From assembly GCA_025357635.1 (NCBI GenBank), contig JANXOV010000033.1, positions 1 through 51,337 of the forward strand: 51,337 nt of DNA, in the 5' to 3' direction. Made by a program: the position numbers and the translations under genes. Source of the DNA: Pseudomonadota bacterium (lineage in GTDB: Bacteria; Pseudomonadota; Gammaproteobacteria; Steroidobacterales; Steroidobacteraceae). This document shows, one piece after another, positions 1 through 51,337 of the stretch. Under the pieces are notes generated by a model. It was not told the origin of the DNA. It saw only the letters and a list, made by a program, of their open reading frames with translations, and did not search any database. How positions within the stretch are numbered: the stretch's first letter is position 1; every line of letters starts with the position of its first letter.

Positions 1-462
1 GGTGATCAGCAAGAACGCGCCAAACACGTACAGCAGCCAATGGAATTGGGCGATCAGCCAGACCCCCGCGAAGATCATCATGGTGCGCATCAGGATGGCG
101 CCGACCACACCATACAAAAGTACGCGCTTTTGCAATTCCAGCGGCACCGCGAAGAAGGAAAAAAGCATCAGCCAGACGAATACATTGTCTACGGCCAGGG
201 ATTTCTCGATCAGGTAGCCGGTGATGAACTGCAAAGTGGTGTCGTTCGCGACGACGCGGCCTGCAGTGCCATCCAGGTACCACCACAGCGCAGCAGCGAA
301 CAGCAACGCGACGCTCACCCAGATCAGCGACCAGGTTCCCGCCTCGCGCAGCGATACCCGATGCTTTTTGCCTCCACCAACCCACAGCAGATCAATGGCC
401 AGCATGCCGACCACGATGACGGCCAAGCCCGCCCACATCCACCAGTGTCCCACCGTTTGCAC
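1..462 (-). CDS. TerC/Alx family integral membrane protein (3' end beyond window)
   Basis: Reading the minus strand from a GTG at 462 gives 154 codons that stay open to the window edge. The N-terminus is a membrane helix ([20 protein letters not shown]), followed by a short basic loop, a second helix near residues 40-58, and the family hallmark around residues 75-95 ([20 protein letters not shown]), which carries the conserved Glu and Asp of TerC-type transporters. Two more hydrophobic helices follow before the edge. TerC/Alx proteins are inner-membrane exporters linked to manganese and other metal homeostasis; that role is family knowledge. A GAGG about 8 nt upstream supports the GTG start. 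Only about half of the usual 300+ residues is visible, so intactness cannot be judged. Confidence 0.85.
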
Positions 463-712
463 TATCAGTCCCTCGTCTCGTGGCCCGACCGCAGCGGCAT
501 TCTATGGAGGCACCGTGGATCCAACCAATCGAATATAGTTCACCGATGATCAGGTTTTTATTGATCGAGAAGGAGGATAAGACGTATATGGCAGCTACTT
601 GGGCAAGGCCGGTTCGCCGGGGAAAGCTCCTGAAGTGCTTCGGATTTGCTGGACCAGCACGCCCACCGGCTCGCTCTTGCGATTGCCGATCATCCGCAGT
701 TTGCGAAGCGGC
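463..712. other. intergenic spacer upstream of the TerC-family gene
   Basis: This 250-bp stretch separates the start of the minus-strand TerC-family gene from the end of the minus-strand amidohydrolase. I see no convincing promoter, terminator or riboswitch. On the plus strand a strong Shine-Dalgarno-like AAGGAGG (570-576) precedes an ATG at 588 that opens a 43-codon Arg/Cys-rich frame ending at 719, inside the convergent amidohydrolase gene. The spacing of 11 nt is long and the peptide resembles nothing I know, so I do not call it a gene. Confidence 0.5.
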
Positions 713-2257
713 CTATTGATTGGCAGCGACAGGGGCGGACACCGGTCTTAGCACATGCCCCGGGTGCTTGCCCGTGGGCTTGCCGCCATCGATCACCCAT
801 TCACCGGACGTCATCACCGACGCAATGCCCGTGGGCGGCGCCTCCGGGTGCTCGATGGTTGAGTTGTCGATGACCGTCGCGGGATCGAACAGCACGAGGT
901 CGGCGATATAGCCCGGCGCGATGCGGCCGCGGTCCTTCAGCCCGAGGTTGCGCGCTGACAGGCCAGTCATCTTGTGCACCGCCAACTCGAGCGACAGCGC
1001 CTTCTGTTCACGCACATACCGACCCAGAACGCGGGGGAAAGTGCCTGCGCCGCGCGGATGCGCGCCATGCAGCTCACCGTCGCTGCAAAATGAGATCTGC
1101 GGGTGCGCAACGAACCAACGCACATCGTCCTCGCTCATGGACGTGCCGATGATGCTTTCCATACGCACATCGGAATCCAGTTCCGCCATCGTCGCCTTGA
1201 CGATGCGCATGTAGGTGTCAACCTCGCTCAATCCCCAGATCTTGGCGATCTCGGTCAACGTCTTGCCGGCCACCGCCGGTTCAGGTGTGTAGCGCGCAAG
1301 GCGGATGGCGGCGGCTCCGCCATTGTTGGCCAGGCCCGCGGCCACTTTCTGCGGGTTGAAGAAATCCCGGTCGGTGACGAGTACGCGAATGTTGGATTGC
1401 CAATAGGTGTACGGATAGACATCGGCACGCAGGTCGATGTGCTCGCGCTTGGCTCGCTGGAAATACGCCGGCATGCGTGTCGCCGCAAGATGCCAGGTGG
1501 GGGGCGCCGCCAGTTTGATATGGGTGATTTCGACCGGGAGCCCGGCTTCGCGGCCGATGCGCAGGATCTCATCGAAGGATGTGAACACCCCGTTGCCTTC
1601 GTCACGCACATGGGAGATATAGAATCCGCCATTGCTGCCTGCAACCTTGGACAATGCCACGACTTCTTCGGTGGTGGAAAAGTGCGCCTGCTCGTACTCC
1701 AGGCCCGTGGAGATTCCGAACGCGCCAGCACGTAACTCGGTTGCCAGCACATCTTTCATCTTCTCGAGTTCGGCTGCGGTCGACCCTCGGAACAAATCCT
1801 TACCCATGACCTGCGCCCGCACTGTGGCATGACCCACCATGCTCGCCACGTTCACTGCGGCCGGTGTGGCCTCGAGCTTGGCGAACCAGTCGCGCAATGG
1901 AAAGTTCGAGCCGCCGTCCTGGCCCACCAGCATGGTGGTGATGCCTTGTCGGGCTTGGGTTGCCGCATCCAGGTCCTGCAACAGGCCACGGTCGGCGTGG
2001 CTGTGCATGTCGATGAAGCCGGGTGCAAGCGCCAGCCCGTGGGCATCGCGAACCTCTTCGCCGGGCTGCGGCATCAGGTGGGCCGCGACGGCCGTGATTT
2101 TGTTGGACCGGATGCGCACATCGCCAACGATGCTGGCGCGGCCTGTGCCATCGATGATGCGGGCATGTTGCACGAGTACGTCGGCCGCCTGGGCCGCCGG
2201 GCTGCTGACCAAGAGACTGATGAGGGTGAGACGGATCAACTGCGGCATGGGTGTCAC
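713..2257 (-). CDS. secreted N-acyl-D-amino-acid deacylase-type amidohydrolase
   Basis: A 514-residue amidohydrolase of the D-aminoacylase type, which hydrolyses N-acylated D-amino acids or related amides. Residues 1-25 form a signal peptide ending AAQA, so the enzyme should be periplasmic. The metal-binding HxH is at residues 85-87 (FIDMHSHAD). Further conserved His occur in FYISHVRDEG and VEITHIK, and the catalytic Asp lies in CSDGELHGAHPRG. The Cys that bridges the metals in characterised D-aminoacylases (Cys96 in the Alcaligenes enzyme) aligns with Asp114 (VGQDGGS), so the metal site is modified. The GTG start overlaps the stop of the upstream cupin gene (GTGA), suggesting coupled translation; an ATG three codons later is an alternative. 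Family is secure, substrate is not. Confidence 0.85.
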   Translation of the reverse strand: MTPMPQLIRLTLISLLVSSPAAQAADVLVQHARIIDGTGRASIVGDVRIRSNKITAVAAHLMPQPGEEVRDAHGLALAPGFIDMHSHADRGLLQDLDAATQARQGITTMLVGQDGGSNFPLRDWFAKLEATPAAVNVASMVGHATVRAQVMGKDLFRGSTAAELEKMKDVLATELRAGAFGISTGLEYEQAHFSTTEEVVALSKVAGSNGGFYISHVRDEGNGVFTSFDEILRIGREAGLPVEITHIKLAAPPTWHLAATRMPAYFQRAKREHIDLRADVYPYTYWQSNIRVLVTDRDFFNPQKVAAGLANNGGAAAIRLARYTPEPAVAGKTLTEIAKIWGLSEVDTYMRIVKATMAELDSDVRMESIIGTSMSEDDVRWFVAHPQISFCSDGELHGAHPRGAGTFPRVLGRYVREQKALSLELAVHKMTGLSARNLGLKDRGRIAPGYIADLVLFDPATVIDNSTIEHPEAPPTGIASVMTSGEWVIDGGKPTGKHPGHVLRPVSAPVAANQ

Positions 2258-2727
2258 TTCTTGTTGGGAGGATAGGGCCGGCCATCGCGGTGGGTATATC
2301 CCGCCCGGCCTTTCAATGCCTTCATATCGATATCCGGGTACCAGGCCTCATCGTGCTCGATAAGCCGCGCGCCGACTTCCAGAAACACAGCGTCCGATGT
2401 GCTGCGGTTCTGCAAATGATGGCCGTCGGGTTCATTGGCCTTGAATCCGGCGCAATCCCCGGCGCGCAGAGTTTCCTCGCCGGCATCCGTGACCAGCACC
2501 ACCTCGCCTTGCACAATGTAGACGAACTCATCTTCCACGGTATGCCAATGCCGCTGGCTGGACCATGCACCGGGAGGCAGTCGCGTGAGGTTCACGCCGA
2601 ATTGCGTCAGGCCAGCGACATCCCCCAGGCGCCGGCGGGCGCGGGTGCGACAGGGTTCATCGAAAGGGGAGGGGTAGCCGGATCCGATGGCGGCGGCGGC
2701 GGAATCAATATCGATGCGCTTGGTCAT
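2254..2727 (-). CDS. cupin-domain protein
   Basis: A 157-residue single-cupin protein. The first cupin motif is clear around residues 58-75 (QRHWHTVEDEFVYIVQGEV), with the metal-type pattern HxHx(3,4)E...G. The second half (LRAGDCAGFKANEPDGHHLQN) supplies the second motif with a His pair. Such small cupins bind a metal or small ligand and are used as isomerases, dioxygenases or ligand sensors. Nothing here fixes the reaction. The gene overlaps the amidohydrolase start by 4 bp, so the two are almost certainly co-translated and may share a pathway. No signal peptide is visible, so it should be cytoplasmic. Confidence 0.8.
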   Translation of the reverse strand: MTKRIDIDSAAAAIGSGYPSPFDEPCRTRARRRLGDVAGLTQFGVNLTRLPPGAWSSQRHWHTVEDEFVYIVQGEVVLVTDAGEETLRAGDCAGFKANEPDGHHLQNRSTSDAVFLEVGARLIEHDEAWYPDIDMKALKGRAGYTHRDGRPYPPNKK

Positions 2728-2841
2728 GGCAGATTCCCGGCGACACGTTCATTCGTGCGCGACCATTCTGACATAGCGCCCCTCGCCATGGGGCAGCCCC
2801 CAGATCCAGGGAGGTGCTGTTGCAGCATGTCCATGTCTGCG

Positions 2842-3204
2842 TCATTTCCAGATGCAGTACGTCTTGCGCAGCGCCTCGTGAATGGTCCACACACCCTTGG
2901 TGTTGGGCGGAAAATAGGCGGCGTCGCCGGCGCTGAACTCGAATCGCCGGCCATCGGCAGTGACGAAAGTGGCGCGGCCAGCAATGAAATGGCTGAACTC
3001 GGCATCCACGATGGCGCGCGCGAACACGCCGGGCGTGGCTTCCCAGGTGCCGGTGCTCACGGCTCGATCCGGCGACTCGAACGATGGTTTGCTGGCCAGC
3101 TGCGGCGAGGGCTCGCCTCCGACCGGTGGCGGCGTGAATGGCGGTTCAAACTCCGGCTTGGGAATCTGCGCGGGCGCGGCGATGTGGATGATGCTCATCG
3201 CCAT
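2842..3204 (-). CDS. cupin-domain protein (Cupin_3 type)
   Basis: A 120-residue protein with a proline-rich first 40 residues followed by a small cupin fold of the Cupin_3 kind (GTWEATPGVFARAIVDAEFSH, then FSAGDAAYFPPNTKGVW). This type is found in ethanolamine-utilisation-like and ureidoglycine-aminohydrolase-like proteins, usually of unknown substrate. ATG codons at 3204 and 3198 are both possible starts. It lies 114 bp upstream of the second cupin gene on the same strand and may be the first gene of a cupin-cupin-amidohydrolase transcript. The 76-bp gap to the divergent serine hydrolase gene should hold promoters for both; a TAGAAT -10-like box occurs there but without a good -35. Confidence 0.75.
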   Translation of the reverse strand: MAMSIIHIAAPAQIPKPEFEPPFTPPPVGGEPSPQLASKPSFESPDRAVSTGTWEATPGVFARAIVDAEFSHFIAGRATFVTADGRRFEFSAGDAAYFPPNTKGVWTIHEALRKTYCIWK

Positions 3205-3319
3205 ATTCTATCGAGATTCGAGCGGCGCGGTGTGTTCAGCGCGCCCGCATTGATGCCAATTGTGAGAGGACGCAGTACTCTTGGTAAACCTAAATCAAGG
3301 CGGCTTTGGCGAAATCCCC

Positions 3320-5125
3320 ATGTCCAATCGATTCACTCAACGGCGCGGTACGGCTCGACGGGTCATCCTGACCTTGAGTTTGGGAAGTGCGATGCTTCTT
3401 CAGGTTGCCTCGACGTTGGCACAGGAAATCGGCAGGCGCGACTTGCTGAAGTCGGCCTGGTCCGGCGGGCTTGCGCCCAATACGGCGTTTGTTCCCAGTC
3501 CGCGTGCCGCTGCGGCCCACGAACCGTTCCTGGGAACCGTTCATTTGGTGGAGACGCCAATGAATACTCAACCCAGTGTGATCTCTGTGCGCCTGGTGCT
3601 CGGCCGTGACCCGGGCTTATTCCCGGGCGTTGCGCTGTCTTTTTTCACCGACGACGGCGATCTGGTGCCCTTCACGCAAGATGTCATTCGCAGTGGCTCC
3701 ACGCCTCACGGCCGCAGTTACTGGGACATCCTGGTGCAACCCGGTCAGGTCTGGTCCGAGCCGGGAGATGGCGGCTGGTCACGCGCGGCATTCCCGTTCG
3801 CATTGGTGAATTCCATCGAAGGCGAAACCCACGACGGCCTGGCGATTTTCTTGTACAAGCGCGGTCGGGTGTCGAACCTGCGATTTCAGATCGTGCAGCA
3901 AACGGCACCGTTCAATATCAAGAATGCATTCACCGCGGCCGGTCTTGTGCCGGCACGCGTTACATCCTCGGAAACCGACCAGTTGAGTCTCCTCAAAGAG
4001 GCGCATGCGGTGGACCGTATCGATGGAGCGAAGATTGCCGGCTGGAGCGAACTTGAGGCAAAGGTGGGTGGCGGGCCGCTTGCCGGCTTCGATGGGTCCA
4101 TGCCACCGGCCGATATCGTGCTGTCCGGGCTGGATTATCAGGGCACGTTCTATTTGAAGCAGTGTGCCAGCGCGGGCGGACCCTTGCCGTGGTGCGAGCG
4201 CGCGCGGTTCGGTGTGTGGTCCGCAACCAAGGTATTGGCGAATGAAACGGCCTTGCTGCGGCTGGCTGAGAAATACGGTCCGGCAGTGTTCGATCTGAAG
4301 ATTGCCGACTATGTGCCGGAAGCAAAGACATTTCGCGGGTGGCAGGATGTTCGCTTCGAAGATGCCATCAATATGGCAACGGGTAACGGCAATGGCAGCA
4401 CAAATCGTGAACCGAATGACACGAATGACGGGTATATCGATGCGCGGTATTCGCGTTGGTACGAGGCAGGATCGTTAAAGGAAAAATTGGCCGTGCTGCT
4501 CGCGGACGGCGGCGTGTATCCGTGGGGCCCGGGGCAGGTCACGCGCTATCGCGATCAGGATATGTTTATGCTCGGCGTGGCGATGGATAGGTTTCTCAAA
4601 TCCAAGGAAGGGCCGACGGCGGACATCTGGTCGATGCTGCGACGAGAGGTGTTCGGGCCCATCGGTGTCCATCATGCGCCGACCAACCGCACCATCGAAG
4701 TGGATGGCAGCGCCGGACAGCCGCTCATGGCCTATGGCTATTATCCGACGCTGAGCGACATGGTGCTCATCGCCCGGTTGTATCAAAACGGCGGCAGGCA
4801 CGGCGAGCGTCAACTGTTGTTCGCGCCGCGCGTAAAGGAGTTGTTGGCGGGTCCGAAGGCACGTGGACTTCCCACCGGCGAAAAACTGTCCGTCGGCGAA
4901 ACGACTTATATCAATGCGTTCTGGGTCACCTCCTTTCAGGATTCGAGGGGATGCCGGATGTTTTATCCGCGCATGCTTGGCTGGGGAGGCAATCTCGTGG
5001 CGCTGATGCCAGGTGGCATGACGGGAATTCGTCTTGCCAAGAGCGGGGAGACGGCGGATGGCTCCGAGAACGATACCAGCGGGATGGCGCGGGTGGCAGA
5101 CAACTTGTCGCGGTTTCGCCCGTGA
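3320..5125 (+). CDS. secreted beta-lactamase-fold serine hydrolase
   Basis: About 601 residues from ATG 3320. An upstream TTG at 3281 with AGAGGAC 9 nt before it is an alternative that would add 13 residues. Residues 1-35 form a signal peptide (basic TARR, then LTLSLGSAMLLQVAS, cleavage near AQE). The C-terminal half has the class C beta-lactamase/esterase pattern: the nucleophile motif SATK (FGVWSATKVLANE), a YRD triad in place of the usual Y-x-N (VTRYRDQDMFMLG), and a late GWGGN loop in the position of the HxG/KTG motif. The N-terminal 250 residues are a separate domain I do not recognise. It probably acts in the periplasm on an ester, amide or D-peptide; the substrate is unknown. Confidence 0.75.
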   Translation: MSNRFTQRRGTARRVILTLSLGSAMLLQVASTLAQEIGRRDLLKSAWSGGLAPNTAFVPSPRAAAAHEPFLGTVHLVETPMNTQPSVISVRLVLGRDPGLFPGVALSFFTDDGDLVPFTQDVIRSGSTPHGRSYWDILVQPGQVWSEPGDGGWSRAAFPFALVNSIEGETHDGLAIFLYKRGRVSNLRFQIVQQTAPFNIKNAFTAAGLVPARVTSSETDQLSLLKEAHAVDRIDGAKIAGWSELEAKVGGGPLAGFDGSMPPADIVLSGLDYQGTFYLKQCASAGGPLPWCERARFGVWSATKVLANETALLRLAEKYGPAVFDLKIADYVPEAKTFRGWQDVRFEDAINMATGNGNGSTNREPNDTNDGYIDARYSRWYEAGSLKEKLAVLLADGGVYPWGPGQVTRYRDQDMFMLGVAMDRFLKSKEGPTADIWSMLRREVFGPIGVHHAPTNRTIEVDGSAGQPLMAYGYYPTLSDMVLIARLYQNGGRHGERQLLFAPRVKELLAGPKARGLPTGEKLSVGETTYINAFWVTSFQDSRGCRMFYPRMLGWGGNLVALMPGGMTGIRLAKSGETADGSENDTSGMARVADNLSRFRP

Positions 5126-5218
5126 TGTAACGGCGCGCCGGGCGCTGAATCAGCCACCGGTCGGTCGACACCAACACGATGTCCGCGCGCTATCGTGAGC
5201 CGGTTCAACGCGATGCGC

Positions 5219-8200
5219 TCAAGAGTGTCTGTCGCGCATGAATTCATTGAGGATGGCGGAGGTGTGACTTTTCGCTGACTTACGCGCCACGGCCTCCGGC
5301 GTGCCCTGCGCGACGATCTGCCCGCCGCCCGTGCCGCCTTCGGGTCCCAGGTCGAGAATCCAGTCCGCCTCAGCCATGACATCGAGATTATGCTCGATCA
5401 CCACCACCGTGTTGCCGGCGTTGACCAGCCGATGCAGCACGCGGATCAGTTTTTCCACGTCCGCCATGTGCAGGCCGACGGTCGGTTCGTCCAGCACGTA
5501 CAAGGTGTGCAGTCCCTCGCGCATGGCATTGTCCACGCCAAGCAGGTCGGTGCGCACCTTGGCCAGCTCTGTCACCAGCTTGATGCGCTGGCTCTCCCCG
5601 CCGGAAAGGGTCGGACTCTGCTGGCCAAGCGTGAGATAGCCCAGGCCCACTTCTTCGAGCAGCCGCAGGGCATGATGAATGCTGCCGAAGCTTGCGAAGA
5701 AATCCACCGCATCGTCGACGCTCATCCCCAGCACATCGCCGATGTTCCTGTCCTTGAAGGCGATGGACAGCGTTTGCGCATTGAAGCGGCGTCCGCCGCA
5801 GACATCGCACAGCACGCGCACGTCGGGCAGGAAATTCATCTCGATGCGTTTGACGCCCTGGCCCTCGCAGGCCTCGCAGCGGCCCCCCGCGGTATTGAAC
5901 GAAAAGCGGCTGGCGGTGTAGCCGCGCAGGCGCGCCTCGCTGGTGTCGGCGAACACGCGGCGGATGTTGTCCCAGAAACCGATGTAGGTCGCGGGGCAGG
6001 AGCGTGGCGTCTTGCCGATGGGTGTCTGATCCACTTCCAGCACGCGGGTGATGCGCTGCCAGCCGTCGATGCGCCGGCAGCCGGCAATGGCCGGCGGCGC
6101 CTTGCGTGCGGACTTGGCCAGCAGCTTCTGCAGATTCGCCAGCAGCACGTCGCGCGCCAGTGAGGATTTGCCCGAGCCGGATACGCCGGTGATGACGCTC
6201 AGTCGGCCGATGGGAATGCGCGCATCGACGCTGCGCAGATTGTGCAGGTCGGCGCCTTGAATTTCGATGCAGGGCGTGCGCGCATCGACGCTGCGCCGCG
6301 GCGCCAGCGGATGCAGCAGAGGTTTTGAAAGGAATCGCCCGGTGATGGATGCTGGCATTGCGGCCAGCTGTTTGGCCGTACCTTGCGCAACCACCTGTCC
6401 GCCGCGGGTGCCGGCGCCCGGACCCAGGTCGATGACATGGTCGGCACGCTGAATGGTTTCCTCGTCATGCTCGACCACGACCAGCGTGTTGCCCTTGGCG
6501 CGCAGCCGCTCCAGCGTGTCCAGCAGCACGCGATTGTCGCGCGGGTGCAATCCGATGGTGGGCTCGTCCAGCACGTAGCACACGCCCTGCAGATTCGAAC
6601 CCAGTTGCGCTGCCAGACGGATGCGCTGGGCCTCGCCGCCCGACAGAGTCGGCGCCGAGCGGCTCAGCTGCAGATATCCCAGGCCGACGTCGCACAAAAA
6701 CGCCGTGCGCGATTGCAGCTCGCTCAAGATATCGCGCGCGATGTCGCGCTCGCGGCCTGCGAGCTTCAGGCCGTTCATCTGACCGGCAAACACATCGATC
6801 GACAGATCGGTCAGTGCCGAAATGGACCGGCCACGGAACCGCACGTGACGTGCGACGGCATTGAGACGCTCGCCTTTGCACTGCGCGCAGGGCGTCAGAT
6901 CGTGCGCGTCGGCTTCGATCCATCCGGCTTCTTCTCCGGTCTGCTCCTCGTCGAAGGATTCAATCTCCGCGCCGGTGCCGAAGCAGTGCTTGCACCAGCC
7001 ATGCTTGGAATTGAATGAGAACAGACGCGGATCCAGCTCCGGAAAGCCGGTGCCGCAGGAGGGGCAGGCGCGCTTGGTGGAGAACACCGGCAATGACGAG
7101 CCCGGGCCCGGCTTGCCGGAAGACTCGAGGAGAACCTTCAGCACGCCGCGCCCGTGTAGCAGCGCGCTGTCCAGCGCCTGACGCACGGCCGCTTCGGCGC
7201 GCGCGTCGATGCGCAACGTGCTTACCGGCAATTCGATGTCGTGCTCCTTGAACCGGTCCAGCCGCGGCCACTTGACCGTCGGCAGCAGCTCGCCGTCGAC
7301 GCGCAAGTGCGTGAAGCCCTTGCCCTTGGCCCAGCGCGCCAGATCCGTGTACAAGCCCTTGCGGCTCGCAACCAGTGGTGCGAGCAGGGTTACCGACTTG
7401 CCCCGGTACTCCTTGAGGATGCGCGCCGCCATGGCATCCGCCGACTGCGGTTCGATCGCCACGTCGCAGGTGGGGCAATGCTGCACGCCGAGTTTCACGT
7501 ACAGCAGGCGCAGGAAATGGTACAGCTCGGTCAGTGTCGCCACCGTGCTCTTGCGTCCGCCGCGGCTGGTGCGCTGTTCGATCGCCACCGTGGGCGGAAT
7601 GCCGAAGATGGCGTCGACATCGGGCCGCGAGGCCGGCTGTACGAACTGCCGCGCATAGGCGTTGAGCGATTCCAGGTAGCGCCGCTGACCTTCGGCGAAC
7701 AGGATGTCGAAGGCCAGCGTGCTTTTGCCGCTGCCCGAAACGCCGGTGATGACCGTGAAGCGGTTGCGGGCCAGATCCACGTCGACGTTCTTCAGGTTGT
7801 GTTCACGCGCGCCGCGGATTTCGATGGACGGATGCGCAGTCGCGCGCATCACTGCCTGCGATGCCCGCGTCGGCGAAGCGAGCCGGGGCTCGTGCACGGC
7901 ATTGCCGCTCTCGTATCCGCGCTGCGAGTGCAGCAGCGCCTGTCCGGTGTAGGACGCCGCTGCTCGCATGATCTGCTGCGGCGTGCCGGTGCACACCACC
8001 TCACCGCCGCCTTCGCCGCCCTCGGGGCCCAGGTCGATCACCCAATCCGATGCCGCGACGACATCCAGGTTGTGCTCGATCACCAACAGCGAATGCCCGG
8101 CGGCGATCAGCCGGCGGAAGGACTGCAGCAGTTTGGCCACGTCGTCGAAGTGCAGGCCGGTGGTCGGCTCGTCGAACAGGAACAGAGATCCGCGCGAGCG

Positions 8201-10792
8201 GCTCGCGCCTCGAGTGACGGCCTGTTCACGCGAGGCGTTGTCAGCCAGATGGCCGGCCAGTTTCAGGCGCTGCGCTTCGCCGCCAGAGAGCGTGGGCACG
8301 GGTTGCCCGAGGCGAAGATACTCCAGACCCACGTCGGCCAACGGCTGCAAGCGCAGGCACACTGCCTCGTCGGCGGCGAAAAACGCCAGCGCTTCGGTGA
8401 CGGTGAGATCTAGAACATCGGCGATGCTCTTCGCGCCCTCAGCCGGGCGCCCCTCAGCCGGGCGCCCCAACTTACACTCCAGGACTTCACCGCGAAAGCG
8501 CCGGCCATTGCAATCGGGACAGCGCAGATAGACGTCGGACAGGAACTGCATCTCGACGTGCTCGAAACCGTTGCCGCCGCAGGTGGCGCAGCGTCCGTTG
8601 CCGGCATTGAAACTGAACGTTCCCGCCGTGTATTTTCGCTCGCGGCTCTCGGGGAGTTTGGCGAACAACTGCCGGATGGCGTCGAAGGCGCCTACGTAGC
8701 TGGCCGGATTGGAGCGTGTGGTGCGTCCGATCTGACTCTGATCCACCATCACGACCTCGTCGATCAACTCGGCGCCGAGCAGTTCATCGAGACTCCCGGG
8801 CGATTCGGTGGGCTTGCCCTTGGCGCGCAGCAGTGCCGTGTACAGCACGTCGTGAATCAGCGTGGACTTTCCCGAACCGCTGACGCCGGTGATGCACACC
8901 AGCCGGCCAAGCGGGAAGCGCACGTCGATGTTCTTGAGATTGTGCTCACGGGCGCCGCGCAGTTCCAGAAACTGTGACGCCGGCTTCAACCCGGCGGCGG
9001 GCGGCGCATGGCAGCGTTTGCGGCCCAGCAGATAGTCGGCTGTGAGCGAGCCGCGCGCCGAGGCGATGGCGGCGACCGGCCCGTTGAATACGATCTGCCC
9101 ACCGTGTTCGCCTGGACCGGGACCGATGTCGATGATACGGTCCGCGGCACGCATCACGTTCGGGTCATGCTCGACCACCACCAGTGTGTTGCCGGCATCG
9201 CGCAGCCGTTGCATGACGCCGATGATCTGATCCACATCGCGCGCATGCAAGCCGATGGAAGGCTCGTCCAGGACGAACAGCGTGTTGACCAATGAGGTGC
9301 CGAGCGCGGTGGTCAGGTTGATCCGCTGAACTTCGCCGCCCGACAATGTACGCGACTGGCGGTCCAGGGTGAGGTAACTCAAGCCCACGTCGCACAGGTA
9401 CTTCAAGCGCATGCGGATTTCCGACAGCACCAGTTCGGCGGCATCGTCCAGCGGTGCGGGCAGCGTCAGCGCATCGAACAGCGCACGCGTTCGCGCAATC
9501 GGCAGCAGCATGATGTCGCGGAGGTTGCAGCCGGGCAGGACGCCATCGCCGCCCGGTTGGAGACCGCTGGCGATACGCCACAACAGGGAATCTGGCTTGA
9601 GCCGTGCGCCCCGGCAGAGGGGACACTCGGTATACGAGCGGTATCGCGACAGCAGCACGCGGATGTGCATCTTGTAGGCTTTGGTTTCGAGCCAGGCGAA
9701 GAAGCGCCGCACGCCATACCAGACGTTCTTGGTCCATTCTCCCTCGCCGTCGATCACCCACGCTCGCTGTGCAGCGGTGAGATCGCGCCAGGGTGTATCC
9801 AACGGAATGTCGCGCTTGCGCCCGAACTTGAGCAGATCCTGCTGGCATTCCTTGTAAGACTCGCTCTGCCACGTCTTGATCGCGCCTGCGCGCAGACTCT
9901 TGGATTCGTCCGCAATGACCAGGTGATAGTCCACGCCGATGATGCGGCCGAAACCGCGGCAGGTTTCGCAGGCGCCGATGGGGGAATTGAAGCTGAAACT
10001 GCTGGGGTTCGGCTCCTGATAGTGAATGTCGCAGTCCGCGCAATGCAGGTCCGAGGAAAATCGCCACGGCACGCCGGCGTCGCCGTCGTCGCTCAGCGGA
10101 TACACGTCCATGCGTCCCTGTCCGACGCGCAATGCCGCTTCGATGGCCTCGGAGGCGCGGCCGGAATCCACGCCGCTCCAGCGAAACCGGTCCTGCACCA
10201 GGATCAGACGCCGCGCCGCGCGCTCGTGAATGCGGGTGTAACCCTGCGCTTCGAGCAGCGACTTGATTTCCGCCTCGCTGAAATTGGCGGGTATCGGAAC
10301 AGGAAAGGTGACGAGCAGGCGCGGATCGCCGGCCTGCGCGGCTCGCTGCGTCAAGATTTTGACGATGCTGTCGGGCGTGTCGCGATGCACCGGCTCGCCG
10401 CAGCCGCGACAGTACAATTGGGAAGCGCGGGCGAACAGCAGTTTCAGATGATCGTTGAGTTCGGTCATCGTGCCGACGGTGGAACGCGAGGTGCGCACCG
10501 GATTGTTCTGGTCGATTGCTATGCTGGGCGGGATGCCCTCGATGCGGTCGACCTGCGGCTTGTCCATGCGGTCCAGAAACTGGCGCGCATAGGGGGAGAA
10601 GGTTTCCACGTAGCGCCGCTGCCCTTCGGCGTACAGCGTGTCGAAGACCAGCGAGGACTTGCCCGAACCGCTTACGCCGGTGACGACGATCAACTCCTGC
10701 AAGGGCAGGTCCAGGTCCAGGTTTTTAAGATTATTGTGGCGTGCGCCGCGGATCCGGATGAACTCCGGGCGGCGGGAATCAAACGGTGGCAT
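5219..10792 (-). CDS. double-length UvrA-like ABC ATPase (two fused UvrA units)
   Basis: About 1857 residues from ATG 10792 (a TTG at 10915 would add 41 residues with no family similarity). It contains four nucleotide-binding sites instead of UvrA's two. Walker A motifs GVSGSGKS lie at about residues 39, 632, 1016 and 1535. ABC signatures LSGGE(V/A/S)QR lie near 481, 834, 1381 and 1728. Each signature is followed by a Walker B such as VLDEPSIGLH. The zinc-module CxxC pairs and the UvrB-binding-region features are present in both halves, so this is a head-to-tail fusion of two complete UvrA proteins. UvrA finds helix-distorting DNA damage and loads UvrB. Long tandem UvrA paralogues occur beside a normal uvrA in several proteobacteria, and their special role is unclear. 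Gene is convergent with the serine hydrolase and divergent from the FecR-type gene. Confidence 0.9.
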   Translation of the reverse strand: MPPFDSRRPEFIRIRGARHNNLKNLDLDLPLQELIVVTGVSGSGKSSLVFDTLYAEGQRRYVETFSPYARQFLDRMDKPQVDRIEGIPPSIAIDQNNPVRTSRSTVGTMTELNDHLKLLFARASQLYCRGCGEPVHRDTPDSIVKILTQRAAQAGDPRLLVTFPVPIPANFSEAEIKSLLEAQGYTRIHERAARRLILVQDRFRWSGVDSGRASEAIEAALRVGQGRMDVYPLSDDGDAGVPWRFSSDLHCADCDIHYQEPNPSSFSFNSPIGACETCRGFGRIIGVDYHLVIADESKSLRAGAIKTWQSESYKECQQDLLKFGRKRDIPLDTPWRDLTAAQRAWVIDGEGEWTKNVWYGVRRFFAWLETKAYKMHIRVLLSRYRSYTECPLCRGARLKPDSLLWRIASGLQPGGDGVLPGCNLRDIMLLPIARTRALFDALTLPAPLDDAAELVLSEIRMRLKYLCDVGLSYLTLDRQSRTLSGGEVQRINLTTALGTSLVNTLFVLDEPSIGLHARDVDQIIGVMQRLRDAGNTLVVVEHDPNVMRAADRIIDIGPGPGEHGGQIVFNGPVAAIASARGSLTADYLLGRKRCHAPPAAGLKPASQFLELRGAREHNLKNIDVRFPLGRLVCITGVSGSGKSTLIHDVLYTALLRAKGKPTESPGSLDELLGAELIDEVVMVDQSQIGRTTRSNPASYVGAFDAIRQLFAKLPESRERKYTAGTFSFNAGNGRCATCGGNGFEHVEMQFLSDVYLRCPDCNGRRFRGEVLECKLGRPAEGRPAEGAKSIADVLDLTVTEALAFFAADEAVCLRLQPLADVGLEYLRLGQPVPTLSGGEAQRLKLAGHLADNASREQAVTRGASRSRGSLFLFDEPTTGLHFDDVAKLLQSFRRLIAAGHSLLVIEHNLDVVAASDWVIDLGPEGGEGGGEVVCTGTPQQIMRAAASYTGQALLHSQRGYESGNAVHEPRLASPTRASQAVMRATAHPSIEIRGAREHNLKNVDVDLARNRFTVITGVSGSGKSTLAFDILFAEGQRRYLESLNAYARQFVQPASRPDVDAIFGIPPTVAIEQRTSRGGRKSTVATLTELYHFLRLLYVKLGVQHCPTCDVAIEPQSADAMAARILKEYRGKSVTLLAPLVASRKGLYTDLARWAKGKGFTHLRVDGELLPTVKWPRLDRFKEHDIELPVSTLRIDARAEAAVRQALDSALLHGRGVLKVLLESSGKPGPGSSLPVFSTKRACPSCGTGFPELDPRLFSFNSKHGWCKHCFGTGAEIESFDEEQTGEEAGWIEADAHDLTPCAQCKGERLNAVARHVRFRGRSISALTDLSIDVFAGQMNGLKLAGRERDIARDILSELQSRTAFLCDVGLGYLQLSRSAPTLSGGEAQRIRLAAQLGSNLQGVCYVLDEPTIGLHPRDNRVLLDTLERLRAKGNTLVVVEHDEETIQRADHVIDLGPGAGTRGGQVVAQGTAKQLAAMPASITGRFLSKPLLHPLAPRRSVDARTPCIEIQGADLHNLRSVDARIPIGRLSVITGVSGSGKSSLARDVLLANLQKLLAKSARKAPPAIAGCRRIDGWQRITRVLEVDQTPIGKTPRSCPATYIGFWDNIRRVFADTSEARLRGYTASRFSFNTAGGRCEACEGQGVKRIEMNFLPDVRVLCDVCGGRRFNAQTLSIAFKDRNIGDVLGMSVDDAVDFFASFGSIHHALRLLEEVGLGYLTLGQQSPTLSGGESQRIKLVTELAKVRTDLLGVDNAMREGLHTLYVLDEPTVGLHMADVEKLIRVLHRLVNAGNTVVVIEHNLDVMAEADWILDLGPEGGTGGGQIVAQGTPEAVARKSAKSHTSAILNEFMRDRHS
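8437..8466 (-). repeat. 15-bp tandem duplication inside the uvrA-like gene
   Basis: The 15-bp unit CCTCAGCCGGGCGCC occurs twice in direct succession. It encodes GRPAEGRPAEG in the linker after the second-domain zinc finger. It keeps frame and adds five residues, which looks like a slippage event in a tolerant loop. Confidence 0.9.
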
Positions 10793-10858
10793 GCGCGCAA
10801 GCTTAGAAGAAAAGACCGGCCCCGTCTTGGGAACCGGGGGCGTATCCTGTCGTGGGTT

Positions 10859-10874
10859 AAGTTTTCGACAACTT
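10859..10874. promoter_or_regulatory. 16-bp near-palindrome between uvrA-like and FecR-type genes
   Basis: AAGTTTTCGACAACTT matches its own reverse complement at 14 of 16 positions (arms AAGTT/AACTT). It sits about 70 bp upstream of the uvrA-like start and 100 bp upstream of the FecR-type start. On the minus strand TTGTCG within it could be a -35, with AGGATA 17 nt downstream as a weak -10. An operator for a dimeric repressor is plausible. It does not match a classical LexA box that I know. Confidence 0.35.
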
Positions 10875-10973
10875 TTGGCTCTTGGCGGGACTTCTGGCGG
10901 TGCATTCAGGTCCAATTCAGTTGCGAGGGGCTAGATTGGCTCCCGATCGTCCGCTTTTTTACGGTGAATCAAC

Positions 10974-13121
10974 ATGTTGAACAAATTGTTCGGGTTTTCT
11001 CCGGCCACTCTTCGGTGGCTCGCCGTTGCCTTGTTGCTGGCCTCCGGCGGCCCGGTCATCGCCCAGGATGAGGGTGCTGATCCGCCGGGGCGGGTGGCGC
11101 GCGTCAACACCATCGAAGGCCAGGCCTCCGTGCAGCTGGCCGGCGATACGGATTGGACCTCGGACGTCATCAATCGTCCGCTCACCACCGGCGACAAGGT
11201 CTGGGTGGATGTTTCCTCGCGCGCCGAAATGCACATCGGCTCGGCCGCCCTGCGCATGGGCGAGCGGACCGGCGTGGAACTGCTGAATCTCAACGATCAG
11301 ATCACGCAGCTGCGGCTGTCGGCAGGCTCGCTGAGTATCCGCGTGCGCGATCTGCAGCGCGATGAAAGCGTCGAAGTGGACACGCCCAACGTGTCGGTCG
11401 CGTTGCTGCGGCCGGGTGAATACCGGTTGGATGTGGATGACAACGGCAATCTCACGCAGGTTGCCGTGATCAGCGGCAAGGCCGAAGTCACGGGGCCCGA
11501 TCACACCTATCGTCTCGATCCGCGCGAGCGCGGCGAATTCCGAGGCAGCAACGACATCCAGGCCGACGTGGGCGATATCAACGGCCCGGATGCGCTGGAT
11601 TTGTGGGCCGAGCAGCGCGATGCGCGCGAGGAGCGCGCCGTTTCTGCGCGCTATGTGTCGCGCGATGTTCCCGGCTATGCGGACCTGGACGAATATGGAT
11701 CCTGGGACGACGATCCGACCTACGGCCCGCTGTGGGCGCCGCGCGTCGCGGTGGGCTGGGCTCCGTATCAGACAGGACATTGGGTGTGGATCTCCCCCTG
11801 GGGCTGGACCTGGGTCGACGAGGCGCCGTGGGGATTTGCGCCGGCGCACTACGGGCGATGGGTGCACTTGCATGAGCGCTGGTGCTGGTCGCCAGGCCGC
11901 CGCGGCTTCCGTCCGGTGTATGCGCCGGCACTGGTCGCCTGGGTGGGTGGGCCGAGCTTCAGCATCGCCATTTCCTCCGGCGGCGGCGTGGGTTGGTTTC
12001 CGCTGGGGTACAACGAGGTCTACCGGCCGGCGTATCGGGTCAGCAATAACTACATTCGCAACGTGAACATCACCAATACGTACATCACCAATAACACCAT
12101 CATCAACAACACCACCGTGATCAACAATCCGGCGCTGCGCAACGAGCGTGATCGCCGCCCGTATGCGAATCAACGGATTCCGGGCGCCGTCACTGCCGTT
12201 TCGCGCGACGCATTCGTATCGGCGCGTCCTGTCGGCCGGCATTTGATGCCCGTGGATCCGCGGATGGTGGCAGGCGCCGTGGCTACCACGGCCGGGCTTG
12301 CGATCGCACCGACCCAGCGCAGCCACGTGCGTGAACCGCGAGAGACCGGGCGCGAGATGCGCGCCGCGGCACCCGAGTCGAATGTGTTTTCGCGGCCCAT
12401 CGTTACGCGGCGCGTTCCGCCGCCGGTGGCGCCAAGTTTCGAGATGCAGCGTCGCGCGGTGATCGCCAATGGCGCGCGGCCCGTGCCGTTGCAGCAAATG
12501 ACACGGTCGCGCGAGTATCCCCAGGTTCCGGTGCGCATCGTCAGGCCCACGGAGGCGCGTTCCGTCGATGCGGAGCGGCCCATCGACGCAGCGCGGCCCG
12601 GATCATCCGAGCGCCCGGGAATGAACCGGCGCGAGCAGCCCGAACCGCGGACCGAAACCCGGTCAACGGCGCCCGTGCAAGCGCCACCGGCCGTACAGGC
12701 GCCGGTGCGCAATGACCGGCCGCCTTCGGCGGTCCGGCCATTCGACCGGTATGCGCATCCGGTTCCCGCCGAGCGGCCCGCGCCGGAGGATGCGCGCGTC
12801 CGCCAGCAGCAGGAGGTCGTCCCGCCACGCGAGCAGATGCAGCGCGCCGAACCCCAGCGGCAAGTCCCGCAACAACAGGCACCGCCACGCATGGAACAGC
12901 CGCGCGTGGAGCAACCGCGAATGGAGCAGCCGCGCATGGAACCGCAACGCCGCGAACCGCCGCCGCAGCCCCGGATGTCGGAGCCGATGCGGCGCGCCGA
13001 GCCGCCGCCAGCGCCGCCTCGTGCCGAGCCGCCGCCGCGCGCCCAACCGCAGCCGCAGCCGCATCCACAGTCGGAGTCGCGTGGCCGTCCGGAACGGGGT
13101 GATGCCCAGCGCGATCGTTAA
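10974..13121 (+). CDS. secreted FecR-domain / DUF6600-type protein with low-complexity tail
   Basis: A 715-residue exported protein. Residues 1-31 are a signal peptide (LRWLAVALLLASGGPVIAQ). Residues about 38-190 form a FecR-like domain (VARVNTIEGQASVQ...GDKVWVDVSSRAEM...LRPGEYRLDV). A tryptophan/tyrosine-rich block around 245-330 (HWVWISPWGWTWVDEAPWG) is typical of DUF6600 proteins. An Asn/Thr/Ile stretch near 353-383 follows (NITNTYITNNTIINNTTVIN). From about 430 to the end the chain is Arg/Pro/Gln/Glu-rich and probably disordered. The FecR domain here is not paired with a TonB receptor or sigma factor, so classical iron-signalling is unlikely; a periplasmic or surface structural role is my inference. 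The start has only weak Shine-Dalgarno support. The gene is divergent from the uvrA-like gene. Confidence 0.75.
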   Translation: MLNKLFGFSPATLRWLAVALLLASGGPVIAQDEGADPPGRVARVNTIEGQASVQLAGDTDWTSDVINRPLTTGDKVWVDVSSRAEMHIGSAALRMGERTGVELLNLNDQITQLRLSAGSLSIRVRDLQRDESVEVDTPNVSVALLRPGEYRLDVDDNGNLTQVAVISGKAEVTGPDHTYRLDPRERGEFRGSNDIQADVGDINGPDALDLWAEQRDAREERAVSARYVSRDVPGYADLDEYGSWDDDPTYGPLWAPRVAVGWAPYQTGHWVWISPWGWTWVDEAPWGFAPAHYGRWVHLHERWCWSPGRRGFRPVYAPALVAWVGGPSFSIAISSGGGVGWFPLGYNEVYRPAYRVSNNYIRNVNITNTYITNNTIINNTTVINNPALRNERDRRPYANQRIPGAVTAVSRDAFVSARPVGRHLMPVDPRMVAGAVATTAGLAIAPTQRSHVREPRETGREMRAAAPESNVFSRPIVTRRVPPPVAPSFEMQRRAVIANGARPVPLQQMTRSREYPQVPVRIVRPTEARSVDAERPIDAARPGSSERPGMNRREQPEPRTETRSTAPVQAPPAVQAPVRNDRPPSAVRPFDRYAHPVPAERPAPEDARVRQQQEVVPPREQMQRAEPQRQVPQQQAPPRMEQPRVEQPRMEQPRMEPQRREPPPQPRMSEPMRRAEPPPAPPRAEPPPRAQPQPQPHPQSESRGRPERGDAQRDR
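12891..12950 (+). repeat. four 15-bp coding repeats (MEQPR units)
   Basis: Four successive 15-nt units encode MEQPR, VEQPR, MEQPR and MEPQR. They lie in the disordered tail of the FecR-type protein and look like recent tandem expansion. Confidence 0.85.
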
Positions 13122-13134
13122 GGGAGTCGGTGAG

Positions 13135-13341
13135 TCAGGAGCCGCGCCACATCTGGCTGAGCAGACGACGGCCGTCCGGCGAGAAGCACGCCAGCGGCCA
13201 GATCAATGCGGCCCACAGGCTCACCAGCAACCGCGCGAAGGCGTTCTCGCGATTTTTGGAAAACAGAAAGTACGAGAGTGAGGCGAGCGCGAAGACAATT
13301 GCGCCGATCATCCAGATGAACATGAGGAGGCGGATTGCCAT
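13135..13341 (-). CDS. small predicted membrane protein
   Basis: A 68-residue hydrophobic protein with two likely membrane segments (LLMFIWMIGAIVFALASLSYF at about 5-25, and LLVSLWAALIWPLACF at about 38-53) separated by a basic loop (SKNRENAFAR), ending with charged and aromatic residues. I do not recognise the family. It lies 26 bp downstream of the single-domain PilZ gene on the same strand and is convergent, with a 13-bp gap, to the FecR-type gene, so it may be the last gene of that transcript. Reading the overlapping alternative frame (13118-13345) gives a less protein-like peptide. Confidence 0.55.
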   Translation of the reverse strand: MAIRLLMFIWMIGAIVFALASLSYFLFSKNRENAFARLLVSLWAALIWPLACFSPDGRRLLSQMWRGS

Positions 13342-13367
13342 TCAAGGCCGTGGGTGCAAAGACCGGC

Positions 13368-13643
13368 TCAGCCGCCGGCGTACTGTTCCATCATCAAGCC
13401 GGTGCCGCCGCGCGTGACATGCGCCACGATGGCGGTGCGGCGATGGATCTTGGTGACCAGCCCCAGGTTGATGGCGAAGGCAAGCTGCACCTGCTGGCCC
13501 TTGCGCAATCCGAGATTGTCGGTTTCGACGAACACGCCGTTTGCGCTCAGATTCTTGGCCTTGCATATCCGTCCTTTGCGACCGGACAAGACCACGTAGA
13601 CCGTGGTGCGCGCGCGGTGGCGGGTGTGCAAACGACGCTCCAT
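13368..13643 (-). CDS. single-domain PilZ protein (c-di-GMP receptor)
   Basis: A 91-residue protein consisting of one PilZ domain. The N-terminal RxxxR motif (RHRAR, near residues 8-12) and the second motif NLSANG (residues about 31-36, standing for D/NxSxxG) are both present, so c-di-GMP binding is expected. It lacks the YcgR N-domain that would mark a flagellar brake of the YcgR/FlgZ type, yet its place downstream of flgM-flgN-csrA resembles the position of flgZ in pseudomonads. A role tuning motility by c-di-GMP is therefore likely but inferred. A possible promoter lies just upstream at 13687-13715. Confidence 0.8.
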   Translation of the reverse strand: MERRLHTRHRARTTVYVVLSGRKGRICKAKNLSANGVFVETDNLGLRKGQQVQLAFAINLGLVTKIHRRTAIVAHVTRGGTGLMMEQYAGG

Positions 13644-13686
13644 GATTGACGGTCCCTTCGAGGATTGAAACGCTTCGACGCCATCT

Positions 13687-13715
13687 ATTATGCACAGCGA
13701 AACGCGAGAAGCGAA
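13687..13715 (-). promoter_or_regulatory. possible sigma-70 promoter of the PilZ gene
   Basis: On the minus strand TTCGCT, a 17-bp spacer and CATAAT preceded by TGTG (extended -10) lie about 45 bp before the PilZ start. The -10 is good and the -35 weak. Confidence 0.35.
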
Positions 13716-13733
13716 GGGGTCGCAGGTTATTGT

Positions 13734-13931
13734 CTAATCGACGTCTTTGCGGCGAATCGCCAGTTGTTCAGGCGCTTCGATGCCGACCTTCGCGCGGCGC
13801 GCGGAGCAGCCCAGCAAAGTGATTTGAATGGGCCCATTGGCGAACAACTGCGCCAGCGTGATCGCCCCGTCCGTGCCCTCTGCGGGCTGGATTACGATCG
13901 ATTCATCGGCACGTCGGCTCAGGACCAGCAT
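13734..13931 (-). CDS. csrA: CsrA-type RNA-binding regulator with an insertion
   Basis: A 65-residue CsrA/RsmA relative. CsrA dimers bind GGA motifs in mRNA leaders and control translation. The RNA-binding strand 1 is intact (MLVLSRRADESIVI; Leu4, Arg6, Arg7), as are the core (ITLLG...AKVGIEAPEQL) and the Arg of strand 5 (IRRKDV, Arg61 standing for Arg44 of E. coli). Two features are odd: about 17 residues (roughly 15-31, PAEGTDGAITLAQLFAN region) are inserted between strands 1 and 2, and the protein stops right after strand 5, so the C-terminal helix of E. coli CsrA is missing. AGGT lies 8 nt before the ATG. The gene follows flgN by 29 bp and is probably transcribed with flgM-flgN. It is likely a specialised paralogue acting on motility genes. 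Confidence 0.8.
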   Translation of the reverse strand: MLVLSRRADESIVIQPAEGTDGAITLAQLFANGPIQITLLGCSARRAKVGIEAPEQLAIRRKDVD

Positions 13932-13960
13932 GGGTTTTACCTATTCGCGCGTCCGCACGG

Positions 13961-14425
13961 TCAGACACGTGCCAACGGCCGTACGGCGGAGGCAAATGTC
14001 TGGCCCTGGGGGCCGTAGGTGAGAGTGGGCCCGCCACGCACGATGTCGAGCAGCTGCCGGATCTGGCCTTGTTTCAAATTCAGAATCAGGCCGTTGGTCT
14101 CGTTGGCATTGCGGCAGGTCGCCAGCAATCCCATCAGAGAGCGCCACCGTTGGGTGATCGTTTGCGCAATGCCCGAAACGGCCGGCGTGTCGGCGGCGGG
14201 AAGCGCGGGCAGGCCCGATTCTGCGCACAGCCTCCGTCGGTCATTTTCGAGATGTTCGAATTCTTCGAGCAGCTTTACTTTCTGCGCGGCCTTCTCGCAA
14301 ACCAGCGCGGGCGAATCGCCGGTGAGCGCATCGCGTTCTGACTCGAGCACGGCGGCGAGTTCCTGGGCCACGCGGATTTGCTGGTCCAGCAACTGTTCGA
14401 TGCGCGCTTGAGCGGGAAGATTCAT
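13961..14425 (-). CDS. flgN: flagellar export chaperone FlgN
   Basis: A 154-residue, helix-rich protein with the FlgN pattern: an N-terminal coiled coil (residues about 5-70, rich in Glu/Leu) and the C-terminal motif NANETNGLILNLKQGQIRQL near residues 105-125. In flagellated enterobacteria and pseudomonads FlgN keeps the hook-junction proteins FlgK and FlgL soluble and guides them to the export gate. The gene starts 3 nt after the flgM stop, so the pair is one transcription unit driven by the sigma-28 promoter ahead of flgM. Identification is secure from motif and position. Confidence 0.9.
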   Translation of the reverse strand: MNLPAQARIEQLLDQQIRVAQELAAVLESERDALTGDSPALVCEKAAQKVKLLEEFEHLENDRRRLCAESGLPALPAADTPAVSGIAQTITQRWRSLMGLLATCRNANETNGLILNLKQGQIRQLLDIVRGGPTLTYGPQGQTFASAVRPLARV

Positions 14426-14428
14426 GAG

Positions 14429-14749
14429 TTACTTCAACAGTTTTTCGAATTGCAGAATCTTGTCGGCGATGCGCCCCGCATCCACCTTGTAAGTGCCGTT
14501 GTTGAGGGCCAGCTTGACTGATTCCACCTTTTTCGTATCGACCACCGGGGCGTTGGCCACGGCCGCAGCGACCTGTTGCAGGCTGCGGGCGGACTGCGTC
14601 AACGTCACCTGATCGGCGCCGCCGGTCTCGGCATTCGCACCGGTGCGCGCCGCGCTGCCGGATTTGTCCGAAACCGCGGCCTTAGCCCCCTTGGCGCCGG
14701 AGCTGAGGATCGGCTGCGATGACTTGTATCCGTCGATTTTACTGGTCAC
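14429..14749 (-). CDS. flgM: anti-sigma-28 factor FlgM
   Basis: 106 residues from a GTG at 14749, preceded by CGGAGA at 7 nt. FlgM binds and silences FliA (sigma-28) until the hook is finished, when it is exported. The N-terminus (VTSKIDGYKSSQPI) matches the conserved FlgM start, the centre is Ala/Gly/Ser-rich and disordered, and the C-terminal half (residues about 48-106) carries the FliA-binding helices, with DQVTLTQSARSLQQV, VESVKLALNNGTYKVDAGRIADKIL. A longer frame begins at 14884 but would place the start upstream of the promoter described next, so it is rejected. Next gene is flgN. Confidence 0.92.
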   Translation of the reverse strand: MTSKIDGYKSSQPILSSGAKGAKAAVSDKSGSAARTGANAETGGADQVTLTQSARSLQQVAAAVANAPVVDTKKVESVKLALNNGTYKVDAGRIADKILQFEKLLK

Positions 14750-14789
14750 GAGGCGGTCTCCGAAAAAAGCTGAATGTCTCTGGTCATGA

Positions 14790-14816
14790 TTATCGTCCGA
14801 TTGCGCGTGAACTTTA
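14790..14816 (-). promoter_or_regulatory. sigma-28 (FliA) promoter of flgM-flgN-csrA
   Basis: The minus strand reads TAAAGTTC, 11 bp, GACGATAA, against the consensus TAAAGTTT-N11-GCCGATAA: one mismatch in each box with exact spacing. Transcription should start near 14783, about 34 nt before the flgM GTG. This gives autoregulation of the anti-sigma factor by its target. Confidence 0.85.
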
Positions 14817-14893
14817 ATTGTACATAAGTTAAATGACGGCGCTGCTGGGTGGATTATGGCTCTATCGGCTGTGATGCGATGCACCTAAGGGTC

Positions 14894-15604
14894 TTATCGG
14901 GAATTTATTTCCACCAATTGCTGCGAGCGCGCGATTCCTTCCACGATTCTTCCGGATGAGTTGTTCCGGACCTTGACCCGCTGATTGATCATGCCGTCGC
15001 TCAGCGCGCGCCCCGTCATGCGCACGTTCAATCCATCCAGGCTCGCCAGCAGCGTGACTTCCTGGCCGCGCACGATGGTGTCGGCGGCCATGAGCAGCTG
15101 GTTCGACAGCACCACCCCTGCGGCTGCGGCGCGCCGCACGGTCATGCCCGTGACGGCGGCAGGATCATCGAAGTAGCCGAGCGGAAACTGCGCCGCATCG
15201 CCTTCGATGCTCGCAAGGTCCTGTGTTTTGAGGGTCTGGCCGGCGACCACGGGCCGAGCCAGCACGACCGCCGTGCGTGTTCCGACGATGCGCGCCGGCA
15301 CGAAGATTCGCCAGGTGGGCAACGAGTCGCAGCGGATCTGCACCAGCGTGCGGTCTCGCATCACGGTGCCCGGACCAATGCTGGTCCGCAGCGCCTCGGC
15401 GCATTGTGGCAGATGCAGCCGCGCATCCACGGGGCCCACCTGCAGCCGCTGCTGGGCGCCCAACGCCGGCAGTTGTTTCTGCGCTTCCGTGCGTGCTGCG
15501 TTCTCGATCTCAGCCAGGGGCTGCAGGCCCTGTGCGGCGGCTACCCCTGCCAGGAAGATCAGAGCGGCCGGTAAGCGGCGGAATTTTGACACTGGGCTGC
15601 ACAT
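14894..15604 (-). CDS. flgA: flagellar basal body P-ring formation chaperone FlgA
   Basis: About 236 residues from ATG 15604. The N-terminus is a signal peptide (KFRRLPAALIFLAGVAAAQG), so the protein is periplasmic, where FlgA assists FlgI polymerisation into the P-ring. The C-terminal SAF-like domain starts near residue 110 (VLARPVVAGQTLKTQDLASIEG) and ends with the family motif GQEVTLLASLDGLNVRMTGRAL...INQRVKVRNNSSGRIVEG. The frame is open far upstream, but that part is not FlgA-like. The sigma-54 promoter at 15617-15632 would start RNA near 15606, two nt before the ATG. A GTG at 15592 is the main alternative start. Divergent from flgB. Confidence 0.9.
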   Translation of the reverse strand: MCSPVSKFRRLPAALIFLAGVAAAQGLQPLAEIENAARTEAQKQLPALGAQQRLQVGPVDARLHLPQCAEALRTSIGPGTVMRDRTLVQIRCDSLPTWRIFVPARIVGTRTAVVLARPVVAGQTLKTQDLASIEGDAAQFPLGYFDDPAAVTGMTVRRAAAAGVVLSNQLLMAADTIVRGQEVTLLASLDGLNVRMTGRALSDGMINQRVKVRNNSSGRIVEGIARSQQLVEINSR

Positions 15605-15616
15605 CCCTCTCACTGA

Positions 15617-15632
15617 AGCAACTCGCGTGCCA
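15617..15632 (-). promoter_or_regulatory. sigma-54 promoter of flgA
   Basis: The minus strand reads TGGCACGCGAGTTGCT, matching the TGGCACG-N4-TTGCW consensus. Counting from the -12 C places the transcript start near 15606, essentially at the flgA start codon. Its sequence is nearly the same as the divergent flgB promoter. Confidence 0.85.
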
Positions 15633-15801
15633 GCGGCATTTCCATGCTGGAGCAGGCGTCGCCGCCCGTTGCGCTGCCGGCCGCCGGATGAGCGGCATGA
15701 ACTTGCCGCCCGCAGGCGCGCGGACTGGCAATGACGCGCCGTCTGGCACCGCCGGGCTGAGGTAAACCTCGTCCGGGATGCCGCCGGCGCGATTTTTCCG
15801 T

Positions 15802-15817
15802 TGGCACGCAAGTTGCT
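15802..15817 (+). promoter_or_regulatory. sigma-54 promoter of the flgB operon
   Basis: TGGCACGCAAGTTGCT fits the sigma-54 -24/-12 consensus exactly. The predicted start, near 15828, leaves a 39-nt leader with AAGGAAG 9 nt before the flgB GTG. It should drive flgBCDEFGHIJ and possibly flgKL, activated by a FleQ- or FleR-type protein. Confidence 0.9.
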
Positions 15818-15866
15818 TTTCCTCAGGCGGCGAGAATCGATTTCATTCCAAAGGAAGACCTGATCC

Positions 15867-16253
15867 GTGTTCAACAACATCTTCGGCATCCATGAGCAGG
15901 CCTTGCTGCTGCGCGGGCAGCGGGTCGGCGTGCTGGCCGCGAATCTCGCCAATGCCGATACGCCCAATTACAAGTCGCGCGATTTCGACTTCGATGCGGC
16001 GCTGGCCGGCACGGATGGGGCACCGCTGCCCTTGAATCTCACCCAGCCGGCGCATTTGACGCTGACCGAGCCCGGCGCGCTGGGCGTGGACCTGAAGTAC
16101 CGCAATCCCTACCAGGCCTCCCTGGACGGCAATACCGTGGAAGCACCGGTGGAGCAGGCGGCATTCGCGGAGAACTCGGTGCGCTACCAGGCGAGCCTTG
16201 CATTCATCAACCAAACCATCGCCAGCTTGCAGCTGGCCATCACCGGGCAATAA
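15867..16253 (+). CDS. flgB: flagellar proximal rod protein FlgB
   Basis: 128 residues from a GTG start with AAGGAAG upstream. FlgB forms part of the proximal rod that joins the MS-ring to the distal rod across the periplasm. The N-terminal rod motif VLAANLANADTPNYKSRDFD (residues about 22-41) and the C-terminal helix ENSVRYQASLAFINQTI (about 100-117), which together form the D0 coiled coil, are intact. Length is normal (115-140). It is the first gene of the rod/hook operon, 2 nt before flgC, behind a sigma-54 promoter. Confidence 0.95.
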   Translation: MFNNIFGIHEQALLLRGQRVGVLAANLANADTPNYKSRDFDFDAALAGTDGAPLPLNLTQPAHLTLTEPGALGVDLKYRNPYQASLDGNTVEAPVEQAAFAENSVRYQASLAFINQTIASLQLAITGQ

Positions 16254-16255
16254 AC

Positions 16256-16687
16256 ATGTCGCTGTTCAACGTATTCGACGTCGCGGGCACCGCGCTCAAC
16301 GCCCAGTCGATCCGCCTCAACACCACCGCCAGCAATCTGGCCAATGCGGAAAGCGTCAGCGGCGATCCGGCCAAGGTCTATCGCGCCCGCCACCCGGTGT
16401 TTCAGTCCATGGTGAGAGCGGACGACGGCTTTGGCATGCTGGACGATGATGCCGCGTCGGTCGGCGTCAAGGTGCTGGGCGTTGTGGAAAGTCAGGCGCC
16501 GGCGCAGATGCAATACCAGCCCGGCCATCCGCTGGCCAACAAAGACGGCTACGTCTTCAATTCGAACGTCAATTCAATCGAAGAAATGACCAACATGATC
16601 TCCGCGTCGCGCTCCTTTCAAACCAATATCGATGCGATGAACACCGCGCGCGATCTGTTGCTGAAAACCATATCGATGGGACGTTAA
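16256..16687 (+). CDS. flgC: flagellar proximal rod protein FlgC
   Basis: 143 residues. FlgC polymerises with FlgB and FlgF in the proximal rod. The N-terminal motif is slightly unusual (LNTTASNLANAESVSGDPAKV, residues about 18-38), and the C-terminal part NVNSIEEMTNMISASRSFQTNIDAMNTARDL is canonical. Start ATG lies 2 nt after the flgB stop, with flgD 9 nt downstream, so it is clearly co-transcribed. No anomaly seen. Confidence 0.95.
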   Translation: MSLFNVFDVAGTALNAQSIRLNTTASNLANAESVSGDPAKVYRARHPVFQSMVRADDGFGMLDDDAASVGVKVLGVVESQAPAQMQYQPGHPLANKDGYVFNSNVNSIEEMTNMISASRSFQTNIDAMNTARDLLLKTISMGR

Positions 16688-16696
16688 GGAAATCCT

Positions 16697-17422
16697 ATGC
16701 AGGTCAATACTTCTCAATCCCTCCCGCAGTCGGCGATCGACCTCATCAACAAGGCGACGCAGAACGGCAATACGCCCGGCTTGATCAACGGCAAGCCGGC
16801 CAGCAGCGCCACTCAGACCGCGGCACTCAACCAAAATGAGTTTCTCACGCTCATGCTGGCGCAGCTCAAAGCGCAGGATCCGACCAAGCCCGTGGACAGC
16901 ACGGCGTTTCTCGGCCAGCTCGCGCAGATCAGTCAGGTTCAAGGCCTTGCGCAGCTGAATGATTCCTTTTCCAGCCTGTCAAGTTCATTGACATCCAATC
17001 AGGCGCTGCAGGCATCGTCGCTGCTCGGACGCAACGCCCTGGTCGCAAGCAACGGCGTGAACCTTGGGACGACGGGCGCCATCAGCGGTGCGGTCGATCT
17101 GCCGCAATCCAGCGGCAAGGTTGTCGTGAACATCACTGATGCCAGCGGTGCGATCGTCAGGCAGATCAGCCTGGGGCCTCAATCGCAGGGTCTGGCCAAT
17201 TTCACGTGGGATGGGAAAACAACCCTCGGCACACGAGCGGCCGCCGGTGTTTACAAGGTGGAAGCGCTGTATGCCGGTGTCGGCGACAAGGCCACCGCCG
17301 CAGGCACGCTGATCAACTCCACCGTGCTCAGCGTCACCATGGGCGCAGGTCAGGCCGGGTTGACGCTCAATCTTTCCGGCGTCGGAAACGTTGCATTCAG
17401 CAACGTGCGCCAAATTTCTTAG
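16697..17422 (+). CDS. flgD: flagellar hook assembly scaffold FlgD
   Basis: 241 residues, with AAGGAAATCCT directly before the ATG. FlgD caps the growing hook and is not kept in the mature flagellum. The conserved N-terminal export/cap region LNQNEFLTLMLAQLKAQDPTKP is at about residues 45-66. The C-terminal FlgD Tudor/Ig-like part (about 110-220: GKVVVNITDASGAIVRQISLG...GVYKVEALY) is complete. It lies between flgC and flgE as in most gammaproteobacteria. Confidence 0.95.
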   Translation: MQVNTSQSLPQSAIDLINKATQNGNTPGLINGKPASSATQTAALNQNEFLTLMLAQLKAQDPTKPVDSTAFLGQLAQISQVQGLAQLNDSFSSLSSSLTSNQALQASSLLGRNALVASNGVNLGTTGAISGAVDLPQSSGKVVVNITDASGAIVRQISLGPQSQGLANFTWDGKTTLGTRAAAGVYKVEALYAGVGDKATAAGTLINSTVLSVTMGAGQAGLTLNLSGVGNVAFSNVRQIS

Positions 17423-17446
17423 AACAGTCTCGACGGGAGAAAATTC

Positions 17447-18664
17447 ATGTCATTCAATATTGCATTATCCGGACTGACCGCGGCGACCACCGATCTGAAC
17501 GTGACGTCCAACAATATCGCCAACGCCAACACCACCGGTTTCAAGCGCTCGCGCGCCGCGTTCTCCGACGTGTACGCCGCGGGCGCCAAGAGCCTGAACG
17601 CCAGCCTGATCGGCGATGGCGTTCGATTGGCCAGCACGTCTCAACAATTCAGCCAGGGCAACATTACATCGACCAATTCGAATCTGGATCTGGCCATCAG
17701 CGGCGACGGCTTCTTCACCTTGAACAATGCAGACGGCTACTCCTATACGCGCAACGGCACTTTTTCGGTGAATAAAAGCGGCGATGTGGTCGACGATACG
17801 GGCCGGGCGCTGCAGGTGTTCCCGCCGCTGGCAAACGGGGGCTTCAACACCGGCGCACTGACGAACCTCAATCTGCAGACCTCTTCGAGTGCCCCGAACG
17901 CGACGGCCACCGGTCAGGTGATTCTGAACCTTCCTGCCGCATCCACACCGCCCACGGTCGCCGTGTTCGACCCGACCGATCCGCTAAGCTACAACCAATC
18001 CACCACCACCTCGGTGTACGACTCGCTGGGCAATCGCTCCAACGCCACCTTTTACTTCATTCAGACTGCAACGCCGAATCAATGGCAGGTGGCGCTCGCC
18101 GTCAATGGCACGCAGGTGGGAGCGCCGCAGAATCTGTTTTTCTCCAGCACCGGTCTGGTCACGACGCCGGTCGGAGGCGCGATCACGTTTCCAGCCTACG
18201 TCCCGCCATCGGGTGCGCTGCCGCTGAACATGACTTTCAACTTCGGCAAGGCCACGCAATACGGTTCGCAGTTCGGTGTCAACTCGATCACGCAGGACGG
18301 CTACGCCACAGGCCAGCTGGCCACGGTTGCGATCGATAACGGCGGCATCGTTTCCGCGGTGTTCACCAACGGGCGATCGACGCAGCTGGGGCAGCTTGCG
18401 ATCGGCAATTTCCCCAATCCGCAGGGGTTGCGGCAATTGGGCAACACCAGCTGGTCCGAATCCTTTGCCTCCGGCAATGTGGTTCTGGGACAGGCGGCAA
18501 CCGCCGGGTTTGGGCAGATCCAATCCGGGGCGCTGGAACAGTCCAACGTCGACCTGACCACGCAGCTGGTGCAGCTGATTACCGCGCAGCGCGGATTCCA
18601 GGCGAACGCGCAGTCGATCACGACTGAAAACCAGATCACTCAGACCATCATCAACATCCGCTGA
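17447..18664 (+). CDS. flgE: flagellar hook protein FlgE
   Basis: 405 residues. FlgE forms the flexible hook. The N-terminal SNNIANANTTGFKRSRAAFS (residues about 21-40) and the C-terminal EQSNVDLTTQLVQLITAQRGFQANAQSI (about 368-395) are the D0/D1 halves. The centre (about 140-300) is a D2-type FlgE domain. The stop shares its last base with the flgF ATG (TGATG). Length and motifs are normal. Confidence 0.95.
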   Translation: MSFNIALSGLTAATTDLNVTSNNIANANTTGFKRSRAAFSDVYAAGAKSLNASLIGDGVRLASTSQQFSQGNITSTNSNLDLAISGDGFFTLNNADGYSYTRNGTFSVNKSGDVVDDTGRALQVFPPLANGGFNTGALTNLNLQTSSSAPNATATGQVILNLPAASTPPTVAVFDPTDPLSYNQSTTTSVYDSLGNRSNATFYFIQTATPNQWQVALAVNGTQVGAPQNLFFSSTGLVTTPVGGAITFPAYVPPSGALPLNMTFNFGKATQYGSQFGVNSITQDGYATGQLATVAIDNGGIVSAVFTNGRSTQLGQLAIGNFPNPQGLRQLGNTSWSESFASGNVVLGQAATAGFGQIQSGALEQSNVDLTTQLVQLITAQRGFQANAQSITTENQITQTIINIR

Positions 18665-19398
18665 TGGATCACGCACTCTATGTGGCGATGACCGGCGCGA
18701 AGCAGATCATGCAGGCGCAGGCGGTCAATTCTCACAACATGGCCAATGTGAGCACCACCGGCTATCGGCAGGATCTGCATCAGTTTTCCAGCTTCCCGAT
18801 CTATGGTCTGGGGTTTCCGACACGCGTCAACGCGGTCGCCACCGACGCCGGTGCGGATCTGTCCTCCGGCGTGCTGACCAACACCGGGCGGGATCTGGAC
18901 ATTGCGGTGAACGGCAAGGGCTTCATCGCGGTGCAGGGCCTGGATGGCAAGGAGGCCTACACGCGCGCCGGCGATCTGCAGATCTCCGCGACCGGCGTGC
19001 TGCAAACGGCGAGCGGTCTGCCGGTCATGTCCGAAGGCAACCCGATCAGCCTGCCGCCGGCCTCGCAGATCACGATCGGCGGCGACGGCACGATCTCCGT
19101 GGTGCCTCTGGGCCTGAGTCCGGCCGCACTGTCGCAGGTGGACCGAATCAAGCTGGTGAATCCGCCGGAACGGGATCTGGTGAAGGGAACCGACGGGATG
19201 TTCCGCCTGAAAAGCGCGACCAAGGCCCCTTCCGACCCCACGGTTCAAATCACCGCCGGCGCGCTCGAATCGAGCAATGTGAACATGGCGCAATCCCTGA
19301 TCAGCATGATCGAACTGCAGCGCCTGTATGAAATGCAGATCAAGGGCATCAGCACCGTCGATCAGAACAGTCAAAGCGCCGAACGCTTGATGCAATAA
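18664..19398 (+). CDS. flgF: flagellar rod protein FlgF
   Basis: 244 residues, overlapping flgE by one base. FlgF is a proximal rod component between the FlgB/C segment and the distal rod. Motifs are [20 protein letters not shown] (about 20-39), the FlgF/FlgG signature [13 protein letters not shown] (about 79-91) and the C-terminal [27 protein letters not shown]. Normal length. Confidence 0.95.
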
Positions 19399-19417
19399 TC
19401 GCAAGGACTCAACACAC

Positions 19418-20203
19418 ATGAATCTCGCTCTTTGGGCTGCAAAAACCGGCTTGGATGCGCAAAACACGCGCATGGCGGTCATATCCAACAATCTGGCCAA
19501 CGTGAACACCACCGGCTTCAAGAAGGGCCGGGCTGCGTTCCAGGACCTGGTGTATCAGAACCTGCGGCAGGTCGGTGCGCAGAGCTCTCAGAACACGCAG
19601 TATCCGACCGGACTGACACTGGGCACCGGCGTGCGCATCGTCGCCACCGAAAAGGTTTATGAGCAGGGCAGCCTGCAACAGACCAACAACAGCCTGGACG
19701 TCGCGGTCACGGGCCGCGGGTTTTTTCAGATCACGTTGCCGGATGGAACGCTTGCCTACACGCTGGACGGCTCCTTCAAGCTGGACGGACAAGGCAACCT
19801 GGTCACCTCGAACGGTTATGCGCTGTCGCCTGCCATCACCATTCCGGCGAACGCCCAGACCATCACCATCGGCAACGATGGAACCGTATCGGTCACGACC
19901 ACCGGGACGACGGCACCCTCGCAGGTCGGCCAGATTCAGCTGGCCGACTTCATCAATGCGTCCGGTCTGCAGCCGCGTGGCGACAACCTGCTGATCGAAT
20001 CGGTGGCCAGCGGCGCCCCGCAGGTGGGAACCCCCGGCACGAACGGCCTGGGCGCGACGCAGCAGGGTTCACTGGAAACCTCGAACGTCAACGTCGTGGA
20101 GGAACTGGTGTCAATGATTGAAACGCAGCGCGCCTATGAGATGAACTCCAAAGCCATCAGCACCACGGATCAGATGCTGCAATACCTGACCAACAACGTC
20201 TGA
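19418..20203 (+). CDS. flgG: flagellar distal rod protein FlgG
   Basis: 261 residues, AAGGAC upstream. FlgG builds the distal rod that crosses the peptidoglycan and outer-membrane rings. [20 protein letters not shown] (about 22-41) is followed by the rod-specific loop ([20 protein letters not shown]), which distinguishes FlgG from hook protein. The chain ends with [29 protein letters not shown]. One-base overlap with flgH. Confidence 0.96.
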
Positions 20204-20880
20204 TGAAGAAGTTCACAACACTGTGTGTCGCGGCCGCAACTCTGGCAGTTGCCGGATGCGGAATGTTTGGTACGCAGCCCGAGCATCACTTCGATTCCAC
20301 GGCGCGCATCGTGCCGCCGCCTGAGCCGCGCACGGAAGGGGCGATCTATCAGGCGGGTCGCGGCATGGATCTGTTCGCCGATTTGAAAGCGCGCCATGTG
20401 GGTGACGTGCTCACCATTCGCCTGCAGGAATCGACCAACGCGACCAAGAATGCGGTCACCAAGACCAGCAAGACCACGAGCCTCGCAAACACCGGCGCGA
20501 CGCTGTTCGGAAAACCCTACACCAACAATGGCGCGGGGCTGCTCGATGCGTCCTTGGAAGGCAAGAGCGCTTTCAATGGCGAAGGATCGAGCGCGCAGAG
20601 CAACAGCCTGGCCGGCAGCCTCACCGTCACGGTGGTCGATGTGCAACCCAACGGCAACTTGATCGTACAGGGAGAAAAATCGTTGAAGCTGAATCAGGGC
20701 GATGAGTATGTGCGCATCGCCGGCGTCGTCAGGCCCGCGGACATCGCCACGGACAACACCGTGACCTCCGACAAGATCGCCGATGCGCGCATCAGCTATT
20801 CGGGAAACGGCGCGATCAGCAGCTCCAACCGCATGGGCTGGCTGGCGCGGTTCTTCAACTCCTCCCTGGTTCCTTTTTAG
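20203..20880 (+). CDS. flgH: flagellar L-ring lipoprotein FlgH
   Basis: 225 residues. A signal peptide ends in the lipobox VAGC (Cys19), so the mature protein is lipid-anchored in the outer membrane as the L-ring bushing of the rod. Family motifs [18 protein letters not shown] (about 66-83), the Gly-rich centre and [44 protein letters not shown] towards the end are intact. It confirms a double-membrane envelope. Confidence 0.96.
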
Positions 20881-20890
20881 GCGCTGCGCC

Positions 20891-22003
20891 GTGCCACACC
20901 GTAACCGTTGCGCCGCGCTGCTGCCGTTGCTGACGCTCTTTGCGGGCGCCGCCAGCGCCGATCGCATCAAGGATCTGGCGCATGTGCAGGGAGTGCGCAC
21001 GAATCAGCTCATCGGCTACGGACTGGTGGTGGGTCTGGATGGCACCGGCGATCAGACCAGTCAGGCGCCGTTCACCGTGCAATCGTTGAAAAACATGCTG
21101 GCGCAGCTGGGCGTCACGGTTCCTTCGAACGTCAACCCGCAGTTGAAAAACGTGGCCGCGGTGTCGATTTCCGCGGTGATGCCGGCCTTCGTCAAGCCCG
21201 GCCAGACCATCGACATCACGGTGAACTCGCTGGGCAATGCCAAGAGCCTGCGCGGCGGTTCGTTGCTGGTCGCGCCGCTGCGAGGATTGGATGGGCAGGT
21301 CTACGCCGTCGCGCAAGGCAATCTCATCGTCAGCGGCTTCGGCGCCGAGGCCAACGACGGATCGAAGATCTCCGTCAACATTCCCAGCTCCGGTCGCATT
21401 CCCAATGGCGCGACCGTGGAGCGTGCCGTACCGTCGAATTTCGGACAGGGCGATTCGATCGTCCTGAACTTGAACGAGGCGGACTTCACCACGGCGAGCC
21501 GCTTGGTCGTCAGCGTCAACAAGAGCATCGGTGAGGGCATGGCCACGATCATCGATGGCGGATCGATCCGCGTGCGGGCCCCGGCCGACGTCACGCAGCG
21601 CGTCGCCTTCTTGTCCGCGGTTGAAAATCTGGATGTGGATCCCGGCAGCGCCGCCGCCCGCGTGATCGTGAATTCACGCACCGGAACCGTGGTGATCAGC
21701 AGCAATGTGCGCGTCAGTCCCGCTGCCGTTTCACATGGCTCCCTCACCGTCACCATCAAAGAGGAGCAATCGGTCAGTCAACCCGCGCCGTTCGCCCGGC
21801 GCGGCGAGACGGCCGTCATCACGAATTCCACGATCAAGGTGGATGAAGGATCCCGCAGCATGTTCTTGTTCAAACCTGGTGTGGAACTGGAGCAGATCGT
21901 GCGCGCGGTCAATGATGTAGGCGCCGCCCCCGGCGACCTGGTGGCGATACTGGAAGCGCTGCGAGAAGCGGGCGCTTTACGCGCCGAGCTGATCGTGATC
22001 TGA
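20891..22003 (+). CDS. flgI: flagellar P-ring protein FlgI
   Basis: About 370 residues from GTG 20891; the signal peptide ([17 protein letters not shown], then [13 protein letters not shown]) fixes this start, although the frame opens further upstream inside flgH. FlgI forms the P-ring in the peptidoglycan layer with help from Flg[42 protein letters not shown] and the C-terminal [23 protein letters not shown] are characteristic. flgJ starts one base after the stop. Confidence 0.95.
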
Positions 22004-22004
22004 A

Positions 22005-22853
22005 ATGACGTTCCCGCTGCCCATCAACACGGCCGGTTCTGCGTATACGGACATCAACGGGCTGGAGTCGCTGAAGGCCGATTCGAAATCGCCACAGGCG
22101 TTGGGAAAGGTTGCCCAACAGGTGGAGGCCATGTTCTTGCAGATGATGCTCAAGAGCATGCGTGATGCGAACCTGGGCGATGGAATTTTCGACAGCGACG
22201 AAGGCCGGATGTACCAGGACATGTTCGACAAGCAGGTGGCGCTGGACATGAGCCAGCATCAAACCATGGGTATCGGCGACTTGCTGATGCGTCAACTGAC
22301 CCAGAAAAGCGATGCCGGGAGTGCGCCGAGTGCGCTGACGCCGGCGCGCGCTGCCGCGGCGGATCCGGCGCAATTCGTGGCGCAGGTGCTGCCGGCGATC
22401 AAGCAGGCGGCCAGAACGCTGGGGGTGAATCCGCAGGGCCTGCTTGCGCAGGCAGTTCTTGAAACAGCCTGGGGGCAGCGCATTCCGAAAACCGCCGATG
22501 GCAGCTCCAGTTTCAATTTGTTCGGCATCAAGGCCGGGCCGAACTGGAAGGGCGCGCGCGCCACCGCCGACACAGTCGAGTTTGACGGAACGGTCGCCAA
22601 GCGGCAGCAGGCTGTCTTTCGCGTCTATGGCTCGATCGAGGAAAGCGTGAACGATTTCGCGCAGCTGCTCAGCGCCTCGCCGCGCTATTCGGAGGCGCTT
22701 GCGGCCGGTGCCGACCCCAGGAATTTCGCCCAGGCGATGGGTTCCTCAGGGTATGCCACCGATCCGGAATATGCCAACAAACTCAAGCAGATACTGAGCA
22801 GCGAGCGGCTGCAATCGGCGGTTGGCGTACGCACTGCGGGCCTTCAGAAATGA
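22005..22853 (+). CDS. flgJ: FlgJ rod-cap / peptidoglycan hydrolase
   Basis: 282 residues, the two-domain form typical of beta- and gammaproteobacteria. Residues about 30-95 are the rod-binding/cap domain (VAQQVEAMFLQMMLKSMRDA). From about 125 a glucosaminidase-type domain follows, with the catalytic Glu near 153 (AQAVLETAWGQ) and the family segment SFNLFGIKAGPNWKG. It caps the growing rod and opens a hole in peptidoglycan for it. Followed by a 65-bp gap before flgK. Confidence 0.95.
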   Translation: MTFPLPINTAGSAYTDINGLESLKADSKSPQALGKVAQQVEAMFLQMMLKSMRDANLGDGIFDSDEGRMYQDMFDKQVALDMSQHQTMGIGDLLMRQLTQKSDAGSAPSALTPARAAAADPAQFVAQVLPAIKQAARTLGVNPQGLLAQAVLETAWGQRIPKTADGSSSFNLFGIKAGPNWKGARATADTVEFDGTVAKRQQAVFRVYGSIEESVNDFAQLLSASPRYSEALAAGADPRNFAQAMGSSGYATDPEYANKLKQILSSERLQSAVGVRTAGLQK

Positions 22854-22918
22854 AACCCCCAGCCGATACAGCGTGCATCGGCGGCGCACGATACCGGTAG
22901 CCGCCCAAGAGGTCCCAC

Positions 22919-24814
22919 GTGGCAGATGTTTTTGGAATCAGCGTCTCTGCGCTGCAGGCGTTTCAACGGGCGATCACCGTCACCGGCAATAATATTGCCA
23001 ACGCCAGCACGCCCGGATACAGCCGGCAGTCGGTTGACTTAAGCTCGCGGCCGCCGCAGTTCTACGGCAACGGCTGGGTGGGCTCCGGGGTCGACGTGGT
23101 CACCGTCCGGCGCGCGTTCGATCAGGCGGCGGTCAACCAGCTCAACAACTCGCAGAGTTCCCTGGGGCAGCTGGATGCCTACAAGATCTACACCGACCAG
23201 CTCGACAATCTGTTCAGCACCAACGGCGGCGGCATCACCGCCTCGGTGCAAGGCTTCTTCAATGCGGTGTCGGACGTGGCCAATGATCCGACCTCGGCGG
23301 CGGCTCGCCAGGCATTGCTCGGCCAGGCGCAGACGCTGGCCAACACGTTTAAAAACGCAAGTTCGCAGATCGATGCCATCAACAGCGACATCAACACCCG
23401 ATTGACCGCCGATTTGGCCCAGATCAACGGCTATGCAAAGTCCATCGCCAAGCTGAATGATCAAATCGTCAGCGGCGGCGGCGCCGCGCTCGGGCAGGCG
23501 CCGAATGACCTGCTGGATCAACGCGATCAGCTGATCACGCAGTTGTCGGCGCTGACCAGCGTGACCACCACCACCGATGTGAATGGCGCGGTCAATGTGT
23601 TCGTGGGCAATGGCCAGGCGTTGGTGTTGCAGGGCGATTTCAATTCGCTCACCACGGTGAACAGTGAGTTCAACGCAAACCGCCTGGAAGTGGCGTTTGC
23701 GGGCGCAGGCGGGGGAGTTGCGATCAGTTCAATTTTCAGCGGCGGCGAACTGGGCGGCCTGCTGGCCGCGCGAACCGAGCTGGTCGATCCGATTCGCGAT
23801 CAACTGGGGCAGCTTGCGACCTCGATCGCGCAGACGGTAAACCAACAGCAGGGGTTCGGGATTGACCTCAACGGCGCGCTCGGCAAGAACCTGTTTAGCT
23901 TCACCGGGCCGCAGACGGTTGCCTCCAGCCTCAACGCAGGCAGCGCGAGCTTCAGCGCCAGTCTGGCAAATCTGGGGGCACTGACCGCGGACAGCTACAC
24001 GCTGACTTACAGCGGCGGAACCTTCACATTGAGGCGCGTATCCGACGGCGCCGTGGTGCCCACGACGGGCGCCGGCACGGTGGTCAGTCCGCTCAACGCC
24101 GATGGCTTGAATCTGGTGGTCGCCGGCGCGCCTGCGAACGGCGATCGATTCTTGATTCAGCCGACGGCCGCGGCGGCCGGATCGCTGAATGTTGCGTTGA
24201 CCAATACGTCGCAGATCGCCGCGGCGGGCGCCGTGAGAACCTCGGCGGCGGGCGGCAACTCCGCCGGCGCCCGCATCAGCGCCGGCACGGTCCTGGATCC
24301 CACGGATGCAAACCTCTTCAGCACGACCACGCTGACCTTTACGAGCGCCACGACCTACAGCGTCAATGGCGCGGGCAGTTTTGCCTTCACGCCGGGCGGC
24401 AATATCACTCTGAACGGCTGGCAGGTGCAGATCAACGGTACGCCGGCGATCGGAGATGCATTCACCGTGCAGCGCAACAGCGGCGGATCCGGCGACAATC
24501 GCAATGCGCTGGCGATCGCCGATATCCAAAATCAGGGCGTGTTGTCGAATGGCACGGTCAGCGTGACCGGCGCGTTGAGCTCCCTCGTCACCAGCGTCGG
24601 CACCCAGGCGCAGCAGGCGAAATTTGCCCAATCGGCACAATCCGCGATCAACATCCAGGCGCAGCAACGCGTGCAGTCCGCCTCCGGCGTCAATCTGGAC
24701 GAGGAAGCGGCGAGTCTGCTGCAATGGCAGCAAGCCTATCAGGCGGCCGCGCAGTCATTGAAGATCGCCAGTTCCTTGTTTCAGTCGCTGCTCTCGGCCG
24801 TGCAGTCGGCCTAA
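22919..24814 (+). CDS. flgK: hook-filament junction protein FlgK (HAP1)
   Basis: 631 residues from a GTG start, preceded by AAGAGGT. FlgK is the first junction protein between hook and filament and a client of FlgN. The N-terminus (GISVSALQAFQRAITVTGNNIANASTPGYSRQ) and C-terminus (VNLDEEAASLLQWQQAYQAAAQSLK) are canonical. The middle (about 340-560) holds two beta-rich modules ending in the pattern G-x-x-x-NGxPAxGDxFxVQ; FlgL carries a similar module. No strong promoter is visible in the 65-bp gap, so it may be read from the flgB promoter. Confidence 0.95.
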   Translation: MADVFGISVSALQAFQRAITVTGNNIANASTPGYSRQSVDLSSRPPQFYGNGWVGSGVDVVTVRRAFDQAAVNQLNNSQSSLGQLDAYKIYTDQLDNLFSTNGGGITASVQGFFNAVSDVANDPTSAAARQALLGQAQTLANTFKNASSQIDAINSDINTRLTADLAQINGYAKSIAKLNDQIVSGGGAALGQAPNDLLDQRDQLITQLSALTSVTTTTDVNGAVNVFVGNGQALVLQGDFNSLTTVNSEFNANRLEVAFAGAGGGVAISSIFSGGELGGLLAARTELVDPIRDQLGQLATSIAQTVNQQQGFGIDLNGALGKNLFSFTGPQTVASSLNAGSASFSASLANLGALTADSYTLTYSGGTFTLRRVSDGAVVPTTGAGTVVSPLNADGLNLVVAGAPANGDRFLIQPTAAAAGSLNVALTNTSQIAAAGAVRTSAAGGNSAGARISAGTVLDPTDANLFSTTTLTFTSATTYSVNGAGSFAFTPGGNITLNGWQVQINGTPAIGDAFTVQRNSGGSGDNRNALAIADIQNQGVLSNGTVSVTGALSSLVTSVGTQAQQAKFAQSAQSAINIQAQQRVQSASGVNLDEEAASLLQWQQAYQAAAQSLKIASSLFQSLLSAVQSA

Positions 24815-24826
24815 GGTTCATTGTCC

Positions 24827-26020
24827 ATGCGCGTCACCAACAGCTTCATACAGACCCAGTTTCTGGCCGCGGTCAGCCAGCTGCAGGCCAATCTTGCGCA
24901 GACGCAGAATCAGGTCGCGTTGGGTCAAAGTTTCACGACGCCTTCGCAGGACCCCGTCGCGGCGGGCAACGTCAACAACTACAACCTTGCGCTGGCGCAG
25001 AGCCAGCAATTCGATCGCAACGCAAACATTGCGCAGAACCGGCTGGGGTTGGAAGACAATGCCTTGTCGCAGTATCAAAGCGCGCTGCAGAGCATTCGGG
25101 ACCTGGCATTGCAGGCGAACAACTCTTCGCAAACCGACGAGAATCGCAGTGCCATCGCCGCACAGGTTCAGCAGATTCGCGACACGCTGCTGTCCATCGC
25201 CAACTCGCAAGATGGCAATGGGGAATATCTGTTTTCCGGATTCTCGAGCAAGACGCAGCCATTTGGCTTGACGGCGGCCGGCGCCACCTATGCCGGGGAT
25301 CAAGGCCAGCGGCAGCTGCAGATCGCCGTCGGGCGCAACGTGGCGGACGGCGACAACGGCGCGACGGTGTTCGAGCAGTTAAGAACCGGCAACGGGGTCT
25401 TTGAAGCGACCGCCGGCGCCGCGAACACCGGGACCGGGGTCCTGGGGGCGTCGACGGTCATCGATGCGACCGCTTATGACGGCGGCACGTACGCCATCAA
25501 CTTCCTCACCGCCAGCACCTTCGAAGTGCGCGACGCGAGCAACGCGCTGATCACCTCCGGCAGCTTCGCGGCCGGCCAGACGATTGCGTTCAAAGGGCTT
25601 CAGGTCACCCTCAACGGGCAACCGGCCGCCAACGACACGTTCAGCGTCGGAGCGTCGAAGAACCAAGGCGTATTTGCCAGCGTGCAAAACCTGCTCAATG
25701 CCTTGCTCAGCTCCACCGGAAACCCGGCGGCGGCGGCCCGGCTGAACAACTCCATCGGCACCGCCATCAACAATATCGACCAGGCGCTGCAGCAATCCTC
25801 AAACGTGCGCTCCAGCATCGGTGCGCGCCTGAACGCCATCGATGCGCAGAGTGTGCTCGGAAGCAATCAGCAGCTGCAATTGAAAACCATGATTTCCCAG
25901 CTGCAGGATCTGGATTATGCGTCGGCGCTGACGCGGCTGAACCAGCAGTTGACCAGCCTGAGCGCCGCGCAGCAGTCATACTCGCTCACCCAGGGCCTGT
26001 CTCTGTTCAGATATCTCTGA
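24827..26020 (+). CDS. flgL: hook-filament junction protein FlgL (HAP3)
   Basis: 397 residues from ATG 24827 (AAGG at 10 nt; a TTG at 24821 is an alternative). FlgL sits between FlgK and flagellin. The N-terminal flagellin-like helix (MRVTNSFIQTQFLAAVSQLQ) with FTTPSQDPVAAGN and the C-terminal YASALTRLNQQLTSLSAAQQSYSL are typical. Residues about 205-290 form a beta-rich module (TYAINFLTASTFEVRDASN...LNGQPAANDTFSVG) like those in FlgK. It is the last gene of the rod/hook/junction run and is convergent with slyD, only 22 bp away. Confidence 0.95.
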   Translation: MRVTNSFIQTQFLAAVSQLQANLAQTQNQVALGQSFTTPSQDPVAAGNVNNYNLALAQSQQFDRNANIAQNRLGLEDNALSQYQSALQSIRDLALQANNSSQTDENRSAIAAQVQQIRDTLLSIANSQDGNGEYLFSGFSSKTQPFGLTAAGATYAGDQGQRQLQIAVGRNVADGDNGATVFEQLRTGNGVFEATAGAANTGTGVLGASTVIDATAYDGGTYAINFLTASTFEVRDASNALITSGSFAAGQTIAFKGLQVTLNGQPAANDTFSVGASKNQGVFASVQNLLNALLSSTGNPAAAARLNNSIGTAINNIDQALQQSSNVRSSIGARLNAIDAQSVLGSNQQLQLKTMISQLQDLDYASALTRLNQQLTSLSAAQQSYSLTQGLSLFRYL

Positions 26021-26042
26021 TTCGCCCGGCAGCGCGCGGCCC

Positions 26043-26525
26043 TCAGTGGTGATGGCCGCCGGCGCCATGGACATGGCCGTGATCGAGTTCTTCCGGACTG
26101 GCTTCCCGCACCTCGACGATGTCGATGGCAAAATTCAGGTTCTTGTCCGCAAGTGCGTGGTTTGCGTCCAGCGTGATCATGTCGCCGACCACCGCCGTCA
26201 CCGTGAACACGCGAATGCCGCCGCCGACCTGCGCCTGGAACTGCATGCCCTTCTTGATTTCGCCGGCGCCGCCCAGTGAACGCTTGGGCACGCGCTGAAT
26301 CAATTGATCGTCGCGCACGCCGTAGCCGTCTTTCGGCGCCACCGTCACGTTGAGTTTCTCGCCGGCCTGCTTGCCTTCCAGTGCGGTTTCAAGACCCGGC
26401 ACGAGATTGCCGTTGCCGTGGATGTAGGCCAGCGGCTCGCCGCCCGCTGAGCTGTCGATGACGGCGCCGCTGTCGTCGGTCAGCGTGTAGTGGATCAGTG
26501 CAACCCGGTCTTTTTCAATCAACAT
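26043..26525 (-). CDS. slyD: FKBP-type peptidyl-prolyl isomerase, SlyD family
   Basis: 160 residues. The FKBP domain (VALIHYTLTDDSGAVIDSS...YIHGNGNLVPGLETALEGKQAGEK) with the IF chaperone insert (APKDGYGVRDDQLIQRVPKR) identifies SlyD. It catalyses prolyl isomerisation and acts as a chaperone and metal-binding protein. The tail HGHVHGAGGHHH is a short His-rich metal site; in E. coli the longer tail delivers nickel to hydrogenase. AGAGGA precedes the ATG, and the gene starts 5 nt after the rimO stop, so the two are one operon. Confidence 0.93.
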   Translation of the reverse strand: MLIEKDRVALIHYTLTDDSGAVIDSSAGGEPLAYIHGNGNLVPGLETALEGKQAGEKLNVTVAPKDGYGVRDDQLIQRVPKRSLGGAGEIKKGMQFQAQVGGGIRVFTVTAVVGDMITLDANHALADKNLNFAIDIVEVREASPEELDHGHVHGAGGHHH

Positions 26526-26530
26526 CGCGT

Positions 26531-27871
26531 CTATCCTCTTGGTTTCGCTTCCAGATCGTATTCGTCGGCGCCGGTGATGAGTACATCGGCCCAGTCCCCC
26601 GCCTTCAGTTTGTGTGCGCTGCCGCGCGGATGGCGGATGTGCACCACGCCATCGACTTCCGGCGCATCGCCCTCGGTGCGCGCGGTGGCCTGCTGACCTT
26701 CCACCCGGTCGACCAGCACGCGCATCTCGCGCCCCACCTTGCGCGCCAGGCGTGCGGCGCTGGTGCGCGCGGCGAGCTGCATGAAGCGCGCGTGGCGCTC
26801 GGCTTTCACCTCGGCGGGCACCGGATCAGGCAGGGCATTGGCCGCGGCACCGGCCACGGCAGAGTATTCGAAGCAGCCCACGCGATCCAGTTGAGCCTGT
26901 TCCATCCACTGCAGCAGCGTGTCGAATTCGGCGTCGGTTTCGCCGGGAAAACCCACGATGAACGTGCTGCGGATGGTCAGGTCCGGAAGCGACTTGCGCC
27001 ATGCGTGGATGCGCGACAGGGTGTTTTCCGCCGCCGCCGGCCGCTTCATGAGTTTCAAGATGCGCGGGCTGGCGTGCTGAAATGGAATGTCCAGGTACGG
27101 CAGCAGCCGGCCTTCGCCCATCAGCGCGATCACCTCATCCACATGCGGGTAGGGATAGACATAGTGCAGGCGCACCCAGACGCCCAGTTCGCTCAGCGCC
27201 TGGCTGAGATCGAAAAACCGGGCGCGCCGTTCGCGGCCGCGCCAGTCCTGTGCCGCGTACTTCAAGTCCACGCCGTAGGCGCTGGTGTCCTGCGAGATCA
27301 CCAGCAATTCCTTGACGCCGGCGCGCACCAGGCCTTCCGCTTCGCGCATGACTTCGCCGATGGGCCGGCTGACCAGGTCTCCTCGCATCGAGGGGATGAT
27401 GCAAAAACTGCAGCGGTGATTGCAGCCCTCGGAAATCTTCAGATAGGCGTAGTGGCGCGGGGTGAGCTTGATGCCCTGTGCGGGCACCAGGTCCAGGAAG
27501 GGCTCGTGCGTCGGCGGCAATTGTTCGTGCACGGCGGCCAGCACCTCCTCGTAGCGCTGCGGCCCGGTGATCTTCAGCACCTGCGGATGCCGGTCGAGGA
27601 TTTTCTGCGGCTGTGCGCCCAGGCATCCGGTGACGATGACCTTGCCGTTCTGCGCCAGGGCCTCACCGATGGCATCCAGGGACTCATCCACGGCGGAGTC
27701 GATGAAGCCGCAGGTGTTGACGATGACGAGGTCCGCGCCGCTGTAATCGGAGGCTGTTTCATAGCCTTGCACCCGCAGCTGCGTCAAAATCCGCTCCGAA
27801 TCGACCAGTGCCTTGGGGCAGCCCAGGCTGACAAAGCCGATTTTCGGTGATCTGGGTTTGGCGATTTTCAA
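26531..27871 (-). CDS. rimO: ribosomal protein S12 methylthiotransferase RimO
   Basis: 446 residues. RimO is a radical-SAM enzyme that methylthiolates an Asp of ribosomal protein S12. The N-terminal MTTase domain has the three cluster Cys at 18, 54 and 83 ([27 protein letters not shown]). The radical-SAM motif is C150-NHR-C154-SF-C157, and a TRAM domain occupies the last 65 residues. The start is a TTG without a good Shine-Dalgarno; no earlier in-frame start exists. A TTGACG-N17-CATCGT promoter lies about 35 bp upstream. This housekeeping pair interrupts the flagellar locus on the opposite strand. Confidence 0.95.
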
Positions 27872-27910
27872 GGGTGCGGCTTGTGGGGACTTTGGGCTGG
27901 CGGGGGCGTG

Positions 27911-27939
27911 ACGATGCCCAAAATGCCCTTCAGCGTCAA
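27911..27939 (-). promoter_or_regulatory. likely sigma-70 promoter of rimO-slyD
   Basis: Minus strand TTGACG, 17-bp spacer, CATCGT: five of six matches at -35 and three of six at -10. The predicted transcript has a leader of about 33 nt before the TTG. Confidence 0.45.
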
Positions 27940-28062
27940 ATTTCCCCGTTTGGCGGCCCTGGCGGGGTGTCTTTAGGGAGTTTCCGCGCCGGCGTCAAGC
28001 CATGTCTTGCCGGAAAAGCGACGCGTTTCACAGTGGCCCCCAGGCCTGCATGCAGTTTCTTC

Positions 28063-28089
28063 TCAAGATCGGTCCGAGTGGTCCGATAC
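28063..28089 (+). promoter_or_regulatory. sigma-28 (FliA) promoter of fliC
   Basis: TCAAGATC, 11 bp, TCCGATAC. The TCAAG and CCGATA cores match the sigma-28 consensus with exact spacing; the edges deviate. The transcript should begin near 28096, giving a leader of about 100 nt. It is the only sigma-28-like site upstream of fliC. Confidence 0.7.
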
Positions 28090-28196
28090 ATCTCCTGACG
28101 GTGGTCACCGGCCGGCTCGCCTCAAGGCGGGCACCACGTGCCACGAACTGTAAGGCCTATGAGGGGCCGGTGAATTAACTTTTCAGGAGATCCGCA

Positions 28197-29669
28197 ATGT
28201 CATTAACGATTAATACCAACATCGCTTCGCTGAATGCGCAGCGTAACTTGAGCAGCTCGCAGTCGAGCTTGGCTGTTTCGCTGCAACGACTGTCATCCGG
28301 CTTGCGCATCAACAGCGCAAAGGACGATGCGGCGGGCTTGGCGATCACCAATCGCTTTACCACCCAGATCAACGGTCTGAACCAGGCCATCAACAACGCC
28401 AACGATGCGATTTCCGAATCGCAGACGGCTGAGAGTGCGTTGACGACCCTGACCGACAACCTGCAGCGCATCCGCCAGCTGGCGGTTGAAGCCGCCAACG
28501 GCACGAACAGCTCCTCGGACCGTGCTGCTCTCGACGCCGAAGTGCAGCAGCGCTCGGCTGAAATCACGCGTATCGCGTCGCAGACGACCTTCAACGGGTT
28601 GCGCGTTCTGGACGGCACGGCCGGTCCTTCAACCTTCCAGGTTGGCGCGAATGTCGGCGACACCATTTCGGTGAATTACTCTCAAGGTGTGCGCGCCGAC
28701 CAGATCGGTCAGGTTGCGACCTCCACCGGCGGTGCGGTTACCGCCACCGCTCTCGGCGGCGTCAACACGCTGACCCTGCAGGTCGGAACCGGCGCGGCAG
28801 TGAACATCGGGGCCAGCGCATTGGGCGCTTCCGCCGGTCAGAGCGTGGGGTCTGCCTACGCCAAGGTGCAGGCGATCAACGCTGCGGGCGTGTCCGGTTT
28901 GACGGCCAGCGCCTCGACGACGGCGACCGAAGCGGCCGCTTTCTCGAACGTCTCCGGCGGTACTACGTTGGCCTCGACTTACAATCTGTCGATCAACGGC
29001 GTGGCGATTTTCGCAGGCGCCGGCAATGTGGCCTCAGGCACGGCGGTGACCGCGGCGAATGTCGCGACTCAGGTGAACTTGTACTCCTCGCAGACGGGCG
29101 TAACCGCCGCAGTCAACGGCGGCGTGCTGTCATTCAGTGCCGCTGACGGACGCGACGTTGCGGTGACTCAGTTGGTCACGCTGGCCGCTGGCGGCGCCGG
29201 CACCGGCGTCAATGCCAATGTGTCGGGTGGTGTTGCCAATACGCTGACCACGACCCGCGGTGTGATCACGCTGTCTGCTTCGAGCAACATCACAATCGGC
29301 GGCGTAGGCGCGGCGGACATCGGCTTCGCGGCCGGCACCATCTCGCTCAACGCGCAGACCCTGGCCAATGCCAACGTGCTGACAGTTGCGAATGCCAATG
29401 CGGCCATCGCGGCGGTCGACTCTGCTTTGACGACGGTCAGCTCTTTCCAGAGCCAGCTGGGCGCCATTCAGAACCGCTTCACGTCCACCGTGTCGAACCT
29501 GCAGGCGATCACGCAGAATCTGCAGGCTTCACGCAGCACCATTCAGGACGCAGATTTCGCGGCGGAAACCGCCAATCTGACCAAGGCCCAGGTGTTGCAG
29601 CAGGCCGGTATCTCGGTGCTTGCGCAGGCGAATGCGTCTCCGCAGTCGATCTTGAAGTTGCTGCAGTAA
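28197..29669 (+). CDS. fliC: flagellin FliC
   Basis: 490 residues with AGGAGA 6 nt before ATG. It is the filament subunit, exported through the hook. The D0/D1 N-terminus (SLTINTNIASLNAQRNL through about 165) includes the TLR5-type segment LQRIRQLAVEAANGTN near 89-104. The variable centre (about 170-395) is Ala/Gly/Thr/Val-rich without cysteine. The C-terminal D1/D0 (NRFTSTVSNLQAITQNLQASRSTIQDADFAAETANLTK) is canonical. Only one flagellin gene lies in the window, followed by a strong hairpin. Confidence 0.97.
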   Translation: MSLTINTNIASLNAQRNLSSSQSSLAVSLQRLSSGLRINSAKDDAAGLAITNRFTTQINGLNQAINNANDAISESQTAESALTTLTDNLQRIRQLAVEAANGTNSSSDRAALDAEVQQRSAEITRIASQTTFNGLRVLDGTAGPSTFQVGANVGDTISVNYSQGVRADQIGQVATSTGGAVTATALGGVNTLTLQVGTGAAVNIGASALGASAGQSVGSAYAKVQAINAAGVSGLTASASTTATEAAAFSNVSGGTTLASTYNLSINGVAIFAGAGNVASGTAVTAANVATQVNLYSSQTGVTAAVNGGVLSFSAADGRDVAVTQLVTLAAGGAGTGVNANVSGGVANTLTTTRGVITLSASSNITIGGVGAADIGFAAGTISLNAQTLANANVLTVANANAAIAAVDSALTTVSSFQSQLGAIQNRFTSTVSNLQAITQNLQASRSTIQDADFAAETANLTKAQVLQQAGISVLAQANASPQSILKLLQ

Positions 29670-29683
29670 TCAGCCACAGAGTT

Positions 29684-29716
29684 CACGGCCCGGAAGGCAA
29701 GAGCATCCGGGCCGTG
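29684..29716 (+). terminator. hairpin terminator after fliC
   Basis: CACGGCCCGGA (29684-29694), 11-nt loop, TCCGGGCCGTG (29706-29716): a perfect 11-bp GC-rich stem 14 nt after the fliC stop, followed by ATTTCC rather than a full T-run. It probably ends or stabilises the abundant fliC message. Confidence 0.7.
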
Positions 29717-29792
29717 ATTTCCAATTAGAGTCAGGGTCAGTTACGGCGAAAGCCATAAGGCAGTTCAAGTACCGGTCAAATCACCCAAAGGT

Positions 29793-30194
29793 GTGGCTAT
29801 GGCGAACGACGTGCGGCCGGGAGACATCCTGGCGACGCGCCCCGTGCAAGGAGGTCGGGCGTCAACAACTGCAACTGATGCAAGCGGCAAACTCAAGCCG
29901 CAATTACCCCGTGGTGGCAAATCCCCGCCGCGTGTTCCCGTTCCAGAGGAAAAACAGCCGCCGCGAACCGGCACTGAGGCGGACCTTGCGGCCCTGGCTG
30001 AGCGCGTCGGGAAGTTCCTGCGGGAGTCCGGCCGCGCCATCGCATTTCGCGTCGAGAGCGCCGGCGGCAAGACCGTCATTCATGAAATCGACCCGGATAC
30101 CGGCGAAGTCATTGCGCAGATCACTTCCGATGACTTGATGTCGCTGGCAAAGGGTCTGGGGCTTTCCGGGACTCTGGTCAACAGCCGCGCCTGA
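29793..30194 (+). CDS. flaG: FlaG family protein
   Basis: 133 residues from GTG 29793 (an ATG at 29799 is also possible). The C-terminal 65 residues carry the FlaG domain (IAFRVESAGGKTVIHEIDPDTGEVIAQITSDDLMSLAKGL). The first 60 residues are Pro/Lys-rich and look unstructured. FlaG-type proteins, located between fliC and fliD, affect filament length or stability in several polar flagellates; the mechanism is poorly known. I see no clear promoter of its own in the 120 bp after fliC. Confidence 0.85.
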   Translation: MAMANDVRPGDILATRPVQGGRASTTATDASGKLKPQLPRGGKSPPRVPVPEEKQPPRTGTEADLAALAERVGKFLRESGRAIAFRVESAGGKTVIHEIDPDTGEVIAQITSDDLMSLAKGLGLSGTLVNSRA

Positions 30195-30227
30195 GGGCCG
30201 GCCGCCATTTCGGCATGCGCGGCCGAT

Positions 30228-30243
30228 TGGTACGAGAATTGCT
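30228..30243 (+). promoter_or_regulatory. sigma-54 promoter of fliD operon
   Basis: TGGTACGAGAATTGCT matches TGGCACG-N4-TTGCW with one change. Predicted start near 30254 gives a 47-nt leader to fliD, with AAGGAAA in it. Likely drives fliD-fliS-fliT and the PilZ-like gene. Confidence 0.85.
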
Positions 30244-30300
30244 TAAGATTCCCAAGCGTTGGCCGATTAAACCGTAACCTTAAGGAAACCTGCGAGTCTC

Positions 30301-31695
30301 ATGGCTTCGACCATCCAGTCCAGCGGCGTCGGCTCAGGCCTCGACATTGCGAGTATCGTTGCGCAGCTCACGACGGCGCAGGGCAATGCGCAGACCAAAC
30401 AGCTCACCGCCAGAAAGACCGACCTGGACGCGCAGGTATCGGCCTACGGCACGTTCCGTGCTGCGCTCGAGGCGTTGCAGGCGACTCTGCCTGCGTTGAA
30501 GGACGCCAATAAATTTCAGGGCCGCAGCGCCGCTGTGGCCGACATCGCCATCGCCAGCGCCAGCGCGGAGGCGACGGCGACGCCGGCGCAGTACACGCTC
30601 GAAGTGCAGACGCTGGCCAAGGCCGCCAGTCTCGTGTCTGCACCCATCCTTACCGGCACAGTGGGCACGGGCACGCTGAGCATCTTGGTGGGCGGCGTGA
30701 CGGCGCAGATCACCATCGATGGCACCAACAACACGCTGGCCGGGATCGCAGCGGCCATCAATTCCGCCGTGGGCAACCCCGGTGTCAGCGCCTCGGTGAT
30801 CAACACCGCGGGCGGCGCGAGGCTGGTGCTCAGCGGCACCAAGACCGGCGCCATCAACGGCATCACGGTCACGCAGAGCGGCGGCGACGGCGGATTGGCG
30901 CCTCTGGTGTATGACCCGGCCAACGGCAATACGCAGCTGACCCAGTCGCAGGCTCCGCAGGATGCGCAGTTCACCATCAACGGGTTCGCCGCCACCAGCG
31001 CCAGCAATGCGGTCACCGGTGTCATCACCGGCGTGACCATCAATCTGCTGAAGCCGACCGCCTTGAACACGCCGACCACGCTTTCCGTCGGTTACGATCA
31101 GGAAGGCGCGACCTCGGCGATCAAGAATTTCGTCACGGCCTACAATGCGCTGATCACCAGCGTCAAAGCCCTGAGCAGCTACGACGTCGCCACCAAGACC
31201 GGCGGCACACTGCTCGGCAACACCACCGTCACCTCGCTGCTCGGCAAGCTGCGCCAATTGCTGTCGCAGACCATTACCAGCAGCGCCGGCGGCGTGCAGT
31301 CGCTGACCGATCTGGGCGTCACCTCCAATCTGCAGGGCACGTTGGATCAGAGCGAGAGCAAGGTAACGGCGGCGTTGACCGGGAATCTGAATTCCGTGAC
31401 CAGCCTGTTGGGCGGCAAGAACGGCCTGGCCGCGCAGTTGGACACGGTGCTGACCCAATACACGCAGCCCGGCGGCTTGCTGGACACGATCAGCAAAGGC
31501 TTGCGCAGCGGACTTGCGGATGTGTCAGTCAAGCAGCGGGCGCTGGAGCTGCGCCTGGCCACCTACTCGGCGACGCTGACCAAGCAGTTCAACGCGATGG
31601 ACGCGGCCGTGGCCGCTTTGAAGCAGACGCAGAATTTTCTTAATCAGGCCTTCAATAGCATCAACGGGACGAAGAATTCTTCGTCCTCCGGTTAG
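30301..31695 (+). CDS. fliD: flagellar filament cap protein FliD
   Basis: 464 residues. FliD (HAP2) forms the cap under which flagellin folds. The N-terminus SSGVGSGLDIASIVAQLTTAQ, the early coiled coil, the repeated beta domains (residues about 90-270, including an ITIDGTNNTLAGIAAAINSA FliD motif) and the C-terminal coiled coil (about 395-450) ending NAMDAAVAALKQTQNFLNQAF are all present. It lies ahead of fliS and fliT, 17 nt before fliS. Confidence 0.96.
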   Translation: MASTIQSSGVGSGLDIASIVAQLTTAQGNAQTKQLTARKTDLDAQVSAYGTFRAALEALQATLPALKDANKFQGRSAAVADIAIASASAEATATPAQYTLEVQTLAKAASLVSAPILTGTVGTGTLSILVGGVTAQITIDGTNNTLAGIAAAINSAVGNPGVSASVINTAGGARLVLSGTKTGAINGITVTQSGGDGGLAPLVYDPANGNTQLTQSQAPQDAQFTINGFAATSASNAVTGVITGVTINLLKPTALNTPTTLSVGYDQEGATSAIKNFVTAYNALITSVKALSSYDVATKTGGTLLGNTTVTSLLGKLRQLLSQTITSSAGGVQSLTDLGVTSNLQGTLDQSESKVTAALTGNLNSVTSLLGGKNGLAAQLDTVLTQYTQPGGLLDTISKGLRSGLADVSVKQRALELRLATYSATLTKQFNAMDAAVAALKQTQNFLNQAFNSINGTKNSSSSG

Positions 31696-31711
31696 AGGCG
31701 GTTGATTTGAC

Positions 31712-32122
31712 ATGAACTCCCGAAACGCAATGGCGCAATACCGCTCCGTGCACAGCCGCGGCGCGGTCATCGAGGCCAGCCCCACGCGCCTGATCCAATT
31801 GGCGCTGGAGCAGATCCTGACCCAGCTGAGCGTGGCGCGCGGCTGCATGGAGCGGATCCGGGCCGGCCGGCAGACTCACGATGTCATCGACAAGGGAACT
31901 GCGGTTGCCAAAGTCAACGGGCTGCTCGGTGAACTGGCGGGCAGCCTGGATCTGGAACGCGGCGAGGCTGTCGCGCAGAATCTTCTCTCGCTGTACAGCT
32001 ACATGATGACCCGCCTGACGCTGGCCAACCTGAACAACGATGCCGCGATCATCGATGAGATCGCGGGGCTGGTACGCGAAATAAAAACCGGCTGGGATGA
32101 AGTCGTGTCGCAGGGGCTATGA
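31712..32122 (+). CDS. fliS: flagellin export chaperone FliS
   Basis: 136 residues, AGAGGCGG upstream. FliS binds the flagellin C-terminus and keeps it unpolymerised in the cytoplasm. The family pattern YRSVHSRGAVIEASPTRLIQLALEQIL near the N-terminus and NLLSLYSYMMTRLTLANLNNDAAIIDEIAGLV in the second half are clear. The stop overlaps the fliT start (ATGA). Confidence 0.95.
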   Translation: MNSRNAMAQYRSVHSRGAVIEASPTRLIQLALEQILTQLSVARGCMERIRAGRQTHDVIDKGTAVAKVNGLLGELAGSLDLERGEAVAQNLLSLYSYMMTRLTLANLNNDAAIIDEIAGLVREIKTGWDEVVSQGL

Positions 32123-32442
32123 ACAAACCGGCCCCGGCCGCAGCCGTGATGCGCGCGCGCGATCTGTCCCGCGAGCTGCTGTCGATCGCTGAACGAGGCG
32201 ACATGCCGGCCGTGCTGGAATTGGACGCCAGGCGCAGCAAGCTGCTGCATGAGTTTTTCGATGCGGCGCGCAGCATCGGTGAATCCGACCGCCAGGTGTT
32301 GCGAGAAATCGAACAGCTGAACGACTCCTTGATCCGTCACATCGAGAAAATGCGCACCGGCACGGGGCGCGAAATCGACAAGCTCGGGCAGGGTCAACGC
32401 GCGATCGACGCCTATTCGGCCGTGCAGGGACGGCGCTTATGA
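32119..32442 (+). CDS. fliT: FliT-like flagellar chaperone
   Basis: 107 residues, all helical, overlapping fliS and the next gene by 4 bp each. The sequence is weakly conserved, as usual for FliT (export chaperone of FliD), but helix pattern (ARDLSRELLSIAERGDMPAVLELDARRSKLL), size and the position after fliS fit. Some pseudomonad-type loci have an unnamed FliT-like gene here. Whether it also binds a FlhDC-like regulator, as in Salmonella, cannot be inferred; no such regulator is seen. Confidence 0.75.
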   Translation: MNKPAPAAAVMRARDLSRELLSIAERGDMPAVLELDARRSKLLHEFFDAARSIGESDRQVLREIEQLNDSLIRHIEKMRTGTGREIDKLGQGQRAIDAYSAVQGRRL

Positions 32443-33017
32443 GCAATACCGACAACATCAAAGAATCGACCGGGGTTTTCAACAACGCGCTGGCGGTCAA
32501 GGGCGCATTCGCGATCCTCTGGCACGCGGGGGAAAAACTCGGCGCCGCCGCGGCTGCCGTTGCGGAGACCGACAATCTGCAGTTGCTCGTGGCGGAGGCC
32601 TCGATGGACGAGGCGCCGAGCTCGGAAGCCTTGAAAGACGAATCCCCGCAACTGGCGCTAGAGCTGCATCGCATCGAACTCAAGGTCAACGTGCTGTTGA
32701 AAATTGCCGGCGAACTGCTGGCTCGAGAACAGCGGGTGCCCGCGCCCCGCATGGCGCGATTGTCCGCCATCGGACTGGAGTGCGCGGCGGACGACACGTT
32801 CAAAGCGGGCGATCGCGGCACGCTTGAATTGTGGGTCAACCGGTCGCTGCCGTACTCACTGCGAGTGCACGCCGTCATCGAGTCCGAACGCTCCCTGCCG
32901 ACCGGGCGCATGGTCCATTTTCGTTTCGAAGACTTGAGCGATTCGGTTTCCGATCAGCTCTCCAAGCTGATTTTTCGCAAGCATCGCCGCCTCATCGCGC
33001 TGGCAAAAAATTCCTGA
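32439..33017 (+). CDS. atypical PilZ-domain protein
   Basis: 192 residues, start overlapping fliT (ATGA). The N-terminal 85 residues are helical and unrecognised. From about 90 a PilZ-like beta domain follows with RLSAIGLEC in the place of the D/NxSxxG motif and DRGTLELWVNRSLPYSLRVHAVI as the barrel core. The RxxxR motif required for c-di-GMP binding is not obvious, so the ligand site may be lost. PilZ-type genes occur between fliT and fleQ in other gammaproteobacteria. It may couple filament assembly or gene control to c-di-GMP, but that is inference. Confidence 0.65.
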   Translation: MSNTDNIKESTGVFNNALAVKGAFAILWHAGEKLGAAAAAVAETDNLQLLVAEASMDEAPSSEALKDESPQLALELHRIELKVNVLLKIAGELLAREQRVPAPRMARLSAIGLECAADDTFKAGDRGTLELWVNRSLPYSLRVHAVIESERSLPTGRMVHFRFEDLSDSVSDQLSKLIFRKHRRLIALAKNS

Positions 33018-33168
33018 GTGGGATCACGGACGAATTGCTGCAGGGTTCACGCCCACAGTGCGTTGAGAGAAACCCGTACGCGGATTGCAGTTTTCCCCCA
33101 TCTGCTTTGATTCGAACGTCTTGGTTAATATCCCTACCGACGGATACTGATTGAACAGTGTCAATGAG

Positions 33169-33198
33169 TTAGACGCGATGCTTGAACCAAGATATAAG
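33169..33198 (+). promoter_or_regulatory. possible sigma-70 promoter of the fleQ-like gene
   Basis: TTAGAC, 18-bp spacer, TATAAG, ending 47 bp before the GTG start. The -10 is good, the -35 weak. No sigma-54 site is visible in the 228-bp gap, in keeping with a top-level regulator. Confidence 0.35.
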
Positions 33199-33245
33199 AT
33201 CAAGCCGCGTCTGAAGTGCAGGAATGGGAAGGAGACCTAATCACT

Positions 33246-34316
33246 GTGGCGGAAACCGGCGTTCTGCTGATCGATGATTTGAATAGACCCTCGCGACCCC
33301 GCGAGGCGCAGTTCCGGCCCAGCGGGCAATCGCGCCCCATGCGCGAAATTCAACGCCTGATCGAACAAGTGGCTCCATCGGACAGCAATGTGCTGATCCT
33401 TGGGGAATCCGGAACGGGAAAGGAGCTGGTGGCGCGCCATATCCACGAAATATCGGGCCGTTCGGCGCATCCTTTCGTACCGGTGAATTGCGGCGCCATT
33501 CCCGCCGAACTGCTCGAGAGCGAATTGTTCGGGCACGAAAAAGGCGCTTTTACCGGCGCATTGTCCACGCGTTTGGGACGCTTCGAGTTCGCCGAAGGCG
33601 GCACCTTGTTCCTGGATGAGATCGGCGACATGTCCCTGCAGATGCAGGTCAAGCTCCTGCGCGTGCTGCAGGAACGCAGTTTCGAGCGGGTCGGCAGCAA
33701 TCGCACCATCAAATGCAATGTGCGCATCGTTGCGGCCACGCATCGCAATCTCGAGTCGGCCCTCATCGAGGGCAAGTTCCGCGAGGATTTGTTCTATCGG
33801 TTGAATGTGTTTCCCCTCCAGATCCCGCCGTTGCGGGACCGCCTGGAGGATGTGCCGTCGCTGATCGAGCATCTGCTGGAGCGGCAGGTGCGCCGCGGCG
33901 GCCGGCGGATCCACGTGACGAAAGAGGCGATGAACTGTCTGATGCGATGCCGCTGGCCCGGCAATGTCCGGGAACTGGGGAATCTGCTGGAGCGGCTCGG
34001 AATCCTGTATCCCGAACAGGGCGTCGACGCCGCCGATTTGCCGGAACGCTACCGCATCGTCGACTCTTCGGAGTGGTTCGGCAGCGGCATGCACATCGAA
34101 ACCCTGCCTTGCGCGCCCGAGGTTGCGACCCAGCTGACCGATCCGCTGCCAAGCGGCGGTCTGGATCTGAAGGATCATCTGTGCTCGATCGAACTGGGCC
34201 TGATCCGCAAGGCGATGCAGGAGGCCGATGGCACGGTGGCCGAGGCCGCCCGGCTGCTACGGATGCGCCGCACCACGCTGGTGGAAAAGCTGCGCAAGTA
34301 CCGGCTGCACGCCTAG
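33246..34316 (+). CDS. fleQ: FleQ/FlrA-family sigma-54 activator lacking the receiver-like domain
   Basis: 356 residues from GTG 33246, with AAGGAGA at 10 nt (a GTG at 33216 would add 10 residues). FleQ-type activators start the flagellar cascade with sigma-54. The AAA+ domain is complete: Walker A GESGTGK (53-59), GAFTGA (about 100-105), Walker B LFLDEIGD, and sensor regions. A Fis-type helix-turn-helix ends the protein ([24 protein letters not shown]). The N-terminus keeps ETGVLLIDD, like the first strand of FleQ, and then jumps to [14 protein letters not shown], which resembles the FleQ LFRS c-di-GMP motif just before the AAA+ domain. About 110 residues of receiver-like domain are absent. 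Upstream DNA does not encode them in another frame. Confidence 0.85.
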
Positions 34317-34402
34317 CGCGGCAGCGTCGGAAATTTGACGCAGCCGCAGAACCGGAAATCGGATTTTCCTTAAGCTGCTGATCAGGCTCGAAAATATTCG
34401 CA

Positions 34403-34418
34403 AGGCATGAAAGTTGCT
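34403..34418 (+). promoter_or_regulatory. sigma-54 promoter of fleS-fleR operon
   Basis: AGGCATGAAAGTTGCT fits the sigma-54 consensus with GG/GC at the right spacing. Counting from the -12 C gives a start near 34429, four nt before the fleS ATG. Confidence 0.7.
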
Positions 34419-34432
34419 CGGTCGGTAGTTCG

Positions 34433-35563
34433 ATGAACGCCGTCACTGAAGTCAATCACTCTGCGCAGGCTGAACTGCAAAGGGCCTTTGCCGCGTTTGG
34501 CTCCGCGTCCTCCAAACTCACCGGCGCATTCGAATCGCTCGAATCGCGCGTCGTGCGCCTTACTGCTGACCTGGCCGAGTCGCGCGCCGGCCAGGAGCGC
34601 ATGAGCTTGCGTCTTGCCGCCGTCATCGACGGATTGCCGGGCGCGGTGTTGGTGTTGGATACGGGCGGATGCGTCATGGAACTCAACTCCATCGCGCGCG
34701 AATTGCTGGGCGCGCCGTTGCCCGGTGAGCGATTCGAGACGCTGCTCGCCAAGAATCTCCTCGACCCCGCGTTGATGATCGGCGACATCGAACTGCGCAG
34801 CGGGCGCTTCGTCACGCTGTCGCGCCGCACGCTGGAGGGCGGCGAGATCGTTCTGTTGACGGACGTGACCGAAGCGCACCTCATGCAATCCTTTCTTGCG
34901 CGTCAGCAGCGGCTGCCGACACTGGGCGAGCTGGCGGCGGGGTTGGCGCATCAGATCCGCACGCCGCTGGCTGCCGCTCTTCTGTATGTCACGCAGATGA
35001 CCCTGCCGGGGAAAGATGCGCCGGATTTGATTCGATGCGCTGCCAAGACCGCCGAGCGGCTGCGCGAACTGGACACGCTGATCACCGACATGCTGGCCTT
35101 CGCGCGCGGCACCGCCAGTATGGAGCCGGTCAGTGTCAATGCGTTGCTCGAGCAGGCGGCACAGTGGCTGCGTCCGGCGCTGGGGCAGGGCGTCACCCTG
35201 ACCATCCGAACGGAGGCGCCGGATCTGACGGTGCGTGTCAACGCGCCCGCACTGGTTTCGGCCATCCTGAATCTGGCGACCAACGCGATGCAGGCGGCGA
35301 GCGCGGACCTGGCCATCGAACTGCTGTCGCGGCGCGCCGCTTCCGGCCAGGCGGAGATCGTGGTTTCCGACGACGGGCCCGGGATTGCCGAAAGCCTGCA
35401 GGGGCGCGTGTTCGAGCCGTTTTTCACGACGCGCGCGCGCGGCACCGGTCTGGGCCTGGCCATCGTGAAATCCATCGTCGAGGCGCATCACGGCGGCATC
35501 CGGCTTGAAAATACGCGTCAGCGAGGCGCGCGTTTCGTTATCGAACTGCCCGCGGAGTCTTGA
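34433..35563 (+). CDS. fleS: sensor histidine kinase FleS/FlrB
   Basis: 376 residues, soluble (no membrane helix). A short N-terminal coiled coil (about 10-55), a PAS-like sensor (about 60-150: AAVIDGLPGAVLVLDTGG), a HisKA region with phospho-acceptor His173 (GLAHQIRTPL), and an HATPase domain with N box (NLATNAMQAA), G1 (DDGPGI) and G2 (GTGLGLAI) motifs. In polar flagellates it phosphorylates FleR/FlrC to turn on basal-body and hook genes. No Shine-Dalgarno precedes the ATG, and no other plausible start exists in the first 45 codons. The next gene, fleR, begins one base after the stop. Confidence 0.92.
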   Translation: MNAVTEVNHSAQAELQRAFAAFGSASSKLTGAFESLESRVVRLTADLAESRAGQERMSLRLAAVIDGLPGAVLVLDTGGCVMELNSIARELLGAPLPGERFETLLAKNLLDPALMIGDIELRSGRFVTLSRRTLEGGEIVLLTDVTEAHLMQSFLARQQRLPTLGELAAGLAHQIRTPLAAALLYVTQMTLPGKDAPDLIRCAAKTAERLRELDTLITDMLAFARGTASMEPVSVNALLEQAAQWLRPALGQGVTLTIRTEAPDLTVRVNAPALVSAILNLATNAMQAASADLAIELLSRRAASGQAEIVVSDDGPGIAESLQGRVFEPFFTTRARGTGLGLAIVKSIVEAHHGGIRLENTRQRGARFVIELPAES

Positions 35564-35564
35564 G

Positions 35565-36911
35565 ATGAGCGAACAGAAAGTGTTGATCGTCGAGGATGAT
35601 GCCGCGCTGCGCGATGCCCTGCTGGACACTCTGTCGGCTGCCGGCATCGCGGCGGACGCGGTGGGCGATGCCGGCGGCGCCTTGCTGCGGCTTGAGCAGG
35701 AACGATTCGGGCTGGTGATCAGCGATGTCCATATGCCGAAGGTCGACGGCGTGGAGCTGCTGATCGCCATCAAGCGCCGCTGGAGCGAGGTACCGGTGGT
35801 GTTGATGACCGCCTACGCGACGGTTTCCAAAGCCGTCGCGGCGATGCGCGAGGGCGCGATCGACTACATCGTCAAGCCCTTCGACGCGGCTCAGCTGATC
35901 GATCTGGCGCGCCGGCAACTGGCCAGCCGTGCGGTGCCGGAAGAATTGATCGCGGAGGATCCGGAATCGCGGCGCGTTCTGGCGCTGGCGACGCGCATCG
36001 CGCAAAGCGACGCCACCGTTCTGCTCACCGGTGCCAGCGGCACCGGCAAGGAAGTCTACGCGCGCTACATCCGCGCCCGCTCGGCGCGCGCGCAAGCGCC
36101 CTTCGTCGCCATCAATTGCGCGGCCATTCCGGACAACCTGCTCGAGGCGACGCTGTTCGGCCATGAGCGCGGTGCGTTCACCGGCGCGCTGAGTACCCAT
36201 GCCGGCAAGTTTGAGCAGGCCCAGGGCGGCACCTTGCTGCTGGATGAAATTTCAGAAATGGATATGGGGCTGCAGGCGAAGATCCTGCGCGTATTGCAGG
36301 AGCGCGAAGTGGAGCGCGTGGGCAGCAGCCGCACCATCGCACTGGATGTCCGCGTCATTGCGACCTCGAACCGGGATCTTGCCGGGGAAGTGAAACTGGG
36401 ACGCTTCCGCGGCGATCTGTACTACCGGTTGAATGTCATGTCGCTGCAGCTGCCCGATCTGGCGCAGCGGCGCGGGGATATCTTGCCGCTGACCCGCCGC
36501 GCGCTGCATGCGTGCGGCCGGGGCGAAGCGCAGTTCAGCGCATCCGCTCAAGCGGCCCTGCTGGCGCATTCCTGGCCCGGCAATGTCCGTGAACTGACCA
36601 ATGCCGTGCAGCGTGCTGCCTTGCTGTGCAACGGCGAGGTCATCGATGCGCAGACACTCGGGCTGGGGGAGTCGCCGCAGGCGCCTGCGCCGGTCATGAC
36701 CGATCGAACCGATGCGGGACTGGATCATGACTTGAAGGAGCGCGAGCGCGAGCTGATCCTGCACACGCTGCGGCAGACCGCGGGCAGCCGCAAACTGGCG
36801 GCCGAACGGCTCGGCATCAGCGCGCGCACGCTGCGCCACAAACTGCAGCAGTTTAAGGCGGCCGGCCTGGCCGTGCCGCGCGCCCGCGAAATCACATTGA
36901 TCGAGGCCTGA
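35565..36911 (+). CDS. fleR: sigma-54-dependent response regulator FleR/FlrC
   Basis: 448 residues from ATG 35565. A receiver domain with phospho-acceptor Asp54 (LVISDVHMPKVDG) and conserved Lys (VKPFDAAQL); an AAA+ domain with Walker A TGASGTGKE, GAFTGA at about 203-208, and LLLDEISEM; and a C-terminal Fis helix-turn-helix (SRKLAAERLGISARTLRHKLQQF). Partner of FleS. It should activate the second tier of sigma-54 flagellar operons. fliE follows after 3 nt, and no new promoter is visible, so fliEFGHIJ may be read with fleSR. Confidence 0.95.
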   Translation: MSEQKVLIVEDDAALRDALLDTLSAAGIAADAVGDAGGALLRLEQERFGLVISDVHMPKVDGVELLIAIKRRWSEVPVVLMTAYATVSKAVAAMREGAIDYIVKPFDAAQLIDLARRQLASRAVPEELIAEDPESRRVLALATRIAQSDATVLLTGASGTGKEVYARYIRARSARAQAPFVAINCAAIPDNLLEATLFGHERGAFTGALSTHAGKFEQAQGGTLLLDEISEMDMGLQAKILRVLQEREVERVGSSRTIALDVRVIATSNRDLAGEVKLGRFRGDLYYRLNVMSLQLPDLAQRRGDILPLTRRALHACGRGEAQFSASAQAALLAHSWPGNVRELTNAVQRAALLCNGEVIDAQTLGLGESPQAPAPVMTDRTDAGLDHDLKERERELILHTLRQTAGSRKLAAERLGISARTLRHKLQQFKAAGLAVPRAREITLIEA

Positions 36912-36914
36912 TAC

Positions 36915-37241
36915 ATGAGCAGTCTTGAAATCAACCGCGTCTTGAACGAAATGCGCGCGCTGCAGGCGCGCGTGGGTCCGCAGTCGGCAACGCGCATCGA
37001 CCCGCAGGCGGCGCCGGCAGCGGATTTCGCCTCCTTGATGCGCTCATCGGTCGACAAGGTCGCCGGCATGCAGAACGAGGCCAAGGCTTTGTCGGTGGCG
37101 TATGAATCCGGAGACCGCAGTGTCGATCTGACCAAGGTGATGCTCGAGGTGCAGAAGGCGGGACTGGCTTTCAAGGCCATGACGGAAGTGCGCAACAAGC
37201 TGATCGAGGCGTATCGAGAAGTCATGAACATGCAGGTCTGA
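36915..37241 (+). CDS. fliE: hook-basal body protein FliE
   Basis: 108 residues. FliE joins the MS-ring to the rod. The conserved C-terminal half is clear (DFASLMRSSVDKVAGMQNEAKALSVAYESGD, then VMLEVQKAGLAFKAMTEVRNKLIEAYREVMNMQV). GAGG lies upstream within the fleR end. First gene of fliEFGHIJ. Confidence 0.95.
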   Translation: MSSLEINRVLNEMRALQARVGPQSATRIDPQAAPAADFASLMRSSVDKVAGMQNEAKALSVAYESGDRSVDLTKVMLEVQKAGLAFKAMTEVRNKLIEAYREVMNMQV

Positions 37242-37253
37242 GGGTGATGGCGA

Positions 37254-38855
37254 ATGGCTGAAAATGCATTGACGGCGCCCGGTGGCGTGCTGGACTCGGT
37301 GCCTGGCCTGCGGCAGCTGGTGCTGCTTGTGGGGGTGGCCGTCGCCATTGCCGCCGCGGTCTGGCTCGTGATCTGGTCTCAGGGGCAAAGCTACGCCGTG
37401 TTGTACGGTCATCTGTCCGAGCGCGAGACCGGGCAGGTGATGGATGCGCTCACGGCGGCGGGCATCGACTTCAAATTGAATCCGGCGGGCGCAGTGACCG
37501 TGCCTGAATCCAAGGCCCAGGAGGCGCGAATCCGTCTGGCCAGTCAGGGGCTGCCGCAAAGCGACGCGCTTGGCATCGAGATGATTCAAAAGGACTCGGC
37601 GCTGGGCACCAGTTCGATGATGGAGACCGCGCGCTATCAATCGGCGCTCGAAACCGAACTGGCGCGCACCATCGGCAAGGTGCAGGGCGTGCAGGGCGCG
37701 CGTGTGCATCTGGCCATTCCCAAGCCAAGCGTTTTTCTGCGCGATGCGCGCAAGGCCACAGCCTCCGTGATGCTGCAGCTGTATCCGGGCCGGCGTCTGG
37801 ACCCGGGGCAGGTGGCGGCGGTGGTGCACCTGATCGCTTCGAGCGTGCCGGAACTGGAATCCAAGGATGTGACCGTGGTCGATCAGGCCGGCACGCTGCT
37901 CAGCTCGCCCGACGAGGACGGCGAATCGGCGGCGAGCACCAAGGAGTTCGAATACACGCGCAAGCTCGAGGAGAGTTATCAGCGTCGCATCGTGGAAATT
38001 CTCGAGCCCATGCTCGGGCCCGGGCGTGTGCATGCCACGGTCACCGCCGACATGGACTTCACCCGCACCGAGCAGACACGCGAAAATTACGACCCGCAAA
38101 GAACGGTGGTGCGCAGCGAGCAGCTCGCCAACGACGAGCGCAAGGGCGGCGATGGCGCACAGGGCATTCCGGGCGCGCTCAGCAATCAGCCGCCGGGCAC
38201 GTCAGGTACGCCGCCGGCCGGACAGACCACCACCACCGGCACTGCCGTGACGCCCAGTTCAACCTCCTCGCGCAGCACCAAGAATTTCGAAGTGGACCGT
38301 GTGCTTTCCTACATCAAGCAGCCGATCGGCACCATCAAGCGGTTGAGCGTCGGTGTGGTGCTGGATGACTGGCAGAAGGTGGGCGCAGACGGCAGCGCGA
38401 CCACGGCTCCCATGAGCGAGGCGGACATCAAGCGCTTCACTGAGCTGGTGCGCGAATCCGTGGGCTTCAAGGCTGACCGCGGCGATCAGATCAGCGTCAT
38501 CAATCAGGCGTTCAAGACCGGTCTGCCGCCGGGACCCGCAGAGGGACCCTCGCTGCTGCAGCAGCCCTGGCTTGCGGCGCTGGGCAAGCAGGTCGTCGGC
38601 ATTGGGCTTGTGCTGCTGGTGGCCTTCATGGTGCTGCGCCCGCTGATGAGCAACCTGACACGCCCTGCGGTCGGCGTGCTTGGACCCAATGCCAGGGGAG
38701 CGCCGGACTCCGCCACCGGCGGGTCACAGGCGGGCGGCGCGATCAAGCTGTCGCCCAGCTTCGAGCAGCAGATCGCCGCCGCCCGCTCGTTGGTGGGCCA
38801 GGATCCGAAGCGTGCCGCGCAAGTGGTGAAGGAGTGGGTTGCGACAGACAGCTGA
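37254..38855 (+). CDS. fliF: flagellar MS-ring protein FliF
   Basis: 533 residues. FliF forms the inner-membrane ring on which the flagellum is built. There is a membrane helix at about residues 21-43 (LVLLVGVAVAIAAAVWLVIW) and a second near 445-463 (VVGIGLVLLVAFMVL). The periplasmic ring-building motifs include LPQSDALGIEMIQKDSALGTSSMMETARYQ, ARVHLAIPKPSVFLRD and VSVIHOOD-like barrel segments. The cytoplasmic tail ends with the FliG-binding helix (QIAAARSLVGQDPKRAAQVV). Length is normal. Confidence 0.96.
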   Translation: MAENALTAPGGVLDSVPGLRQLVLLVGVAVAIAAAVWLVIWSQGQSYAVLYGHLSERETGQVMDALTAAGIDFKLNPAGAVTVPESKAQEARIRLASQGLPQSDALGIEMIQKDSALGTSSMMETARYQSALETELARTIGKVQGVQGARVHLAIPKPSVFLRDARKATASVMLQLYPGRRLDPGQVAAVVHLIASSVPELESKDVTVVDQAGTLLSSPDEDGESAASTKEFEYTRKLEESYQRRIVEILEPMLGPGRVHATVTADMDFTRTEQTRENYDPQRTVVRSEQLANDERKGGDGAQGIPGALSNQPPGTSGTPPAGQTTTTGTAVTPSSTSSRSTKNFEVDRVLSYIKQPIGTIKRLSVGVVLDDWQKVGADGSATTAPMSEADIKRFTELVRESVGFKADRGDQISVINQAFKTGLPPGPAEGPSLLQQPWLAALGKQVVGIGLVLLVAFMVLRPLMSNLTRPAVGVLGPNARGAPDSATGGSQAGGAIKLSPSFEQQIAAARSLVGQDPKRAAQVVKEWVATDS

Positions 38856-38876
38856 TCTGCCTGAACCAATCTTCGC

Positions 38877-39884
38877 ATGGCGAGCAAACCTTCCGACATT
38901 CCCGGCACGCAGCGCGCCGCGATTCTCTTGATGAGTCTGGGCGAGCAGGATGCCGCCGCGGTGCTCAAGCAGATGGACGCTCGCGAGGTGCAAAAAGTCG
39001 GCGCCGCCATGGCGGAGCTGAAAGAGGTGTCGCGCGATCAAATGAACGTGGTGCTCGATTCCTTCATCGGCACCGCCGACAGCCGCGCTGGCGTTGCCTC
39101 CGGGTCGCAGGACTACGTGCGCCGGGTGCTGACCCAGGCGGTGGGCAAACAGAAGGCCGATATGCTGCTGGACCGGCTTTCCACCGGGCAGGCCGGCCAG
39201 GGAATCGAGCAGCTCAAATGGATGGATGCCAAAGCCGTGGCGCAGATCATCGGCGCCGAGCATCCACAGATCATCGCCATCGTGCTGTCGCATCTGCCCG
39301 CCGAACAATCCGCCGCCGTGCTGCCGCTGCTGCTGCCGGAAACCCGCACCGAGGTGCTGATGCGCATCGCCACGCTCAACGAGGTGCCGCAGAACGCGCT
39401 GACCGAACTGGATCTGTTGGTGGAAAAGCAGGCCAATGTGTCGACGACGCCGCCGGTGCGCCGCGTCGGCGGCGCCAAGACCGTTGCGGACATTCTCAAT
39501 GCGATGCAGCGCGACAAGAGCAGCGAGGAAATGGGAAGGATTCAGCAGGCCGATGATGAATTGCATCAGAAGATCAAGGACCTGCTGTTCGTGTTCGACA
39601 ACCTGCTCAACATCGACGATCGCGGCATCCAGTCGCTGTTGCGCGAAGTCGGGTCCGACGCGCTGGCGCTCGCGCTGCGCGGCGCTGAGCCGGACGTGCA
39701 GGACAAGATCTTGAAGAATATGTCGAAACGCGCCGCCGAAATCCTCAAGGACGACATGGAGGCGCGCGGCCCGGTGAAGCTGGTCGAGGTCGAGGCCGCG
39801 CAGAAGGAAATCGTCACCATCGCGCAGCGGCTGGTTGAAGAGGGCACGATCAGCCTGGGCGGCAAGGGCGGGGATTTTGTCTGA
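38877..39884 (+). CDS. fliG: flagellar motor switch protein FliG
   Basis: 335 residues. FliG carries torque from the stator and sets direction of rotation. The N-terminal FliF-binding part (GTQRAAILLMSLGEQDAAAVLK), the middle EHPQIIAIVLSHLPAEQSA (EHPQ motif) and the C-terminal torque helix with charged residues (SLLREVGSDALALALRGAEPDVQDKI) are intact. It overlaps the likely fliH start. Confidence 0.96.
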   Translation: MASKPSDIPGTQRAAILLMSLGEQDAAAVLKQMDAREVQKVGAAMAELKEVSRDQMNVVLDSFIGTADSRAGVASGSQDYVRRVLTQAVGKQKADMLLDRLSTGQAGQGIEQLKWMDAKAVAQIIGAEHPQIIAIVLSHLPAEQSAAVLPLLLPETRTEVLMRIATLNEVPQNALTELDLLVEKQANVSTTPPVRRVGGAKTVADILNAMQRDKSSEEMGRIQQADDELHQKIKDLLFVFDNLLNIDDRGIQSLLREVGSDALALALRGAEPDVQDKILKNMSKRAAEILKDDMEARGPVKLVEVEAAQKEIVTIAQRLVEEGTISLGGKGGDFV

Positions 39885-40518
39885 GGCCACGCCCAAGCTG
39901 GGAACATTCGAGCCGCGTCCCTGGATCGCGCCCGATATGGGCGCATCGGCGCTTGATGTGGCGGCAGCGCAGCCTCGTCCGCCCACGGTTGGCGGGCTGG
40001 CGGACCTGCAGGCAGAGGCGTATCGGGAGGCATTTGATCAGGGCCTGGAAGAGGGCCGCGCCGCAGGCCGCGAGGAAGTGCGACTGCAGGTGGAGCGGAT
40101 CGCCGGCATGTTCTACGATCTGGCGAAACCCTTCGAAGAACTCGACGCCGAAGTGGAGCGCGAGCTGCTCACGCTCGCCATGGCGCTGGCGCGTCAGATC
40201 GTGCGGCGCGAGCTCAAGAGCGAACCGACGCAAATCATCGGCATCATCCGCGAAGCCATCGCCGCGCTGCCCATTGCCGCGCGTGAGGTGCGTGTGCATC
40301 TGCATCCGGAGGACGCCGCCGTGGTGCGTCAGCATCTGGCACCGACCGGGCAGGAGCGCGCCTGGAGCATTGTCGAGGATCCGGTGATGTCGCGCGGCGG
40401 CTGCCAGGTCACCACGAACGCCTCGAGAATCGACGCGCGGCTTGAAACGCGGCTCGGCGCCATTCTGAGTGAACTGCTCGGCACGGAGCGCAATGCCGAA
40501 GGCGTGCGTTCGCCGTGA
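39877..40518 (+). CDS. fliH: flagellar export ATPase regulator FliH
   Basis: About 213 residues from a TTG at 39877, preceded by GGCGGGG and overlapping fliG by 8 bp; later starts cannot be excluded. FliH binds and restrains the FliI ATPase and links it to the C-ring. A Glu/Ala/Arg-rich coiled region with YREAFDQGLEEGRAAGREEVRLQ near residues 47-70 and a C-terminal FliH/HrpE domain (VRVHLHPEDAAVVRQHL...WSIVEDPVMSRGGCQV) identify it. It overlaps fliI by 4 bp. Confidence 0.92.
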   Translation: MSEATPKLGTFEPRPWIAPDMGASALDVAAAQPRPPTVGGLADLQAEAYREAFDQGLEEGRAAGREEVRLQVERIAGMFYDLAKPFEELDAEVERELLTLAMALARQIVRRELKSEPTQIIGIIREAIAALPIAAREVRVHLHPEDAAVVRQHLAPTGQERAWSIVEDPVMSRGGCQVTTNASRIDARLETRLGAILSELLGTERNAEGVRSP

Positions 40519-41903
40519 GCACGGCGGCGAAGCCGGCGACCCGGCCGCGTCCCAAGGAGTGGGTGCAAGCGCTGACTCGCGCCCGGCTACGCATGGCCGA
40601 TATGCGCGACGTGGTCGTCGAAGGAACGCTGAGCCGCATGGTGGGCATGACGCTGGAGGCCATCGGCTGCGAAGCCGCCGTGGGCGGCCGCTGTCTGGTC
40701 GACACCGCCGAGGGCAAGCAGGTCGAAGCCGAAGTGGTGGGCTTTTCCGGGGAAAAACTTTTCCTGATGCCGACGGGCAGCGTCCGCGGCCTGATGCCGG
40801 GCGCGCGCGTGGTGCCCACGCACAGCGTCTCAGAAGTTCTGGTGGGCGATGGCCTGCTCGGCCGCGTGCTTGACGGTGCCGGACGGCCCCTGGACGGGCT
40901 CGGCGACATCGCATGCACCGAGCGCGTGTCCCTCACCGGCGAACCTTTGAATCCACTGCGGCGCTGGGCCATCCGCGATCCGCTCGATGTGGGTGTGCGC
41001 GCCATCAATTCGCTGTTGACGGTCGGCGGCGGACAGCGCATCGGATTGTTCGCCGGCTCCGGCGTCGGCAAATCCGTGCTGCTGGGCATGATGACGCGCT
41101 ATACGCAGGCGGATGTCACCATCGTCGGTCTGATCGGCGAGCGCGGCCGGGAAGTGCAGGAATTCGTCAGCAACACCCTCGGTCCGGATGGCATGCGGCG
41201 CGCCGTGGTGGTGGCGACGCCGGCGGACAATCCGCCGCTGATGCGCATGCATGGCGCCTGGCTCGCCACGGCCATCGCCGTGTATTTCCGCGATCGCGGC
41301 CTGAAAGTGCTGCTGTTGCTGGATTCGCTGACGCGCTTTGCCCAGGCACAGCGAGAGATTGCGCTCGCGATCGGCGAGCCGCCGGCGACCAAGGGATATC
41401 CGCCCTCGGTGTTTGCACGCCTGCCGCAATTGGTGGAGCGGGCCGGCAACAGCGACCGTGGCCCTGGATCGATCACCGGTTTCTACACGGTGCTGGTCGA
41501 AGGCGATGACCAGAACGATCCCATCGCCGACGCAGCGCGCGCCATCCTCGACGGTCACATTGTGCTGACGCGGCGGCTGGCGGAGAACGGGCTGTATCCG
41601 GCCATCGACATCGAAGCCTCGATCAGCCGCGCAATGCATCAGATCTGCACCCGCGAGCAGCTGGACCTGGCCATGCGCTTCAAGCAGGTGTACTCGACCT
41701 ATCAGCAAAACCGCGACCTGGTCACGGTCGGCGCCTACCGGCGCGGCGCGGATCCGCGCGTGGACCTGGCCGTGGATCAATGGCCCAAGATGATGGATTT
41801 TCTGCGCCAGGACATGTACGAGCCGATCGGCATCGATAGGAGCAATGCTGAACTGAAACAACTCGTGACGCAGTTCTCGGCGCAGCCGCCGCTGAACGGC
41901 TGA
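40515..41903 (+). CDS. fliI: flagellum-specific export ATPase FliI
   Basis: 462 residues from GTG 40515 (GTGA overlap with fliH). FliI hydrolyses ATP to help load export substrates. Walker A GSGVGKS is at about 180-186 (LFAGSGVGKSVLLGMM). The F1-type signature (LLLLDSLTRFAQAQREIALAIGEPPATKGYPPSVF) and the C-terminal helix bundle are complete. N-terminal FliH-binding segment is short but present. Confidence 0.96.
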   Translation: MSTAAKPATRPRPKEWVQALTRARLRMADMRDVVVEGTLSRMVGMTLEAIGCEAAVGGRCLVDTAEGKQVEAEVVGFSGEKLFLMPTGSVRGLMPGARVVPTHSVSEVLVGDGLLGRVLDGAGRPLDGLGDIACTERVSLTGEPLNPLRRWAIRDPLDVGVRAINSLLTVGGGQRIGLFAGSGVGKSVLLGMMTRYTQADVTIVGLIGERGREVQEFVSNTLGPDGMRRAVVVATPADNPPLMRMHGAWLATAIAVYFRDRGLKVLLLLDSLTRFAQAQREIALAIGEPPATKGYPPSVFARLPQLVERAGNSDRGPGSITGFYTVLVEGDDQNDPIADAARAILDGHIVLTRRLAENGLYPAIDIEASISRAMHQICTREQLDLAMRFKQVYSTYQQNRDLVTVGAYRRGADPRVDLAVDQWPKMMDFLRQDMYEPIGIDRSNAELKQLVTQFSAQPPLNG

Positions 41904-41915
41904 TAGTACCCGCCG

Positions 41916-42365
41916 ATGATGAAATCAAAGCGCTTCGAATCCATCCGCGAAATCGCCCGCAACTCGGCGGACGCATTGAGCCGCGGCGTCGCCGATGCCG
42001 AGCGGCATCTGGCCGAAGTTGAACGGCAGCTGGCGAAGCTGCAAAAGTACCGGACAGATTATCTTGGCCAGTCTGAAAGCAAGACCGATGGCATGGATAC
42101 GGTCAGGCTGCAGAACCTGCGCTCCTTTCTGGATCGGCTCGCCGAGGCCATCCGCGTGCAGTCCGAGGCGCTCGCCGCCGCGCGCTGCGACTATGAAGCC
42201 AAGCGCCTGCTGTGGTCGCAGAAGCGGGTTGAGGCGGAAGCGCTCGGCAAGGTGGTGGAGCGGTTCAAGCTCGACGAGCGCCGCGTGCAGGACAAGCAAG
42301 ATCAGAGCGAGACTGACGATTCGAGCATGCGGCGGCTCGCCACGGAGCAATTCGAGGTTCGCTGA
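41916..42365 (+). CDS. fliJ: flagellar export protein FliJ
   Basis: 149 residues forming one long antiparallel coiled coil, rich in Arg/Glu/Leu (VADAERHLAEVERQLAKLQ; AARCDYEAKRLLWSQKRVEA). FliJ is the ATPase central stalk and an escort for chaperones. Low sequence conservation is normal for it; position between fliI and fliK secures the call. Confidence 0.88.
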   Translation: MMKSKRFESIREIARNSADALSRGVADAERHLAEVERQLAKLQKYRTDYLGQSESKTDGMDTVRLQNLRSFLDRLAEAIRVQSEALAAARCDYEAKRLLWSQKRVEAEALGKVVERFKLDERRVQDKQDQSETDDSSMRRLATEQFEVR

Positions 42366-42392
42366 CTGTTGCGCTTGAGTCCGATGCGCGAT

Positions 42393-42408
42393 TGGCACGG
42401 CCGTTGCA
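42393..42408 (+). promoter_or_regulatory. sigma-54 promoter of fliK
   Basis: TGGCACGGCCGTTGCA is a perfect match to TGGCACG-N4-TTGCA. The predicted start (near 42419) is three nt before the fliK ATG at 42422. Confidence 0.88.
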
Positions 42409-42421
42409 GCATCTACGGCCT

Positions 42422-43927
42422 ATGGCCACTTCACCCATCGTATTGCAATCCGCTGCGCCTTCGGCAGCGACTCCTTCCCCGATCCGCGATGCCGGCGCTC
42501 CGGCCTCCAACAAGTCTGCCGCCGGCGAGCAGGCAGGCGCGAAACCGCATGGTTTTGCAGGCGCAATGAAGGATGCGCAGAGCCACGAAAGACAATCGTC
42601 CCGGACGCAGTCGCGTGAGCGCGAACCTTCCGCCAGCGAAGGCACTGCGCCAAAGCCCAGAGTCAAAGCCGAGCGCAAGCCCGCCGCCGGACCTGACGCT
42701 GCGCAGGACAACCCCGGTACGAACCCGCCGCCCGACGGCAAGGGATTGCCGCCCCTGGCCGCGATAGCGGCGGTGATTCCGGCGCTGCCAGCGAGTGCGG
42801 CGCGGCCTGAAGAATCCGTGCCCGCAGCGGTGGGCGCCCTCGCGACCAGCGTCACGTCGGCGGCGCCGCCGGTACCTCCCGGCCCGGTGCAGAAGAATGC
42901 GGATGCGGCGCCCTCCGAATCCCCGACGGCCGCCGATGACGCGCCCGCCGCGCCGTCGGCGGACTTTGCGTTGACCGCCGACGCTGCGCCCGCTGCGCCG
43001 GCAACGGCGCCTGAACGGCCGATGCCCGCGGAGGTTTCCGCTCGCGCCCGTCAGCCGCTGGCCCAGGCACCGACGGATGCCCGGCTGATCCCTCAGGCGC
43101 CAACGCCGACGCTGATACCCGCCGCGGCGGCGTCCGCGACCGATCCTCTTCCCACAACGCCGGCCCCGGCGGTGATGAGTGCGCCGCCGGCAGCCGATCC
43201 GGCCGCCGCGGACAAGTACAAAATGAACGCCCCGCCGGCAGCGAACCCCCCGACTGGAGGATCGGCAGACGGTCCGTCGGCGCAGGTTGCGGCCCAGGCC
43301 GCCGCGCAGGCATTGACCAGCGGTGCGGTCCGGCCCTCGGGCGCGATCATCTCGGCGAGCGATCGGGACGCGTCTGCGCGCAGCACGGATCTGGTGCGCA
43401 CACCGAGCGCGCCGGGCGCCGATGGCGTTTCCATTGCCGCTGCGACGAACAGCGTGCTGGCTCCCAGCACGGCCGCCGCGTCCGGCGCCGCCGGTCCCGC
43501 GGTGTTCAAGCTGCATCAAGGATTGGATACGCCGGAGTTTTCCCAGGCGCTGGCCGACAAGGTTGCGTGGTTGGTCGACAAGGACATCGGCTCCGCCAAA
43601 CTGCAGATCAACCCGCCGCAGCTGGGTCCGATCGATGTTCACATTGAAGTGCAGGGCGACAAGGCGCAGGTGTGGCTGAGCGCGCACAGCGTTGTGACCC
43701 GGGATGCGCTGGAGGCGGCCGCACCCCGGTTGCGCGACATGCTCGGTTCGCAGGGCTTTGCGCAGGTGAGCGTGGACGTGTCGCAGCGATCGTTTCAGGA
43801 CCGTACCGCTCCGCCGCCGGTTCCGTGGCTGCCCGCCGCGTCGAACGGCAGCCCGGAAGCGTTGTTTTCCGCTGACACCGTGCAGCCAAAGCGCGTGTCA
43901 ATGGGCGCTCTCGACGCATACGCCTGA
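42422..43927 (+). CDS. fliK: flagellar hook-length control protein FliK
   Basis: 501 residues from ATG 42422. The frame opens ten codons earlier at a TTG, but that codon lies inside the promoter. FliK is a secreted ruler that stops hook growth near its set length. Residues 1-370 are Ala/Pro-rich and unstructured. The conserved Flg_hook domain covers about 375-465 (SQALADKVAWLVDKDIGSAKLQINPPQLGPIDVHIEVQGDKAQVWL split by one loop; ends LGSQGFAQVSVDVS). No Shine-Dalgarno precedes the ATG. Separated from fliJ by 56 bp. Confidence 0.92.
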   Translation: MATSPIVLQSAAPSAATPSPIRDAGAPASNKSAAGEQAGAKPHGFAGAMKDAQSHERQSSRTQSREREPSASEGTAPKPRVKAERKPAAGPDAAQDNPGTNPPPDGKGLPPLAAIAAVIPALPASAARPEESVPAAVGALATSVTSAAPPVPPGPVQKNADAAPSESPTAADDAPAAPSADFALTADAAPAAPATAPERPMPAEVSARARQPLAQAPTDARLIPQAPTPTLIPAAAASATDPLPTTPAPAVMSAPPAADPAAADKYKMNAPPAANPPTGGSADGPSAQVAAQAAAQALTSGAVRPSGAIISASDRDASARSTDLVRTPSAPGADGVSIAAATNSVLAPSTAAASGAAGPAVFKLHQGLDTPEFSQALADKVAWLVDKDIGSAKLQINPPQLGPIDVHIEVQGDKAQVWLSAHSVVTRDALEAAAPRLRDMLGSQGFAQVSVDVSQRSFQDRTAPPPVPWLPAASNGSPEALFSADTVQPKRVSMGALDAYA

Positions 43928-43961
43928 ACTTTTTTCCCGGCCGAGCGTTTAGACTGGCGGC

Positions 43962-44939
43962 ATGGATGCCATCGCAGATTTTACCGCCGAAGAAATTCAA
44001 TCCGCGCAGCTGCGGCTCGCTCCGTATCTGCAGCGCACACCGGTCATGCCGCTGCACAGCGCGCAGGTGCAAGCCGCGCTTGGACCGCAGACCCGGGTGA
44101 CACTGAAGCTGGAGCTGTTTCAGCGCACGGGGAGCTTCAAGCCTCGCGGCGCGCTGACGAATGTGTTTGCTCTGGATGCGGCGCAGCTGGCGCGCGGCAT
44201 CACGGCCGTCAGCGCCGGCAATCACGCGATCGCCGCGGCGTTTGCCGCGCAGGTCGCCGGCACCAGCGCCAAGGTCATCATGATCGAAACGGCCAATGCC
44301 CTGCGCATCGCGCGCAGCCGCGGCTACGGCGCGCAAGTCCTGCTCGCCGGCAATGCGCATCAGGCCTTTGCACAGGCTGAGCAGATCATGCGCGAGGAGG
44401 GGCGTAGCATGATTCATCCCTTCGAAGGACGTAACACTGCGTTGGGAACGGCCACGCTGGGCGCCGAGTTTCTGAGCCAGGCGCCGGATCTGGACGCGGT
44501 GATCGTGCCAATCGGCGGCGGCGGACTGTGCGCCGGCGTGGCCGCGGCCGTGAAGCTGCTGGCGCCGCACTGCAAGGTTTATGGCGTGGAACCCGAGGGC
44601 GCGGACTCGATGCACCGCAGTTTCGCCGCCGGCACGGTGCAAAGCATCGAACGCGTCGCCACCATCGCCGACAGCCTGGGCGCCCCCTACGCCCTGCCCA
44701 TCACGTTCTCGCTATGCCGGCGATTCGTGGATGAACTGGTGCTGATTTCCGACGATCAGATCAAGTCCGCCATGCGGCTGCTGCTCGAGGATGCAAAGCT
44801 GGCCGTGGAACCTGCGGGCGCCGCGGCCACGGCGGCGCTGATGGGCCCGCTGCGCGAGCGCTTGACCGGAAAGAGTGTGGGCATCATCGTCTGCGGCGCC
44901 AATATCGACACGGCCAGTTTTCTGCGGTTGCTGGGTTGA
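43962..44939 (+). CDS. PLP-dependent threonine/serine dehydratase-like enzyme
   Basis: 325 residues, fold type II PLP enzyme of the threonine dehydratase/serine racemase group. The cofactor Lys is K60 (TGSFKPRGA), the phosphate loop is GGGGLCAGV (about 187-195), and conserved SAGNHAIAAA follows the Lys region. No C-terminal ACT regulatory domain is present, so it is the short, catabolic-type form. It would deaminate Thr or Ser to a keto acid, or racemise Ser. It lies 34 bp after fliK and one base before the response-regulator gene; it is not a known flagellar gene. Confidence 0.85.
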   Translation: MDAIADFTAEEIQSAQLRLAPYLQRTPVMPLHSAQVQAALGPQTRVTLKLELFQRTGSFKPRGALTNVFALDAAQLARGITAVSAGNHAIAAAFAAQVAGTSAKVIMIETANALRIARSRGYGAQVLLAGNAHQAFAQAEQIMREEGRSMIHPFEGRNTALGTATLGAEFLSQAPDLDAVIVPIGGGGLCAGVAAAVKLLAPHCKVYGVEPEGADSMHRSFAAGTVQSIERVATIADSLGAPYALPITFSLCRRFVDELVLISDDQIKSAMRLLLEDAKLAVEPAGAAATAALMGPLRERLTGKSVGIIVCGANIDTASFLRLLG

Positions 44940-44940
44940 C

Positions 44941-45624
44941 ATGCATGTATTGATCGTTGAAGACGACGCGACGGCCCGCGTCCATCTGACCAAGGCATTG
45001 ACAGATGCCGGCTACCGCGTCGATGCGGCAGGAGATGGCATCGAGGGCCTTCATAGGGCTTCATCGACAGCCTTCGACGTGGTCATCGTCGACCGCATGC
45101 TGCCCAAACTGGACGGACTGGCGCTGATCCAATCGCTGCGCGCCACCGGGCGCAAGACGCCGGTGCTGATATTGAGCGCGTTGGGTGAAGTCGATGACCG
45201 CATCACCGGGTTGCGCGCCGGCGGCGACGACTACCTGACCAAACCGTATCATCTTGCGGAATTGCTGGCGCGCATCGACGCACTGGCGCGGCGCGGCGAT
45301 GCGTCAACCTCTGAGTCAGTCGCAAAGTCGCGGCTCGCCGATCTGGAACTTGACCGCATGACCCGGCGCGTGACGCGGGGCGGCAGGAAAATCGAGCTGA
45401 CTGCGCGCGAGTTTCAACTGCTCGATTACCTGATGCAGCACAGCGGCCAGGTTGTCACGCGCACCATGCTGCTCGAGGGCGTCTGGGATTATCACTTCGA
45501 TCCGCAGACCAACGTGATCGATGTGCACATCAGCCGGCTGCGCCAGGCCATCGACAAAGGATTCGACAAGGCGCTGCTGCATACGGTGCGCGGCGCCGGC
45601 TACAGCCTGCGCGAAGAGGAATAG
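44941..45624 (+). CDS. OmpR/PhoB-type response regulator
   Basis: 227 residues from ATG 44941. The receiver domain has the acidic pair Asp8/Asp9, phospho-acceptor Asp51 (VVIVDRMLPKLDG) and the conserved Lys (YLTKPYH). A winged-helix DNA-binding domain covers about 125-225 (LTAREFQLLDYLMQHSGQVVTRTMLLEGVWDY). It forms a pair with the kinase starting 2 nt downstream and follows the dehydratase by one base. Similar to QseB/TctD-class regulators; target unknown. Confidence 0.92.
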   Translation: MHVLIVEDDATARVHLTKALTDAGYRVDAAGDGIEGLHRASSTAFDVVIVDRMLPKLDGLALIQSLRATGRKTPVLILSALGEVDDRITGLRAGGDDYLTKPYHLAELLARIDALARRGDASTSESVAKSRLADLELDRMTRRVTRGGRKIELTAREFQLLDYLMQHSGQVVTRTMLLEGVWDYHFDPQTNVIDVHISRLRQAIDKGFDKALLHTVRGAGYSLREEE

Positions 45625-45626
45625 AC

Positions 45627-47003
45627 ATGTCCGGCAAACGCCGCTTTGCGGGCGTACTGGCCACCTCGCGGTTCCGCATTGCCATCGTCTACTCGCTGGT
45701 CTTTTCATTGGGCGCCGCGCTGCTGCTGAGCATCGTCTACCTGGCCGTGTCCAATGTCGTCGACAGCGGCACCGACAATCTGATCGAAGCCGAGGTGCAA
45801 GGACTGCGAGAGCAGTATCGGGTGCTGTCGCGAGATGATTTCATCGAGCTCATCGAGCAGCGTTCGCAGGCGCAGGACGTGCGCGGCGCGGTGTATCTGC
45901 TGGTGGATCCGCAGTCGCGCCCGGTGGCGGGCAATGTGCCGGAGTGGCCGTCCGGGGCCGAGCCTTCCGGAAAATGGCTGGAATTCGTCGTTTCCGTGCC
46001 CTTTGGCGATGAGACTCGCGAGCATGAGATGCGGGCCCGCCACTTCGTGCTGCCAGGCGGTTACCGCATGCTCGTGGGCCATGACGTGCAGGAACGGCAC
46101 GACGTCAAGCGGTTGATGCTGCAGGGGCTGATCATCGCGGTGCTTCTGACGCTGCTGCTCGGCTTGAGCGGCGGCTTCTGGATGGGCCGCCGCATCCTCG
46201 CGCAGGCTGGCGCCGTATCCGCCGTCACGCAGCAGATCATGCGCGGCGATCTGTCGCAGCGTCTGCCCGTGCAGAACTCGGACGATGAATTTGACGCGCT
46301 CGCTCGAGAAATCAACGGCATGCTCGAGAAGATAGAGCAGCTCACGCTGGGCATGCGAACCGTTCTGGACAGCGCCGCGCACGACCTGCGCACGCCGCTG
46401 AACCGCCTGCAGTCGCGCGCCGAGGCGGGCATGGCCATCGTGCCGCCGGCCTCGCCGGCCCATCAAGTCCTCGAGCAGGTCAGCATCGAGGTGGACCGGA
46501 TGCGCGGCACGCTCGATGCCTTGCTGCGCATCGCGCTGGCCGAAACGGGAACCGTTGCCCGGGAAAGTGTGGAGCTGTCGGAACTGGTCACCAGCATGGC
46601 CGAGCTGTACGCGCCGGTCTGCGAGGAGCGGGGCATCGCGCTGGATGCGCAGATCGCCGCGGGCGCCGTGGTGCGCGGCAGCCGGCAGCTGTTGGCGCAG
46701 GCGCTGGCGAACCTGCTGGACAATGCACTGAAATTCACGCCGCGCGGCGGCCATATCGGCATGCACCTGCAAGCGGCCGCGCAGGGGCCGCAGGTCAGCA
46801 TTGCCGACGACGGTCCGGGGATTCCGCAGCACCTGCGCGAGGTGGTGCTCGGCCGCCGTGTGCGTCTGGATGAGGCGCGAAATCTGCCCGGCTCAGGGCT
46901 GGGTCTGTCGCTGGTGGCGGCAGTGACCAAGCTGCATGGCGCGCGCCTGAGCCTGGACGACGCGCAGCCCGGGTTGAAAGTGACGCTGCAGTTTCCGGCC
47001 TGA
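45627..47003 (+). CDS. membrane sensor histidine kinase
   Basis: 458 residues. Two membrane helices (about 20-42 and 165-187) flank a periplasmic sensor of about 120 residues with no recognised fold. A HAMP linker, HisKA with His252 (LDSAAHDLRTPLNRL) and an HATPase domain with N box (NLLDNALKF), DDGPGIP and GSGLGLSLV follow. Cognate kinase of the preceding regulator. The signal is unknown. Confidence 0.92.
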   Translation: MSGKRRFAGVLATSRFRIAIVYSLVFSLGAALLLSIVYLAVSNVVDSGTDNLIEAEVQGLREQYRVLSRDDFIELIEQRSQAQDVRGAVYLLVDPQSRPVAGNVPEWPSGAEPSGKWLEFVVSVPFGDETREHEMRARHFVLPGGYRMLVGHDVQERHDVKRLMLQGLIIAVLLTLLLGLSGGFWMGRRILAQAGAVSAVTQQIMRGDLSQRLPVQNSDDEFDALAREINGMLEKIEQLTLGMRTVLDSAAHDLRTPLNRLQSRAEAGMAIVPPASPAHQVLEQVSIEVDRMRGTLDALLRIALAETGTVARESVELSELVTSMAELYAPVCEERGIALDAQIAAGAVVRGSRQLLAQALANLLDNALKFTPRGGHIGMHLQAAAQGPQVSIADDGPGIPQHLREVVLGRRVRLDEARNLPGSGLGLSLVAAVTKLHGARLSLDDAQPGLKVTLQFPA

Positions 47004-47046
47004 AACGAACGCGCGCCGGCACCGCCAAAATTCTGACGCAGGCTCG

Positions 47047-47074
47047 CGCCAGGGACGATCACGATGCCCTGGCG
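47047..47074 (+). terminator. hairpin after the kinase gene
   Basis: CGCCAGGG (47047-47054), 12-nt loop, CCCTGGCG (47067-47074): a perfect 8-bp stem 44 nt after the kinase stop and before the fliL promoter. There is no T-run, so termination is only suggested. Confidence 0.4.
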
Positions 47075-47122
47075 ACTCGCTAACTCCTTGAGCACAAACG
47101 ACAAAAAAACGCGTCTGCCGCG

Positions 47123-47138
47123 TGGTACAGAACTTGCT
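47123..47138 (+). promoter_or_regulatory. sigma-54 promoter of the fliL operon
   Basis: TGGTACAGAACTTGCT carries the GG and GC dinucleotides at the required spacing. Predicted start near 47149 leaves a 33-nt leader containing GAGGA before fliL. Should drive fliLMNOPQR and flhB. Confidence 0.8.
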
Positions 47139-47181
47139 TGCATGCCTTGCAGCGAATTTCATCGCGTGAGGAATTGCAGAC

Positions 47182-47730
47182 ATGGCAGAAGAAGCCGAAG
47201 CGGAACCCGTACCCGCAGCCAAGGCGCCGGGCATCCTTCCCAAGCTGATCAATGCGATCGGCGTTTTCGTGTTGTGTCTGGGCGCCGTGGTGGCCGGAGG
47301 CTTCATCAACGCAAAGCTCCATCCGCCGCCGGAGATGAAGCTCGCGCCTGACGGCAAGATCACTGTCGTCGTACCGGTGGAGGCCAAGCACGTCGATCAT
47401 GACGAGCCCGGAAAGGCGGCGATCTACTTCGCCATCGATCCGCCGCTGGTCGTGAACTTCGAGGACTCCGCCGCCGTGCGCTTCCTGCAGATCACCGTCG
47501 AGCTCATGGCGCGCGATCAGAAGGCCATCGACGGCGTGCAGAAGAACGTGCCGCTGATCCGCAACAATCTGCTGCTGCTGATCAGCAACCGCGACTACAA
47601 ATCGTTGATGTCGCGCGAAGGCAAGGAGAAGCTTCGTCAGGAGGCGCTCACCGAAGTGCGCAACATCTCCAAGAAAGAAGGCGCGCCGCCGGTCGATGAT
47701 CTGCTGTTCACCAGTTTCGTGGTGCAGTGA
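47182..47730 (+). CDS. fliL: flagellar basal body-associated protein FliL
   Basis: 182 residues. FliL surrounds or supports the stator. The single membrane helix (INAIGVFVLCLGAVVAGGFI, about 27-46) follows an acidic N-tail. The periplasmic stomatin-like domain contains YFAIDPPLVVNFEDSAAVRFLQITVELMARD split around residue 90, and the end motif LRQEALTEVRNISKK is canonical. First gene behind a sigma-54 promoter; its stop overlaps the fliM start. Confidence 0.94.
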   Translation: MAEEAEAEPVPAAKAPGILPKLINAIGVFVLCLGAVVAGGFINAKLHPPPEMKLAPDGKITVVVPVEAKHVDHDEPGKAAIYFAIDPPLVVNFEDSAAVRFLQITVELMARDQKAIDGVQKNVPLIRNNLLLLISNRDYKSLMSREGKEKLRQEALTEVRNISKKEGAPPVDDLLFTSFVVQ

Positions 47731-48698
47731 TGGGCACAACTCCGGAAGCCACTCCTGATGCGCCGCCCGCAGCGGCAAGTTCGGTGATCTCCGATGCAGA
47801 GGCCGCGGCGCTGCTGGAGAGAAGCGCGCGTGAAGGAGTGCGCACGTTCGACATCACCGCGAACCGGATCAACCGCATGCGCCTGCCGAACCTGGAGTAC
47901 GTGGCAAAGACGTTCGCCCTACGCGCCACGAGTTCCCTTTCCAATCTGCTGGGACGCGAAGCCTCGGTCAAGTTTGAATCGCTGGATCGCGGCAAGTCGG
48001 CGGATCTTCTGGCGGCGCTGCCGAATCCGGCCAGCATCGCGGTGGTGCGATTCAACCCGCTGCCCGAGCAGGCGTTGCTGAGCGTGGATCCGCCGCTGTT
48101 GTTGGCTCTTCTGGACGGCTTTTTCGGCGGGTCAGGCCGGGTCTCCAACGACCCGCTGGCGGCCGCGTCCCCGGCGGCGCAGCGCTTTCTGGGCGTGATG
48201 CTGCGCGCTCTGGCGCCGGATTTCGGCTCCGCCTGGGCGCCGGTCGCGCCGCTGGAATTGGAGGTGGTCAAACAAGAGCACGACGCGCGCTTCATTCAGA
48301 TCGGCGCGCCGCAGGATACGCTCATCACCGTCAAATTCATCATCGAATTCGGTGGCGCCAGCGGCGCATTCGAATGGCTTATGCCCGAATCGCAGATCGC
48401 CCCCGTGCGCGAGGCGTTGAGCGCGGACGGCAGCTCGCAGCGCGCGAAGGTGCAGGAATCATGGGCTCCAACCCTGAGCGCTGCGCTGCAGTCGGCGCAG
48501 ATCGAAACCCGCGCCGTGCTGGGTCATGCGCAGATCTCCCTGCGCGAACTGGTGCAGCTGTCCCCGGGGGATGTCATTTCAATCGAAGCGCCTGAGCAGG
48601 TCGTGCTGATGGCCGAAGACATCCCCTTGTATCTGGGCCGCTTCGGCGTATCGCAGGGACACAACGCATTGAGAATTTTGAATGGAGTTGCAACATGA
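47730..48698 (+). CDS. fliM: flagellar motor switch protein FliM
   Basis: 322 residues from ATG 47730 (a GTG three bases earlier is possible). FliM forms the C-ring wall and binds phospho-CheY. The core is clear: FDITANRINRMRLPNLEYVAKTFA (about 39-62), the GGxG loop (LLDGFFGGSGR), the middle CheC-like domain and the C-terminal SpoA domain (LGHAQISLRELVQLSPGDVI). The N-terminal CheY-binding segment is VISDAEAAALLER rather than the usual LSQ-EIDALL. Overlaps fliN by 4 bp. Confidence 0.94.
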   Translation: MGTTPEATPDAPPAAASSVISDAEAAALLERSAREGVRTFDITANRINRMRLPNLEYVAKTFALRATSSLSNLLGREASVKFESLDRGKSADLLAALPNPASIAVVRFNPLPEQALLSVDPPLLLALLDGFFGGSGRVSNDPLAAASPAAQRFLGVMLRALAPDFGSAWAPVAPLELEVVKQEHDARFIQIGAPQDTLITVKFIIEFGGASGAFEWLMPESQIAPVREALSADGSSQRAKVQESWAPTLSAALQSAQIETRAVLGHAQISLRELVQLSPGDVISIEAPEQVVLMAEDIPLYLGRFGVSQGHNALRILNGVAT

Positions 48699-49042
48699 GC
48701 ACACGTGAGACGAAAGCGGACGCCGCTCCGCGGGCGCAGTTCGGGGATCTGGGCCCGAATGCCGGGCAGATGGCCGGCAAGGAAATGAACATCAATCTGA
48801 TTCTGGACGTGGCCGTGACGCTGTCGCTGGAAGTGGGCCGCGCGCGGATGTCGGTGCGCGATCTGCTGCAGCTCGCCCCCGGCGCCATTGTTGAGCTGGA
48901 CCGGCTGGCCGGTGAGCCGCTCGATGTGCTGGTCAACGGCGTGCGCATCGCGCGCGGCGAGGTGGTGGTGGTGAACGAGAAGTTCGGCATTCGTCTGACC
49001 GATGTCGTGAGCCAGACGGAGCGCATGGAGCAGGTGCAGTGA
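48695..49042 (+). CDS. fliN: flagellar motor switch protein FliN
   Basis: 115 residues; one SpoA domain in the C-terminal 75 (LDVAVTLSLEVGRARMSVRDLLQLAPGAIVELD, then GEPLDVLVNGVRIARGEVVVVNEKFGIRLTDV). FliN is the lower rim of the C-ring and docks the export ATPase complex through FliH. Four-base overlaps with fliM and fliO. Confidence 0.96.
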   Translation: MSTRETKADAAPRAQFGDLGPNAGQMAGKEMNINLILDVAVTLSLEVGRARMSVRDLLQLAPGAIVELDRLAGEPLDVLVNGVRIARGEVVVVNEKFGIRLTDVVSQTERMEQVQ

Positions 49043-49401
49043 GCGAGGCGTCAGCTCCCATCGGCGCGCTTGCGGCGGGCGGGTTGATGCAGCTTACTTT
49101 GAGTCTGATTTGCGTCGTCGGACTGATTTTCGTGATCACCTGGCTGGTGAAGCGCTTGAATCTGGCCACCCCGCGCAACAGCCGCGCCATGGCGGTGCTG
49201 GATGAGCTGCCGCTCAGCCCGCGTGAAAGGCTGGTGCTGGTGCGTGTAGGGGATGCTCAGGTGCTGCTGGGAGTTGGCTCGAACGGGCTCACGGCGCTGA
49301 CGCCGCTGCCGGCGCCCATCGCCATGCCGCCGGCTGCGCCCGCGGTGAGCTTCGCCGAGCGGCTGCGCGATCTCATGCATCGGCCGGGAGAGGGGCGATG
49401 A
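49039..49401 (+). CDS. fliO: flagellar export gate assembly protein FliO
   Basis: 120 residues, one membrane helix (LTLSLICVVGLIFVITWLV, about 16-34) and a cytoplasmic domain with the FliO motif MAVLDELPLSPRERLVLVRVGDAQVLLGV. FliO helps FliP assemble the export-gate pore. Overlaps fliN and fliP by 4 bp each. Confidence 0.93.
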   Translation: MSEASAPIGALAAGGLMQLTLSLICVVGLIFVITWLVKRLNLATPRNSRAMAVLDELPLSPRERLVLVRVGDAQVLLGVGSNGLTALTPLPAPIAMPPAAPAVSFAERLRDLMHRPGEGR

Positions 49402-50174
49402 GCAGCCGGCGAAGCGCAGGCGTGGCAGGCATTCTGGCCGCGCTGACGGGCGTGCTGGCATTGTCGCTGCTGCCGGAATCCTCCGCGCTGGCGCAGGCGG
49501 CGATGCCTGCGATTGCGGTCAAGACCGGCGCCGGCGGTGCGCAGACCTACTCGCTCACCTTCCAGGTGCTGATTTTGATGACGGCGCTGACCATGCTGCC
49601 GGCCATCCTGCTGTCGATGACGGCGTTCACGCGCATCATCATTGTGTTGTCGATTCTGCGCCAGGCGCTGGGCATGGCGCAGACGCCGCCGAATCAGGTG
49701 CTGACCGGGCTGGCCTTGTTTCTCACTTTCTTCGTCATGAGTTCGGTGATCACGCAGTCCTTTGATACCGGCATCAAGCCGTATCTGGATGGCAAGCTCA
49801 GTGGCGAGATCGCCATCGACAACACGCTCAAGCCCTTGAAGGGGTTCATGCTGGCGCAGACCCGTGAAACCGACCTTGCGTTGTTTTCCAAGCTGTCGGG
49901 CAAGGGCTCGTTCCGCTCGGCCGAGGACGTGCCGCTGTCCGTGCTGATGCCCACCTTTCTAACCAGCGAGCTGAAGACGGCGTTTCAGATCGGATTCATG
50001 GTGTTCATTCCCTTTCTGGTGATCGATCTGGTCGTGGCGAGCGTGCTGATGTCAATGGGCATGATGATGCTCTCGCCGATGCTCGTGTCGCTGCCGTTCA
50101 AGATCATGCTGTTCGTTCTGGTCGACGGCTGGACGCTGTTGATGGGCACGCTGGCATCGAGCTTCCACCTATGA
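49398..50174 (+). CDS. fliP: flagellar export gate protein FliP
   Basis: 258 residues. Cleavable-type N-terminal signal (about 1-33), then FliP motifs: LTMLPAILLSMTAFTRIIIVLSILRQALGM, LTGLALFLTFFVM and the C-terminal LPFKIMLFVLVDGWTLLMGTL. FliP pentamers with FliQ and FliR make the export pore. Overlaps fliQ by 4 bp. Confidence 0.96.
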   Translation: MSSRRSAGVAGILAALTGVLALSLLPESSALAQAAMPAIAVKTGAGGAQTYSLTFQVLILMTALTMLPAILLSMTAFTRIIIVLSILRQALGMAQTPPNQVLTGLALFLTFFVMSSVITQSFDTGIKPYLDGKLSGEIAIDNTLKPLKGFMLAQTRETDLALFSKLSGKGSFRSAEDVPLSVLMPTFLTSELKTAFQIGFMVFIPFLVIDLVVASVLMSMGMMMLSPMLVSLPFKIMLFVLVDGWTLLMGTLASSFHL

Positions 50175-50440
50175 CGCCCTCCATGGTGCTGGATCTGGGC
50201 CATCAGGCGCTCATCGTCACTTCGATGATCGCGGCGCCATTGCTGCTGATGGCGCTGCTGGCAGGGCTCGTGATCGGCATGCTGCAGGCCGCCACGCAGA
50301 TCAACGAGGCGACCTTGAGCTTCATTCCCAAACTGCTGATGCTGGTGCTGACCCTGTTCATTGCCGGGCCCTGGATGCTGCGCGTGTTGATCGACTATAC
50401 GCACGACCTGTACGCCAGCATTCCGAGTGTGATCGGCTGA
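50171..50440 (+). CDS. fliQ: flagellar export gate protein FliQ
   Basis: 89 residues with two membrane helices (about 17-38 and 52-75), normal for FliQ. Motifs LLAGLVIGMLQAATQINEATLSFIPKL are diagnostic. It lies on the outside of the FliPR pore. Confidence 0.96.
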   Translation: MTPSMVLDLGHQALIVTSMIAAPLLLMALLAGLVIGMLQAATQINEATLSFIPKLLMLVLTLFIAGPWMLRVLIDYTHDLYASIPSVIG

Positions 50441-50446
50441 ACGCGC

Positions 50447-51256
50447 GTGGCCGCTGTGAAGGAAGTATCGATCGATGCGGCAGAAATCGCCGCTACGCTG
50501 CTGCGCATCTGGTGGCCGCTGCTGCGTGTCGGCGGATTCGTGCTCGCGGCACCCGTCATCGGTTCCTCACTCGTTCCGCGCAGCGCGCGCATCGCGTTCT
50601 CCCTGGCGCTGGGGTTCATCCTGGCGCCGCTCGCGCCGGTGCCGGCGGACTTGAGCATTTTCTCAGGCGCAGGCGCACTGGCGAGCATGAATCAGGTGCT
50701 GATTGGCCTTGCCATCGGCATGACCGTGCAACTCGTGTTCGATGCGCTGGCGCTGGCCGGTCAGACCGTCTCGATGACCATGGGCCTGGGGTATGCGACG
50801 CTGGTGGACCCGCAGCGCGGCGCCAACACGGCCGTTTTGGGGCAGATGTTCACCATCCTGGGCATGCTGGTGTACCTGTCGGTGGACGGTCATCTGGTGC
50901 TGCTCGGATCGCTGGCGCGCAGCTTTCAAACCCTGCCCGTCGGCGCCGCTCCGCTGGACCGCGATTTCTTCGGCGCCGTTGCGGGCTGGGGCGCGCGGGT
51001 TTTCGAGTCCGGCCTGCTGATCGCACTGCCTGCGACGGTGGCCCTCATCATCGTGAATCTGGCGCTGGGTGTCGTGACGCGCGCGGCACCGCAGCTGAAT
51101 CTGTTCGGCATCGGCTTTCCCATCACCATGCTGGCGGGCTTTTTCGCGCTCATCGTCGGCATGGATAGCATCATGACCGGCATGGGCCATCTGATTCAGG
51201 ACGCGCTGGTCATGGCGTCGGATCTGGTTTCCACCTCGGCAGCGGGCGTGCGCTGA
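50447..51256 (+). CDS. fliR: flagellar export gate protein FliR
   Basis: 269 residues from GTG 50447, multi-pass membrane protein. Family segments RVGGFVLAAPVIGSSLVPRSARIAFSLALGFIL (split by a short turn) and GLAIGMTVQLVFDALALAGQTVSMTMGLGYATLVDP are clear. The stop shares a base with the flhB start. Confidence 0.96.
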   Translation: MAAVKEVSIDAAEIAATLLRIWWPLLRVGGFVLAAPVIGSSLVPRSARIAFSLALGFILAPLAPVPADLSIFSGAGALASMNQVLIGLAIGMTVQLVFDALALAGQTVSMTMGLGYATLVDPQRGANTAVLGQMFTILGMLVYLSVDGHLVLLGSLARSFQTLPVGAAPLDRDFFGAVAGWGARVFESGLLIALPATVALIIVNLALGVVTRAAPQLNLFGIGFPITMLAGFFALIVGMDSIMTGMGHLIQDALVMASDLVSTSAAGVR

Positions 51257-51337
51257 TGGCTGAAACGGAAAACTCCGAACGCACCGAAGAGCCCTCGCAG
51301 CGCCGCCTGCAGCAGGCGCGCGAGCGCGGCAATGTGC
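51256..51337 (+). CDS. flhB: flagellar export protein FlhB (5' end only)
   Basis: 27 codons before the window edge, MAETENSERTEEPSQRRLQQ onward, match the conserved FlhB N-terminus (ERTEEPT-xRRLxxAREKGxV). ATG overlaps the fliR stop by one base. FlhB is the substrate-specificity switch partner of FliK. The rest lies outside. Confidence 0.93.
   Translation, partial: MAETENSERTEEPSQRRLQQARERGNV

Follow-up and report, generated by a model that had tools for sequence, protein, structure and literature searches.

Leaderless mRNA is described as a message whose 5' end lies 0–6 nt before the start codon, and lambda cI, tetR of Tn1721 and acuR are among the examples cited in the available part of the source (PMC3293720). 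Leaderless genes of Campylobacter are reported, in the sections consulted, with sigma-70 boxes and with little conservation between species, and the sigma-54 motif of Campylobacter is placed 8–13 nt before the transcription start site (TSS) (PMC3847290). Leaderless starts of Sinorhizobium are AUG (PMC3616915), no specific promoters are described for leaderless genes in the excerpts of PMC4842269, and among the leaderless genes of Salmonella are regulators and membrane proteins for which a low level is expected (group of PMC3293720, PMC3847290 and PMC3616915, in their available parts). In the text covered, published leaderless genes are mostly listed singly, and they are seldom conserved in Campylobacter and Helicobacter.

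Promoters of sigma-54 follow the consensus TGGCACG-N4-TTGCW as quoted in PMC6424431, the excerpts of which place the site of P. putida PflhA at -71 to -57 relative to the flhA start codon. RpoN flagellar promoters belong to the Pseudomonas FleQ/FleSR hierarchy, according to the consulted part of a review (PMC3930126). Long-leader sigma-54 mRNAs of E. coli carry leaders of 360–760 nt, and leader length is proposed, in the portion available, to matter for translation (PMC4591121).

Flagellar sigma-54 promoters of the window

The window, i.e., the whole analysed stretch of 51,337 nucleotides (contig JANXOV010000033.1, family Steroidobacteraceae), contains the following genes and promoters, with the predicted leader lengths.

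14894 to 15604, minus strand: flgA, P-ring chaperone (ChapFlgA), N-terminus signal-peptide-like
15617 to 15632, minus strand: sigma-54 promoter of flgA, TGGCACGCGAGTTGCT, leader 2 nt
15802 to 15817, plus strand: sigma-54 promoter of flgB, divergent from flgA, leader 39 nt, internal contrast
15867 to 16253, plus strand: flgB, GTG start
30228 to 30243, plus strand: sigma-54 promoter of fliD, ATG at 30301, leader 47 nt, contrast
33216 to 34316 and 35505 to 36911: two sigma-54 activators (Pfam)
34403 to 34418, plus strand: sigma-54 promoter of fleS, AGGCATGAAAGTTGCT, one mismatch to the pattern, leader 4 nt
34433 to 35563, plus strand: fleS-like histidine kinase (HisKA and HATPase_c), named from domains and gene order
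41916 to 42365, plus strand: fliJ (PF02050), 5' neighbour of fliK
42393 to 42408, plus strand: sigma-54 promoter of fliK, TGGCACGGCCGTTGCA, -12 C at 42407
42422 to 43927, plus strand: fliK, hook-length control (PF02120), ATG start, 501 aa
47123 to 47138, plus strand: sigma-54 promoter of fliL, ATG at 47182, leader 33 nt, contrast

FliK, FlgA, FliJ, FliD, FliL, the histidine kinase and the two sigma-54 activators are assigned by Pfam; the names FleS, FleR and FleQ were given by domains and gene order. In the FleQ-like activator at 33216–34316, the sigma-54 AAA domain begins almost at once, and Pfam reports no preceding N-terminal domain. The gene rpoN was found in the genome of the window (PF04552, E 2.1e-65, G000:C145), and the promoters of the window fit the sigma-54 GG/GC pattern at -24/-12, close to TGGCACG-N4-TTGCW.

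Transcription start points of sigma-54 promoters vary by a few nt. The +1 position was placed here by rule, twelve bases past the -12 C, and all leader lengths are predictions. The predicted +1 of fliK, 42419, leaves a leader of 3 nt before the ATG at 42422, and 56 nt separate the stop of fliJ from this ATG. The sequence and coordinates of the site, start point and ATG in the initial annotation were thereby borne out, as was the similar geometry proposed for flgA and fleS; the leaders claimed as 33–47 nt for flgB, fliD and fliL are 39, 47 and 33 nt by count. The division of sigma-54 flagellar starts into a leadered and a near-leaderless class is supported, and fliK, fleS and flgA of the window fall into the latter. 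All three genes begin with ATG, as do the 48 listed near-leaderless relatives, which were picked on ATG.

The absence of a Shine-Dalgarno (SD) sequence, also claimed for fliK, holds for that gene and not clearly for fleS and flgA: anti-SD pairing, computed over the 20 nt preceding the start, is -1.7 kcal/mol for fliK, -4.6 for fleS and -6.3 for flgA, and -5.6, -5.9 and -6.2 kcal/mol for the leadered flgB, fliD and fliL. The string GAGAGGG abuts the AUG of flgA and lies mostly 5' of +1.

With a probability of roughly three in four, fliK and flgA, joined in certain genera by fleS, form a conserved near-leaderless sigma-54 class, whose messages would be read as leaderless mRNA from a 5'-terminal AUG.

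Leaders of flgA and flgB in related genomes

A FlgA match was found in 97 of 150 genomes of the family, and 96 loci were looked at, of which 89 were callable. Among the dropped loci, L274, L277 and L306 have a site and no in-frame ATG, while L300, L315, L335 and L336 have no site in the stretch, are cut short or are masked. The first in-frame ATG was taken as the flgA start and GTG was ignored; by this rule L299 and L308 count as 116 and 80 nt, although a GTG is present 23 nt from +1. Leaders of 0–6 nt are predicted for 58 of the 89 loci, leaders of 7–15 nt for 8 and leaders of at least 16 nt for 23, these 31 all being 8 nt or longer, and at least one member with a leader of 0–6 nt is present in 20 of 22 genera of the family. 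Conservation of the promoter–ATG distance, proposed by the initial annotation as its own check, is thus seen in many relatives.

The strongest single result is the frame control: from +1 to +7, 60 ATGs lie in the flgA frame versus 2 and 1 in the other frames, and the 7 nt before +1 contain 2, 3 and 2 ATGs by frame. The FlgA sequences are widely diverged, yet the promoter–ATG spacing is constant within a few nt. The tree of 30 FlgA, built by a quick method, requires at least two changes of leader state. Spread of this geometry over the whole class was rejected, because near-leaderless flgA was found in only 5 of 49 class-level loci outside the family of the window; these loci were drawn from 93 other genomes with a match, and 32 of the 49 have a site-like match (L212 and L219 were misplaced, and L209, the signal peptide of which seems to start further downstream, was dropped).

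The divergent sigma-54 promoter of flgB is present in 29 of the first 30 flgA loci. When the conserved N-terminus of FlgB is used to fix the starts, flgB is leadered (14–44 nt) in 28 of the 29 loci with a site, and its anti-SD pairing reaches -5 kcal/mol or lower in 21 of these 28 starts but not in 7. In L172 (G011), flgB is near-leaderless, with the ATG 4 nt past the predicted +1 and without SD pairing; in L162, flgB is also short, 6 nt, under the first-ATG rule.

FleQ-like matches of at least 9 of 12 positions were found in 14 of 89 flgA stretches from +1 to +75 versus 0.9 expected from single-base shuffles. In some genera a FleQ-like box overlaps the flgA start codon or directly follows it: the palindromes fall in the first flgA codons or over the start codon in L302, L314 and L318 (+8 to +21), and at +5 to +18 in L288, L289, L298, L305 and L312. 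The matches are limited to some genera, and a downstream FleQ site was rejected as the general cause of the lost leader. A recurring string similar to GCGYCAAAATNNCGTCGC occupies flgA codons 5–12 in L160–L171, L275, L276, L283, L297, L301 and L313, and a resembling string is located in the untranslated leaders of L281, L293 and L310; it may be a protein motif or a DNA element.

fliK, fleS and fliO in related genomes

The FliK search covered 98 genomes and gave 34 matches in the family of the window, for all of which the upstream region was inspected. An own sigma-54 site at fliK was found in nine of the 34 genomes. Six of these are near-leaderless (G000, 3 nt; G001, 2; G013, 2; G020, 2; G024, 3; G032, 2), two are leadered, namely, G039 (L364) with 32 nt and G012 (L366) with 31 nt, and the start of one, G019 (L369), is uncalled. 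No sigma-54 site was found at fliK in the other 25 of the 34 family genomes, some starts being hidden where the contig ends or the match frame is broken. Four near-leaderless loci were added from a contig search, L056 (2 nt), L058, L059 and L060 (1 nt each), their placement in the family resting on FliI identity of 79–86% versus 75% for G020; L061 is the contig of G020 and was counted once. The family total, the window included, is accordingly 13 fliK genes with an own site: 10 near-leaderless (1–3 nt), 2 leadered (31–32 nt) and 1 uncalled. A near-leaderless state of every family fliK that has its own site was rejected on account of the two leadered and one uncalled gene among the 14 remaining family genomes.

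Elsewhere, all 34 called fliK leaders are at least 21 nt long. They comprise seven of seven order-level genes with a site (25–61 nt) and 27 of 27 called genes in further loci of unassigned lineage (21–55 nt). These 27 came from 68 loci with FliI, two of which also appear in the contig search; in L063 a site is present and the start is uncalled, and the rest are siteless in 1100 nt or too short. PF02120 was matched by 28 of 30 proteins from the 27 further loci and L056, L059 and L060. Of the 14 nearest FliI loci, eight show no site after fliI; where inspected, fliJ is followed by other frames or by the end of the contig. In the close relatives L052, L053, L054, L055, L057 and L122, the frames after fliJ do not resemble fliK, which may be relocated or lost.

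A close FleS was found in 21 of 150 family genomes. Eleven of these fleS loci are near-leaderless (1–4 nt), eight are leadered (23–54 nt) and two are uncalled; the tree of 19 FleS requires at least three changes of leader state. The gene fliO (PF04347) in L241:1501-2044 (G009) is also near-leaderless, with the site TGGCACGGCGGTTGCT and an ATG at a leader of 2 nt.

The initial annotation had proposed the three genes as a tier of flagellar control. A fixed tier of three was not upheld, because the state of each gene switches between genera (flgA, 58 of 89; fleS, 11 near-leaderless versus 8 leadered; fliK, 10 versus 2), and fliO in L241 has the same geometry. The geometry is mostly kept but it switches; the two leadered fliK and the fliO make the class more changeable, and its existence is unaltered.

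Chance occurrence of the promoter and start codon

In the 4.29 Mb genome, TGGCAC-N5-TTGC has 20 matches versus 12 for the reversed control, and presence of the site alone was therefore rejected as proof; the weight rests on context and relatives, since genome-wide the site by itself carries little. Across 60 genomes of the family, the strict core TGGCACG-N4-TTGCW is followed by an ATG at a leader of 0–5 nt in 33 cases versus 7 at six pre-+1 offsets, whereas the loose core gives only a small excess in the same comparison, 68 versus 50. Chance placement was rejected by the strict-core offset control together with the flgA frame control; the counts are not independent, because the rows have common ancestry.

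Fifteen of the 33 strict-core matches were assigned to flgA or fliK and 18 were not. Among 30 inspected loci, five are flgA or fliK, and the other 25 comprise 14 frames shorter than 100 codons and 11 longer ones. Nine longer frames were scanned; only FliO of L241 proved flagellar, the remainder being unrelated or without a name, and a wider regulon was rejected. In L246 and L248, two group g2 genomes, the same unnamed gene (MKAISPPELEDSLL...) begins 3 nt past the predicted +1 of a strict site.

Ribosome-binding sites and 5' ends

Mean anti-SD pairing is -2.36 kcal/mol in 48 near-leaderless genes versus -4.80 kcal/mol in 42 leadered ones (p 1.8e-6), the leadered rows being a selection from which, for example, L068, L094, L114 and L156 are left out. 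For all called flgA, the means are -1.92 kcal/mol in the 58 near-leaderless, -4.54 in the 8 short and -4.12 in the 23 leadered genes. Pairing of -5 kcal/mol is nevertheless reached by nine of the 48 class members, and pairing at this value or lower is present in 11 of the 58 near-leaderless flgA, including that of the window. The ten near-leaderless fliK have a mean of -2.55 kcal/mol; eight siteless fliK starts of the family have a mean of -6.6 kcal/mol, five of them being at -5 or lower, and a ninth, L010, is cut by a contig edge and stands outside this mean.

The commonest base at +1 of the 42 leadered promoters is C (20), and the commonest at +2 is A (18); in the 48 near-leaderless genes, the base preceding ATG is C in 34 and A in none. 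Since this composition fits a C-A initiator, the A of AUG is possibly the A of the initiator, and some of the messages might have no leader at all. Little RNA structure is predicted at the 5' end in 47 genes, but leadered fleS starts are similar, and it was rejected as a distinguishing mark.

In L250–L269 and the window (451 kb), TANNNT lies 12–13 nt before candidate ATGs 13 times in 447 starts versus about 2 per position elsewhere, and SD tetramers show a clear peak between -13 and -9. A genome-wide leaderless habit was rejected as the whole explanation, because the TANNNT signal is small and the SD peak clear; some sigma-70 leaderless genes may be present here too.

Proposed mechanism and alternative explanations

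The sigma-54 RNA polymerase, activated by a regulator of the FleQ or FleR type, would start transcription about 0–6 nt before the AUG; therefore, no room would be left for a Shine-Dalgarno sequence, and the message would be read from its 5'-terminal AUG as leaderless mRNA. On a read-through message of fliEFGHIJ, the ribosome site of fliK would be poor; FliK would then come mainly from the message of its own promoter, i.e., its expression would be gated by the 5' end. Directly seen in the sequence are the spacing and its conservation, the start codons, the weaker pairing with the anti-SD and the leader that flgB has in the shared intergenic region; from these we infer the position of +1, the activator, translation without a leader and a low protein yield. 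A low dose would suit a ruler, a chaperone and a kinase.

It is very improbable that the called ATGs are too far upstream and that the real starts, located downstream, have ordinary short leaders. Another ATG, GTG or TTG lies in frame within 24 codons in 34 of the 48 genes (5 of 10 fliK, 7 of 11 fleS and 22 of 27 flgA), and a few residues of near-leaderless FliK could be surplus, the F..L motif being located at about residue 28–52 (near residue 45 in the window) versus 34–37 in many leadered FliK; its distance from the start is similar in the two groups, if somewhat more variable. However, in 14 of the 48 genes the 24 codons that follow hold no alternative start, the signal peptide of some FlgA starts right at the near-leaderless ATG (L172, MKKFLAVLAS; L188, MFRRGVPALF), and the ATGs near +1 favour the flgA frame by 60:2:1. 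Only slightly more credible is a minor role of the near-leaderless message, with fliK expressed mainly from fliEFGHIJ read-through, flgA and fleS from unseen upstream promoters, and the sigma-54 site being only additive. The proximity of the fliJ end (56 nt), some SD pairing ahead of flgA and fleS in the window and the many family fliK without a found site agree with this; yet anti-SD pairing is weak in the near-leaderless class taken together, the eight siteless fliK pair better, and the conserved spacing is left unexplained.

The most serious alternative, to which somewhat less than even odds are given, is ordinary compaction: the spacing would be a tolerated relic, with leaderless initiation adequate and devoid of regulatory meaning. 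The few changes of state on the FleS and FlgA trees, the switches between genera in all three genes and the possible sigma-70 leaderless genes with their small TANNNT peak are consistent with it. On the other hand, the spacing varies by only a few nt among widely diverged FlgA, intergenic room is available at flgA, and the adjoining flgB keeps its leader. As an extension of the near-leaderless class proposed here, selection might fuse the sigma-54 initiator and the start codon, so that the proteins are made almost only from RNA of this promoter, read-through fliK is nearly silent and the activator gates translation as well as transcription; the resulting translational tier, differently manned in each genus, would hold the hook ruler, the P-ring chaperone and the class III kinase at a low dose. 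This extension is tentative and, taken as a whole, rather doubtful. The geometry is real and conserved, and the regulatory tier is hypothetical.

Comparison with known systems

Leaderless mRNAs and sigma-54 flagellar promoters are each known, and their conserved fusion is likely a new variant of both. No description of a conserved leaderless and sigma-54 flagellar fusion was found among the listed matches in the open-licence literature, in the parts available (published TSS tables may hold a mapped case), nor was the class described in the consulted portions of PMC5026340, PMC4287350, PMC5243855, PMC7563307, PMC11704786 and PMC3815106. Here, one promoter class and one organelle repeat the fusion over many genera, and natural controls are provided by leadered relatives and by the leadered neighbour in the shared intergenic region. 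If the 5' ends are as predicted, the flagellar hierarchy would gain a second control point, and leaderless translation would gain a comparative system with one gene in both states.

As far as the available parts of the sources allow comparison, the genes studied here resemble bacterial leaderless mRNAs in the predicted leader of 0–6 nt, in the AUG and, for fliK and the class mean, in weak SD pairing. Leaderless genes of Campylobacter have sigma-70 promoters and are hardly conserved, whereas here the promoters are of the sigma-54 type and the spacing is kept across genera. The consensus is common with the promoters of the Pseudomonas FleQ/FleSR hierarchy, and FleQ-, FleS- and FleR-like genes are present in the window. 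Unlike PflhA of P. putida, which leaves a leader, the site here abuts the AUG. Relative to the E. coli sigma-54 mRNAs with leaders of 360–760 nt, the predicted leaders of 0–6 nt represent the opposite extreme.
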